This document shows, piece by piece, positions 1-64,000 of a stretch of 64,000 nucleotides of DNA; within the stretch, counting starts at the first letter, position 1; each line of letters begins with the position of its first letter. A program made the translations under genes and the position numbers. The stretch is from contig NC_052489.1 in assembly GCF_009730915.1 (NCBI RefSeq), positions 4,491,622 to 4,555,621 on the forward strand, given 5' to 3'. Under the pieces are notes generated by a model. It saw only the letters and a program-made list of their open reading frames with translations, was not told where the DNA came from and did no database searches. This DNA is from Dioscorea cayenensis subsp. rotundata (lineage: Eukaryota; Streptophyta; Magnoliopsida; Dioscoreales; Dioscoreaceae).

Positions 1-486
1 CTAAAAAAAACCATAAAACTCCCTTTGAGCTCATGGACCCTATTTGAGGCCATTGACTCACTTTGGAGTGATGAAAAATTCCAAAACCCATAAAACTCTT
101 CTCATGGACCATGTTTAAGGTCATTGACTCTCTCAGGAGTGATGAAAAATTCCAACAAAAAAAAACTCATAAAACTCTCTTTGAGCTCATGGACCTTGTT
201 TGAGGTCATTGACTCTCTTTCGAGTGATGAAAAATTCCAAAACCCATAAAACTCCTTTTGAGCTCATGGGCCCTATTTGAGCTCATTGCCTCTTTTAGGA
301 GTGATGAAAAATTCTAAAAAAAAAACCATAAAACTCTCTTTGAGCTCATGGACCCTATTTGAAGTCATTGACTCACTTAGGAGTGATGAAAAAAAATTTC
401 AAAAATCCATAAAACTCTTTTTGAGCTCATGGACCCTGTTTGAGGCCATTGACTCTCTTAAGAGTGATGAAGAAATTTCAAGATCT
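1..486. repeat. Tandem repeat A, ~75-82 bp unit, about six copies
   Basis: The block CTCATGGACCCTRTTTGAGG followed by CATTGACTC and GAGTGATGAAAAATTC recurs with CTCATGG at about 30, 104, 186, 263, 344 and 426, giving periods of 75-82 bp. The array is cut by the left window edge, so its true size is unknown. A short open frame over it is a by-product of the repeat and is not called. It may be part of an LTR or untranslated leader of a retrotransposon that continues to the right, but no LTR ends are seen. Confidence 0.85.
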
Positions 487-566
487 TCAAAAGCCAAGCA
501 TTCTAAAACAAAAAAAAGAGAGAGGAAAAAAATCAAATCAAAATCAAGGCATTGAAAAAATGATGA

Positions 567-1064
567 ATCAACAAATGAGCTCAACAACAGCAAAGATAAA
601 GTGTTGAAGAGTTCACAAGTTGCAAAAAGCCTCGCAAAGCCTGAAGGTCGAAGCTTATAAAAAAATCAAATCAAGTTTCAAATCAAATCCAAGATGCAAG
701 TTCAAAGTCCAAGTTCCAAGTTTCAAACAAATCAACAAATGAGCTCGACAACCACAAGACTAAAGCGTTGAAGAGTTCATAAGTTGCAAAAAGTTTCACA
801 AGCCTGAAGGCCGAAGCTTATGAAAAGTCAAATCAAGTTTCAAATCAAATCCAAGATGCAAGTTCAAAGTCCAAGTTCCAAGTTCCAAGTTCCAAATAAA
901 TCAACAAATGAGCTCAACAACCTCAAAGTTAAAGTGTTGGAGAGTTCACAAGTTGCAAAAACGTTTCATAAGCCTGAAGGCCGAAGTTTATAAAGAATCA
1001 AATCAAGTTCCAAATCAAGTCTAAGATACAAATCCAAATATCCAAGATACAACTTCATAAGTTT
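567..1064. repeat. Tandem repeat B, ~165 bp unit, three copies
   Basis: The unit starting ATCAACAAATGAGCTC and running through AGTTGCAAAAA, AGCCTGAAGG and AAATCAAGTT begins at about 567, 731 and 899, so the period is 164-168 bp. Each unit also holds short AAGTTCCAAGTTCCAAG slippage repeats. It follows directly on repeat A and shares the word TGAGCTC with it, so both blocks probably belong to one repetitive element. Confidence 0.85.
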
Positions 1065-1390
1065 CTAAATCATGTTAAGATGCATATTTCAACCGTTGAC
1101 GAAGACTAAAAGTCAACAAAAGTCAAAGCGCTTTTCGGCAAAATAGTCGGAAGGGAATGAAATGCTACCATCATTGTTGCGTCAAGATGATTAAATTCCA
1201 AACTTCTTGTACTTTCAACGAAGTCTATGAATTCATGAATAAAATTTATTTGTCAAAATCTGTTTCTTTCTTCACACTTATTTTCTTAATCGGAGGTTTC
1301 TGTGATAATGTTCAGGTAATTAACATTAGGGGCTTGCCCCTAATGGAAGTCATGAACCCACAATCCTTGAAGTCTACAAAATATTAAAAT
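1065..1390. other. Probable LTR-retrotransposon-derived sequence
   Basis: This non-coding stretch follows the two tandem arrays and includes GAGGTTTCTGTGATAATGTTCAGG and TTAGGGGCTTGCCCCTAA, a style of sequence I associate with plant Ty3/gypsy LTRs. No partner LTR, primer-binding site or coding domain is visible, so the class is inferred only. The 76-residue open frame here has no recognisable domain. Confidence 0.35.
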
Positions 1391-2078
1391 TTGATTTGTG
1401 ATCCATGTTTTTTAACCGATCATATCCTAATTAAAGGCCGGGTGGAAAGAAAGGAGCCCACATATATATATATATATATAAGCTAAATATTTACCCACAA
1501 TTTATCCAAAATCTATTTTTATGGTAATTAATTTGAAAATAATATTTTAAATTTTTTTAATATATTATTTTAGATTTTATTTAATTTTTATATTTATATT
1601 TAATAGAGTGTAATATTATCAAAATTGAATTTTAGATTTATATTGAGAATCATAATTAAATTTAAAAAGTTAAACATTATTAAATATTATCCTCAGTGAA
1701 GTTGACTTTTCTTTCTTACATAAGATTATCTCATGAAAGTTGTATTAATGAATTTATTATTATTATTATTATTTAAATTTAATTCGGTAGTTTAAATAAC
1801 GGGTAAAGGTATGATATTTTTTTCTCTGGAGGGTACGGGTTACAGATAAGGATAAGGGTTTTGATATATCCTACAAGTTGCTATCTCTATTAACGGCTTA
1901 TTCAGGTTGTTAAAAAATTAATTAATTAATTGATTAATTATATATATATATATATATATCATTATAAAATCCCAAAATTATTTTATTGCTATTTTCTTTT
2001 ACTATTAGGAAAAAGTTTTGTGCAACTTTAGTTTGTCATTTAAATTATATTTTTAATTTGTAATACGTTTTAAAATTT
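1391..2078. other. AT-rich intergenic DNA with TA microsatellites
   Basis: No gene is seen. It holds (TA)n runs near 1459-1480 and 1939-1958, and a short ATT run near 1755-1771. Confidence 0.6.
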
Positions 2079-2089
2079 AAAAAAAAAAA
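2079..2089 (-). terminator. Pol III T-run terminator of tRNA-Ser
   Basis: On the minus strand a run of about eleven T residues lies six bases past the 3' end of the tRNA. This is the usual RNA polymerase III termination signal. Confidence 0.8.
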
Positions 2090-2094
2090 GATTT

Positions 2095-2176
2095 CGTCGA
2101 CAGCAGGGTTCGAACCTGCGCGGGCGTAGCCCAACAGATTTCAAGTCTGTCTCCTTAACCACTCGGACATATCGAC
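2095..2176 (-). tRNA. tRNA-Ser (anticodon UGA)
   Basis: The 82-nt minus-strand sequence folds as a class II tRNA. The 7-bp acceptor pairs GTCGATA with TGTCGAC, and the discriminator base is G. The anticodon arm CAGACTTGAAATCTG carries the loop CTTGAAA with anticodon TGA, which reads UCA serine codons. The T arm has the B box GGTTCGAACC and the D arm has the A box region GAGTGGTTAAGG. The long variable arm GGGCTACGCCC is typical of serine tRNAs. There is no intron and no encoded CCA, as expected for a nuclear gene. A T-run terminator follows directly. It looks functional. Confidence 0.97.
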
Positions 2177-3323
2177 CATTGTTAGGCAGGTAACCAATAT
2201 AATTGTCTTATACATATATAAAAAAACAGTATTTATATTTTCCATATTCAAATCATAGCACGAATTATCATGAACGTGAACATCATTTAAGCCCAAGAAA
2301 ATCCAATTGCTTGACTGAAACTGGAAAATTCTCTTGAAATCAGCTCAATAAAACCAACAAAACAGCAGCAAAAGAACACCTTCTACTCCAATTCTGAACC
2401 TCCAACTTTGATAGACAACAACTGCGCCTTCTTCAATTCTGAATCTGCAATCTTGAAAGAGAACTGTAGAGAAAAACATTCAAATCCCATGGCTTCCATC
2501 TAATGAAATGAAGAAGATGAAGAAGAAAAAAAACTTGTTTCTTATTTTTTATTGTAATCAGAATATTGACAATATTTAATGAAAAAAAATAACTTCTATT
2601 TATACAGTGCTCAATTATAACTGTCTAATAGAAATGTTGACATGGCTAACAGCTTTGTAACAACCATGCTGACATGTTTGGGCAAACAAAACAGTAAACA
2701 ACCAATCTGACATGGCACTAGACTCTAATGGTCAACAGGCTTCTCACACTCTGCTTCTTTGATTCTTTCAAGAATTAGCCATTTTGAATGCATTTTATTT
2801 GATGGGATTTTATACTTTTTTTTTTGGTTGAAAAACACATGCAAATATGTTTATCATGTGTTCATTGTGACTTATAAGTTTTTTTTTCTTTTTTTTTGAA
2901 GGTTTTGTGATATTTCTTTTTTTTCACAAAGCTATTTTCTTTAATAATAAATATGTTTTATGGTTTTTTAGACACCAAGAATTTGATATTTTTCATATAA
3001 AAAATATAATGTACACTTTATAAAAGAAAAACCTTCCATTATTCTCCACTTAATACTATATATATATATATATATGTGGGAGTTATTAATTTGATTTCAT
3101 CCTCACCCATCTCAAACCTTCAAAAAATTATTCCTATTCCAACTAGCATCTCACCATGCAAAATACTAGGTTCTTTCACATGCAAAGGTCTCGGATCTTA
3201 TTCCAACTTGCATTTTATTGTGTAAAATACAACGATTCTTTCAAAATATATATTAAAAAAATATAATTGAAATTTAAAAAAAAATATATTTAATATTAAA
3301 ATCTGCTTAATATTCCAACATAT

Positions 3324-3354
<31 letters not shown>

Positions 3355-3609
3355 AGACATTCAAAACCGCGTCATGAGTTGTTTTCAATTAACTGCTCGT
3401 AGACGTTTGCTACATTCCAACATCCACTTGTCCACATTTGCTCCTTTAAGACTTTGAATACAACTTTTACAGTTAACAAGTCAACACCCTCATTTTCCTT
3501 GCACATTCCCCTTGTACTTGTAGTACTCCCTCATTCATCCCCCCATTCCTTTTTCTATGTGCAAAGTTTTTTTTTTTTTAATGGTTTTGAGAGATCTCTT
3601 TAAACTCCA
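2177..3609. other. Intergenic region upstream of the receptor kinase
   Basis: No coding region is supported. Positions 2230-2800 are less AT-biased and look like part of an LTR or a decayed element, but I find no paired copy. Poly-T tracts and a (TA)n run at about 3057-3076 follow. The last ~250 bp before the kinase ATG should include its promoter and 5' leader; no single convincing TATA box stands out from the AT-rich background. Confidence 0.5.
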
Positions 3610-7108
<3,499 letters not shown>

Positions 7109-7392
7109 TTTTTGTAGTTTTAATCTGTTGGAATTCTGCAGAAACATGAATTTCAATGTGATTTCTTAGATGTGAATCTGTGATTATGAAGTTTTGGAAT
7201 AGAAATGCAGTTAAGAATATGTAATTAGGCTGAATTAGCTGCTTATTAAATAAAAGAATAAGAAAAGTCAACTAAGCTTAATGTGGACTGCTTCAACATT
7301 GTTATTGTTACATATATATATATATATATATCTGAGTTATATTAGGTTAGTTTTGACATGAGTTTGTTATTTACAATATAAAACAACAATAT
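7109..7392. other. 3' flank of the receptor kinase with a TA microsatellite
   Basis: This holds the presumed 3' UTR of the kinase (AATAAAAG near 7249-7256 is a possible polyadenylation signal) and a (TA)n run at about 7313-7331. The LINE target site follows. Confidence 0.5.
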
Positions 7393-7536
7393 AAAAAATA
7401 CCAAATGGACGCGGGTATCCCAGTGAGATTGAATTTGGGAAGTTGTGAGGGATGGTGTCTAGAATGTGGGTAGAAGCTGGGTTAGGAAGGATGATCGGAA
7501 TGAGGTTTGACTGTTCCGGTGTTTGACTGTTTCGGA

Positions 7537-8892
7537 ATGAGGTTTCTCAATAGCTCCCGTGATAGCTTCGGAGTTTCACATAATGGCGCCGGCAACTCTC
7601 GGCAAACTCGTGGAGGATTTTGTGGTGGCTACCGTGGTGCTCATATTAGACTTTCTCGTCCTCTCATCGCTACTTCTAGACACCAGAATCTTAATCCTCG
7701 CACCTTCCATGAGTTTCCACCGGAGAGATCGGCTCCCAAAGACTCTCCGGTGAGGGATGGTGTAACTTTCGCTGAGGTAGTCCGATCTCCTCCTGTTGTG
7801 GAATCCCACCGCCCCGCCTTGGCAGATCATCCACCTCTCAAGCGTCGCCACTCACCAGACTCCGGTAGTGTCTGCAAAAAATGCTTAAGACCTGGTCACA
7901 AGATCGAAGAGTGTAGACATCAACTTAATTGTCGGCGATGTTCTGGAGTTGGCCACCTTGCAGCCCGTTGTCCTATGAGAACTCCTCATCATCCTGAAAA
8001 CAAGAAGCCAAGAGTCAGAACAAAGAACACCCCACCAGCAAGCTGCTCAGAGCTCAAACCCCTCCTCCGTATACCAACCAGACACTCATCATCCTCTTAC
8101 CGTGTTTCTCTGCCCATTACTAAAGCCATCCTAAAATCTAAAGAAGAACTCAAAAAAATGATCACCATCCGAGTCTTGAACGGCAACGCCAGTGTTTGAT
8201 CTCTCCACGATTCACTTCCTCACCTCCGATAATGAGATGCAGCAACCGCAATCAAGAGAAGTCCTTTATCTCTTAACACCAATCTTGGTGTTTGTAAGCT
8301 CAGTCTTTCCCTTTGGACAGCCGAATTTGGCTCGCATGCAGTTACCGCCGGGAATTACAATTGGATCAGACTCTCAAATTTACCTCTTCATTGTTGGAAT
8401 TAGGACTCGACTGTTGATGTGCTCAGGCCTATCGGAGACCTCATTTATGTTCAACAAAAAGAACATGTCTCTCTTGAACATCTTCGAACCCTGGTCAGGC
8501 TAAAAAACCCGATCAACTTCCCACTGGAGGTCACGATGGACGTCGGAGTCCGAAGTTTCATAGTTAAGCTAGTGGACGACGGCATTCATGTGCTCAGATC
8601 CAAGGACAGGCCCTCTCTTTTGAACTTTAACAAGGTGGACAAAGGTAAAAAGGTTCTTTCTCAATCTATCGTTGATGAAATTCCAGGCAGCACTGTTGAG
8701 CGTAGCTCCGGTACTGGCCATACAACGAAGATTGAATGCATGTTTTCTTCGGAAGCTACTCCCCAGCTTCCCGGCGACCGGCAGCTGGCCGGAGTCGTCG
8801 GTTCTTAGCCAGATCCTCGTGTGGTTTCCGAGGTTGGCGACAAACTGTTGCCAAGCAGTGGCAACAAGAAGACAGGCCATTCCACGGCCGAC
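7537..8892 (+). pseudogene. LINE ORF1, 5' part (nucleic-acid-binding protein with CCHC knuckles)
   Basis: The first frame (ATG at 7537, open to 8199) encodes a basic, proline- and serine-rich protein with two zinc knuckles, CKKCLRPGHKIEEC and CRRCSGVGHLAARC, at about 7873-7971. Plant LINE ORF1 proteins use such knuckles to bind the element RNA. Coding similarity passes into other frames (8192-8503, then 8419-8808), so at least two frameshifts are present. The sequence is then cut at 8892 by the hAT element and resumes at 12048. Confidence 0.8.
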
Positions 8893-11800
8893 CATAGTTA
8901 CCTGAAACGCGGTACGCTTCGAGTCGCGAGACGGGTACGCATACGAGAAATGATACTTGTATTGTATCCGATACGGTGGGGGGTAGGCTTAGTTGGTACG
9001 ATTAGTTCGAGTCAAGATACGATTCAAAATTTCATCCGAGTCGGTTATATAAAATACATACAACATTATAAAACTTTAATGCTAATTCAAAAGAAAAAGA
9101 TGTTCTTAGATACCAAATAGATCCAAAAATGTAAATGTTTGGCTACATAACATATAAAAAAGCGGAAACATTAAAGTTATTAAGTAACTAAATAGATTAT
9201 CATTCATCAACAACATTAGTCTTGGCAAATTCAAAACCATCTTCCTCCAATGAGCTCCATGTCATGTCAACAAGTTTCATGGTAGAATCTTCCAAATTTG
9301 TATTGTCTGGATTGATATCCCACTTCCTATAAGGCCCATGTTTGTAGCTTTCACTAAAACGTGCTTGTAGACGAATATTTGAGTGGATAAAGACAAGCTT
9401 ATCAGCCTTTGTACAATTCAGCCTGTTTCTCTTGACATTGTGAATATAAGAGTAAGTACTCCAATTTCTTTCAGCTGAAGAGCTACTGATTGGTTGGGAT
9501 AAAATCTTCTTTGCCACCTCTGCTAGCTCTGGAGTTTCTGACCCATATGTTGACCACCAATCAATTGAATCCATTGAAAATGCATCGCTTTGAGTGCCGC
9601 CATTGCATAAACACCCTTTCTCATGTGAAAAATTTGCAAACTGTTCACGCAAAAGCTTCATTTCTTCATCATTTTCTGCAATTTTTTCAAAGGCTGTTAG
9701 AACACCCATGATAACCTCCCTCGTCCCAAGTTTGGAGCCTTCCTTGTAGTCCCTCCAGGAGCTGGTATAGCAAGATAATGAGGGTCATAAAATCGTGGAG
9801 TTAGTGCAAAACCCAAGGCAATGCATGGGAATGTTCATTTTTCTCCCACCTAGTTATTATAATTTCCTCCATTGTAGGATAATGTGCACTATACTTGTTG
9901 CAGCTCATTATATCTCTTAGCTCTCCCAACATGTTGTCCATCCTTTCATAAATCTCCCCCATTTTGGCACCTTCTCCATCAAAGAAATTTGACTAACAAA
10001 TAAAATGGGCTTGGTAATCTTAATTACATTTTTCAACTTCATCCCAAAACTCTTCATCGGCTATTGTCTCAGCTTACTAAAGCCCCCACCTTTCTATTAT
10101 TCTCATCCCCTGTTTTTACCCATTCTTTCCATGTCTTAAGAATAGTGATCATGGCAAGAGCTTCTCTACAATCAAGTAATCGTTTCCACAGAATATAATG
10201 AGAAGCAAATCTGGTTTTAGCCACTTTTAACAACTCCATATTTGAATGAGCTCTAAACATTGCTAAAGCATGTGTGTGGTTGAGTATATACTTCACAATA
10301 TTTTTCCCCCTTTTATATGTGCTACTCAACCACTCATAACTTCTAGCAAAATCTTTGAATATCAAATTTAGAGTATGCACAACGCAAAGAGTCCAAAAAA
10401 TATGCTTGTGTACCTTTTCTATTTCCTTCCCAGCAAGCTTGCAATTTGCAGCATTGTCGGGCTATAATTTGTAGAACATTTGATGCACCAATTTCTTCAA
10501 TAGCCTTTTAGCAAAAATTCGCAATGGCAGCCCCTGCTTTTTTTCAATTCTCGAGAAGTCTTCAAAGATACATGAACATCGCTCCACGATCGCTTGTCTG
10601 CAATGACATTGATTAATGGCATGTTCTTAACATTCGTCCACCCATCTGTGACAATTGAAACCCCTTGAGTGTACCAAGTGTCTTTGATTGGTATTAAGTC
10701 CTTTTCAACACTTCTTTTGCATTCATCAAGTAAAGTAGTTCTTGCTTTTTTTCAAATGAAGGAGCTTTTATAACCTTTTTGGACCCTTATTGATTGCCGC
10801 CACCATCTCATTAAACTGAGGATTTCTCAAAACATTGAATGGGATTCCGTTAGTAGTTAGCCCTCTTATCACTTTCAAGTCAACATCATTTTCTCCATAA
10901 TACCAAAAAGCATCTCCAATAGGTTTCATTATAGGTACTTGGTCAATCTTTTGGTGATGGTAGAACTTTTTAAAGAAGATGACACCCCTCGCTTTCTCGC
11001 TTCTTGGACTCTTTTTTTCGTAATTTTTTTCCATCTCTTTTCTATCTTTTAGCATAATTGGACAGTGTTGATTTCACATCTTTTCCCGTGCTCGGACCAA
11101 AGAAGTAAGCATGAATTCTAGTGTATGAACTAGTGAAGACTTGTTTGCAATGTTTACAAGTCCAACGTTTTGAACCTCTTGAACTTTTTCCTTGTGCTAC
11201 AGTTGCGCTTGTGATAGAGACCTCATTGAGTAGTGGCTTTTGTTTTGAATTTGCTGTTGAAGATGTTTGAGTCTTTTCCCGTTGTGATATCGTTGAAGTA
11301 ACATCAACTTCTTCAATCTCATCACATGAATCTTCTTGCACATTAGTCGCCTGATAGTGTTGTGAATCTTGTGATTCTTGCAAAAACCCATGTTTCCTTT
11401 TGCCAAACACCATGTTTAATAACTTGAAAAACCTTATTACAAAAGGAAAAAATTGAGACTTAGATGACTAGAAAAATGAATAAAAAATATTGAGAATTGA
11501 GACTAAGAGAAAACCTACGATGAACCAGCTGAAATGTTGGTTGGAGACTTGGAGATAAACTTTGGGATGTTGGTTTGATTTTGGAGACATTACTTAAAAG
11601 AGTTTCTTTTATCTTTTAGAATTCTTATTAATTCAGCCTAGGTTATAGCAACCATTTGTCTAATTAATGTAATTTCGGTTAAGGTAAAGTAATTTAATGA
11701 TTTGTTTTATTTCCGATGTGATATTAACTTTAGTAGTTGGTTAGATGCTCTTTCATCGATAATGCATCGGGTTTAAAAAATATACACTATTTAAAAATAG

Positions 11801-12039
11801 ATAGCGATTCTATCTATAACAACTTTTAAAAACTAATAAATTGTAATGTTATCTATAACTATTTTTTTTAAAAAAAAATCTGTTAGATAGATTTTTATTA
11901 AACTTAAATAATTTTGATACACCCTTATCATCGACTCAGATCGCGTACCCAACCGATTCAGAACGAAAACGAACTCCGATTGGGTACGAGCGATCTAGAT
12001 CAAAGATCGGTGGGGGGATTAACGAATCTGGTAACTATG
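8893..12039 (-). mobile_element. Nested hAT-family DNA transposon, 3147 bp
   Basis: Perfect 10-bp terminal inverted repeats CATAGTTACC and GGTAACTATG bound the element. A perfect 8-bp target duplication CGGCCGAC lies at 8885-8892 and 12040-12047. Eight-base duplications and ends of this type mark the hAT superfamily. Short GGTACG/CGTACC words recur just inside both ends, as in the subterminal binding sites of Ac-like elements. A decayed transposase gene lies inside on the minus strand. The element sits within LINE ORF1, so it is younger than the LINE. Confidence 0.93.
9200..11413 (-). pseudogene. hAT transposase, decayed
   Basis: Read from the minus strand, the N-terminal part (start near 11413) includes a BED zinc finger with WTCKHCKQVF and a following His. 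The middle pieces (10768-11055 and 10069-10380) contain the DUF659-like and RNase H-fold regions, for example HTLNLIFKDFA and TRFASHYILWKRLL. The last piece (9200-9709) holds the hAT dimerisation region around SSSSAERNWSTYSYIHNVKR. The pieces lie in different frames with stops between them, so no full protein is made. In intact elements this enzyme cuts the DNA at the terminal repeats. Confidence 0.85.
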
Positions 12040-12047
12040 CGGCCGAC

Positions 12048-13253
12048 CATTTGCCTCGGGATGAGTATCCGGAACTCCATTTTGGATCCATGCAGACGTC
12101 GTGCATGCTTCGCATGTAGGCTCCCCGAGATTCTTGTAAATCCCGGATTAGTCCTCTCGATGAGACTATTTCTGATATTTCACTGCCTCGTGATCAGCAT
12201 CCCGATCCAAATGACACTCCAAAATCAGGATCCTTGCCTTGTGATCATCCTCCTACTGATCGTTCAACAGATGATGACTTAATGCTCCGAGATCAGCCCT
12301 CTCCTGATTCATTTAATCCCTCTATTTCTATAGAATCTATGCCTCGTGATAAGCAATCCATACCCATCAAAGTACCTGGTGATGCACACTCTTCCTTACA
12401 TTCAAAGAATCCCATTAAAACCAGTAATTCTATTCCATCAACTGACTCTATTACTCAGGGAATTATTTCTACTCCTTCAGACTTGGATGCTAAGTCTACC
12501 AATCTAAATGATCCTCTATCACAAGGGAAACTTCCCAATCACCTGAAACTCCTCCCTCCAACCATACCAATTCTTGATGGGTATAAATGGATATTTATTT
12601 ATGGAGGTTGGACTCTAATTCCAAGTGTCAACTCGGAAAAATTTTATGCACAGGATCCTTTACCACAAAAAGAACACACTGATGATCCCTCTGATGAAGA
12701 ACTCCTTGACTGGGGTGAGGATGAGAACCTTTCAGATAATGACATGATAGATGATGACACTTTTCTAGATAATGAAAACATCAATCAGCCGGATCATGAC
12801 GTTCCTCTACCTGATCAGGTAGCTGATATTGACTTGATGCTTGATACTCTCCCGGACTCCACCATCTCTGGCGCAGATCTGATGGGCCCAGGAACTTCAA
12901 AGCAAATCCCAGACATGAACCCCACTGTCCCGAAGCAAATAAGAAGCAATGACAGGCCCAAGAAACCCTCCGGGCGCTGGAATGAAGATGCTGGTTTCGT
13001 CCCACATCCTCCCAGATCCTCAAAGAAGAAAATCATAGAGGACCCTCGAGAAGGTATCCCTAACCTTGTTATTTATGTATTTTCTTCCTGGACTGATGCT
13101 CAAATGATTAATTATAGCAATTCTTGCGGCATTAAATTCCTAGTATCTCCCAATCATAAACTTAAATGCCTAAATAAAATTCGATCTATTGAAAAAGAAC
13201 GTGACACTAATCCCACTATTGTCACTGGGTCTCCTTCGAGATCCACTTGTTAG
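12048..13253 (+). pseudogene. LINE ORF1, 3' part
   Basis: After the hAT insertion the LINE resumes. One frame is open from 12234 to 13253 and encodes an acidic, low-complexity linker rich in D, P and S, followed by a conserved-looking end with ESMPRD-type repeats and a final segment ending in a stop at 13251-13253. The ORF2 ATG at 13268 follows after only 14 bp, the compact spacing usual for plant L1 elements. A stop lies soon after the resumption point (near 12118), so ORF1 is broken here as well. Confidence 0.7.
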
Positions 13254-13267
13254 ACTCATTTATTTTT

Positions 13268-16200
13268 ATGAAAATCCTAAGTTGGAACGTTCGTGGTCTT
13301 GGCAGACCCTCTAAACGTTATCTAGTTAAAGATTTTATACTTTCCTCGTATATAGACATTGTTTGCTTTCAGGAATCCAAAATTCAAGATCTTCATAACT
13401 CCATTTGGAGATCAATTGGCGGGAAGCGCCTTGATTCTTTCGAATTCTTACCTGCGCTTGGAACTGCCGGTGGCATTATTACTGCTTCGGACAGTTCTCT
13501 AGTCTCTGGAACCTTAATCCATATAGGTTCTTTTTCCATCTCTATCAGATTTTCCAATATATAGATTATCCAACTCTGTCTGGGTTTGTTCCAGTGTTTA
13601 TGGACCAAACTCTAGACCCCTCAGAGCTGACTTCTGGAATGAAATCCGCCTCCTAAGTAATCTCATCTCATCTCCATGGGTTATTTGTGGTGATTTAAAT
13701 ACTCTGTTCACCCTCGAAGACAAAAACAAAGGTACTTTCAACTCAAGGGACATCTCCATCTCCCAAAAGATCTTAAGTGATTTAAACTTTATTGATCCAC
13801 CCATTAACGGGAGAAAATACACCTGGACCAACGGTCAAAATGATCCCATTTGTATTCGATTAGACCGTTTCCTTTATTCCCACAACTGGCCATCCTTATT
13901 TCCTAGATCCACTCAATTTGCACTTCCTAGACTTGGTTCGGATCACTCCCCTATCTGTCTAGATTTTGGGGATCATTCCCCTCGTTCTCGACTTTTCCGT
14001 GTGGAGAAATTCTGGTACACCAACTCTCAACTGGATTCGCTAATTTGAGATTGGTGGATGGAATCTAATCCCGTAGGTTGCGGTGCGTTTATCTTCTCCA
14101 AAAAACTAGCGCATGTTAAAGCTAAACTGCGGACCTAGTCCAAGAACACTTTCAACAACTTCAATTCACATAAGTAAAGTCTCCTTTCAGACTTAAACTC
14201 CCTTGACATTATCGGAGATAGTAGACCTTTATCCGAGGATGAATCCAGTCGTTTATCCCAAATCCGCGCTAATCTTTACTCTATCCTAAACCAAGAAGAA
14301 GTTTACTGGAAACAGAGATCCAGAATTACTTGGCTCAAAGAGAGGGACTCAAACACCAGATTCTTTCATCTATTCGCAAATGCTAGGAAAAATAAAAACC
14401 ACATCCCTCGAATTCTTCATAATGACATTTGGGTTGAAGGTGATGAGCAAATAGGGAAATCTTTCAATGAATTTTATCAATCCCTTTTCGGCACCCCTTT
14501 AACCAACAGATTCCTTCTGGATAGGCAACATTTATTCGTCTATAAGGATCATTTTGACCTTTCTCAGCTTGAAAACCCATTTTCCATTGAAGAGATAAAA
14601 CAAGCTGTCTTCGATTTAAATTCAGATAAAGCTCCTGGCCCAGATGGATTTCCAATCTTCTTTTTTCAAAAACACTGGACCACCATTAAGGACTCTTTGG
14701 TCAAACTTTGCGAGGATTTCCATGATGGATCCCTCAACTTTGAGTGACTAAACTGGATTCACATAGCTCTCATTGCCAAAAACAATAATCCAGGGTTGGT
14801 CTCCGATTTTCGCCCCATAAGTTTAATCAACTCCACATGTAAGATTATATCCAAGATCCTTGCATCCCGCCTAAGCACCTTGATTAGTGATCTGGTTGAT
14901 GAGGCTCAATCTGGTTTTATCAAGGGTAGATGCATTGCAGACAATATCATTGGGGCTCAAGAAGTTATTTTCAAGTTAACAGAAATCCCTTGGATATGTT
15001 TTCAAAGTGGATTTTGCCAAAGCTTTTTACTCTCTTGACTGGAACTTCCTACTGGAAGTTCTTGCTGCTAGAGGCTTTGGACCTAGATGGATATCCTGGA
15101 TCCATACTATTCTCTGTTCTGCGAAGGCACAATTCATCATTAATGGGACCACATAAGGATATATTCGTTGCAAAAGGGGTCTCCGTTAGGGGTGGCAAAA
15201 ATTCGGGTCAGGACAAAACCGGGTTCGGACAACTACTAATATAAATAGAAAAACTTGTGTCCGAACCCGGCCCGGTTTTAAATCCGGACAAACTTGGCAT
15301 GTCCAAACCCGGTTTATTTTAAAACCGGGTTGTCCGGATGTCCAAATTTGTCCGAATTCTATAAGCTATTTTTAAGTTCGCTCAAATATTAAATTATACA
15401 AAAATAATTTAATTCACATTAAATGCAAAAAAAAAACATCAATAATCCAAAACTCAACTCAAATTATAGAAAAATCTAAGTCTTAATAGAAAAAACAATA
15501 TATGTTTAAAGTTTTTAGAAGAATAGCCTTAAAACAAATGGGCCTAAGGTTGTGGGCTTTTAAAGTTTTAGGGGTTAAAAGGGCCCGGTTGTCCGAATTT
15601 CTATGTCCGGACCCGGCCCGGATTTAAATCCGGACAACCAAGCCATGTCCGGACCCGGCCCGCATTTGCAAACCTTATGTCCAAACCCTTTTTATTCCGG
15701 GCCGGATAAAATCGGGCCGGCGGGTCCGGACAGATTATTGCCACCCCTAGTCTCCGTCAAGGTGACCCCCTTTCTCCCTTTCTTTTCGCTTTGGCTGCTG
15801 ACACTTGGAACGCTATGTTCACACACGCCCTTAGATCCAAAGTTATTGTGGGAGTTTCACTTGACCATTCAGATAGCATCTGTCATCTTCAATATGCAGA
15901 TGACCTTTTAATCTTCTCTGCCGGTGGACATGAAGACCTCCGAATTATCAAACTAATTCTCTACATTTTTGAAGGGTCTTCAGGTCTAACCATTAATTTT
16001 TCGAAAAGTTGCCTTTACTCCACAAATCTTGGATTCCAACCTCACCCTTCTTCTGCCAAAATTTTAAACTGTTCCAGGAATTGTCTCCCTCTCACCTACT
16101 TAGGGGTCCCATTATCTGGAAAAAGACCTAGAAGAGTAGATTGGGCTAAACTCATCCAAATGGTCCGTTCTAGACTCACTCCCTAGAGAGCAAACTACTT

Positions 16201-17301
16201 ATCCCTTGGTGGTCGATTAACTCTCATTAATTCTGTGCTCTCTACTGTTCCAGTCTCTGGATGTCAGTGTTCAAACTTCCCGTCTGGGTAATCAAAGAAA
16301 TTGACAAAATTCACTGTGATTTTTTGTGGAAAGGACCTGATTTGCGTTCCAAAGGCAGCAGACTGGTTGCTTGGAACAGAATCACCAGACCTAGAAACAT
16401 GGGAGGCTGGGGGATTATCAATCTCCAAGAATTCAACAAAGCTCTCCTCGGGAAATGGTGGTGGAAACTTCTTTGCAATCCTAATTGTGGTTGGGCCAAA
16501 ATCATTCACATCAACTACCTAATTGGGAGCCCAAATGGTGTGCTCTCTCACATTCCACCCAGAAATAAATCATTCTTTTGGGCAGGAGTGAACTCCACAT
16601 TGCACCTCTTTCGATCCCGCATCACCCTTAATCAGGATAATTCCCCTTCCTGGTCCCAAGATAAACATGGCAAGTTCACAGTCAAATCCTTCTACAAATT
16701 CCTTATTGACGGTGGTACTCGAAGTCCCCTTCACAAACTTTTCTGGAAATCCCACTGTCCTAACAAAATCACTCTTTTCTGCTGGCTTGCTGGGGAGGAT
16801 AAAATTCTCACTTTAAATAACCTTTTCAAGAGAGGTTGCAACTTCCAAAATTCCATTGATACCTGTGTCCTATGTCATCAAGCCTCAGAGAATCTAAATC
16901 ATATTTTTCTTGAGTGCCCCTACTCTAGTCATTTTTGGGAATTTTTTTCACACATTTTTAATCCTTTTACCACACCTCATTCAATACAAAACCTTTGGAC
17001 ATCCTGGTTACAATCTCTTGATTCCCCTTCCAGACACATCTGGGATCTCATCTCCTGAACTATTTTGTGGAACATTTGGCTAGAACGAAATTCCCTCATA
17101 TTTCAGCTAAAAGCTTTACCGTCTTACATTGTCATCTTTAGATCTGCTAACATGCTTCTCTCATGGTTATCTACAAATTCAGACAGTCATCTGCAATCCA
17201 ACACCGATGCTTCACAGAAAATCAAGCGCTCACTCAACTTCCTTAACGAAAGAATTTCCCACCAGATCGGCAACTCGTCGCCTGACATTGCACAGGAGTA
17301 A
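13268..17301 (+). pseudogene. LINE ORF2: endonuclease, reverse transcriptase and zinc-binding end
   Basis: The start MKILSWNVRGLG is the N-terminal motif of plant L1 apurinic-type endonucleases. The endonuclease runs to about 14050 through several frames. Reverse-transcriptase blocks follow: DFRPISLINSTCKIISK and EAQSGFIKGRCIADNI (14.8-14.95 kb), then the catalytic YADD in HLQYADDLLIF at about 15888-15920, then NFSKS. A further conserved block, GGWGIINLQEFNKALLGKWW, and a C-terminal zinc-binding region with CVLCHQASENLNHIFLEC (about 16.86-16.92 kb) complete the protein. In-frame stops, for example at about 14046, several frame changes and the MITE at 15187 make it inactive. Intact ORF2 primes reverse transcription at nicked target DNA. 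Confidence 0.9.
15187..15749. mobile_element. Nested hAT-like MITE, 563 bp
   Basis: The element has perfect 12-bp terminal repeats TAGGGGTGGCAA and TTGCCACCCCTA and a perfect 8-bp target duplication GTCTCCGT at 15179-15186 and 15750-15757. It encodes nothing. Long CCGG-rich inverted arms (CCGGGTT..., ...GGGCCGG) flank an AT-rich middle. Taking out the element and one duplication puts CGT next to CAA and restores the LINE reverse-transcriptase reading frame there, which confirms the ends. Confidence 0.95.
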
Positions 17302-17526
17302 TCCTCCTTCTTTTCTAACCTGGACGGACCTATAGCTCCAGACGGCACCTTCGTCGGTCCAGTGTTTATTTTCAGTATTGTTCTTTGCTGCTCCTCTGTT
17401 TTGTAATATTTGTCTTTTCTCACTTCTGGTGAAGGGGTCTCTATACTGTTTCCTTCTATTCTGTTGTCCTTTAGTTTTTCAAAAAATCGGTGGTTTATCC
17501 ACATTTACCTCAAAAAAAAAATACCA

Positions 17527-19245
17527 TGATTTATTATTATTTTTTACTCTTGATAAATTACACCTAATAAATGGGTTGGGGAACAATATTAATAATCAAC
17601 AATGAATCCAACAAGGAAAACCATGGGACTTCATCTAAATCCACTGTGAAAATAATAAGAATACATAGTTCTCTCTGGCTCACTAGATAATAAAAACATC
17701 AACATTGAATTTCTTTCCCCCCAAACTTTAACTTAGAAATGAAATAGGTTTGAAAAGAATTCACCAATAGAAGATATATTTGAAAATCGGAATATGTAAA
17801 TGTGTAGAGCTTGTTGAGAGGATTATGTAGCTAAAATTTTCTTAAGATCAAACATTAAATGACCATTGATCAATGATACAAAACTCTCTTTCTTTGGTTT
17901 ATTTTTCTCATATTCTCCTATTTCTCTTTTAGTCTCTTGTTCACATAAACTTTTTTTTTTTTTATTATTATTTGTATTTGTATTTTTTTTTCCCTTAAAT
18001 CTAAGTGACTTAGTTAATTGTGAGTCAATAGGTAATCATATGAGATGGATCCCTGTAATGCACACAAGTGGAGGGAAGAGCGGACCCCAAAAGACCGGCC
18101 TAGTAGGGAAGGTTGCCCCCCACTTATATGCACACAACGGGTCCATCTCATAGCCGATGTGGGACTAAAAGGGTTAGTTCATTTGCAATCATTACAATCC
18201 CAAACCCAATGGTATCTTAATTTAGGCATGTATCTTCTGCAACTTGATGTTACTTAGATGAAGTAGACATAAATGAGCTTGTCATTTATATATTTCTTTT
18301 CCTTTTTTTTCTTGCAAAAAAAGAATTAAATTAGTTAAAGAAACAAGGCAAAAATACAACTAAAATTCAAGAAGACAATCTAGATTGAATTACTGCCTCA
18401 ACAACCATCAAGTTCACTATAAAAAGAGCGCAAAATTAGAGTTCGATCAATCAAAATTGGAGACATAGTCCAACACCATGGGTTTTATGTGTCTATATAT
18501 TTGACAATATGCATTATTCATTTGAGAAGTCTGTTATATGTATTCTTTATTTCTTTATTTTTTTTAATATTATGTTATTTATCTATTTTTGTTAATATAA
18601 GAATATAAATTTGGGGAGGGCTAGACTGTGGAGATATGTAACTCATTTGTGCTTTGTGGAGCCAAATTAATAATGCTTAAATTTTTATAATATAAGTTTA
18701 ATGTTTCATTAAGTTTTATAATAACGGGCATAATCACATGAGTTGAAACATTAGAGTAGGGAAATTTCTAAGAAACGGTAAGTTAGTGTTCAAATGCAAT
18801 AAGTATAACTCCAAGGTCAAACTGTTTGACTTTCTTAGCTTCCATTTATCTCAAGTCCTACTCAAACTTTTTTTTTTTTGGGAAAAAGGTCCTAGTCAAA
18901 CTCTATGCACATTTAAATTTGCCGACATTAATGATCAAATAATATGACATGTTTTTCTAAGCAATATTGATAGTTAATTAGCTATTAAAGTTATAAAAAA
19001 GCGACAGTAAAAAAAATTACTTTTAACGATATTGAAACATTTATTTTTGTTAATTGAAACATTTATTTTTGTTAATTAACTCAAAATTTTTCAGTTTGAT
19101 CTCTTCTGTTATACTCGGGTTATGTGACTAGTTTTAGACATAATAACTTATTTAAATAGTTAATTTTTATAAAGTATGGAGTTCAGTTAGAAAAATAGAT
19201 AAACTACTTTTATATAATTTTTTTCTCTTATAGTTGCATTAATAT
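17527..19245. other. Intergenic DNA with a small inverted repeat
   Basis: No gene is supported. ATGAGATGGATCCC at 18040-18053 is inverted as GGGTCCATCTCAT at 18139-18151, with direct repeats of ATGCACACAA just inside each arm. The sequence CCGATGTGGGACT follows. This may be a MITE or LTR remnant. The remainder is AT-rich. Confidence 0.5.
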
Positions 19246-20815
19246 ATTTTTTTATAAAAAAATAGACTACTTTATTAAATAGAAAGTCAAATTATACTAC
19301 AAAATAAATAACAAAATAACGAAGCAATCAAAATCGAAAAACATAAAACAATGAAGAAAAAGAACAACAAAAAAAAAGAAATTAAATAAAAAATAGAACA
19401 ACATAGAAACTAGAAGGCAATCACTAGAGGTGAAACTCTCTTATACAAACAAAAAAAAGATTAGCAGAAATACAAAAAGGAAACACAACTGAACATGCAA
19501 AATCCACTGTACTGTAACAAGAGGCATGCTCAAGTTGTCGAGGTAGAGTGGCTCACTCCGAGGGAGGTTGTGAAGTCGAGATGTTGGTGAAATTTTCTAG
19601 TTTAATGCTCAGGAAATCCAACGAGCCTTTGAAGTTTTGGAGCAAGTCTCCTGGGAAGTGCTACTAAGGGGCTCGAGCTGTAGAGATTCAAGATGGAAGC
19701 ATAAAAATAATTTTAAAGATGATAGGATAAAGGGGAAGCACTTGCAATTTGAAGATTCTTCTATTTCATTCAAGCCTAATGTTCCAACAAATGACTCTTA
19801 AAAGTGAATCCCTTCAAAAACGTTGATGGGCTTCCATAGTAGAGAGCCAAGGAGTCCAGACCTTGCATAGGGCCTGTCGGTAAGAATGCAAACCTAAGGT
19901 TTGCCTAAAGAAATCCCAAATGCGCTATTTAAAGTTACACTTAAAGAAGAGGTGGTCTATTGATTTGGAAGCCCAATGACAAAGGACACGTGTTAGTGGC
20001 ATTAAATGTTACAATCTTTCATTGCCAAGTTACAAGGACGAGGATTTTATTATTCTAAGCCAACCAACAAAACTAGGTTATCTTACTCGGGCAACTAACT
20101 TAATAGAATTGAGGGCTCAATGAACTATGAAGCCTCCCCATTAGAGAGAAACTAGTAGAAAGAACATACAGTGAAGATCCTATTACTTTCTAGTGTCCAT
20201 ATCTTCGTGTCTTCCTAGTTGCTGACGCGATCCAGAAATGGAAGACAAGAGAAGCATGATTTAAGGGAAAGAAATAATTCTGAATAAAGTCTCTAAGAAA
20301 GAAGAACTCTAGACAAACTGCATTTATCGAGATCCACAGGGTGGTGCAATCATGATAGAGATAGGGCTAGATATCTTTAGGGGCACTACCCTCTTGCCAT
20401 TTATCATGCCACAACTAGGTAAAGGTGCCATCCTTGATAATTTGAGAAAGATAGGCTCAAAAAGCCAAGAGATAGGGGTAATACTACCTAAAAAAAAAGA
20501 GTTCTTCTTGAATGGTGAATCAGACAGGGCCATGGAGGTCTCTGTTTAAATAGTTAAACTGGATGATTTTGGACAAGCAACCTTTTTGGCTAGTACAAAT
20601 TTTTCACCACTATCTACAAAGTAAAGCCTTATTGAAATCCTGGAGGTTTAGAATACTTTACCCACCCACCTTACATGGTTCGCATATCTTATGCCATGCC
20701 ACAAGGCCGATGCCTCTTGGGCCTAGTTCAAGGCCTTTCCAGAGAAATTCCTGTTGTATTTTATCTATCTTCTCAACCACCTAGACTGGTAGCTTGAACA
20801 TTCACATTCCTTCTC
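19246..20815 (-). mobile_element. 5'-truncated LINE fragment
   Basis: Read on the minus strand, 20.56-20.80 kb matches the main LINE around EIDKIHCDFLWKG and the following WNRIT/GGWG region, and continues through the zinc-binding region to a 3' end near 19.25 kb where the plus strand has a T-run. The part at 19.40-19.55 kb closely resembles 54.9-55.1 kb, and 19.97-20.55 kb resembles 62.2-62.69 kb, so three copies of related LINEs are present. All frames are broken. The 5' end is missing, as is usual for LINE insertions. Confidence 0.8.
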
Positions 20816-20886
20816 ATTAATCTAGTTCATATTTTCTATTTTTAATAAAGACAAAGCAATTTTGTACTTCAAAAAAAAAAAAAAAT
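20816..20886 (+). repeat. Short A-tailed sequence next to the LINE fragment
   Basis: TTTTTAATAAAGACAAAG is followed by CAATTTTGTACTTC and a run of about 16 A at 20870-20885. This looks like the 3' end of a plus-strand LINE or an mRNA-derived insertion placed head-on against the minus-strand LINE fragment. Too little sequence is left to tell which. Confidence 0.4.
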
Positions 20887-21666
20887 TACATTTATGGCAA
20901 AATTTCCATGAGCTTAATAATACTGTCTTGCCAAATATGCTTCTCTAGCTGATTTGAAGACTAGTAAAACACAAAAATAACTTAATGAGCTAATTCCAAC
21001 AATGTATGGAGTTATTTCAATGTTTTGGGGAGAGAGAAAAAACTTTTTAATCACCCAAACAACATGCATTTGCAGCTGAGAGGAATTGAGATCTACAAAT
21101 GGTTAATTCAGCTTTAGTTACATTAATAGAAATAGAATCAAGAAATCAAGTTCCTCTGAGTGACCACTCCAACAATGAAAAGTTGGCATTTGATTTCCCT
21201 ACAAATCGAAGGATGAGGGTTTAATTCCCGCCTAAGGATTGTGTTTTCACTACTTTATTTAGTGGCCTAGCCTCTCATTTGATTCAGATGTTGCCGGATT
21301 TTTCGATGAATTATGTAGTTCTATTTTGATACAATTCCATAGAAAACACTAATTTTAAATATAAATCTTGTGAATTTTGCTTATAAAATGTTATAATACA
21401 AATGCAATCATGTTTAACATGTAAGTTGAAATAAATTTGCTGAAGTTAGACTAAAAGAATGAGAAAGTCATTAACTTGATATAAATTAATATTTTTTTAA
21501 TATGCAAAAAAAAATTATATATATAAAAAAATAGTAATAGTTTAGTTATTAAGACACTTGACTTATATATATATATATATATACATATATATATGAGAAG
21601 TTGTCCTCCTGATGTATAGTTGAGGCATAACAATAATATTGGTTGTTTTGGGTAATTTATCTATCT

Positions 21667-21705
<39 letters not shown>

Positions 21706-22860
21706 GACTAAAAAGTATAGTTTAATTTGCTTTTATGGTACTATATATTAATATTTATGAAAGTTACATATTAATAAAAATATTCACATGGGGGTGAAAT
21801 GTTTGAATTTGGGAATTTAATATTAGAGTCTGTGTTCAAATTCATGACCTCTAACATTTAATGTCAAACTCTGACTTTTTTGTTTTCTTTTATTTCAACT
21901 ACCGCAAACCCCAATTATAGACTTAAATTCTCATGGAGAAAATCTAGTGCATGTCTACATTGGCCACTGTTTATTGGAATATATTTATATATATTATTTT
22001 CGTTAGTTTTATTAGATTTTTTTGTGTTTGCTTTATTTGATTTTATTAAAATTTTTGATTCATTGACACTGGTTTCATGCATAGGTGATCTTATTTTTTT
22101 AAAAAACTAAGTTCAAACTTTAGTTCATATAGAGTTTTGTTGAAATATTAACTCTATATTTGTGTCTCTGTTGTGCTTATTCACTTTGTTAAAATATATA
22201 TATATATATATATAATCAAGATATTTGTTAGAATAAAAGTACTGGATTGAAAGAAATCTCTTTAACTATTAAAGTAGTTAAAAAAAAATTATAGGATTTG
22301 ATTTAGTTAATACCAATCAAAATTAAATATTCTCAAATTCAAATTTTAGTTGAAATGATAATAAATATTAATTATACAATATTAAATAAAATTTTTTATA
22401 ATTTATAAAATATTAGAAGACATTTGGTTGGGGAATAATATTTGTCCTCAAGAAAAACATGAGGTAGATATACTAAAATAAAAGATAGACTCTGCAAAAG
22501 TTTGATTTGTATTGTTTTATATTTTTATAGGCTGAGTTAGGTCAGCACACTTTAAAAATCAGAAAAAGAACAATGAGTAGATGAAGAATTTATGTATTTT
22601 ACTTCAAATTATTTATTAATTTTATAAATAACATGCACATATACAAATAAAAAACAATTTTTTTTATTTTAAAAATAATTACAGTATATAAATTCTAAAA
22701 AAATAAAATAATAATAACTCTGTCATCATCTCTCATAAATTCAAAAGACCCAAAATTCACAGCACAAGAGGACTACATTTATGAAGTAGCCCCTCAAAAC
22801 TTCCAAATATAACCATTCACTCCTCCCCTTCACCAAATTACCAACCAACCCTTCTACGCA
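20887..22860. other. AT-rich intergenic DNA with microsatellites
   Basis: No gene is supported. It holds an (AT)n run near 21564-21596, (AAT)n at 21669-21704 and a (TA)n run near 22194-22214. At about 21185-21245 a segment with AGGGTTTAATTCCCGCC resembles the B-box area of a tRNA-derived SINE, but no tail or duplication could be fixed. Confidence 0.5.
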
Positions 22861-23660
22861 TTCACGCCACGTGTCCCCCACCATGAATCAAATCAATACC
22901 GTACTCCCAGGTAACCTTACCCCTAATTTCCACATTCTTAAAAAAAATTTCCAAATTTTTAAAAATTATTTCAAAGGTTACGTTTTTACTTTGTCACGTT
23001 TTGAAAATTTTCTCAATTTTTTTTATTTTTCACAATAAAAATTTTATTCAGTATTAAATATTATTTTTTATATTTAATATATTTTTATAATTTTCATTAA
23101 ATTATATTTAATTATATATATTTAAAATATATTTTAAATAAAAATAATATAAAAAATTAATATAATTTTAAAACCAAAAGTTTTATAACTTAGTGATATT
23201 TGGTTTTACTGTGAAAAATAAAAGTGAAATATTAAAAAAAATTTGAATTCAAAACTTGTTGAAAATAATAATAATAATAATGAATCGCTTGTTTTGGGTG
23301 ATTCTTAACTGAGAGTGTGCAGGTTAGATGATTAATTAATTTCTAACCCATGAATACAGGATCTGTTGTATATAGTGCTTGTCATTTAAAAATACACACA
23401 CAACCATATTAGATATATAGTCATACATTCACCTACCGGTGACCAGAACCATCAGAGGCTCTAGATAAAGATCATCTACAACAAAAGCCCAGAGAATCCA
23501 ACACCAATCCTCACCACCCGTTTTCAGGGGCATTCCGGGAAAGATATTTTCCCCTTCCTCTTTCTTCCGAGAAACCCCCTCAAAACCCATCAAACTATTC
23601 CCTCTCCTCCTCGTCGTCGTCGTTCACAGATAGTTTGTTAGAGAAGTAGAGAGATAAAAT
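22861..23660 (+). promoter_or_regulatory. Upstream region of the U-box gene with a G-box
   Basis: CCACGTGTCC, a G-box/ABRE-like core (CACGTG at 22868-22873), lies about 790 bp before the ATG. The 120 bp before the ATG are CT-rich with a TCGTCGTCGTCG run at about 23610-23622, typical of a plant 5' leader. No TATA box is clear. Binding by bZIP or bHLH factors is only inferred from the motif. Confidence 0.35.
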
Positions 23661-24734
23661 ATGGAAGTGGAGTTCCCGGACGATTTCCGGTGCCCGATCT
23701 CGTTGGAAGTGATGTCGGACCCGGTGATCTTAACCTCGGGTCACACCTTCGACCGTTCATCGATCCAACGTTGGTTGGACTCCGGTAACCGCACCTGCCC
23801 GGTGACCAAACTCCCTCTCCCACCACACCCACGCCTCATCCCCAACCACGCCCTCCGAAACCTAATTTCCAATTTTGCCCCTGATCCCCCTTCGAAACTA
23901 CCATCCTGCCACTCCGCCGCCGATCCCCAGTTGCTCTCCTTCCCCTCCGACGCCGCCACCCTCTCCGCTGCCTTCCGCCGGGCCAAGCTCGACGCCGCCT
24001 TCCGCCGCTACCTCGCCGACTCCGGCGCTGCCTCGTCTGTCCTCCTCCGCCATGCTGCCTCCCCCGACCCTCCCGACCTCCAGGAACTCTCCCTCCGCGT
24101 TCTCCTCCTCTTGAGCCTCGACGGCGACCATGCCCGCGTCGGCCTTGCTGCTGACGGCGCTGTTGATCTCCTCCTCCCCGCCCTCCGCTGCGGTGGCTCC
24201 GTCGCCGCCCTCGCCGCTACAACTCTCACCAGCCTCGCTGTCGTCGACGTGAACAAGTGCTCCATCGGTGCCCACCCTTCCGCCATCCCCTCCCTCGTCG
24301 CCGTCCTCCGTGACGGCAAGGGCCGGGAACGCCGCGAGGCCGCCACGGCTCTCTTCGTGCTCTGCTCCCTGCCGGAGAACCGCAAACGCGCTGCGATCTC
24401 CGGCGCGGTGCCGGCTCTGGCTTCCTTGGCTTCTTTGGGTTCTGATAGGGCAGTGGAGGTTCTGGGCATGCTGGTGAAGTGCTCGGAAGGAAGAGAAGCG
24501 ATGAAAAGAATTAAAGGGTTTGTAGAATTTATAATTGGAATCATCAAAGGTGGGAGCTTGAGGGCCACGGAGCATGCTCTTGTGATTCTCAATTTCCTAT
24601 GCTGTGACGATAAAAACATCATCTTGGAGGTTAGAAAACAAGGATTGGTGGAGATTTGCATCAATTTGATGAATGAGGAAACAGGAAAGATCAGGGAGAA
24701 TGCTGTGGAATTTGTGAGAACTATGGAAATGTGA
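23661..24734 (+). CDS. U-box/ARM-repeat E3 ubiquitin ligase (PUB8-like)
   Basis: This single exon encodes 357 residues. The U-box spans about residues 5-77: FRCPISLEVMSDPVILTSGHTF, then the RTCPVTK turn and the IPNHALRNLI end. This fold recruits an E2 enzyme without zinc. The rest (about 100-350) is a helical ARM-type solenoid with alternating leucine- and alanine-rich helices, including LVAVLRDGKGRERREAATAL and HALVILNFL. Plant U-box/ARM proteins transfer ubiquitin to targets held by the ARM part. The short, intronless layout and the U-box wording most resemble Arabidopsis PUB8, recalled from memory. The start was chosen because the U-box begins five residues later and no upstream in-frame ATG is needed. 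The first 800 bp are very GC-rich, the last 300 bp are not. No break is seen. Confidence 0.93.
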   Translation: MEVEFPDDFRCPISLEVMSDPVILTSGHTFDRSSIQRWLDSGNRTCPVTKLPLPPHPRLIPNHALRNLISNFAPDPPSKLPSCHSAADPQLLSFPSDAATLSAAFRRAKLDAAFRRYLADSGAASSVLLRHAASPDPPDLQELSLRVLLLLSLDGDHARVGLAADGAVDLLLPALRCGGSVAALAATTLTSLAVVDVNKCSIGAHPSAIPSLVAVLRDGKGRERREAATALFVLCSLPENRKRAAISGAVPALASLASLGSDRAVEVLGMLVKCSEGREAMKRIKGFVEFIIGIIKGGSLRATEHALVILNFLCCDDKNIILEVRKQGLVEICINLMNEETGKIRENAVEFVRTMEM

Positions 24735-25240
24735 ACTCCATTGCTGGGCATTCCTAGGTAAGTTCCTTTTGTTTTCTGTAAAAATAGGTGATCATGTTAA
24801 TGATGATGATGTTCTTGCTTTCCTTGTTTATTTTGTTTTTGAGAGTTTCCTAGGTCTGTATAATTTGAAATAACTAGTCTTGTTGATATAGAGAAGAAGA
24901 AGAAGGAAAAATTAAAAAAAGGTCTGCAACTTTGTTAACTTAATTTGTAACTCTTTCTCTTTGAAATGAAGTTCTAATAGTTTAATAGTTTTTCATCACT
25001 GATTCTTGTTGTTACTGCATCCATTGTTCTCTTTGAAATGTGTGATTAGTTCTGTCTGAAAGTTCTGCTTGTCTTGTTTATTTCAATCTAGAAATGTTGC
25101 TTGAATGCTTTAAGCATTATTATTAGATTCAGTATGATGTGAAAAAAAAGAGGAGAGAGAAGACTGTGCCAATGAAAAAAGGGTTGGTTTTCAGCATGTT
25201 TCTCTCGTGGTTTCCATGCAGATAGAAACAAAGGTAAGTT
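24735..25240 (+). other. Possible 3' UTR with introns after the U-box gene
   Basis: A strong splice donor, CCTAG/GTAAGT, lies at 24759, only 24 bp after the stop codon. A possible acceptor, CCATGCAG, ends at 25221, and a second GTAAGT donor follows 12 bp later at 25234. This suggests a spliced 3' UTR, but transcripts are needed to confirm it. Confidence 0.35.
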
Positions 25241-27389
25241 CAATTTGATTGGTGAGCTATAGTTTGGAGAACAAGAGAGAAATATGTATAGAAAGCTTTA
25301 ATAGTGAAGATATTTGATACCGTATTTGCGTCTCTTTGTTCATTTAGGTCTTTGAATACTGTTTCCTCTGCCATATCATGAACTTTAAACTTCGTAGGTG
25401 TGGTAGGCATAAACGATGAACTTCCAAATTAGCACATAATACTCAAGCTAATTTCTTTGCAGAAACACCTTTAGAAGGCTTTAAGTTAATAGTAGATGTG
25501 TCATTCTATATTTGCTTTGATTTTTTTGTTTTATTTTACTACAATGTCACCATCATATTATGAACTTTCTAAACATGAGAATTGTGAGGAAGAATGTCCT
25601 GTTAGATTCTTACTTATCATTCCATGTTTACTTTCACTTAATTCATATACTAATGTTTGAGCTACATGAAAAAAAAAATGATAATTTTAGGTGAGATTGC
25701 TCTAGTCTTTTCTCTCACTAAGGAAAGATCAAGATCTGCTTTCTGAATGTCATCACTTGTGACAGCAATGGTTTTGCTTGTTCAGGAATTTGCTTGTCAA
25801 TTTCATCAAAGAATTATAATATATGATATGCAAAAATACAAGAATGTTCATTCAATGCTTACTTTCACTTAATTCACTTACTAATGTTTGGATTACGTGA
25901 AAAATTGAGAATTTTAGGTGAGATTCATTGATCTAGTGTTTTCTCTCACCAAAGAATGGTAAAGATCTGATTTCTGAATGTTGACACTTGTAACAGTAAT
26001 AGTTTCTCTTATTCAAGAATTTGCTTATTGTCAGTTTCATTGAAGAATCATAATGTATGATATGCAAAAATACAAGAATGCTCAGTACTGTATAATATTG
26101 TATGAAACTGCAAATTAATGTTTTCTGTTCAATTATTTGATTCAGTAATTGAATCAAACTGATTACAGAACAAAGATGAAAATCCATGTTGCGTACATGA
26201 TTATATCTTCATCTTAGAAATGTCATAATAAATCTCATGAAAGTTATTTTGAAACCGAAATCTATGTGATTTTTTAAATTATTTGGATGCTGGACGGCAG
26301 GCTTAAGACTGAATGGATGAAAATCGTGCTGTTGCTTGCCTGATAAACTGGATGTTTGATGACCAAAAATTAGGGTTCTTCTTGCTGAAATTAAAGGGTT
26401 TTTGGACCAATGGATTGTTTTTGTTTTGAAGTGATGCATGAACCGTGTTGGCCCCCCTTTTGGTATGACTTTTTCCTCTTTTTGTTTGGGTTCCATAAAT
26501 CTAAAACAATTGTGTAGCTATCAAGCATAGTTAGGGACATCTTCAAAACATTATTGTAGGAATCTCCACTTGTCCATGTCTTTTAGCTTAAGCCTTTCCA
26601 AAACCTTTCTTTCTTATATCTATTTATATAGATATATTTGAATAATGTAAGCAAGCCATGTTTGAGACAGAAATGAAATATCAATTTACCTATTGTAGGG
26701 ATATATATATATATATATATAGAGGACCCTTCTAGGGACGTCTGGATTCTACATATGTTCTTATATCAGTTATTGGATTTGGATTTGAATTCAACAGTCG
26801 CATATCATCTTTCAATGTGAACAGTGAAATGAATAGTAAATAAAAGTGTAATAAACAATGATTGTATTATAACCGTTCAATCATCTGATCTGTTAATCAT
26901 AGTTGTTAAATCTGATTTACTATCAGGGTGGGAAAAATTTATATAAAACTAATGAAGCAACTCATCCTCGGAATCGAGTACAATTTTTAGTACTATTCTT
27001 CACTTTTGTCTATGTTTCTCTCTCTTACTTTTGAATGTCGGTAGAGAAAGGTAAGGAAAGGTATAGCCATATATATAGTCACTTAAATTTTGATAGAAAT
27101 TAATGGATAAGAATTAAACTTTGTTTATTGCGCTAAGCCATTGGATTAGTATAGTAGATAGTGTGTGCATGTATCTATGTGTGTTCTTACTAATTTTTTT
27201 TAATTAATTAGATTTTATAATTATAAAAAGTGATATTTGCTCCTATACCTTAATCCATAATAAAATTTTGAAGATCTCAATTAATATGGAAATACTCCAG
27301 TTAATTAGAAAATGTATATTTTCTAAGTGAAATTTTTTTTAAAATATGGGGAATTATTACAAACTTGTTTGTAATTACTATTAGAATGC

Positions 27390-27423
<34 letters not shown>

Positions 27424-28908
27424 AGGGTGAAGATTGTGTTTCCTATATTAAGCTTTAAAATGTATTCTAATAACATGTTAGTTAACAAATTTTTTTTAAA
27501 ATGATAAAAAGAAATAATTACACTAAAATAAGTGGTAAATTTTCTGAAGTTTTTAAATAAAAATCATATTCTTTTAAATGCCCTTTAATTGCAATAAACT
27601 AGTCTTCTAAATCATGAGTTTTTGGCATAATCACACCATTATTTTTCCAATAAACTCATTATTTTATTGTTCTCATACTGATTTCCATCCACCTCATGAC
27701 ACCGTCACTAAAGTAAATAATTAAAGTTAGGAAATGATTTTTCTAGTTCACATGACTCAAATATAGTAAATATTCTTCCTTATCACTATCAAAAGAAAAA
27801 ATAATTAATTTTAAAAATATATAAAATCAATTGGATAGTGGCCAAATAAAAAGTAGAAGGAGCCACCATGAAGATAAAAAAAGTTGAAGATGTGAAAATT
27901 AAAAAATAAAAACGGAAGGAAAGGTGGTTTATTTGTGGCCATTTGTCTCATTCCTCTCCAATGTATTTGGTCCCCTTCTTTTTATAAAGTTTTTAATATC
28001 AGTGTTTATTTTTTAATTGATGTTTTAATAAAGTGCTCATGACCAACAAGATCTTAAAATAAAGCAATTGATTTCAATTGATGATATACTTGTTCCTTGT
28101 TATCTATTAAATTTATTTTAATTTACTCTATTTATTAAAATACCTAAATTTGAATATATTAACAAGCTATGCAAGATGGCTTCATTATATATATATATAT
28201 ATATACAGTAAAACAAAGTTACAGCCATCTAAAAAAGTTTGACGTGGTAATTTATAAATATTTTAAAATTTTAATGCATATTTGATTTTAAGGTGTGTAA
28301 ATTGTGATTAAATGTATGGATTTTACATACTTTATCATCATTAGATTATAATCATGCATCATTTAATTCTAAGTTAGTTTAAAAACCTCAAATAGTGGCT
28401 AAAATAAGTCTAAATCACATCATTATTTGTTTGACTATTTCTTAATTAAATGTACCATATATTTACAATATTAATACGCAAATCTATGTACACACAAAAT
28501 GTTACTTATAGATCAAAATCTAATGCAAAAGTATAAAATTCCAAGTTGCAAACAATCATGTGTCAAAATAAATAAATAATGCAAGATGATCAAGCCATGC
28601 AAGGACATAAACACACAATCAAACCAAGACAATGAAGATCCTTTAAGATCCATTACAACCACAGACAAATCGATAACTTAAATTAAAAGGCTATTGTATC
28701 ATTATCATCTCAGAATTTTATTTTATTTTATTTTTACAAATTCGACAAACACCATAAAAAAAATAGATAACTACAGAGGTGCACTAGTTACGGTGGTTTA
28801 ACGACCCCCTACAAATTTATTATATGAAATAAGTTAACATGTAGGCAATTAGAATTTACAATGTGTACTCAAGATAATATATCAGAGACCGACCACAACC
28901 CCATAATA
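25241..28908. other. Gene-poor AT-rich region
   Basis: No coding region is supported. Two similar stretches, about 25.59-25.83 kb and 25.85-26.08 kb, repeat the words CTTACTTTCACTTAATTCA and TTTTCTCTCAC, a diverged local duplication of about 220 bp. Microsatellites: (TA)n at about 26701-26721, (TG)15 at 27391-27420 and (AT)n at about 28184-28204. Confidence 0.5.
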
Positions 28909-28913
28909 GTAAA

Positions 28914-29260
28914 TGATAAAGTGTAAAGCTTTTAGAAGAAGCTTGAAACTACTAAATATCACCACCGACTTCAACCTTCCTTGAAGCTTCTCACAACCAA
29001 CTTAAGCATCCAGAAAACTCCTTACATATTAGAAATTTCATAGATCCTTCCATCAATCGACTTGCCAGCCTATAAATTAGTGTCATTGCTAACCAAGCAA
29101 AGCACCAGAAAGCAACTTGAGTGAGTGAGTGAAGCTACAAGTAAGAGTAAGTGTGAGTGCATAGTGAGAGAAAAATTAGAGTGAGAGAAAGACAGTGTCT
29201 TGTAAAATATTTCAAATAATTAATAAAATTAAGTTTCATATATTCTCTCTCTACTCAACA
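28914..29260 (+). repeat. 5' LTR of the copia element, 347 bp
   Basis: It runs from TG to CA and is matched by 33086-33406 over its last 321 bases. CCTATAAATTAG at about 29069-29080 is a likely promoter TATA box, and TTAATAAAATTAAG near 29220 is a likely polyadenylation region. Runs of GAGTGAGTGAG and GAGAGAAAG lie between them. Confidence 0.93.
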
Positions 29261-29264
29261 ATTC

Positions 29265-29276
29265 TGGTACCAGAAC
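29265..29276 (+). other. Copia primer-binding site
   Basis: TGGTACCAGAAC lies four bases after the 5' LTR. It differs at two positions from TGGTATCAGAGC, the usual complement of the initiator tRNA-Met 3' end used by copia elements. Confidence 0.85.
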
Positions 29277-29432
29277 CAGGTTGCCGGGACGATTCTGTCA
29301 GATCGGCGATGAGTGGTCGAGCATAGTATCAGGAGTTCACTAGTGCTGCAAGAAGTTCGCCAGTCGAAGTAAGTGAAGTACCGGTATTCTACCGAGGAGG
29401 CTTGCTGGACGTCAGGTGACCTAGACATAGCG

Positions 29433-32400
29433 ATGGAGTTCACAGGTACGGCTGGTGGTTTAAAAAAATTAAACAATAATAATTATATAAATTAGAAGGC
29501 CTGTATAGAGTCCTATCTACAAGAACGGGACCTATGGGAGGTCGTAGCTGGGTCGGAAATGACTCCACCAGATGTCACTTTTGAAGAAGTGACAGATGCT
29601 GCTGGTGATACTAAATCAAAGGAGAAGAAGGCTCTTGTGGCAGAGAAGTCAAAAGATGAGACTTTGCGAAAATAACGCATCAAGGCCGGTAAGGCAATGT
29701 TTGTTCTGAGAACAGCTATTGAAGATGAGCTGTTGGAGTATATCAGAGATGCTGCTACACCAAAAGTTACATGGGACACTCTCGCTACACTATTCTCCAA
29801 GAAGAATGATGCCCGTCTCCAATTACTTGAAAGTGAGCTGATGACAATCTCGCAATGGAGTATGATGATTAGTCAATACTTCACTAAGGTAAAGTCCCTA
29901 TGTAGTGAGATTGCACAAGTCGCCCCTGAAGAGAAGATTAGTGAGCAGCGAATGAAGAGGATAATTATCAATGGCCTTAAACCTGAGTATAGTGGGTTTA
30001 TGGCTGCCATTCGAGGTTGGCCAACTCAACCAACCTTGTTGGAATTAGAAAATATGCTCGCTAATCAAGAAGCTTTAGCGAAGCAGATGGCTGGTGTCTC
30101 GCTAAAGCAGGAAGAAGAGGCATTGTTTAGCAACCGGAGAAAAGGTCAAAAGCCCACATCGGAGAACAAACCCAATCAGCAAACAAGATTGAAGGAGAAG
30201 ACCAACTTTTCAGGGCGACAGTCGAGATGATCGCTGCTACAACTGTGGAAAGAAAGGGCACTATGCATGAGACTGTTGGCATAAGAAGAAAGGCCAAGGA
30301 AATACAGCAACATCAAGAAGCTTCCAAGATATCAAACATCAAGGAAGGTATGATAGCGAAGAAGAGTGGGATGTTGAAGCAGCATTTGCAATGGTCACCA
30401 CCAAAGTGGAGGAGTAAGAAGAGAAAGAGGAGGTAGCTCTAACAGCATTAACAAAGCAGAAGAAGATCAATTATGAAAGTGATTGGATCATCGACTCTGG
30501 CTGCTCCAACCACATAACAGGTGACATCAAGAAATTAGAGGGCCTGGAGAAGTACAAGGGGAAGCAGGTGATTGTGACAACTAACAACTCCAAGCTGCCC
30601 ATCACCCACATCGGGAAGACACTCATCTCTCCACGCTTTAATTCAAATCAAATTAAGCTGCAGGACGTCTATCGCGTTCCCGGGATGAAGAAGAACCTGT
30701 TGTCAGTCTCACAACTGACAGCACAAGGAAACTATGTGGTATTTGGGCCACAAGAAGTTAAGGTGTATCGCAATCTACAGGCATCAAGCACACCAGTAAT
30801 AGAGGGCCGCAAACTGGAGTCTATCTATGTGATGATGTCTGCGGAATCAGCCTATGTGGACAAGACCCGAAAGAACGAGACGTCTGATCTCTGGCACGCA
30901 AGACTGGGGCATGTGAGCTACCACAAGTTAAAGTTGATGGTGGAGAAGTCAATGGTCAAAGGCCTGTCCGACATAGAAGTACAAACTGACACAATACGCG
31001 CTGGGTGTCAATTCAGTAAGGCTCATCAATTTCCCTTCCAGCAATCTAAATTTAGAGCTAAGGAGCCTTTAGAGTTGGTGCACTCTGACGTATTTGGCTT
31101 AGTCAAACAAGCATCTATAAGTAGTGCCAAATACATGGTGACCTTTATCGACGACTTCTCAAGGTACGCATGGGTGTTCTTCATGAAAGAAAAATCTGAA
31201 GCATTTTCCAAGTTTAAGGAGTTTAAGGAGAAGGTGGAGAATGAGCTCAACAAGAAAGTACGGTGTCTTCGTACTGACAATGGAAGAGAGTATCTCTCTC
31301 AAGAGTTTAATGCCTATCTGAAGGAGCATAGGATTCGAAGACAACTGACCTGCCCCAACACTCCACAGCAAAATGGTGTTGCTGAAAGGAAGAATCGGCA
31401 TATAGCAGAAATATGCAGAAGTATGTTACATACCAAGAATGTGCTAGGGAGATTTTGGGCTGAATGCATGAGAACGACAGCTTACATCATCAACCGGCTT
31501 CCGCAGGAGAAGATGAGCTTTCTCTCTCCATTCTAAAGACTATGGAAAATCAAACCCACAGTAAGTCATTTCAAAGTCTTTGGATGTGTGTGTTATGTTT
31601 TTGTGCCAGACCATCTTCGTACCAAATTCAATAAGAAGGCGGTACGATACATCTTTATCGGCTATGATGATGAGAGAAAAGGATGGAGATGCTATGACCC
31701 GACATCTGGACGCATCCACACATCCAGAAATGTGGTCTTTGATGAAGCTTCAGCTTGGTGGCCTTCAACAGACTCAGTTCAACCAAATATAAAGGAGACT
31801 GAGCCAATAGTAGAAGAACAGTTAGAAGACCAGGCTCAAGAGGTACCAACAACAGCTGAAGAAGACAGAAGTCCAAGATCATCAAAGACCAAGAGCCCAT
31901 AGAAGACAGGAGTACATGGGGAACTTGAAGAAGACCTTGCATATTTACCTGAAGAAATGCCTCCACCCTTAAGGAGATCATCCAGGGTAAGACATCCCAA
32001 TCCTAAGTATGCAAATGTTGCACTAATCATGGAAGTTAAAGAACCAACATCCTATCAAGAGGCAGTTAAAAGTGATAAATGGAAGAAACCAATGGAGGAA
32101 GAGATAGCTGCTCTCAAGCAAAATCAGACGTGGGAGTTGGTACCAAGGCCAGAAGAAGCAAAACCAATCTCGTGTAAGTGGGTGTATAAGGTGAAAACTC
32201 GAGCAGATGAAATAGTCGAAAGGTACAAAGCTCGACTTGTGGTACGAGGATTCTCGCAATAGTATGGAATAGACTATGATGAGACATTCAGCCCAGTAGT
32301 AAAGATAACAACGGTGCGAGTACTATTGGCACTAGCTGCAAGCAAAGGGTGGAAGCTTTGGCAGATGGATGTGAAGAATGCCTTTGTGCATGGAGAGCTT

Positions 32401-33084
32401 GATAGAGACATCTACATGGATCAACCACAAGGATTTGAGAGCAAGGCTCATCCAGAGTATGTGTGCAAGCTCAATAAGGCATTATATGGCTTGAAGCAGG
32501 CTCCAAGAGCATGGTACGGGAAAATTGCAAAATTTCTCGTACAAAGTGGCTACAGGTTGACAACATCAGATTCAAGCCTATTCATCAAGCACACATGAGG
32601 CAAGATGGCTATAGTACTGGTGTACATTGACGACCTTATCTTAACCGGAGATCTCACTGAAGAAATCCAGCGCATGAAGGAAAATCTTTCAATCTGGTTT
32701 CAGATGAAGGAGCTTGGAGAATTGAAGCATTTCCTAGGGCTCGAAGTTGAGAAGATAAAGGAAGGTATATTCCTATGTCAACAAAAGTATGCAAAGGATC
32801 TACTAGAAACATATGGGATGCTGGAGTGCAAGCCACTATTTACACCAATGGAGCCAAACATTAAGCTTCGTGCAGAAGAGGGGAAAGACTTAAGATCCAA
32901 GGATGTATTGACAACTGGTAGGTAGCCTTATCTATCTAACCCTTACTCGTCCTGACTTGGCATATGCAGTTGGAGTAGCAAGCCGTTACATGCAAAATCC
33001 AAAGAAGCCACACTTGGAAGCAGTTCGACAGATACTATGATACTTGAAAGGAACTGTGAATTACGGTATTCTATATCTTAAAGG
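29433..33084 (+). pseudogene. Copia gag-pol, decayed and truncated
   Basis: Gag starts at 29433 and has the UBN2-type region to 30229, with in-frame stops at 29493 (TAG) and 29673 (TAA). A one-base shift leads to the CCHC knuckle CYNCGKKGHY at about 30236, which is followed by a TGA at 30268. The protease motif DSGCSNH is at about 30493. Integrase has the zinc-binding HARLGH region, the DDE residues in [14 protein letters not shown] and the [11 protein letters not shown] block. Reverse transcriptase has [31 protein letters not shown] and the catalytic YIDD at about 32621. Pol keeps one frame to about 32900 but is cut by stops at 31534, 31900, 32260 and 32596, then by a frameshift near 32915 and a TGA at 33038. 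RNase H is deleted. Confidence 0.93.
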
Positions 33085-33085
33085 T

Positions 33086-33406
33086 GAAGCTTGAAACTAC
33101 TAAATATCACCACCGACTTCAACCTTCCTTGAAGCTTCTCACAAACGACTTAAGCATCCAGAAAACTCCTTACATATTAGAAATTTCATAGATCCTTCCA
33201 TCAACCGACTTGCTAGCCTATAAATTAGTGTCATTGCTAACCAAGCAAAGCACAAGAAGCAACTTGAGTGAGTGAGTGAAGCTACAAGTAAAAGTAAGTG
33301 TGAGTGCATAGTGGGAGAAAAATTAGAGTGAGAGAAAGAGAGTGTCTTGTAAAATATTTCAAGTAATTATAAAATTAAGTTTCATATATTCTCTCTCTAC
33401 TCAACA
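33086..33406 (+). repeat. 3' LTR of the copia element, truncated at its start
   Basis: It matches the 5' LTR from base 25 to its end with about 96 % identity by eye. It directly follows the truncated RNase H start (ILYLKG), with no polypurine tract, so a deletion removed RNase H, the tract and the first 24 LTR bases. Confidence 0.92.
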
Positions 33407-33411
33407 GTAAA

Positions 33412-34106
33412 TTTCCACCGTACAACTCTTAAGGGTGGAAAATATGACTCCTCACATAAGAGGACTTGAATAAACATTATTCTAATGAACCAGGATCTAG
33501 TGAACAGTACTCTATTCTAATCTATAGGTGCAGAGTTTTGACCATGTGTCTGTCTACTCATCGTTGAGTTGACTATGCTATACAATGGTTCAAAATTTTA
33601 GTTTGTGAAAAAAATTTAATCACCAAAATAGAACTCATATTCCAGATTTTGATATTTTTAGTCATTTTTTATTTTTTAAATTAAGAAAATTAAGTCCAAA
33701 ATATAACTGAGGGTTGATATAACACGAGTTAATGAGGCAATGTAATTTTACCGACATGGTTTTTTTTTTATTAAAAATATAATAAAAAAAAATTAAAGTT
33801 AATAGATTTAATCACCCAAATAGACTCTTTATCTCTCTCTTATTTTTTAAGTCTCTGCACGATTCTTTTTCTTTTTAAATTAAGAAAATTAAATTGAAAA
33901 TGTAACAAAGCAGCACCATGCCTGTACACCCTGATCAACTTGGTCGCCTCATGCTTTAGGTCACCCTTGGCCATCTTCGGCAAGGCCTCAATCTACCTGA
34001 GCCTCTGCTTTGGGTGTTACAATTATCAAGTTAATTTATATTCCGAATTTATTTCACTATTAAAAAAAAGTAATAGTTTTGATACCATACAAATAATATA
34101 AACAAT
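33412..34106. other. Intergenic DNA between copia and MITE cluster
   Basis: No gene is supported. The first 130 bp, with GTGCAGAGTTTTGACCATGTGTCTG, resembles the repeat blocks near 59.9 and 60.2 kb and may be part of the same MITE-like family. Confidence 0.45.
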
Positions 34107-34322
34107 AACATGAATTACTAATATTTTAACTTTGTGCAGGAGAACATGGAAGACTAACCAAATTTAGTAGTGATACATATACCTATCCATGAACCGGCCA
34201 GGCCGAGTCAGGGTAACATGAATTACTAATACTTTAACTTTGTGCGAGAGAACATGGAAGACTAACCAAATTTAGTAGTGATACATATACCTATCCATGA
34301 ACCGACCGGGCTGAGTCTGGGT
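34107..34322. repeat. Tandem duplication, two 108-bp units
   Basis: The unit AACATGAATTACTAATAYTT...GAGTCWGGGT is present at 34107-34214 and 34215-34322 with few differences. Each unit includes the host flank, the GTGATACA target sequence and the first ~37 bp of the MITE that starts at 34286. The duplication therefore arose after that MITE inserted. Confidence 0.9.
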
Positions 34323-34814
34323 TAGGCAAGTCCGTAATTAATAAAATTCAAGCTTGCTCAAGCCCAGCCGGGCCTTCACTTTTGTCAAAGCTCTTATGAA
34401 TTTTATGGTCTTTAACCAAGGCCTGCTCAAGTCCGCACAAATAGATTTTTTCATTAAATAATAAATAAATTATAAAAAAAATTAACAATAATATTAATTT
34501 GTGAACACTATTAAATATTATTCTACAAAACAAATTAAAATCAAAATACCAAATGTATATTTTTGTTCAGTCACAACAACTATAATTCAAACTATTATAA
34601 CCTGTTTTTAAATCAATTAATAAATATATTGTATAACTCGGGACTGGCCGGGTCGAGTTTTTAACAATAAAAACTAGACCTGGCCCATTTTTAAAAACAA
34701 GCTCCATATTTTGTCCAAGCCTGGTCATCGGGTCTCATATATTTGTCCACGTCCTCCCAAATTTCGGTCGGGCTTTCGACCTTGAGCTAATAGCCCGGCC
34801 CTTGGACAGGTCTA
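34286..34814. mobile_element. hAT-like MITE, 529 bp
   Basis: The ends TATACCTATCCA and TGGACAGGTCTA form imperfect inverted repeats. The perfect 8-bp target duplication GTGATACA lies at 34278-34285 and 34815-34822. Inner arms are rich in GGCCGGGC-type words around an AT-rich middle, and there is no coding potential. Confidence 0.85.
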
Positions 34815-34826
34815 GTGATACACTAA

Positions 34827-35552
34827 AGTAGCGTTTAATTGGATGTAATTCTAAATATAGTGGATTTCTAGTTACAATATAATTGGAAATACTTGGTTTT
34901 CAAAATACAGTGCAGTCAAATCTTGTGTTTGGTTGGATGTAACTGGAATTACTGTATTATAAGATTTTATGTTTGTTTGGAAGAATTTGTAAATCTGGAA
35001 TTGGAAAACACATATGTATGTATATGTCTGTAAATATGCATATATATATATATATGAGTATATATATATGTATATAAGTATATATATATGTGTGTATCTG
35101 TGCATATATGCATATATGCATATATATATATACATACCTGTATATGTATATTTGTATATGTAAACTTACTATGTATAGATATATCTAGAGAGTGTATATA
35201 CATACATGTATGTATGTATGTATGTAAAAATACCTATATATGTTTATATAAATATATATATGTATATGTATGTGTGTATATATGCATGTGTATGTGTATG
35301 TGTATGTGTATATGTATATATTTATATATGTATGTATGTATGTATGTATATATATATATATATGCATATACATTGGTTTTGAACTCCCGGGATTTGGTTT
35401 TAAGGTCATTTTGACCGTAATACAAAATCACTTAATGATGGGATTTCAAAAACACATGAAAAATGAAATATTTCAAAACAAACGCTTGAGTTTAAAAAGA
35501 TAAGGGATTTGGAGTTACATGTAACTTCAAATCCCTTGAAACAAACACTACC
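34827..35552. mobile_element. Tourist-like (PIF/Harbinger) MITE with a huge microsatellite
   Basis: The terminal sequences AGTAGCGTTT and AAACACTACC pair at 8 of 10 positions. A TAA target duplication lies at 34824-34826 and 35553-35555, the PIF/Harbinger type. About 35033-35362 is a (TA)n/(TATG)n-rich microsatellite that makes up nearly half the element. Open frames over it are repeat artefacts. Confidence 0.65.
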
Positions 35553-35555
35553 TAA

Positions 35556-35985
35556 GTAAGCTATCATGAAGCAAAACTTGGGTTTTGCCCGACCATAGTC
35601 AAGCTTGTTATTATCGCAAATAATTTCATATTAGATCCATCATATAATATTATGAGCAGAGAACACCCCTCCTACATGCATGTTATAAAAGATGTGTACC
35701 AAACAAGATCAAGGTCATCCTCATCTTTTTTTTTTCTTTTTAAAAAAAACAATATTAATGGAGAATCAATTAAATTAATGTTTCTATAAAATAACAAGCT
35801 AAAATATAATATTTAAAAATTATCAACCATGATCAAACTAATTATAATCCAAATGAGAAAATAATACTTCTTGTATTATTTATGAATAGAACTTGAAATC
35901 ACGGTGGGTCCTATCTTCAAGTGACCAGAGCTGACCAAATGATGCAAATGGTTGGCCAACAAAACTAGTTAAGACCATTTGAACC

Positions 35986-36037
<52 letters not shown>

Positions 36038-36909
36038 TATTCACCTGAAAAATAATTCAGTAGGCTTAGTTTCTTGATAATTATCACATAATCAACATGT
36101 GGCTTATTCTTAGCTATGGGTTTATAAATTTAAAAAATTGTTGACATTTATTTTAAAAATCACTAAATTGAGGCAATCAATGGATTCAGTTCTATCGCAA
36201 CTCCTACAAAACCATGTTCATGGGATCTACTATCATATAAAGGTCTTATTGTAAAGTAGGTATATTTTGTGGATATAAAAGATTTTAAGATTATCTTTAA
36301 ATCTTATTTTGAAAAAACTAACAAATATTTAAAGGTAAAATAGCTTGTTGATTATATTCTTTAAAAATATTATTTTTAGTTGAGATTTGTAATAGCTTTT
36401 TTTTAATATTTTAAAAAATATTATTTTGATTTTTCACTTATTATTAAAAATATAAAATATATATGTTTTGATTGGGAGCTGACTAAGAAAAGTAAAGTAA
36501 AACAAGGGTTTTGGAGGGTCAGAGTCCCTTGTTTGAAGTGCCGGGGAGAGGGAACCCTCTAAAAATTTTAATTTTTTCAAAAAAACCTTAATATCCTTCA
36601 TTTTTTAAATTAATTAGATAATGCCACTTCATAAGTTTCTTCTTTTACTTTTTTTTTCAATTTAATTTTATTTTAATCAAGCATTTACAAGACACTCATC
36701 CCATATCCTTATTTATATGTTTTTTTTTATTTGCTTTTTTACTTGTTTATGTTGTGTTTTTTATTTGTCAATTCATTCATAGAAGAATTTATTTCAATAG
36801 AATTCTTTAATATCCAAATTTTATTAAAAGTACAAATAAAATTAAAATTTTCTTTGAGTTAGAAAAAAAACTAATAATTATCTAATTCAACATAATTATT
36901 ATGCTATGA
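35556..36909. other. AT-rich intergenic DNA
   Basis: No gene is supported. A pure (TAA)n microsatellite of about 50 bp lies at 35987-36037. Confidence 0.55.
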
Positions 36910-36918
36910 ATTAAAATA

Positions 36919-37100
36919 GTGGAAATTGCCAAAAAAACCCTCTAAGTTTGCAATATTACCAAAAACACCCCGTTAGTTTTGCAATCCCCAAAAAAACCCC
37001 TTCCTTTTTAAACTCTATATTTTTTTCAAACCCCCAAAGCATATAACGGATGTGAGCAGTGGGTGATTTTTCAAATTTTATGGACGAAAATGCCCTTGCA
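36919..37100 (+). repeat. Left terminal inverted repeat region of the MULE
   Basis: Starting GTGGAAATTGCC, this contains repeated CAAAAAMACCCC words (AAAAAAACCCTC, AAAAACACCCCG, AAAAAAACCCCT) and ends in GACGAAAATGCCC. The inverted right end (46380-46559) has the same order of features, but with heavy divergence. Confidence 0.75.
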
Positions 37101-37619
37101 TGGGGAGTCGTGGTACGACCATTTCAGTGATATGAGAGGAAGTGGGGGTTTCAGTAGGGTAACCCCAAGAGACAATTCTATCGGAGCCGTTTACTTGTTT
37201 TTTTCTCAACTCGCGTCTTGACTTTTCCATTTCAAGTCGTCTCCGAAGTTGTCTCTCACGTACGACCTCTGTAATTGCAGCTTTTCCCTTTCCACCGGTA
37301 TCTCGAAGGAGAAGTCCCGAGCAAGTAGTTGGCATTTCATCAGTTTGCAATCTAAGGTATTGAGTATGGTTTTATGTTAACTATTCTGTTACAAAGAAAG
37401 ATTTTTCGGTTTTGTTTTGTGCTCTTGTTTTTGTTGGAAGATATTGAAGTTTGCAGGGGGATTTCTCGGTTGGGGTTTTGTTAGGCTGCAGGGTAATTTC
37501 TCGGCTAGGGTTTTGTTTTGTTTTGCATTTTTGTCTGTATACACTATCAAAATAGTTTTTTCGATTGTTATGATTTGTGTAATATTTATAATGTACATTT
37601 CCCCTTTCATTTGATATGG

Positions 37620-37837
37620 TTGCAGTTTTACAAATGAGGTTTACGTTTAAGAAATGAGATGTTACAGTTTAAATTTTGTTGTCTCTTTTTAAGTATTGTT
37701 GTCTCTGTTTAATAAACTAGGTCTCTGTTTAACAATTGATGTCTCTGTTTAAGAACTGAAGGTTACCGTTTAAAATCTTATATTTCCGCTTAAACATTTA
37801 TGAATACTGCATGTTGAATGTGTTGTTATTGTCGCAG
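37620..37837 (+). repeat. GTTTAA-rich spacer or intron in the MULE
   Basis: The motif GTTTAA or a close variant occurs about eight times in 180 bp, often as GTCTCTGTTTAA. The segment ends in the acceptor-like TTATTGTCGCAG at 37837, just before the start of the coding sequence. Similar spacers lie at 38.67-38.87, 40.24-40.43, 41.37-41.55 and 44.40-44.90 kb. Confidence 0.7.
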
Positions 37838-37847
37838 GCTTGTGACT

Positions 37848-40800
37848 ATGGCGGTCAACCTAGTTAATGGGCGGTGCTATTTGACACCGGTAGTGGAGAC
37901 CTTAGCTGAATTGAAAGATAACATGACCCCTCGACATTGGGAGATCATCCGAAGGATACCGTTTGCAGCATTCACTGAGCTGGAAGCTATATACCAAGAG
38001 AGCGCCCTTCTTGATTCTCTATTGCAAAGATACGATAGTCGCACCAATAAATTCAGGATCGGGGAAATCCTGCTCAGTTTCAGGCCTCAAGATGTGGCCC
38101 TCGTTCTTGGTCTGCATTGTGATGGCGACGCAGTCGTGTTTAAGAAGAATAAAACCCGCTCAGTGTTCGAAGGGAGGTATTTATCAAAACCCTACGAGAG
38201 ATACAGAGACTCCATCAAGAGCACTCTTGTGCAACTTGTTCGACAAAGGGGGGAAGAAGAAAATTTTGTCAAACTCCTGATGGTGTACCTCGTGGAGTGC
38301 GATCCTCTTCCAAAAATATATCATGCTCGGTTCGAGCGGATCGTTGATTATGTCGATGATCTACCCGTCGTGGGGCGATCACGCGTGGTCGCGAGCGATG
38401 CATCAAGTGGCTTATGGAGGACATTCCACAGCGACCGTTCGAGTCTGCAAGATAGATGCGCCGGGAAGAAGACCAACACAGGGTATATTAAGGGTTGCTC
38501 GGTCGCGCTTAATGCCTGGTTTTACGAGCTGACCAAAACGGGAAAAAAAGTCCGTTTCGGCAAGATCCCAAGGATGATGTGCTACGGTAAAAGTAGTTAC
38601 CGGAAGCAAGCGACGGTAGAAACCAGACTTATCGTCAGCTCGAAGGAAAAGAGGTAATAAATCATGGACAATGTTTAACGAAGTCTTTAATGTTTAAACA
38701 TATTATTTAGCGTTTAACTTTATTATTCTAGAGTTTAAAAATTTATTCATAAAGGTTTAAATATTTTTGTTCTCCGTTTAAATATATTCTATAATGTTTA
38801 AATATATAAAAACCTCTGTTTAAATATAGTTTTTATAGTTTAAAGCTGAATGATTTTCACTGAAATTGTTTTGGTTTACATATGTTAGTTTCTGAAATGT
38901 GGATTCCGTGAATCTTTGAAGAAGAAATATTTGTTGGGGCAGACCGAGCGGATGGATGCTATTGCTCAGGAACCACTTGCTCGGGAAAGGCGAGATGAGA
39001 GGGCGACCCTCATCGTCTTGGCGCTCAGCGTCGTTCTCCTACTTCCGACCCCACTGCGCGCGCGTTCCCTCGGCGCCGGGAGAAGCCCTCCCCTACCCCG
39101 CCGATTGCAACAACCCCCTACTGACGACAACGGCGGTCCCCCGATTATGGCGGCCCCGACCATGGCAGCCCCTCGGCAGTGGCGACCCCACCCGGATGAC
39201 ATTAGGCGAAGATGTCATTGCAACTCTTATGCAGGCGTGCTAGATATTGATGACCGAGTTTCTTCAGCTTGTCGCTCGTGTTGAGGCACTGTAAGAACGT
39301 TCACAATCGACTGCGCCGTCCCCCCAAAGACATGAAGCACCTGGGATGAACAAGGCGTCGGAATTTGGCGAGCGACGCATCGTCATCGGGGTGGCCGTTC
39401 CAAGACGGCCACATTCGAAGAGACTTGCAAAAAGAGAAGAACAATCGCCTCTGTCTCCAGCTCTACGGGTGACGATGAAACAATAGCAATACCATTGGCG
39501 GGTCGATCTTTATTCTCGAGTTTGTCGCCGTTGATGACATGGCCATGACGATAGAGGACATCGTAGATGATGTGGCCGTTGCTATGGTTAAGAAGATCGT
39601 TTACTCTCTTGTTAACGAAATCCCCGACCCGGTGGGCAAAAGTGCTACGCCGAAGTCGCGACGATCAAAGATGGACACAATCCACGAAGAACAAGAACAA
39701 GCTAAGGGTGTGTCTCCCGGGTTGATCTCTATTCTTGCAGTGGCCGTGGCCAGACGATCGCATCAAAGTAGGACACAATCCCTGCAACAAGAAGAAGCAT
39801 GTAAGGGTATATACTGCGGTTGATCTTTGTCATCTTCCCGCGTCGAACCCGGACACAATCCCACAACAACAACAACCATGTAAGGATGTGATCGCGGTTG
39901 ATCTTTGTCACCGTCGTCCCGCGTCGAAGCCGGACACAATCCCACAACAACAACAACCATGTAAGGATGTGTCTGCGGTTGATCTTGTCGCCGATCCCCA
40001 GCATCGAAGGAAGATCTTCTGCTGGTCTTTGAACACCGTCGAGGCTCAGCGAGCGGTGCCCATGAAGACCCGATCGAGCAGCGAGAGAGATGATCGAGGC
40101 CCAGATCAACAATGGGACGAGGCGGCTCGAGAAAGTCTTTGTTCGAAGAAGAAAAAAATGGGTTGGCAATCGGCGTCTTAACAAATACTGACGAGGGAGT
40201 TGATGATGATCTTCCTCAACTGCCGTATGGACAGGTAAGTTTAAAGTTTTTATGATAATGTTTAAATTTTTTATGATAGTGTTTAAAGTTTTTATGATAG
40301 TGTTTAAATGTTTATATATTATCATTTAATTTATCTACCTAACGTTTAATTATTTATAATATCATTTGAAAATTGATAATATCATTTAAATATTTAGAAT
40401 ATGGTCTAATTATATATGTTATTGTTTAACCTCAGCACTGTCGTGTAAGAGAATGACGTTGTCAGCACCACACGGGACAAATTATATACTCTTCTTGAGG
40501 GGAAGGAGATGGTCACAGATGATGTGATGGACGCTTTCGTATGCATAATACAAAAGTCACTGAGCAAAGTGCCATATCCTTACAAGAAGCCTCCGTCCTG
40601 AGCCAAGATCATCGGCGACTGTTTATGTCAAAAGTAGGATGAGCCTTGCATGAAACAACTATGGCTATGATCGGAGATCTTTGTCGCAGACTTGCATGAA
40701 GTTCAAATTGTCGTCCCTCTCGATAATCATGAATGGCCACTTCCATGTAGTCGTCGTCCTTGACAATGATAAACAAGAATCTGAGGGCGTTATTCTTCAT

Positions 40801-41130
40801 GCACGGGAGTACGAAAAAGACGCGTTGGACATGGTAAGTTCTTTAATTATGTCCGATTAATAGTGTTTGTTATTTAATCGGTATTTTTAATCTCAACTTG
40901 CATATCTCGAGCAGTGGAATCTATTCGGCCAGTTGTGTCGATATGGAGTTCGGCGAGTCGGCGACGCAAAGTACCCACTAGATTCACGACATGGAAACCC
41001 CACGCCAAAAATAAGGAATCGTCGATTGCGCCGTCTATGTCATGCGGTTTATCGAGCAATTACTTTGGGGTGAGAAGTTACGGCTACCACAGACAGATGT
41101 TCCTTACCTGAGATTAAAGTATATTTCCCG
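37848..41130 (+). pseudogene. MULE passenger gene: DUF1985-like region and Ulp1-type protease
   Basis: Exon-like 37848-38657 is open for 270 codons and starts MAVNLVNGRC after an acceptor-like CAG. Its part with FRIGEILLSFRPQDVALVLG resembles the DUF1985/plant-mobile domain found beside Ulp1 domains. 38.9-40.2 kb is a low-complexity, charged linker including an 80-bp tandem repeat. The protease-like region starts near 40.44 kb after a clear intron (donor GGACAG/GTAAGT at 40233, acceptor near 40435). It has VPLDNHEW then HVVVVLDND in shifted frames (about 40711-40765) and, after a second intron (GTAAGT at 40834), DCAVYVMRFIEQLLWG with the would-be catalytic Cys at 41027-41029. Ulp1 enzymes cut SUMO from proteins. 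The linker and the histidine block are frameshifted, so it is called broken. Confidence 0.75.
39673..40005 (+). repeat. ~80-bp tandem repeat inside the passenger gene
   Basis: GACACAATCC starts units at about 39673, 39771, 39851 and 39932 (periods 98, 80 and 81). The last three encode, in one frame, the repeated peptide DTIPQQQQPCKDV...AVDL. The period is close to 27 codons, so the repeat could have kept a protein linker open. Confidence 0.8.
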
Positions 41131-41589
41131 CATACTTAAGGTGGGGAGGCGGCACGGCGTCCATGAGAAAGGGGTCGTCGGGAAGAGGGTTAAATTTTTG
41201 TTGTCGAAGAACGAGGACTTGTATATGTCAATGTCAATTTTGTTTTCGAATGTAAAACCCAGGACAAATTCAATTCATTGTTTTTTTGTTTTTTCGAAGT
41301 ACATGACTTGTATATGTAAATGTAAATTTTGTTTGTTTTTCAATTGTAAAGCGAGTTAAATTCGATTCGTTTTATTTCATTGTTTAATTCTGATGTCATT
41401 GTTTACATTTCAGTTTAATTGTTTAAATTTATTATTTACCGTTTAAATATCGGGTTTGAAATATTTAAAATTACAGTTTTTTCATTTAAAATAACACTCG
41501 TCTACTGTTTAAATAAATGATAACACTATAAAGAATAAGAGTTTAAATATGAACAGTTGCCACTCAATTCAGATTGTTTCTCTTTAGAA

Positions 41590-44141
41590 GTCAGCTTATT
41601 TACAATGCCGAGTCTACAGTTTATTTACAATACAGTTTCATTGCAAGATCTACGATTGTGAGGACGGATCCATGGCGGCCAGTGAATGTAACTCGTGGAC
41701 ATCAAGCAGCTTGCGACTCGATCCTCTTTCGTCTAGGGCCTTGGTGCCTTCTCGTCGCGAGTCGATGCAAAAGCGAAGGCGAGCGATTTCCGTCGCAAGG
41801 CTTGTCATCGTCGGGTATGAGGAATATAGCTTCCTTATACGCCCGACTTGTAATTGTCGACGGTGAAATAGAAGCTAATAAATCGATGAGCGTTGGTGTC
41901 ATGCATGCGTTATTCTGCAGGCAAGCGTGTTCTGCAAAAGGATACCATAAACTTGCCACCTCGACATGAACAAGTTACGATGGCAAGATCTCACGAGTTG
42001 CTACTGCTGGTCGATCGCTTCGTAAGCGATCATCGACACAATGACCAACACGAAGATTTCGGCTATCCTCGACAATTATCTCTACCTTCGAATGTATGTC
42101 GGGCGTAAGTAGGTCTCTATTTGTTCGCTTGCTCACTGCCGGTTTACATAACATGCGCATCAACTTGAACTTGGCAAATAAGGTTAAACAAAGACGGTGA
42201 TGGTTAAATAATTGAGTAAACTTGTTTTAAAGCAAGTATGGTAAATATTTAAACGATTAAATTAATATTTAAAAAGTCAGAACGATTTTTAAATAAACAA
42301 ATATGGAAATGTTTAAAGGGTAACACTAAATGTTAAGTACAAATCAACATTCGCAGACCTTATGGAGTCGACCATTTTCAGTCGACGGGTAAATGACGAG
42401 CTTCTTTGATCCAAGCATTGAGCGACTCGCGACATTTGAATACATCTCACCCCAACGATTACCTCGAGCAGGATAATTCGACTAATGTGCCATATCCGAT
42501 TTATTAATCAACGATTGATGGGCTTGGGTGATGTGGCTTGTAGTTCATTCAGCGGTATCATCGAATTCTTTAGCGGGTGGATGCCCACGCAATGCGAAAG
42601 CATATAGACTCGACGACTCTCCCTCAATGCCTTCCCAAGTCCGACATTGGCTTTCGTAAAAATTGGCCTCAAAATGTCGAAGGCGGTATGCGTGTGGCGA
42701 AGAAGGAAGACTCTCGCAATTGCGTTTACAAGGCCCCTTGGACTCGTCTCGACATGAAGGTAATTATCTCATTATAATCTCCTTCCTCGTATAAAGCATC
42801 GCCTAACTTGGATATGAACCAAGTCAATTAGGCGTCGGTCTCGTTGTCGACTATATCGAAGGCGATGGAAAAACTCATTGTTTCTATCTTTCCCTCGTGG
42901 CACCCGAGAGTGTCCACGATACTTTCCAAGGAGGTGGGTACCATCGAGAAAAGCAGATGACTTGCAAGCCCTCTTGAATCCTACAATACACGCTACCGAA
43001 AAGAAAAGAATGCACGCTTAAAACGATCACCGTCTCTTTCCACGATCGCATGGCGATACTGGGGGTTTTGTCTCGGCCACCTTATCCGCATACCAAAGCA
43101 ACAAGTCGTAGCTCGAGATGTCAGCTGACTCGAGGACCACCCGATCATGCTCTTTTTCCCAACCAAGCTTGCTTGTATGGTATGTGGACACCATGTTCCC
43201 GCAATATGTCCTTCGAATGTCGATGGCCTCGTACTGGCGGTCGCGAGCTTCAGATACTCGCGATGCGCTTACCCGTTTTTGGGACGCTTTTTGGATGTGG
43301 CGCAGAACCTATTCCCACCACCGCAAGTGTGTGATGGGTTGATTGTCTTGATTTTTGAAAAGTATTTTTTTATTATACTCTTTTGATGCGTGAAGGCGCC
43401 TGATGACAACCATTGGCGGTAGCGATTCCAGATCGAACAATATTTTTCGTTCTTTTATGAATTTGAAGTCAGAAATTCCGTTTGATTGCAAAATTTCAAG
43501 CACGTCCCTGAAATATTCAACACGTCAAAAGCGTTGTCCGATATCCATACTGACGCTTGCGTAATGATCGACGAGGAAAGAAGACATCCCACACCGTCCA
43601 GTGGTCACTATGGGGTTGAGCAGGGAGCGCTCGAGAATCGAATTCTCCCGGCACTTGCAGTTAAATGAAAAGATCAATATGTTAAGCAGAGAATAGACTG
43701 TTTAAGTGATAAAGTAAATAGTTAAACAATGAACAATTAACTTAAACGAATAGTACAAGATTTTAACCAGTGACTGACATACTTAAACAATAATGAACCT
43801 ATACAACTGGATCGAATAAAGAGAAGGAACTTCACTGACGAGTAAAACTTCGTTTTCATTAGGATTTGACAATCTGCGTTATGCGTCTCGACAACAATAT
43901 CAACTACAGCGCATTTGAAGATGGAGTGCACGTGACACATCCGCTGAAAGTCAACATCGTTTTCTATTGGACAAACCGTTTTATATCCATCGGGTGTGAT
44001 AAATTTCATCCTGACAAGGGAAACTTCGAGACCCTATCGCTCACATATCTCAGCTAACACCAACTCCCAAGAAGTCTGAGCCGTGAACATTAGCACTCTT
44101 CCCTCCCCGTTGTATCTAGCAATACCACAAAAACTCTCCAT
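41590..44141 (-). pseudogene. MURA-like MULE transposase, decayed
   Basis: On the minus strand the start MESFCGIARYNGEGR at 44141 leads to the PB1-like N-terminal part, VKFITPDGYKTVCPIENDVDF. Further on, IDIRRTYCGNM and SKLGWEKE match the segment before the catalytic domain, and DRFKRAF then GFKRACK precede DGTHLLGKY, whose first catalytic Asp is at 42953-42955. The C-terminal end (41.6-42.1 kb) has a SWIM-type zinc region with a PFAEHACLQ-like remnant and the GPRRKRIESQ tail, where intact proteins continue to a CCHC knuckle. Frameshifts and stops break it, and introns with inverted GTTTAA motifs lie at about 42.18-42.35 and 43.67-43.80 kb. Intact MURA cuts at the element ends. Confidence 0.85.
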
Positions 44142-44399
44142 AATAAATCGGGCGAAAACCAAATCGTACAAACCAATTGAAAAGAAGAACATAAAGAAGA
44201 AGAAGAAGAAGAAGATGTAAAGAACAAACAACAATCAAAAAGGCAAACAAAAAAGTGTACAGTTGTATGCACAGAGGTTAGACTAGACGTGATGTGATTG
44301 GACGATATTTTTCCCTCCATCCTAAGGGCAAAAAAGGAAATATATGTCACTGTCGCGAGGAAGCCATATTGTCATCGCTCGAATGAAAGTTCTCACCTT

Positions 44400-44895
44400 A
44401 TCATGAGTCTCTGTTTAAACGTCGAGCTTTTTATGTTTAAACCGATACATATAGTGTTTAAAAATAAGTTAACTGTTTAAATAAATTCTATATCATTTTA
44501 AATAATATGTAAAACCGCTTTAAATATAGTGATTTAACTATTTTTAAAATATATGTTATTGTTTAAATTGAATGCTTTCACCGACATCGCGTTGAAGATG
44601 GAGTACCTCTCGGAGTTCTTGTTTAAACATCTTTATGTATTTGCTAAACACCGTTGTCGATTGTTTAAAGAGTAAATCGATTATTGTTTAACTTTTTGTT
44701 TTGTTTTGATAATGCCATTTTTGTTTCTCAAATTATTTTTTTACTATGTCTCTGTTTAAATTTCACAAGTTATCACAAGTTGACACTCAAATAAGTTTGT
44801 TTGTTTAAAAATTTAAAGCGTTTACAATGGAGAATCGATTAAATATCGGAAGTTCACACTCAAATAAACTTGTTTCATTTAAAAATAAAACATTT
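44400..44895 (+). repeat. GTTTAA-rich spacer in the right half of the MULE
   Basis: At least ten GTTTAA motifs occur in plus orientation, many as TGTTTAAAY. The spacer separates the transposase gene from its partial duplicate. No coding is seen. Confidence 0.7.
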
Positions 44896-46450
44896 ACAAC
44901 ATTTACAACATTTACAACATCTTCTCGGACCTTGGACGCTTGCGTGAGTCGACCCTCGTTCGATCTATTAAGATTTCGGTTTGACTCTCATAAAGTATCA
45001 TGACGTTCGAATGCTCACTGCGGTTGCATAACATGTGCATCAACTTAAACCTGCACAATGTAGAACGCAACACATTAAAAAAGGTTAAGCAAACACATTC
45101 ATAAAAAAACATCTATTAGTCGATGTGTCGTGGTCCGACTTAGCGAAAATCATGAGAGTTAAACACGAAAGTAATATTTGTACTCGCATGCGAAAGGTTC
45201 TTAAGCGGTAAGAACAATTCTCAGTGATAAATATCAACTCCGTCTTAAAGGATGTTTCATGATCTTCCTCCTCTAGAGAATCCTCCGCAATCACGTAATA
45301 AGTGAAAACTTTCTTTTCTTACCCAAGTCGAAATGCCCGCTTAATTGCTTGCTCAAATCGTCCACTGGAGAATCCTCTGCATTGGTGCGATTATGCGAGA
45401 ATTTCGACTGAGGCGAAAAAAGATAGTTTAACTATTGCGTGATTACGACGATGATCTCAAGATGAGGGAGGATCAGAGACATCCTTTAAGATCAAGTTGA
45501 TCTTGAATTACTCGATCGACTCAGTGAATATCATACACGAAGCGGATGAGGAGGAGGAGGAGGAGGATGAGGGGCAGGAGTGGTTGTCCGTGGAAAGGGT
45601 TCTTCTTTGTCATTTATGGTGTGAAGTCCACAGCGAGGTTGACGCTCATATCCGATAAAAAAGTAAAAGCGACGATGGGACCGAGATTGGTCGATCGCAG
45701 CGAGCGGGTGTTCGGACATTTATGTCACCGTGCACGAGAATTAATGCGTCATTAATTCTTATGCAGCGAGATCATACCTCTGCTGCCACCACTTGCCAAC
45801 ACTTCGATTCAAACGAAAAGATCGATATCTTACGTGAGAGACTTTGAGAATTTACACGTTCATATGAATAGTTAAACAAGTAAAGATAAATTTAAATGGA
45901 GCGACAATTATTAAAAACAAATTTGTAATATATTTAAGCAGGATAATAGTAAAGAGTTAAACGAGTATTTAAAAATATACAACTAGATAACCATAAAGCG
46001 AGAAAGAACTTTACAACTCATTTAAAAGATGGAGTCGCTTCGACCAATCCGATGGAAATCAACTTCATTTTTCATTGGAGAAACCGGATTATATATTTCG
46101 GTGTATGATAAACTTCACCCTGGACTCGTTTCTCAGAAGCAGTTTACATCTATCATTACCACAAAAACCCTCCATAATAAACACCCGTAAAATGGTCAAA
46201 ATGATAGTAACGAAGAGATTCTCACCAGATATTCGAAACCCAAGCGTAGCGAAGTCGAATAAACCAAATGAGGAGAAATGAGGAGAAGAACAAGATGTAA
46301 TGCAACTTAGTAGCATTGTCTATCATAAACCAAGCGGAAAGCTCTGAAAAAGGTTGGACATGATGTGATTTGGCGCTTTTTTTTCCTACCATTTTCATGG
46401 GCAAAAATGGGATTTCACAGGATGGACCCATTTGAAGTGAACGGTAGGGG
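44880..46450 (-). pseudogene. Partial duplicate of the transposase region
   Basis: The segment repeats parts of 41.9-44.36 kb in the same orientation. 44.93-45.06 kb matches 42.04-42.19 kb (CTCACTGC...CATAACATGYGCATCAACTT). 46.02-46.13 kb matches 43.91-44.01 kb (AAGATGGAGT...GATAAAYTTCA). 46.36-46.43 kb matches 44.28-44.34 kb (GATGTGATT...GGGCAAAAA). A second ATG with MEGFCG sits at about 46169. The copy is shorter and more broken than the first, so it is a decayed, internally deleted duplicate. Confidence 0.7.
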
Positions 46451-46559
46451 GTAAAAGGAAAATTAAACACTAACGGAAGGGTTGTCCGGGGTGTGTAAAA
46501 GTAGGAGGGAATTTTTTGGGAAGTTTTGAAAATTACGAGGGGTGAACAGTAATTTTCCC
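46380..46559 (-). repeat. Right terminal inverted repeat region of the MULE
   Basis: Read inverted it begins GGGAAAATTACTG, followed by CCCC-rich words and an AAATTCCC block like the left end, and ends in a CCCATTTTTGCCC element equivalent to GAAAATGCCC on the left. The 9-bp duplication follows at 46560. Confidence 0.75.
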
Positions 46560-46568
46560 ATTAAAATA

Positions 46569-46988
46569 TTATAATAGATTTACCAACCATATGATAAAGT
46601 GATCTTGAGCTGTTGTAGAAATCAATCATTAAATAATGTATGATATACTTCTAAAGGGAAAATAAATGGTGGTATTTGAGAAGAGGTAAAATTAAAATAT
46701 AAAAATCAAAATAATAATTATAATAATTTTAATATTTATTAAAAAAACTATGCTTAAAGTGTGAATTTATTTAAGATATTCATAATCATGTGTTTAAATA
46801 GAAATAAGTAATTTTTTATCTAATAATAAAGGTATAATTCGTAAATTATATACTCTCCTTTTTTTTTCCCTTTATAAAATTTGTCTATCGAAAGAAGAGT
46901 CATCCTTTCCTCTCTCTCTTTCCCTCCCCTCCCTCTTATTTTTCCTTCAATTTTTGAATCCAAACACTTGGAGGACAAAAATTACAAA
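46569..46988. other. AT-rich intergenic DNA right of the MULE
   Basis: No gene, repeat array or paired element end is seen. A CT-rich stretch at about 46900-46937 is the only compositional feature. Confidence 0.5.
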
Positions 46989-47257
46989 GGTACAATTTGT
47001 GGATATAAACAGACTATATAATTATCTTTAAATATTAATTTGAAAAAACAAACAGATATTAAAAGAAAAGCTTACAGAATCATTATCTGCTAATATTACT
47101 AAAACAATTATATACCTTGGTACAATTTGTGGATATAAAATGATTATAAAATAATCTTTAAATATTAATTAAAAAAACAAATGTTAAAAAAAATAAAGCT
47201 TACAGAATCTGCTAATATTACTAAAACAATTATATACGAAAGGTACAATTTGTGGGT
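46989..47257. repeat. Tandem repeat, ~125-bp unit, two copies and a stub
   Basis: GGTACAATTTGTGG starts units at 46989, 47119 and 47242. The two full units share GCTTACAGAATC, CTGCTAATATTACTAAAAC and AATTATATAC. The third is cut after about 16 bases where GGGTAGAAATGGCAATAA begins. Confidence 0.85.
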
Positions 47258-47470
47258 AGAAATGGCAATAATACCCATACCTAACCCAACCCGATCCGAC
47301 CCGACCCGATCCGAGTTTGACGGGTAAAACCCGATTTGACCGGGTTTCGGGTCGGGTTCGGATAAAACCCGACTTGTATGAAACGGGTGCGGGTGCGGGT
47401 ATGGGAATTCTAAATACCCGACTCGTACCCGAACCCGTACCCGACCCGAAATTAAAATTACTAAAATATT
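47254..47470. mobile_element. One end of a hAT-like MITE
   Basis: TAGAAATGGCAATAATACCC resembles the TAGGGGTGGCAA end of the MITE at 15187 and leads into GC-rich CCCGACCCGA / GGGTCGGGT arms. A matching right end was not found downstream, so the element is truncated or its other half has diverged. Confidence 0.5.
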
Positions 47471-47914
47471 TATTAAATTAAAATAAATATAAGTAATGGA
47501 TTTTTAATAAATCAAAATCAACTAAGTATTAAATTATATTCTCCACTGGTGGGGTTTTAAATATGAATAATTTTGGAAAGTAATGGATTTTTAATAAAAT
47601 ATAAGTAATCAACTAATTTTAACCACTTTTTTTTTAATTAATGTGAATTAGTTAAATCTGACAATTAAAAAAAGAATTGAGGGAGTAAATTATATATTCT
47701 TTTAGTGGAGTTTTAAATAAAAGTAGTTTTGAAAAATAATAAAATTTTTTATAAAATATAAATAATTAATTAATTTTAATTAATTTTTTTTAATCGGTAT
47801 GAATTACATAAATGTGACAAATGAAAAACAACTGGAGTATTAAAAGATTATTTGTTTTAATCTTTATTGTTATACTTAATATGCCTCGAGATTCGTGGAA
47901 ACAATAACTCGCTC
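47471..47914. other. AT-rich DNA upstream of the quinone reductase
   Basis: No gene is supported. Two stretches (about 47.53-47.65 and 47.68-47.80 kb) share words such as GGAGTAAATTATATTCT-like and TTTTAATTA sequences, a weak local duplication. Confidence 0.45.
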
Positions 47915-47922
47915 TATAAATA
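47915..47922 (+). promoter_or_regulatory. TATA box of the quinone reductase gene
   Basis: TATAAATA lies 90 bp upstream of the ATG at 48005 within a less AT-rich stretch. The spacing leaves room for a leader of roughly 55-60 bp, which is CT-rich as in many plant genes. Confidence 0.7.
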
Positions 47923-48004
47923 CAACTGCCTCCCCCATTCCTCTCTCATTCCCATTTCACATAGATTCGCTGATATCTTGAAAGCTGGTTCTTTTTCTCT
48001 CGCA

Positions 48005-51000
48005 ATGGCGACTAGGGTTTACATAGTGTAAGAAAGATTTCATCTTTTTGTTGTTACTCCTCTGATTTATGTGGAAATTTCTGGTTTTTTTGGTACTTGG
48101 ATCCGAGTTAGTTTATGGAATGGCTTTCTTTCTGTTTGAATCATTGGTTTATTGTTCATGAACTTTTGTTTATTCATAAAGATCATTCCTTTTTGGGCTT
48201 TGATTCTTTGATTTGTGAATGTATTTGATTTAGAGGAAATTGAACTTGATGTTGTTGGGTTTCGTGGTTGTTTCTGATTATCATGTAGAGCATGGAATTT
48301 TTTTTCAGGAGTTTTCAAAAAATATGGAGAGAGTTTGATGTCTTTTTTATTTTTTTTATTTTTTATTTGCGTGCTGGTTTAGATGGCATGTGTCACCATC
48401 AACAGGGTAGGTCTGAGTGCTTGATTTATTGAGCTTCTAGAGTGTTTTAATGGTGGGCTCAACCTTTTGTGCAATTTCTGAAAGTGCCTTTAGTCATACA
48501 CCTCTTTCATTTCAATGATGATGCTTTTGTTTCTTGATTTGATTTTCTGATGTAAACTGCTTACTAAAATTTGTTTGTTTCTCTGAATAGTTCCAAGTTC
48601 GATGCCTTCTGATTAAGCACAATATCTATCTCTCCTTTTCTTTGGTTATTAGAATTTTGTCATTAATTGTAGCCTTTTCCTTCTTTGACTATGAACAGTA
48701 TGACTTGTTTGTTGTTATGTTACTTGATTATAAACATAATTACTTGGCCTGGTTTTCTTAGTATTGGATTTCTAATGTTCTGCAAAATCTATGATGTTCT
48801 TGGTTCTGTATCAGAACATCTTTTTGGGTGAAACATTTGGCTGTGAATTTGTGATGCACTTATGAAGCATCATCAAATTGATCAGGCTATGAAGTTTGTG
48901 ATTTGAAAATCTGGTTTAGTGTGATCTGACAAATTATCAATAGCATTTGACACATGTCCTGCCTTGCAGATATAGTAATATGTGATCAACAATTTCATCC
49001 TCATAAAACGATGAGAAACTTATGTTTTTTAATGACCTCATTGACCTGTGGTTGCCTGGAGGACAACCAAAAAAAATAAAAGGCTCAGCTTCCCTTATTT
49101 GTTTAATACCTTTGACTCTTCCTCCAGAGAGTGTCTACCTTGTGTTGCCATTGCCTCAGGCCATTTATGAAGACCTGTTTTTGTTGTTTGACTTATATGC
49201 ACTTGAAATTGCATCATTCTTGTTTGTGCACTGAATCTGTTGCATATCTGTGTCATTGGTGTCAATATTCTTCATCAGTAGACTTTTATTTTATTTGCTC
49301 GCTCATGTCAACCATCTTCCTCAATTGTATTGTAACACCTGGAGAAAATAAAGACACGTCGTGTTGGCTTTTTTGAGAGGCTGTCAGTGATAATTTTATT
49401 GCAGTTAATCAGTTGAAGGATGTACTTGCTGTGTTTTGTACTTTTACTGTATTTGTAATCTTTGTTGTACCAATGGTTGATGATTGTTCTGATGAATTTG
49501 GTGTTCAAACAGATACTATTCCATGTATGGTCATGTTGAAAAGCTAGCGGAAGAGATAAACAAAGGTGCCTCCTCTGTTGAAGGAGTGGAAGCCAAGCTA
49601 TGGCAGGTTGGTCCAGATCATCACTTTCAACTTATTTAGCGGCCTCTTTGGCTAATCTAAATTTTACTTAACTGTCAATCATCTAATCCTTTCAATTTTT
49701 TAAATTTCTTGCTTGAATGATTGTGAGATGCTGAAGTGGTATAATATGGTTCAGAAGGTTCATTTTGTGGTTTTTTGCTTTGAACTTTTGAGTTGAAAGA
49801 CAGGTTTGGTATAATAAATGGTAATTCCATATTAGGAAAATACCAAACATTGTATCTGTTTCACTTCTGTGTCCTATTGCACTTGCATTGTGAACTAACA
49901 TTGGGTGCAAGATAAACAATCTACTTAATTGTGATGGTGTGGTTTTCAATATTATGTAGAGTGCAGTGTCTGCCATGAAGAATGATAATAATTTGATCTA
50001 AAACCAATTTTTTGGTTAATCAGCATAAGAACATAAAAGATCATATGTGAAACTTTGTTTTCTTCAAGACAAGTGATTCTAATTATGTTGTTTCTTATTT
50101 TTGCGTTTTTATTGAAGTTTTTATGTTTTTTTTCCTACTTGAATTTGATTTTGAACTTTGTCAAGGTTAAGATGATTTGACATATCACCAGTAACCTGAA
50201 CCATTGTTCTTGCTTTTATCTTATCATTTGTAGGGGTTAAAAATAATTTTGTGTACTAATGTTTCTTCTGGATATTTCTTTTTTTTCTTTTTTTTGTTGC
50301 CTTCTTACAATTTAGCATGCGAATTTAGTTCAATCATTTGCCATATATTATCCCCATTAAATCTGCATCTGCATGTATGTGATAAGGTACACTCATTTTT
50401 TGCTTATATTCCAAAGTTTGTCTCATCATTTTCCTTTTTCAAATTTATAAAAAAGAGAATGTTTGAGGATTGCAGCCATGATAGGACATTATGCAATTGC
50501 TATTCAAAGTGATGCTAACAGTTTCCCACATAAGTCGTGGTACAGATCGTCTTATTAATTAACATTCTGTAGAGAATTGATTGCAATAATGAAACGAAAT
50601 ACTAAAACACAATGATACCCAAACTGATTAACATGAACATAGGGACACTGAAAATAGATAAAAAGCTTGTTGATGTGTCAACTGAGCTTTAGTCCGAATC
50701 AGGCCTCTTTTGTATTCATGTCAGGCAGAGTGAAAATTTGGTTGAAAACTGGTCTGTATTATTTGAATAGGTTCCTGAAACACTTTCCGACGAGGTTCTT
50801 AGCAAGATGGGTGCACCACCTAAGAGTGATGTACCGATTATCACACCGAATGAGCTCGCCGAGGCTGATGGCATTCTATTTGGCTTCCCAACAAGATTCG
50901 GTATGATGTGTGCTCAGTTCAAAGCATTTCTAGATGCAACTGGAGGGCTTTGGAGAGCTCAGCAACTTGCTGGAAAACCTGCTGGAATTTTCTACAGCAC

Positions 51001-51509
51001 CGGATCTCAAGGTGGAGGACAAGAAACCACTCCGTAAGTTTTTCTGTTCTTCTGCAATGAGTTTTAATGAATCAAACTTTACAGTGATACTAATGTGATT
51101 CATCAATTAGCAAGACTTCTTCTGCTGTATCCTTCTCAGTTGCATACAGAGTACAGTTGGCCAATATGTCACGTGGAATAGTATCATTCTTAACATATCA
51201 TGTTCTGCTTCATTCTTGAATCCTTTCGTGATAATTTGGCTTACTTTTGCTGAAATTTACTTTGTTTTTGTTTGCAGTTTGACTGCCATAACGCAGCTGG
51301 CTCACCATGGAATGATCTTTGTTCCTGTCGGTTACACCTTCGGGGCCGGTATGTTTGAGATGGAGAATGTAAAGGGTGGGAGTCCTTATGGCGCTGGCAC
51401 TTATGCCGGGGATGGCTCAAGATTCCCGACTGAGCTTGAACTTGAGCAAGCATTTCACCAAGGTAAATACTTTGCCAACATTGTGAAGAAATTCAAGGGT
51501 TCTTCTTGA
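48005..51509 (+). CDS. FQR1: NAD(P)H:quinone oxidoreductase, WrbA/FQR1 type
   Basis: Four exons with GT-AG sites and matching phases, 48005-48027, 49513-49606, 50771-51033 and 51278-51509, encode 203 residues. This is the family's usual length. The flavodoxin fold is plain: [16 protein letters not shown] (FMN phosphate loop, residues about 5-20), PTRFGMM (about 77-83), and [12 protein letters not shown] with the later [11 protein letters not shown] segment for FMN and substrate contacts. Enzymes of this type use NAD(P)H to reduce quinones by two electrons, avoiding semiquinone radicals. Plant FQR1 is cytosolic or membrane-associated and auxin-induced in Arabidopsis. The first exon is only 23 bp and is followed by an intron of about 1.5 kb, a common place for regulatory sequence. 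No break is seen. The gene ends 408 bp from the P450 stop, tail to tail. The symbol is by similarity from memory; paralogues exist. Confidence 0.95.
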
Positions 51510-51917
51510 TGCGTTCGACATGCATCAGCAAGAGATTTGACCATTTCTCTTCTGATCTTGTCATGAATAAGGTTGTGCTTGTTGATTCTTGTGGCGAGTG
51601 ATTTTCCTTTCTATATATATACGTTAGATTGGTTGGTACAGTATCACTTGTAAGTATGTGTGATTGCTTATGCTTGATTTCATAGATTGTGTATTCTCTA
51701 TGCTATTCAATTTCCTCGAAATTAAAGCATGATTGCAAATGTTCTGTTAAGTTTATATCATTCTTCCTTGTCCATAATCAAATACATGGTTTACAAACAC
51801 ATTACAGAGAGCATGAAAATGATTTACAGGGCAACCACATTACAGAGAGCATGATATATATATATATATATATATATTTATGGTTTTGTCACAAGGAAAA
51901 CCAGAGTATAGTTCGGA
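51510..51917. other. Shared 3' region between quinone reductase and P450
   Basis: The two genes converge here. AATTAAAGC near 51719-51727 may serve polyadenylation. A direct repeat of CACATTACAGAGAGCATGA lies at about 51798 and 51837, and a (TA)n run at about 51854-51879. Confidence 0.5.
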
Positions 51918-53485
51918 TTAAACAAGGTTTATTCTCGGTATTGCCTTAAGGATCAAGGGTGACTTCTTATGAAGAACAACCGTTACAGTTTCACTCATAT
52001 CCATATCAGCCCCGGCGGGTAATTCCCAATTGAAATGATATAAGATGTTTGCAAGCGCAATCTCAATGATAGCAATTCCCAATTGCATTCCAGGACACAT
52101 CCTCCGACCAGCACCGAAAGGAATGAATTGGAAGTGTTGTCCTTTAAAGTTTATAGCACTCTCCTCGAACCTCTCTGGAATGAACTCTTCAGGATTCTCC
52201 CATGAATTCGGATCTTTCATTATCGCCCAAACATTCACAAAAACTCTCGTCCCCACGGGAATGTCAAACCCTTGCACATTGCATTCCTCCCGGCACTCCC
52301 GCGGAACCAACAATGGAGCCGGAGGATGCAACCTTAGAGTCTCATTTATCACTAGTTTGAGATATCGGAGTTCTTGCAGGTCACTCTCTTCGACCTTTCC
52401 TTTATTCGGTCCTACGACTCCTCGAACTTCATCTTGAGCTTTGTTCATCACTCTCGGGTTTCTCACAAGTTCAGATATCACCCATTCTAGAACCGATGAG
52501 GTCGTATCAGTTCCACCAAAGAAAATTTCCTGCAAAATCATTAAGCAATGCATCAATGGAGCTGCTGTATTCAATACCAATTTATTATGCCTAGCAAGTG
52601 TTTGATGTTATGCCTGAATGAACAAACCTGGACAATTGCTTTGATATCATCTCTGGTGAATGCGACACCAAAGCTGGAATCACCCTGGTGTTTAAGCAAA
52701 ACATCAAGCAAATCCTTCTCACAATCATCACCAGAACAATGGCCATCAATCTCTCTCTCAAACAACTGATCCATTCTCTTGAAGCTCTTCTCAAGCTTCA
52801 CCCGAACATTTGAACTCCTTCGCCACAACTCCAAAGAGGGCAACATTTCTCTCAGTAAGAACTCGCTGAGCAATTCAATGATCTCCTTGAAAATATCATG
52901 GTCTGGACTCCAGTTACAATCCCCATCATCAGAGAACCTCTTCCCAAACGCTTCCTTGCTGGTGATGTTGTTGCTCATGATCACAAACAACTTGCTCAAA
53001 TTCACATCGGATGATGATGAGCTAATTCTGTGGATAGTTTTGATCAAGAGATTGATCTCTTCTTCTCTGATGCTCCGAAAGGATTGAACTCTCTTCATGC
53101 TGAAAATCTCCAGCATGCCGAGCTTCCTCACTTGCCTCCAATGCTCGCTGTACTTGCTCAGGTTCCCGCCGTAGGCGAACTCGGCGCCGGATGAAGAGGA
53201 TGGGCGGCTGGCGAAGGAGAGATCTAAGGTTTTGAGGATTTGAAAAGCGAGGTCCGGCGAGGAGACGATGATGGTCGGTATTTTGCCGAGGTGGAGGTGC
53301 ATGAGCGGCCCATGCTTGGCTGCGAGTTTGCAGAGAGATCGGTGAGGCAGAGAGCCGAGTTGGTGGAGGTTTCCGAGGATGGGGAGACGCCATGGACCTG
53401 GTGGGAGCTTTGATCTTCTTCTTGAATTGAAGAAGATCAGCAACATAAACCCTAACCCTAAAAATGGGATTAACAGATTTTCCAT
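51918..53485 (-). CDS. Cytochrome P450, CYP71 clan
   Basis: Two exons, 53485-52628 and 52529-51918, join with a GT-AG intron of 98 bp in phase 0, at the position conserved in CYP71-type genes. The product has 489 residues. It starts with a membrane anchor (about 5-20), a basic stretch and the proline hinge LPPGPWRLPILGNLHQLG. The I helix has GGTDTTSS (about 291-298), the K helix ETLR (349-352), then PERF, and the haem loop is PFGAGRRMCPG with the thiolate Cys at about 431. All expected residues are present. Such enzymes sit on the endoplasmic reticulum and use electrons from P450 reductase to oxidise small molecules, often in specialised or defence metabolism; the substrate cannot be read from sequence. 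The start ATG at 53485 is followed at once by the anchor. A related fragment lies at 63.1 kb on the same strand. Confidence 0.95.
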
Positions 53486-53486
53486 T

Positions 53487-53517
53487 TCTCTTTCTCTCTC
53501 TCTCTCTCTCTCTTTCT
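53487..53517 (-). repeat. GA microsatellite in the P450 5' leader
   Basis: On the minus strand a run of AGAGAGAG lies immediately upstream of the start codon, a position where GA/CT repeats are common in plant leaders. A TATATATTTATA stretch about 60-75 bp upstream of the ATG could be the TATA box. Confidence 0.6.
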
Positions 53518-53570
53518 GTATTCACTATAAATCTATTGAAACAATATAAATATATATACACACGACACAT

Positions 53571-54119
53571 GTATGTTTCTCTCTCTTGTGTGTTGCGTGA
53601 TTTTTTAATTTTTTTATTATTAAATAAATATATTTAGTAATTAATTTGAGAAATTATTATTATGAATATATATCAATTATTAATTAAATAATTAAATAAT
53701 TAAAACTTAAAATATTTAATTTTGATTAATAATAATAATAAAGTCAGTTAGCTATGATAAAGACTTTCTTTTATTTATTTTTTATTTTCCAATGTTAAGG
53801 GTTTTAAGGTTATGATTAAAATTGTATGTCTTCAAAACATGCCATTGCTTTCCAAAATATTCAATAAATTCTTCAGGTTTTAAAAATTTTATTTTTAAAT
53901 TTAAAATAATGTTTATCATCACCCATGGAAAATTAGTATTTCATTTTCTTTTTTCTACTTCAAACCAAATTGAGCTTTGAAGTGGGAGGGTGCAAACACC
54001 ATTTTTTTAAGCAAAATAATTTTTTAAAAATATTATATATATATATATATATATATATCTTAAGGTGTCTAGTTAAGACTTTGTGAGCACTTTTTTAAAA
54101 TGAAAGGAGAAAAAAAAAC
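53571..54119. other. AT-rich DNA upstream of the P450
   Basis: No gene is supported. Words such as TTATTAAATAAATATATTTA at about 53618-53637 recur in the repeat units at 59.9-60.5 kb. A (TA)n run lies at about 54032-54058. Confidence 0.5.
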
Positions 54120-54132
54120 AACTTGGAGTTAT

Positions 54133-54337
54133 TATTATTATTATTATTTTTTTTTTTGAGAAAGACAACAAGCGTCAAAATCTAGAGACGAACACGTGGA
54201 AGAGCAGCGCTCACCACCGAATCGTGTCCTCACCTTACGTAAGATTAGAATCGAACTCGGGGAGCCACACTCGATACTCGAGGGAAACACTTTATATAAA
54301 GGATACGATGTCAATAGATCAAATGGTCGTTGGCATT
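54133..54337 (-). mobile_element. tRNA-derived SINE, about 205 bp
   Basis: On the minus strand a head with TGGTCGTTTG-like and CTATTGACATCG words leads to the B-box-like GAGTTCGATTCTA. The 3' end is an A-run followed by AAT repeats, next to the left flank. Imperfect 13-bp target duplications AACTTGGAGTTAT and AACTCGGAGTTAT (12 of 13) lie at 54120-54132 and 54338-54350. Size, B box, tail and duplication fit a plant SINE. It encodes no protein and would have been mobilised by LINE enzymes. Confidence 0.7.
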
Positions 54338-54350
54338 AACTCGGAGTTAT

Positions 54351-54783
54351 AAAAAAATGTTTCAAAAACTAAGAATTAAAAAAAAATTACTTGTGTTAGA
54401 AAATTCCAAAACACCTCTGTAAGTCATTTATTTTTATATTTATTTTTTAATTATTAACTCCAACCCTCAAACATATTATTTTCTTTCAAAAGCTAGAGTT
54501 TAACTCTCATTAATTTAATTGAAGTCTTGTCAAGTACATGAACCAGCCTGCCAATTTTGACTTGTTTTGTGGATGCGTCGTTGTTGCTTCCTTTCATGCG
54601 TTTTGACTTGACTTTTATCCACATGGAATTTGAGCTCAACCACACGTCCAATGTTGTCCTCTAATGCATTTGTTTTTTTCATGACTTTAACAAATATCAA
54701 TCTTGATATGTCTCGGTATTTTCACGGCTTTTCCAATAGCTAAGAAATACATAATTTGGATGGAATACGACTTAATAAGAGTT
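54351..54783. other. Intergenic DNA between SINE and LINE fragment
   Basis: No gene or repeat is recognised. The sequence is AT-rich. Confidence 0.5.
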
Positions 54784-55160
54784 TTTTTTAATTAAATGAA
54801 TATACTATTGATTTATTGGAAAAAAAATTAAGAATATAGAAAGCGGTATACACTCGAGAAACTAAAAACAACTATAATCAAGACAGAAGAGAAAATACTA
54901 GATCAAAAATGATGAAGGCAAATTACAAAAATAAGTAAATAACCCGGAACTATGAGGTAATCATTAGAGGTGAAGCTATCCTAGACAAAACAAATATATG
55001 GACTAAGAGAAGACATAAGCGAAAGACATAGTTGAGTGGGCGATATCCATTGTATAGTAACAAAGGACATGCTCATGCTTTGTAGTCAGGACGGAGGTTT
55101 GTATTAATTAGCTTAGATTATTAAACATTCTGTGCTTGAGAAGAAATTGTGTTAACATCT
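54784..55160 (-). mobile_element. LINE 3'-end fragment
   Basis: The block with AATCATTAGAGGTGAAGCT and the following 120 bp is closely similar to 19.40-19.55 kb in the other LINE fragment. The plus-strand T-run at 54783-54790 is its poly(A) tail. Only the last few hundred bases of the element are present. Confidence 0.65.
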
Positions 55161-56078
55161 TGAGGGTATAATAGAAAGATAAATGGCAAGGTAGAGCATC
55201 AATAACTGATGAAATTAAACAACTAAAAATGGAACAAAACAAAAGTCATACAATTTAAAAACTTGCATTAGGAGCAAATTTGAAAAATAAAATAACTTTA
55301 CAAAGAAAATATGTTCATACGCAATAAAATAAATTAACTTGATAAGTATTTTAATTATAATTTTCGTTGAGCATAACAAAAATTGCAGATTTATTAAAAG
55401 TGATTACATGGAAGAATTTTGCAAAAAAAAACTTTGCAATGAATTTTTTCACTAGAAAGCATAAGTTTTTTATTCACTAGCATTAAGCATTTTAGAATAG
55501 ATACACAGTATATAATTAGCAAGACATAAAAACTCATAAAAATGCCCGATAGTTAAAATTTTGCACTTTGTCAATGTATGAGGCATTTTATTGATGAAAT
55601 CATGCATAGAAGATATAATTTCCTCTATAAAATGAATAAAAAATATATAAAATCCCTAATTATCAAAATATACATATTTTCATGAAATTAGACATTCTTA
55701 AGTCAAAATTAAGTATCTCAAGTCGATATACGACCATCAGTGAGAAATGCAAATATCTTCCCATAATGGGCAATTGCTAATAGCTCGTATTTATTTAATA
55801 TATACTACATTAGGTTTCTTCACTAGCATTAAGCATTTTTGGTTAGATGCATAACATATGGTTAAAATGACACAAAACCATATAAAAATACTCCATACTC
55901 AAAATTTTGCATAAATTGGGTTGGCAAACTCATATCAAGCGTTATATTTTTTTTTATTTTTTAAATTATAAGAATTAGATGAGTGAAATATTTAGTAAGA
56001 CCATCACATGTTTTAATCTCAATTCATGAAACTATCTCCAAAATTTTCATTTTCAAAATTAATTAATTAATAATTATT
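55161..56078. other. AT-rich intergenic DNA
   Basis: No gene is supported. The words TTTTTATTCACTAGCATTAAGCATTTT (near 55470) and TTCTTCACTAGCATTAAGCATTTTT (near 55815) mark a diverged direct repeat about 350 bp apart, with similar sequence after each. Confidence 0.5.
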
Positions 56079-56285
56079 TCTTTTTTTTTACACTGCGATT
56101 CTTTTTTATAAAGTAAACAAACCACGTAAGGGGTATATACAAGTGTGGAGTTACTCTCTCAATACATCTATGTTCTCATTTTATGTGAATTGAGATTTGA
56201 ACCCGCTTTCTCAATGGGACATAAACATCCTACATAGAGTATCTAGTGTTAATAGACCAAGAAGCTATTGACCTGTAGTTCTTAA
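56079..56285 (-). mobile_element. Possible SINE
   Basis: On the minus strand, GGTCTATTAACACTAGATACT is followed by a B-box-like GGGTTCAAATCTC and a terminal run of nine A at the left side. The order resembles the SINE at 54133, but target duplications are not clear, so this is a weaker call. Confidence 0.45.
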
Positions 56286-56920
56286 CTCATAAAAAGAAAT
56301 TCGAATCGTAATATAATAAGTATGTCATCATTCAACTTTCAAGAATAAAGATAATGTCCTAAGTTCTTGAATTTGAAAAGATGTTGAACGACACATCATT
56401 AGATTTTTAACATTCGAAAATTAGTTGATAATAAAAAATATATATATTTTTACAAAATTTTATAACAATTGCATGAAGATGTGAGCAATCGACCATTTAG
56501 TCTATTAGAATCAAATCCGCTATGTAAAATATTTGTATCTCGTTGATTAAGTGGTTTTAAATCTCAACCTATATAGGGTGAGAGCATGTATGATGTTGAG
56601 TTTTGTGGTTATAATGTTTCAAGTATGTTTGTGCTTGACCCTGACACGTGGATTGTCCACATTAAAAAAAAAAATTACATGAAGATAAAGTTTTTCAACA
56701 TACCTACTGAAAAAAAAAATTTGAATAACAAAAACAAGCACATTATTCTCTCTTAAGAGTTTGTGAAACATTTTTTTTATATGGAAGTGGTCATTAGTAC
56801 AATTGGTAACTCCTTGAGAATTTTTACCCAAAACACCATCTTGCCTACATTTGTAAAAAGAAAAAAATTAGAAAAATTTAAAAAATAATTCTTAAATCAA
56901 AAGGGTCCTACATAAAAAAT
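56286..56920. other. AT-rich intergenic DNA
   Basis: No gene is supported. About 56.47-56.60 kb, with GGTTTTAAATCTCAACC, could be a further decayed tRNA-like repeat in plus orientation. Confidence 0.4.
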
Positions 56921-58112
56921 GGGAGTTTTTCCCAAGAAACCCTCCTTTTTAATATTATTGTCAAAATGGCCCTTGGGCCATCACATTAATGCTCAGTCAG
57001 CACCCTGACTGGGCTGCTGATTGGGCAATTTTTTTTTTAAAAAAAAAATCTTTTTTTTTATATTTTAACCCCTCATCTTTTTTATAATTATATAAATAGT
57101 TTATTTGTGGCTTTTTCAACCTAATTTTTTTTTAAATTGTTATTAAAATAAAAATATCATTACAAATTAAAATTATTATTATTAATTATTAAAATGGGAA
57201 TTATTTTAAATTATTATTATTATTATTATTAAAATATTATTATATTTGGAATAATTTTAAATTATTTTATTGATGATTACATTATTGATTTCATTATTAT
57301 TTATTTAAAAAATATTATTCTGCGCTAACTGATGCTTTATCGTCTACGGTGACGCGCTGGTGTCCCACTCGGTTGCATGCGGCGCTCCCCCTCATTCGGG
57401 ACATGGCACGTCTGGGTGGCTACCGGTGAGCCACCTAGACTTTGGGTGATGCAGCCCTGCTCACGGTTGTGGTGCCCTTCCCCCGGCCATTGATTTTGCC
57501 GGAATTGATGAGACTTGATTCGAGCGGAGTTTCATATGGTGTCAAGTGATGTAGCAAGGGCGTTGAACCGGGATGCCGCCGTTGCTCGAACGGCCTCGCC
57601 GACGCAGCCGCTCAATCACTCAATTACCGCTGCTTCACTCAAAGTCATGTTTTGGACGTGATTTTATCAATAAAATAATTTAAAATAATTTTCATTTCCA
57701 TTATAATAATAATATTTACTAATAATAAATATAATTTTAAATAATTAATATATCTTTAATTATCACTCTAACAATAATCAAAATATTAATAAAAAATTAA
57801 AATACTTTCTCTTTTAATAAATCTCATGTTATTAATAATAATGATTCTAATTTCTAATAATGTTTTTTATTTTAATAACAATTTTTTAAAAAAATTTGGG
57901 TTAAAAAAACCACAAATAAGCTATTTATATAATTAGAAAAAATAATGAGGGGTTAAAATGAAAAAAAAAGTTTTTTTTTTTTTTTAAATTTCCCAGTTAG
58001 CAGCCAAGTCCAACACATGGGTGCTGACTAAGCATTCATATGATGGCCCCAGTGGGCCTAGGATCATTTGCACAATAATATTGGAAAAGAGGGTTACTTG
58101 GGGGAGAAACCC
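56921..58112. mobile_element. Pack-MULE-like element with long inverted repeats and a GC-rich core
   Basis: The left end GGGAGTTTTTCCCAAGAAAC and the inverted right end GGGTTTCTCCCCCAAGTAAC start inverted repeats that stay recognisable for about 200-250 bp: CAATATTATTGT, the GGCCC/GGGCC block, AGTCAGCACCC, ACCCCTCAT and AAATARYTTATTTGTGG are in mirrored order. AT-rich flanks (ATAAAAAAT on the left, TTAAAAAAAT on the right) could be a blurred duplication of 9 bp. Between AT-rich arms lies a GC-rich core at about 57322-57660, quite unlike its surroundings, which looks like captured genic DNA. No domain could be recognised in it. Confidence 0.7.
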
Positions 58113-58267
58113 TTAAAAAAATGCATTTTATAAAATAACTGAAATATATGATGTAACTCATGTAAGATATCATACTTCTTTGAAGAGTTCTCTTCTAGGG
58201 TGAAATGAAAGGCATCTTAGACAACTTGCCTGTCATATGTTGATTCTTCGTTTTACATCACTTTCAA

Positions 58268-58314
<47 letters not shown>

Positions 58315-58366
58315 CGAATGCAATAAATGCAACAAAGACCTTCTCATAAAGAACTATCAACAAACA
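58113..58366. repeat. Spacer with a (TAA)n microsatellite
   Basis: A pure AAT repeat of about 45 bp lies at 58268-58312. The rest has no recognisable feature. Confidence 0.7.
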
Positions 58367-58376
58367 CATATAATTA

Positions 58377-58760
58377 GGGTTAATTTTTTAGTAGGGTACC
58401 AAACTATGGTCATTTTTTATTATGGGGTCCAAATTTCAATTTGAATCAAAATGGTTATCCAACTTCAATTTTGTTTTACAGGGTGATTACCTGAGAGATT
58501 TAGACCTATTTTTTTGATGATATAAATACTGAAAATTTTCTGTCAACATATGCATAGCATACTGTCCGCCCAATTGGCAATTTCATTTCAGATGTTGATA
58601 GAAATTTATAGCATCAAATCATCAAAAATAGGCCAAAATCTCTCGGGTGACCATCTAGTGAAACAAAATTAAAATTGGGTAACCATTTTGATTCAAATTG
58701 AAGTCTGGACCCCAAAATGAAAACAGGTCATAGTTTGGTACCCTATCAAAAAATTTACCC
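58377..58760. mobile_element. Foldback MITE with long inverted repeats, 384 bp
   Basis: GGGTTAATTTTTTAGTAGGG at the left mirrors CCCTATCAAAAAATTTACCC at the right, and the inverted similarity continues for about 170 bp (GGTACCAAACTATG, GGGGTCC, TTTGATTCAAATTG). The flanks CATATAATTA (58367-58376) and CATATAACTA (58761-58770) are a 10-bp target duplication with one mismatch. That length fits a Mutator-type MITE. It is non-coding. Confidence 0.85.
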
Positions 58761-58770
58761 CATATAACTA

Positions 58771-58997
58771 CAATGGTTTAATAATCCTTTAGAAATTTAC
58801 CATTTGAGGCATGCTATCACACGAGATAATAACGGCTTGACACTTGCATCCAACATGATATATCAAGAATCACAACTCCATAATGGTAAATCCCATGCAT
58901 TACAAACCTCGAAAGATGGAGAATACAACTTCTCCCACAGGAGACCCATTGAAAAGTAGATGAACAACACTACTATATGTGACAAGCTTCCCCCGCT
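58771..58997. other. Short spacer between MITEs
   Basis: No feature is recognised in these 230 bp. Confidence 0.4.
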
Positions 58998-59000
58998 TAA

Positions 59001-59802
59001 GGCTTTGTTTGGTTGGGGGAGGGAGGAGGGTGAGGGGTGTTGGGGGTGTGAGTGTTGTTTGGTTGAGGGAGTGAAGGGGGTGAGAGGGAGTGAGGAGGGT
59101 GCCTCACCCTCCTCACCCTCATAATCCACTCCCCCAAATTGGGGTCTTTTGGGGAGTGGATGTTTATTGTTTTTTTAATTTTTTTAAATAACGCAAAAAT
59201 ACCATTAATGCCCTTCACCTATATGTAGAATTCCTATCAGTATCCTAGATGATTGTTTGTTTGGGGTTGTGAATATGTTTATCATTAGCATATTTTTTTG
59301 TTAAATATGAAAAAAAATAGGGTATGCTTTCCAAGTATGTTTTTCACCATTTTTTTAAGTTTATGAAAAAAAATATGACAAAAAAATAGGGTATGTTTGA
59401 ATGATCATTGGGTGTTCACATTTTTAACCAATATTTGTCAATTATAATCAAGATGTTATGACTCCTCATAATTTTTCGAATAAATATTTTTTTCCCTAAT
59501 TATTGTGTGTGTTTTATAATGTTTATCATATATTATATATTGTGTTATTATTATTATTCTACAATTGATTATTATATATATTATTACCTATTTTTATTAG
59601 TACTAAGGGCAAAATAGTCAAATACACATTACACTCTTTCTCTCTCTCCCCACTCCTCTTTTCAACTAAACAAAAAAATAAACTACTCCTCCACACCCTC
59701 CATGAACCAAACACAATATTTTCTCAAACCCTCCATACTCCTCCCCTCACTCCCCTCACTCCCCTCACCCCCTCCTCCCTCCCCTCCGAACCAAACAGGG
59801 GG
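59001..59802. mobile_element. Tourist-like (PIF/Harbinger) MITE, about 800 bp
   Basis: The left end GGCTTTGTTTGGTTGGGGGA and the right end TCCGAACCAAACAGGGGG pair through TGTTTGGTT. The target duplication TAA lies at 58998-59000 and 59803-59805. Purine-rich GGGGAGGGAGG and its CCTCCCTCCCC counterpart extend the inverted repeats. At the left the TGTTTGGTTG block is repeated about 54 bp further in, so the end itself is duplicated. Minus-strand open frames over the C-rich arm are artefacts. Confidence 0.8.
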
Positions 59803-59899
59803 TAAGGGTTTGTCAAGGGACAAATAGAGATACGACTCATCTCATGGAGGATCCACCCAAAACCATTTATGCAGTACCTAGTTCTTGAAATAATAGATA

Positions 59900-60545
59900 A
59901 ATAATACTGTTACGGTACCGCACATAGGATTTTGACTGTGTCTGTTCACCCACTACTATATTAATTAAGATTACTAACCATATAATTCCACCCATTTTTA
60001 ATAGTATTTAATTATTAAATAAATATATTTAATAATTAGTTTAAAAATTATTGATATAAAATAGATATTTATAATTAATTTGAAAATTGAAATTTTAATC
60101 TTGAAATATTTCATTTTGATTAGTATTAACATTATAAGTCAATCACAATAAACATCCTCATCCATTAATATTCCTAAACATAAATATTGTTTAAAAAACA
60201 TAGTGGATGAATAGTATTCCTACAATATCACATATAGGATTTTGATTATGTGTCTACCCACCGCTGCTATATTATTGACCAAATTCTTAATCATATAATT
60301 TCACCCATTTTTAATAATATTTAATTATTAAATAAATATATTTAATAATTAGTTTAAAATTTATTGATATTAATAGAACTTCATAATTAATTTGAAAATT
60401 GAATGATATTAATAGAAATTTATAATTAATTTGAAAATTGAAATTTAATCTTGAAATATTTCATTTTGATTAGTATTAACATTAATAAGTCAATCACAAT
60501 AAAGATCCTCTCCATTAATATTCTTAAACATAAATATTGTTTCCA
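59900..60545. repeat. Two ~300-bp diverged tandem units
   Basis: ATAGGATTTTGAYTRTGTCTRYYCACC opens each unit (about 59925 and 60233). Both continue with CACCCATTTTTAATA, TTAATTATTAAATAAATATA and CATTTTGATTAGTATTAAC, and end in TAAACATAAATATTGTTT. The second unit holds a further small internal duplication of the AATTTGAAAATTGA segment. Related words occur near 53.6 kb and 33.5 kb, so this is a dispersed AT-rich family. Confidence 0.8.
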
Positions 60546-61030
60546 AAAAAGGACAGAGATACTTTTCAACTTTTCACAAACCTAACGAGTCATTCCAATT
60601 TTTTTAAACTCTAAAAGTCTTCGTATTTCAAAAATCTTTTTAATCAATTAATTTTAAATTAATTAAATTTCTGGTTTATCTTTATTTGCCCACTTTTTTT
60701 TTTTTGTTGCGTTAGCTAGCAGGGCAAGCTCACCTTGGGCTCTATGAATCTTGCAAGCTCATTGGGCCTAGATTAATTAGTCTGATCTAGGGTGAGTTCA
60801 CCAATTAGTTGGCCTAGATTGAAGTAGGGTTTTGTAAAGTAAGGTAGAGCAGGGTAAAGTAAGGTAAAAGAAGGTTTTAAGTTATATCTTGGTTGGATTG
60901 AAGGTAAGGTAAATGGAGATTAACAAACCTTTCAGTGCTTGGATTGAAGGTAATAGAAAGTAAGGGTTTATATTAATATTACTAAAATGGCCTTGAAGCT
61001 ATAAATTGTATTTTATGCTAATTTTACACA
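60546..61030. other. Intergenic DNA with short GGTAAAGTAAGGTA repeats
   Basis: No gene is supported. AAAGTAAGGTAGAGCAGGGT and AAAGTAAGGTAAAAGAAGG form a short local repeat at about 60836-60877, and GGATTGAAGGTAA occurs twice (60895 and 60941). It may be a decayed MITE. Confidence 0.45.
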
Positions 61031-61031
61031 T

Positions 61032-62690
61032 TTTTTTTAAAGTAGATAAACCACCGCTTAATTAAAAGAAGAAAAGGAACATGACAAACTCACAAAAAAG
61101 AACAAACATAACTTAGAACAAGGAGCAGCTAGAGGTCTCTCACCAGTAATGAGGCACTCAAAACAAGGAAAGAGAGGAAAGAAAGAGAAAACTAAAAAAG
61201 CAACGAATAGCTAGGTCAGTGAAGATTGCCGTTTGGAATCACAGGCCTGCCTGAGCTGAGAGAAGAGCCAACTACTCTTAGGCTATGTGAGGATCTATAT
61301 CGCCTGTGTTGTTTGCTACTCTTACGCTTATAAAGTTGAGGGAGTGCTTGATCCTCTAAGATGCTTCGTTGACATTTTGCTGCTGAAAGTCAGAAGCTGT
61401 TGCAAACCGAGAAATAAGCATATTAGAAATTTTAAAAATAACAGTATGAAAAGGTAGATCAAGTAATTGAAAAATGAGAATTTTCATTCTAGCCAAATAT
61501 TCTAGATGATAGCTCTGGAGATAAGGTCCCACAAAGTTTGTTGATTGGAGTTTAACGAGGGTATCTAGGATATCCAAATTCTTGATACAGATGGAGGGGA
61601 AAAATGTGTATCGAAGAGTTGGTTAAAGAATGACCAAATTCGCTCTGAAAATTTGCAATCAATAAAAAGTTGTTCTACTATTTCAGAAGTTTTGTGGCAA
61701 AGAACACAAGTGTCTGTGGCATTTTGGTTACAACCTTTTTTAAATAGGGTTGAGAAACTTAGAATTTTATCACCCCAAACTAGCCAACTGAAAAGTGTAA
61801 TTTTACTTGGGCAGTGGATTTTCAAGAAGTGCGAGTATAAAGGACTGCAAATGCCATTATCTATTAGAAAATTGTAGAAGAATTTAACTGAGCAGGTTCC
61901 GCTTCTTTCCAATGTCTAGGTGTAAAGGTCTTCCTGGTTATTGAAGTAATTTGGAATTATATTCAGAAGAGGAGTTTAGTCTTCTATCGTTGCCCCATGA
62001 AATAAGGTCTGAGATGAGTTGAGTGATTCGAAGAATTGTCTTAAAGTAATCCATGGATATAGACAATCGATGGAAAAGGATGGGTAGCAATTTTTAAGGA
62101 TTTTCCCTTCTGTCCATCTATCAAACTAGAATAAAGTGTTATTGCCACTTCTAACTGATTTAGAGATGCAAGATCGAAAGAGTATAACTTCTTTTAACGA
62201 GATTATCAAGGGTAAGGATTTTATTATCCTAGGCTAGCTAACTAAATACGGTTATCTTACTCAAGCAACCAACTTTAAAAAAATGGGCGTTCAAGGGACT
62301 GTGAAGCCCCCCATAAGAAAGAAACTAGTAGAAGGAGCGCACGGAGAAAATTATATTGCTCTATAGTGTCCAGATCTTCATGTCTTCTTGACTGCTCTAA
62401 CAGTCCAGGATGGAAAACAGGAGTGGCATAATATCAGATAGAGATTCTCTTCGAAACAGGAGTGGCATAATATCTTATTATAATCTAAGGGGCAGTGCAG
62501 TGTAATCATTGTAAAAGTTGGACTAGATATCTACCTTCTAGCCATTTATTATGCCACAATAAGGTAAAGGCACCATATATTCCTGATAATCTATGAAGAA
62601 CAGGCTCAAAAGGTTCGAAAGGAAAGGGGTAATGCCCGCCTGGAAGAAGAATGCCTTCATAAAGAAGGTGAACTTTGGGTAATGATATTT
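61032..62690 (-). mobile_element. 5'-truncated LINE fragment, same family as the main LINE
   Basis: On the minus strand, 61565-61912 encodes SVKFFYNFLIDNGICSP, KITLFSWLVWGDKIL and the zinc-binding CVLCHKTSEIVEQLFIDC, closely matching the C-terminal part of the ORF2 at 7.4-17.5 kb. The 3' end CGGTGGTTTATCTACTTT followed by A residues matches the end of that LINE. Similarity on the 5' side stops near 62690, so about a quarter of the element is present. Stops between the pieces mean it is dead. Confidence 0.85.
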
Positions 62691-63085
62691 TTGAGTTATA
62701 TTTAAGAAAGAAAAAGATATTTTTAGTATTTAAAAAGTTACAAATAGTTGCATGGATTGAATATTATTTGATAAGAATTTGATTAAGAGATTAAAGATTA
62801 TTAAATTTGTAGATTAAATTTAGGTGGTTACATGTGGAAGTTGTGATAAAGAATACTCCTTCCTTACTTGAGTGTAAAATACAAATTTTTTTCCATATTT
62901 GGTATCATTTTATTTTTCTTTTCATGGGCTATAAAAACAACCCTCTCATACTTTTTTATTTGAATATATTGCCATCTTATCACACCCAAAATATAAAAAA
63001 GTTACTATACACTATGCACATACACATAGTGATGTCAACATACATAAATAAAAACAAACAGCTACTAAACAATTCAACAACATAT
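62691..63085. other. AT-rich DNA after the P450 fragment
   Basis: No independent gene is seen. Relative to the minus-strand P450 fragment this would be its 3' UTR and flank. A plus-strand open frame across 62834-63187 is mostly antisense to that fragment and is not called. Confidence 0.5.
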
Positions 63086-63209
63086 TCATTTTGGTGTCGC
63101 CATCAATATAAGAGGGGATTTCTTGCGATTACTAAATCCACTAGATTCAGTCATATCAATGTCCTCCCCAGACATATCATTTGGTAACTTCCAGTTAAAA
63201 TGATATAAT
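63086..63209 (-). pseudogene. 3' end of a second cytochrome P450, cut by an LTR
   Basis: On the minus strand the sequence encodes [20 protein letters not shown], a serine- and lysine-containing stretch ending KKSPLIL, and a stop at 63086-63088. This matches the C-terminal ~40 residues of the P450 at 51.9 kb (LYHFNWELP...KKSPLILKAIP) and keeps one frame to the stop. Upstream coding sequence is missing because a retrotransposon LTR starts at 63210. The rest may lie beyond the window on the far side of the insertion. It was probably a tandem P450 paralogue; whether it was alive when hit is unknown. Confidence 0.85.
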
Positions 63210-64000
63210 TGTTAGGATTATGCCCTCGAATGCCAACGAGGATACTTGTATTAGGGCATTTCATTTGTATTATACATTCTTATTTAGTAGGCATTTATTT
63301 TGATGTTCATATAAATCTTGTGATGGCATAATAATTAGTTTTGAATATCATAGTCCATGTGTATTAAGTTAAATCTTCTACTCTTTGTGGGATAAAGAGA
63401 AGAGCACTAGAAGAGTTTGGTACTTATACACTTAAATAGTTTGCAAATTAGAGAATCTTTAATTGGGCGTTAAAGGTTCGTAAAGATTTGTATGACATAT
63501 ACTTTGACAAAGAGTGCTAGTTGAACACTATGGAATAGTGGGAGCATATGTCATAAATACATCATTGGGAATTGGTGTATTCAAACATGACTCGCAACAA
63601 TCTAATCACATGGGTTTTACTCTGTGACAGTCAATGATTGGGATTGTTGGTTATGATCATATGAGTGGACCTTAGACCTGAGGTATCATGATCACAATGT
63701 ACTTGTGACGTCTAGTCTGTTACTAGAGTTGTTAGGCTCAGTTCACCTTTTGGTAGGGCCGACCTCGAAGTGCGACTATATCGGACAGGTAGCAGTTGTG
63801 AGTGATCACCAAGAAAGAATTCGTTCTCTTGGAAGTAAACGAATCAGTATCCTATGCGACAATAAGTATGTGAGATTAGAAGACCTTGGCCAAGGCAGTC
63901 AAACTAATCGTGTGGGACACGAAGGGTAGTTTGGTAATCTCACCCCACTATAGTTATTTGCATATGATCGAGTTCAGTGAGTTTGACAATTACCATGGCT
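63210..64000. mobile_element. Retrotransposon LTR (copia-like), running off the window
   Basis: TGTTAGGATTATGCCCTCGA begins abruptly inside the P450 coding sequence, with a typical TG start. The following 790 bp have no coding and resemble long LTRs of monocot copia elements as I recall them. The flank ATAAT at 63205-63209 would be the 5-bp target duplication, but the other side is outside the window. The short open frame at 63705-63929 is not a gene. The far end, element class and orientation are not visible. Confidence 0.75.

Follow-up and report, generated by a model that had tools for sequence, protein, structure and literature searches.

The element at positions 36,919 to 46,559 of the window, the 64,000-nucleotide stretch of Dioscorea DNA analysed here, belongs, as one decayed copy, to a large family of Mu-like DNA transposons, and its key feature beyond those named in the original prediction is a set of phased arrays of the word GTTTAA in its noncoding parts. 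Taken together with a change of this word between clades of the DUF1985 protein and with the literature on VANC proteins, these arrays point to a self-targeted anti-silencing system of the VANC type, a reading to which we assign a probability of roughly 0.75. The family is best read as Mu-like and of the VANC/Kaonashi type.

Table 1. Features of the element in the window (positions are those of the whole stretch).
Feature	Position	Strand	Remark
Left copy of 9-bp TSD, ATTAAAATA	36910..36918	.	perfect
5′ element end, GTGGAAATTGCC...	36919..37010	+	weakly inverted relative to the 3′ end
Array 1, phased GTTTAA	37645..37795	+	upstream of start codon
Exon 1 of VANC-like gene, plant mobile domain (PMD)/DUF1985	37851..38654	+	donor GTAATA aligned in 12 of 12 copies
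Array 2, phased GTTTAA, intron 1	38673..38845	+	nine exact plus-strand copies, 19–22 bp apart
Exon 2, low-complexity variable region	38889..40235	+	open over 453 aa in sister copy L016
Array 3, phased GTTTAA, intron 2	40239..40429	+	
Exon 3, Ulp1-like, GHFHVVVLD with candidate catalytic His	40440..40833	+	frame broken in window, open in several sister copies
Exon 4, C-terminal Ulp1-like part, DCAVYVM with candidate catalytic Cys	40915..41240	+	
Array 4, GTTTAA, downstream of Ulp1-like exon	41382..41546	+	6 sites in window, two in phase
Transposase C-terminal region, SWIM zinc finger, CCHC-like knuckle by eye	41612..42175	-	SWIM 4.5e-10 in L016
Array 5, mainly TTAAAC on plus strand, between transposase exons	42184..42316	-	3 sites in window, more in sisters
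Transposase central exon, DBD_Tnp_Mut and MULE DDE domain	42316..43660	-	broken in window; in L018 within an open frame of 457 aa
Array 6, mostly TTAAAC on plus strand, between transposase exons	43700..43788	-	
Transposase N-terminal exon, PB1-like	43830..44120	-	PB1 1.4e-4 in L016
Array 7, both orientations, mainly GTTTAA on plus strand	44413..44819	+	upstream of transposase gene
Second decayed transposase-like fragment	44883..46144	-	
Array 8, TTAAAC on plus strand	45872..45962	-	2 sites in window; up to 5 aligned positions in sisters
3′ element end	46472..46559	-	held by 14 of 20 fetched loci
Right copy of TSD, ATTAAAATA	46560..46568	.	perfect

Element boundaries and copies

As originally predicted, the element is flanked by a perfect 9-bp target site duplication (TSD; Table 1). 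The imperfect inverted ends claimed alongside it hold up in part: the similarity is present but weak, with a global score of 122, where 100 shuffles reached at most 96. Copies bounded by the same ends occur elsewhere in the genome. At all 20 fetched loci, which were the best 5′-end matches after the window and were thus chosen by that end, the match starts at element base 1 to 3, and most of them possess the 3′ end as well; long BLAST pieces among these copies are 83–91% identical. Fifteen copies, including the one in the window, could be used to inspect the TSDs. With small shifts of the ends, 10 of the 15 have a perfect 9-bp duplication, three agree at 8 of 9 bases and two (L019 and L022) have none, while without any shift seven are perfect and two more agree at 8 of 9. 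Flanks taken from wrong copies, a control that covers the unshifted comparison only, matched on average at 4.7 of 9 bases and reached at least 8 in 2.2% of the pairs. The common ends and the perfect or near-perfect TSDs in 13 of 15 copies thus support the proposed assignment to a decayed MULE with an Ulp1-like, Kaonashi-type gene. In line with the Mutator-like class, the family combines the 9-bp TSD with a MULE/DBD_Tnp_Mut transposase, as seen in the sister copy L018.

Two convergent genes

The minus-strand remnant of a MURA-like transposase, recognised at first by the stretches DGTHLLGKY and GFKRACK, is borne out by Pfam searches of sister copies. The same region scored with DBD_Tnp_Mut (1.2e-20) and MULE (4.6e-16) in L018, and with SWIM and PB1 in L016 (Table 1), the latter with 22.1 bits just below the cut-off of 23.6; in the window copy, none of the five pieces given yielded a Pfam transposase domain. 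For the second transposase-like fragment, a match to the DDE core was looked for and none was found. The 150 of 3,312 candidates scored in a genome search for MULE were filled by other MULEs.

The DUF1985-bearing gene is separate from that of the transposase and lies on the plus strand, so that the two genes converge as described before. Its DUF1985-like and Ulp1-like blocks are weak in the window copy, where all Pfam matches fall below the cut-off (PMD 0.0021, DUF1985 0.023, Peptidase_C48 0.023), and stronger in sister copies, in which PMD (1.1e-11) and, in L016, Peptidase_C48 (1.2e-4) exceed it. DUF1985 reached 7.7e-8 in the sisters (32.9 bits, below the cut-off of 35.1; its score in L009 is just below), and among the genome loci listed it was above the cut-off at 127 of 150, including loci of the window element's family, which belong to clade A. 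Exon 3 alone had no Pfam match. The splice signals are mostly retained in the aligned copies, and the variable region in exon 2 holds an 81-bp (27-aa) tandem repeat at 39,771–39,993.

The DUF1985 exon is under purifying selection across subfamilies, with dN/dS values of 0.15–0.27 in those 12 clade-A pairs whose dS is highest; in clade C dN/dS is higher, with a median of 0.62. The codon for the candidate His is present in 12 of 12 aligned copies and that for the candidate Cys in 11 of 12. The residue at His+17, which we take to be the expected place of the triad Asp in C48 proteases, is Ser in the nine copies for which an open frame is listed at this place, and judged by this spacing the Ulp1-like part may lack a catalytic residue. 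When compared with PDB sequences, the His exon gave no match, and the matches of the Cys exon to a non-cytoplasmic protein (0.24) and to SENP5 (0.64) are suggestive only. The only two PDB matches of the DUF1985 exon, a Dot secretion protein and Lpg0081 at 0.03, were taken as chance, and a structure predicted from the single window sequence of this exon was unusable (mean pLDDT 33).

Phased GTTTAA arrays in noncoding DNA

The window copy contains 57 GTTTAA sites spaced at about 20.5 bp, 56 of which are noncoding according to an approximate gene model; the coding sequence of about 5.1 kb has one. Array 1 probably lies in an intron of the 5′-UTR (CTAAG/GTATTG ... CGCAG/GC). Array 5 is oriented sense to the transposase. 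Across 16 copies GTTTAA is the most over-represented 6-mer, found 592 times on the plus strand or 7.7-fold over a dinucleotide model. Successive sites on the same strand (spacings of 6–69 bp listed) are 19–23 bp apart in 365 cases; nine further spacings are 8 bp, one is 12 bp, none is 9–11 or 13–18 bp and 23 in total are 24–39 bp, with a second peak at 40–42 bp, and these counts are not independent because the sites are related by descent. The best period is 20.4 bp in the pooled copies and 20.6–20.7 bp in the window copy alone, with a vector strength of 0.71 in both as compared with at most 0.36 in 200 jittered versions of the window copy. This spacing corresponds to about two helical turns of DNA.

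In the 584-Mb genome, 16,808 overlapping GTTTAA triplets are spaced at 19–23 bp as opposed to 52 for the reversed pattern, and at 24–28 bp the numbers are 19 and 51. With 13.3 triplets per copy, this would amount to about 1,260 element equivalents, a rough estimate since triplets are counted with overlap and GTTTAA seems to occur in other families too.

A different word in a related clade

A blind word search at 20 DUF1985 loci, with simple-repeat words excluded and 10 shuffles for each, returned GTTTAA for clade A (77 pairs; shuffle maxima 2–4) and TGTGTA for clade B (25 pairs; shuffle maxima 1–3); within 1.5 kb of the DUF1985 exon it found no arrays in clade C, where the best word formed 6 pairs (shuffle maxima 2–5). 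Clade B is about 45% identical to clade A in protein and has no BLASTN match to it, and its arrays occupy the same two places with the same spacing. The shared core of the two words, TGTTTA versus TGTGTA, differs by one base. Genome-wide, TGTGTA triplets number 1,630 versus 145 for the reversed pattern at 19–23 bp, and 48 versus 54 at 24–28 bp. Some flanking columns of the clade-B units are conserved too, and this signal may therefore be partly plain tandem duplication. At the clade-C locus L034 a C48 match lies 1.8 kb downstream of DUF1985; the five clade-B loci have no listed C48 match within 20 kb, which says little since the split C48 of the window element's family is likewise unlisted.

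A putative self-targeted anti-silencing system

We infer that the DUF1985/Ulp1 protein would act by DNA binding and demethylation: it would bind the phased GTTTAA words from one side of the helix and remove silencing marks from the copies of its own family, which would render the transposase and the anti-silencer expressible. A VANC/Kaonashi-type family with a target word of its own would explain why the gene is retained, and the finding of TGTGTA in clade B, with positions and spacing unchanged, is as expected if the protein and its target words co-evolve.

Clade C, in which DUF1985 comes with no array detected within 1.5 kb and with a higher dN/dS, speaks against this reading. Since arrays 1 to 6 are mostly sense to the local gene, they would also suit a role at the RNA level. 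That the words serve splicing or RNA processing of the element's genes, or are bound by the transposase, is nevertheless unlikely. Most arrays are in likely introns, and for some plant transposases, such as TNPA and that of Ac, the binding sites are short motifs repeated near element ends. However, the arrays are internal rather than close to the ends, the words of array 7, upstream of the transposase, mainly run antisense to that gene, and no splicing signal is known to require 20-bp phasing.

We consider it slightly less probable still that the arrays are neutral minisatellite relics, that is, functionless expansions of a unit of about 20 bp by slippage in AT-rich introns. TRF does report four arrays with a 20–21-bp period, one of them 91% alike, flanking bases are partly common to the clade-B units, and the targets of VANC are said to arise by tandem duplication as well (available portions of PMC5735166). 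But one word is common to eight separate arrays, and the clade-A spacers, the only informative part of the unit alignment because the six motif columns are fixed by the choice of the exact word, carry little information beyond A/T content. Moreover, in noncoding DNA of 12 clade-A sequences GTTTAA is retained as a whole word at 0.72 (n=1605) as compared with 0.41 (n=3775) for pooled permuted words, although among the 33 permuted words with n≥20 three are kept better. Likewise, moving the spacing by 5 bp drops the triplets from 16,808 to 19, and a clade without BLASTN similarity uses another word at the same positions and spacing.

Finally, an ordinary MULE with a captured host ULP gene fragment as a Pack-MULE-like passenger is very improbable: transduplication of ULP by MULEs has repeatedly been reported (PMC2528002, in the portions available), the catalytic triad of the Ulp1 part may be incomplete as judged by the His+17 spacing, and 37 of 47 listed C48 matches have no listed DUF1985 match nearby (both lists being partial), but the other 10 sit 1.0–2.4 kb downstream of a listed DUF1985 match, all on the same strand, and selection on the DUF1985 exon and the retained splice signals also argue against a passenger.

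It is conceivable, at somewhat under even odds, that the two DUF1985 clades in one genome share positions and the helical phase of about 20.5 bp while their words were replaced in parallel across arrays. The code would then consist of a conserved spacing and an exchangeable word, and the attached Ulp1-like region may have changed, perhaps into a module without catalytic activity. The question why transposons keep a SUMO-protease-like gene can thereby be put as a prediction open to testing, exact as to words, spacing and positions. VANC-type self-targeting would extend to a genome in which, given its phased triplets, large-scale success seems likely, and two words at one spacing form a natural pair for finding the DUF1985 residues that set specificity.

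Comparison with known systems

The TSD of the element agrees in length with that of VANDAL elements, which is 9 bp. According to the available portions of the reports on Arabidopsis (Hosaka 2017, PMC5735166; PMC10398659), VANC proteins of VANDAL elements bind short repeated motifs in their own noncoding DNA and act in anti-silencing, and the occupancy of VANC21 is strongest where motifs are repeated in tandem in introns and in intergenic or terminal noncoding regions (PMC5735166). Both systems pair a Mu-like transposase with a separate DUF1985 gene, and in both, introns and intergenic noncoding DNA hold short words arrayed in tandem, with different words in related families (here GTTTAA in clade A and TGTGTA in clade B). 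The variable regions of VANC proteins contain tandem peptide motifs (PMC5735166, same portions), and so does the variable region of exon 2, open in L016, with its 81-bp unit. In contrast, the words there are YAGTATTAY or AGTTGTCC/AC, an Ulp1-like region is attached in the window element's family, and no VANB-like gene was identified in the ORF lists.

With Kaonashi MULEs and their KIU genes (Hoen 2006, as cited in PMC13317346 and PMC2528002) the element shares an Ulp1-like gene opposite to a mudrA-like gene and, probably, weak or absent terminal inverted repeats. Phased word arrays are not mentioned for KIU in the available portions of these two papers, one of which (PMC13317346) describes recognition of specific motifs in noncoding regions by KIU-carrying Vandals.

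A further likeness concerns the plant mobile domain proteins MAIN and MAIL1 (PMC7156037, PMC9899485, available portions), since exon 1 scores above the PMD cut-off in sister copies. Their DOWN motif was considered as a possible relative. MAIN and MAIL1 are host proteins needed for silencing, whereas here the domain resides inside a transposon together with DUF1985 and C48.

The Element Belongs to a Family with Shared Ends

The genome (584 Mb, 2,249 contigs) was searched with the 5′-terminal 482 bases of the element. Of 2,289 first-look candidates, 40 were scored; the 39 places other than the window matched the query at 87-90%. From the best 20 of these 39 5′-end matches, 10 kb each were fetched. 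In line with the original prediction of further copies bounded by the same ends, all 20 loci match from element base 1-3 and 14 also contain the 3′ end, with 83-91% identity to the window copy in long BLAST pieces. The 9-bp duplication flanking the element (ATTAAAATA) is exact. Among the 15 checkable copies, the window included, the target-site duplication is perfect in ten, retained at 8 of 9 positions in three and absent in two when small end shifts are allowed; without shifts, seven are perfect and two match at 8 of 9 positions. Twelve copies aligned over 9.3 kb show pairwise identities of 88-94%, and the window copy is one of the most diverged.

The coding content was also as predicted. 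The minus-strand transposase is present in pieces, comprising PB1-like, DBD_Tnp_Mut, MULE and SWIM regions, and the plus-strand gene encodes a PMD/DUF1985 block in exon 1 and an Ulp1-like part in exons 3-4, separated by a variable exon 2 with 81-bp repeats; its likely splice signals are kept in most of the 12 copies. The window copy is indeed decayed, as stops and frame breaks interrupt its transposase and Ulp1-like exons, and the stronger domain scores stem from sister copies translated unedited. DUF1985 is not known outside plants, and the genome was assigned to a plant on account of its DUF1985-bearing MULEs; the domain was found in none of the 14 control genomes searched. In the Ulp1-like part, the His codon is present in 12/12 and the Cys codon in 11/12 aligned copies. 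The nine listed open-frame copies encode Ser at His+17, which we take to be the position of the catalytic Asp in yeast Ulp1, and protease activity is therefore doubtful.

Positions of features in and around the element and of GTTTAA arrays elsewhere in the genome
Feature	Position	Strand	Remark
Element	36919..46559		Window copy
VANC-like gene, exons 1-4	37851..41240	+
Transposase exons	41612..44120	-
Second decayed transposase-like fragment	44883-46144		Carries its own array
Internal palindrome-like segment	45230-45504 (element 8312-8586)		Family copies match in inverted orientation, ~70-74% identity
Phased TGTGTA pair	35273, 35293		Just outside the element; may be due to chance
Long GTTTAA arrays	25732-26740; 1109467-1110651; 2889312-2891152		Contig C1 of the same genome (G000); regular ~20-bp unit (GTTTAAGAAATGAGTTTTCT-like)

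The second transposase-like fragment matches the C-terminal part of the transposase at 30-48% in seven copies and the N-terminal part in one short match (54%) in one copy; no match to the DDE core was found in this comparison. The fragment may be a duplicate of the transposase gene that has lost internal sequence.

GTTTAA Is Arranged in Phased Arrays

The most over-represented 6-mer in 16 copies is GTTTAA, with 592 occurrences on the plus strand, 7.7 times the dinucleotide expectation. Same-strand neighbours lie 19, 20, 21, 22 or 23 bp apart in 10, 172, 98, 67 and 18 cases, respectively, 24-39 bp apart in 23, 8 bp in nine and 12 bp in one, never at 9-11 or 13-18 bp, and show a second peak at 40-42 bp. 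Periodicity is strongest at 20.4 bp in the pooled copies and at 20.6-20.7 bp in the window copy by itself, about two helical turns. The window copy, with approximately 5.1 kb of coding sequence and 4.6 kb of remainder, contains 57 sites on both strands (four being the second strand of palindromic GTTTAAAC): 51 in eight arrays, five isolated in noncoding sequence and one in exon 1. In the rest of the 64-kb window, no pair at 19-23 bp was found on either strand. Genome-wide, we counted 8,223 + 8,585 overlapping triplets at 19-23 bp versus 24 + 28 for the reversed pattern, and 4 + 15 versus 30 + 21 at 24-28 bp. The long arrays on contig C1 differ from those of the window, the 5′ one excepted, and probably represent a related family with the same word.

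A Second DUF1985 Clade Carries a Different Word

A genome search for DUF1985 gave 455 candidates, of which 150 loci were scored; 127 exceeded the cut-off and 20 were given as DNA. By protein identity, these 20 fall into clades A (11 loci, grouping with the window copy), B (five) and C (four: L029, L033, L034 and L037), A and B being mostly 42-52% identical. Branch supports of B and C are at least 0.998 in an unrooted tree, whose test covers B and C as clades. No BLASTN match to the element was found for the clade-B and clade-C loci, each element being covered over about 3.4 kb.

A blind word search, excluding simple-repeat words and using 10 shuffles each, returned GTTTAA for clade A, with 77 pairs spaced 18-22 bp against shuffle maxima of 2-4, and TGTGTA for clade B, with 25 pairs spaced 19-23 bp against shuffle maxima of 1-3. 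In clade C, the best word reached at most six pairs versus shuffle maxima of 2-5, and phased words were not detected within 1.5 kb of the DUF1985 domain; L034 has a C48 match 1.8 kb downstream. At least three phased GTTTAA pairs occur in 10 of the 11 clade-A loci, in four of which the overlapping TTTAAA scored higher; the remaining locus, L043, has two and gave a higher score for a TATATA repeat. At least three TGTGTA pairs occur in all five clade-B loci, the related TGTATA scoring higher in L030. In both clades, the arrays occupy the same two places, ~240-410 bp upstream of the DUF1985 domain and just after the exon. Genome-wide, TGTGTA triplets number 1,630 at 19-23 bp versus 145 backwards, a few visibly being microsatellites, and 48 versus 54 at 24-28 bp. 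Since 55-64% of the phased GTTTAA sites are preceded by T, a single base separates the shared cores TGTTTA and TGTGTA; some bases flanking TGTGTA are likewise conserved in clade B.

Retention of the Word and dN/dS of the DUF1985 Exon

Retention was followed between 12 clade-A sequences of 75-95% identity, within their noncoding parts; the set comprised the window, sister copy L009 and the 10 clade-A loci other than L043. An exact GTTTAA was whole in the second copy in 72% of cases (n = 1605) versus 41% for permuted words pooled (n = 3775), values that are conditional on the exact word and derive from non-independent pairs; among the 33 permuted words with n ≥ 20, three surpassed GTTTAA. In the 12 full-length copies, retention was 85% for GTTTAA, 78% for TTAAAC and 69% for GTTTAA permutations.

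For the DUF1985 exon, dN/dS is 0.15-0.27 in the 12 clade-A pairs of highest dS (0.64-1.10), all involving L039 or L046; the four closest pairs give 0.47-0.70. Medians are 0.42, 0.375 and 0.62 in clades A, B and C, some B and C pairs being saturated. The pattern fits selection during family activity followed by decay, though less clearly in clade C.

Comparison with VANC and Kaonashi Systems

In eudicots, Sasaki et al. 2022 reportedly described that DUF1985, DUF287 and Ulp1 have been gained and lost and that specificity is determined by the sequence, density and helical periodicity of the motifs. According to two studies (PMC5735166; PMC10398659), VANC proteins combine DUF1985 with variable tandem-peptide regions, and their target words are arranged as tandem repeats: Arabidopsis VANC21 binds YAGTATTAY and, within its own VANDAL family, occupies introns as well as intergenic and terminal noncoding regions, and the target of VANC6 is AGTTGTCC/AC. 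A 2026 review places an Ulp1 domain in some VANC genes, which are the Kaonashi genes (PMC13317346). In view of these features, the element belongs anatomically with VANC/Kaonashi-type Mu-like elements and probably works like them; its VANC-like protein would bind the word and cause demethylation.
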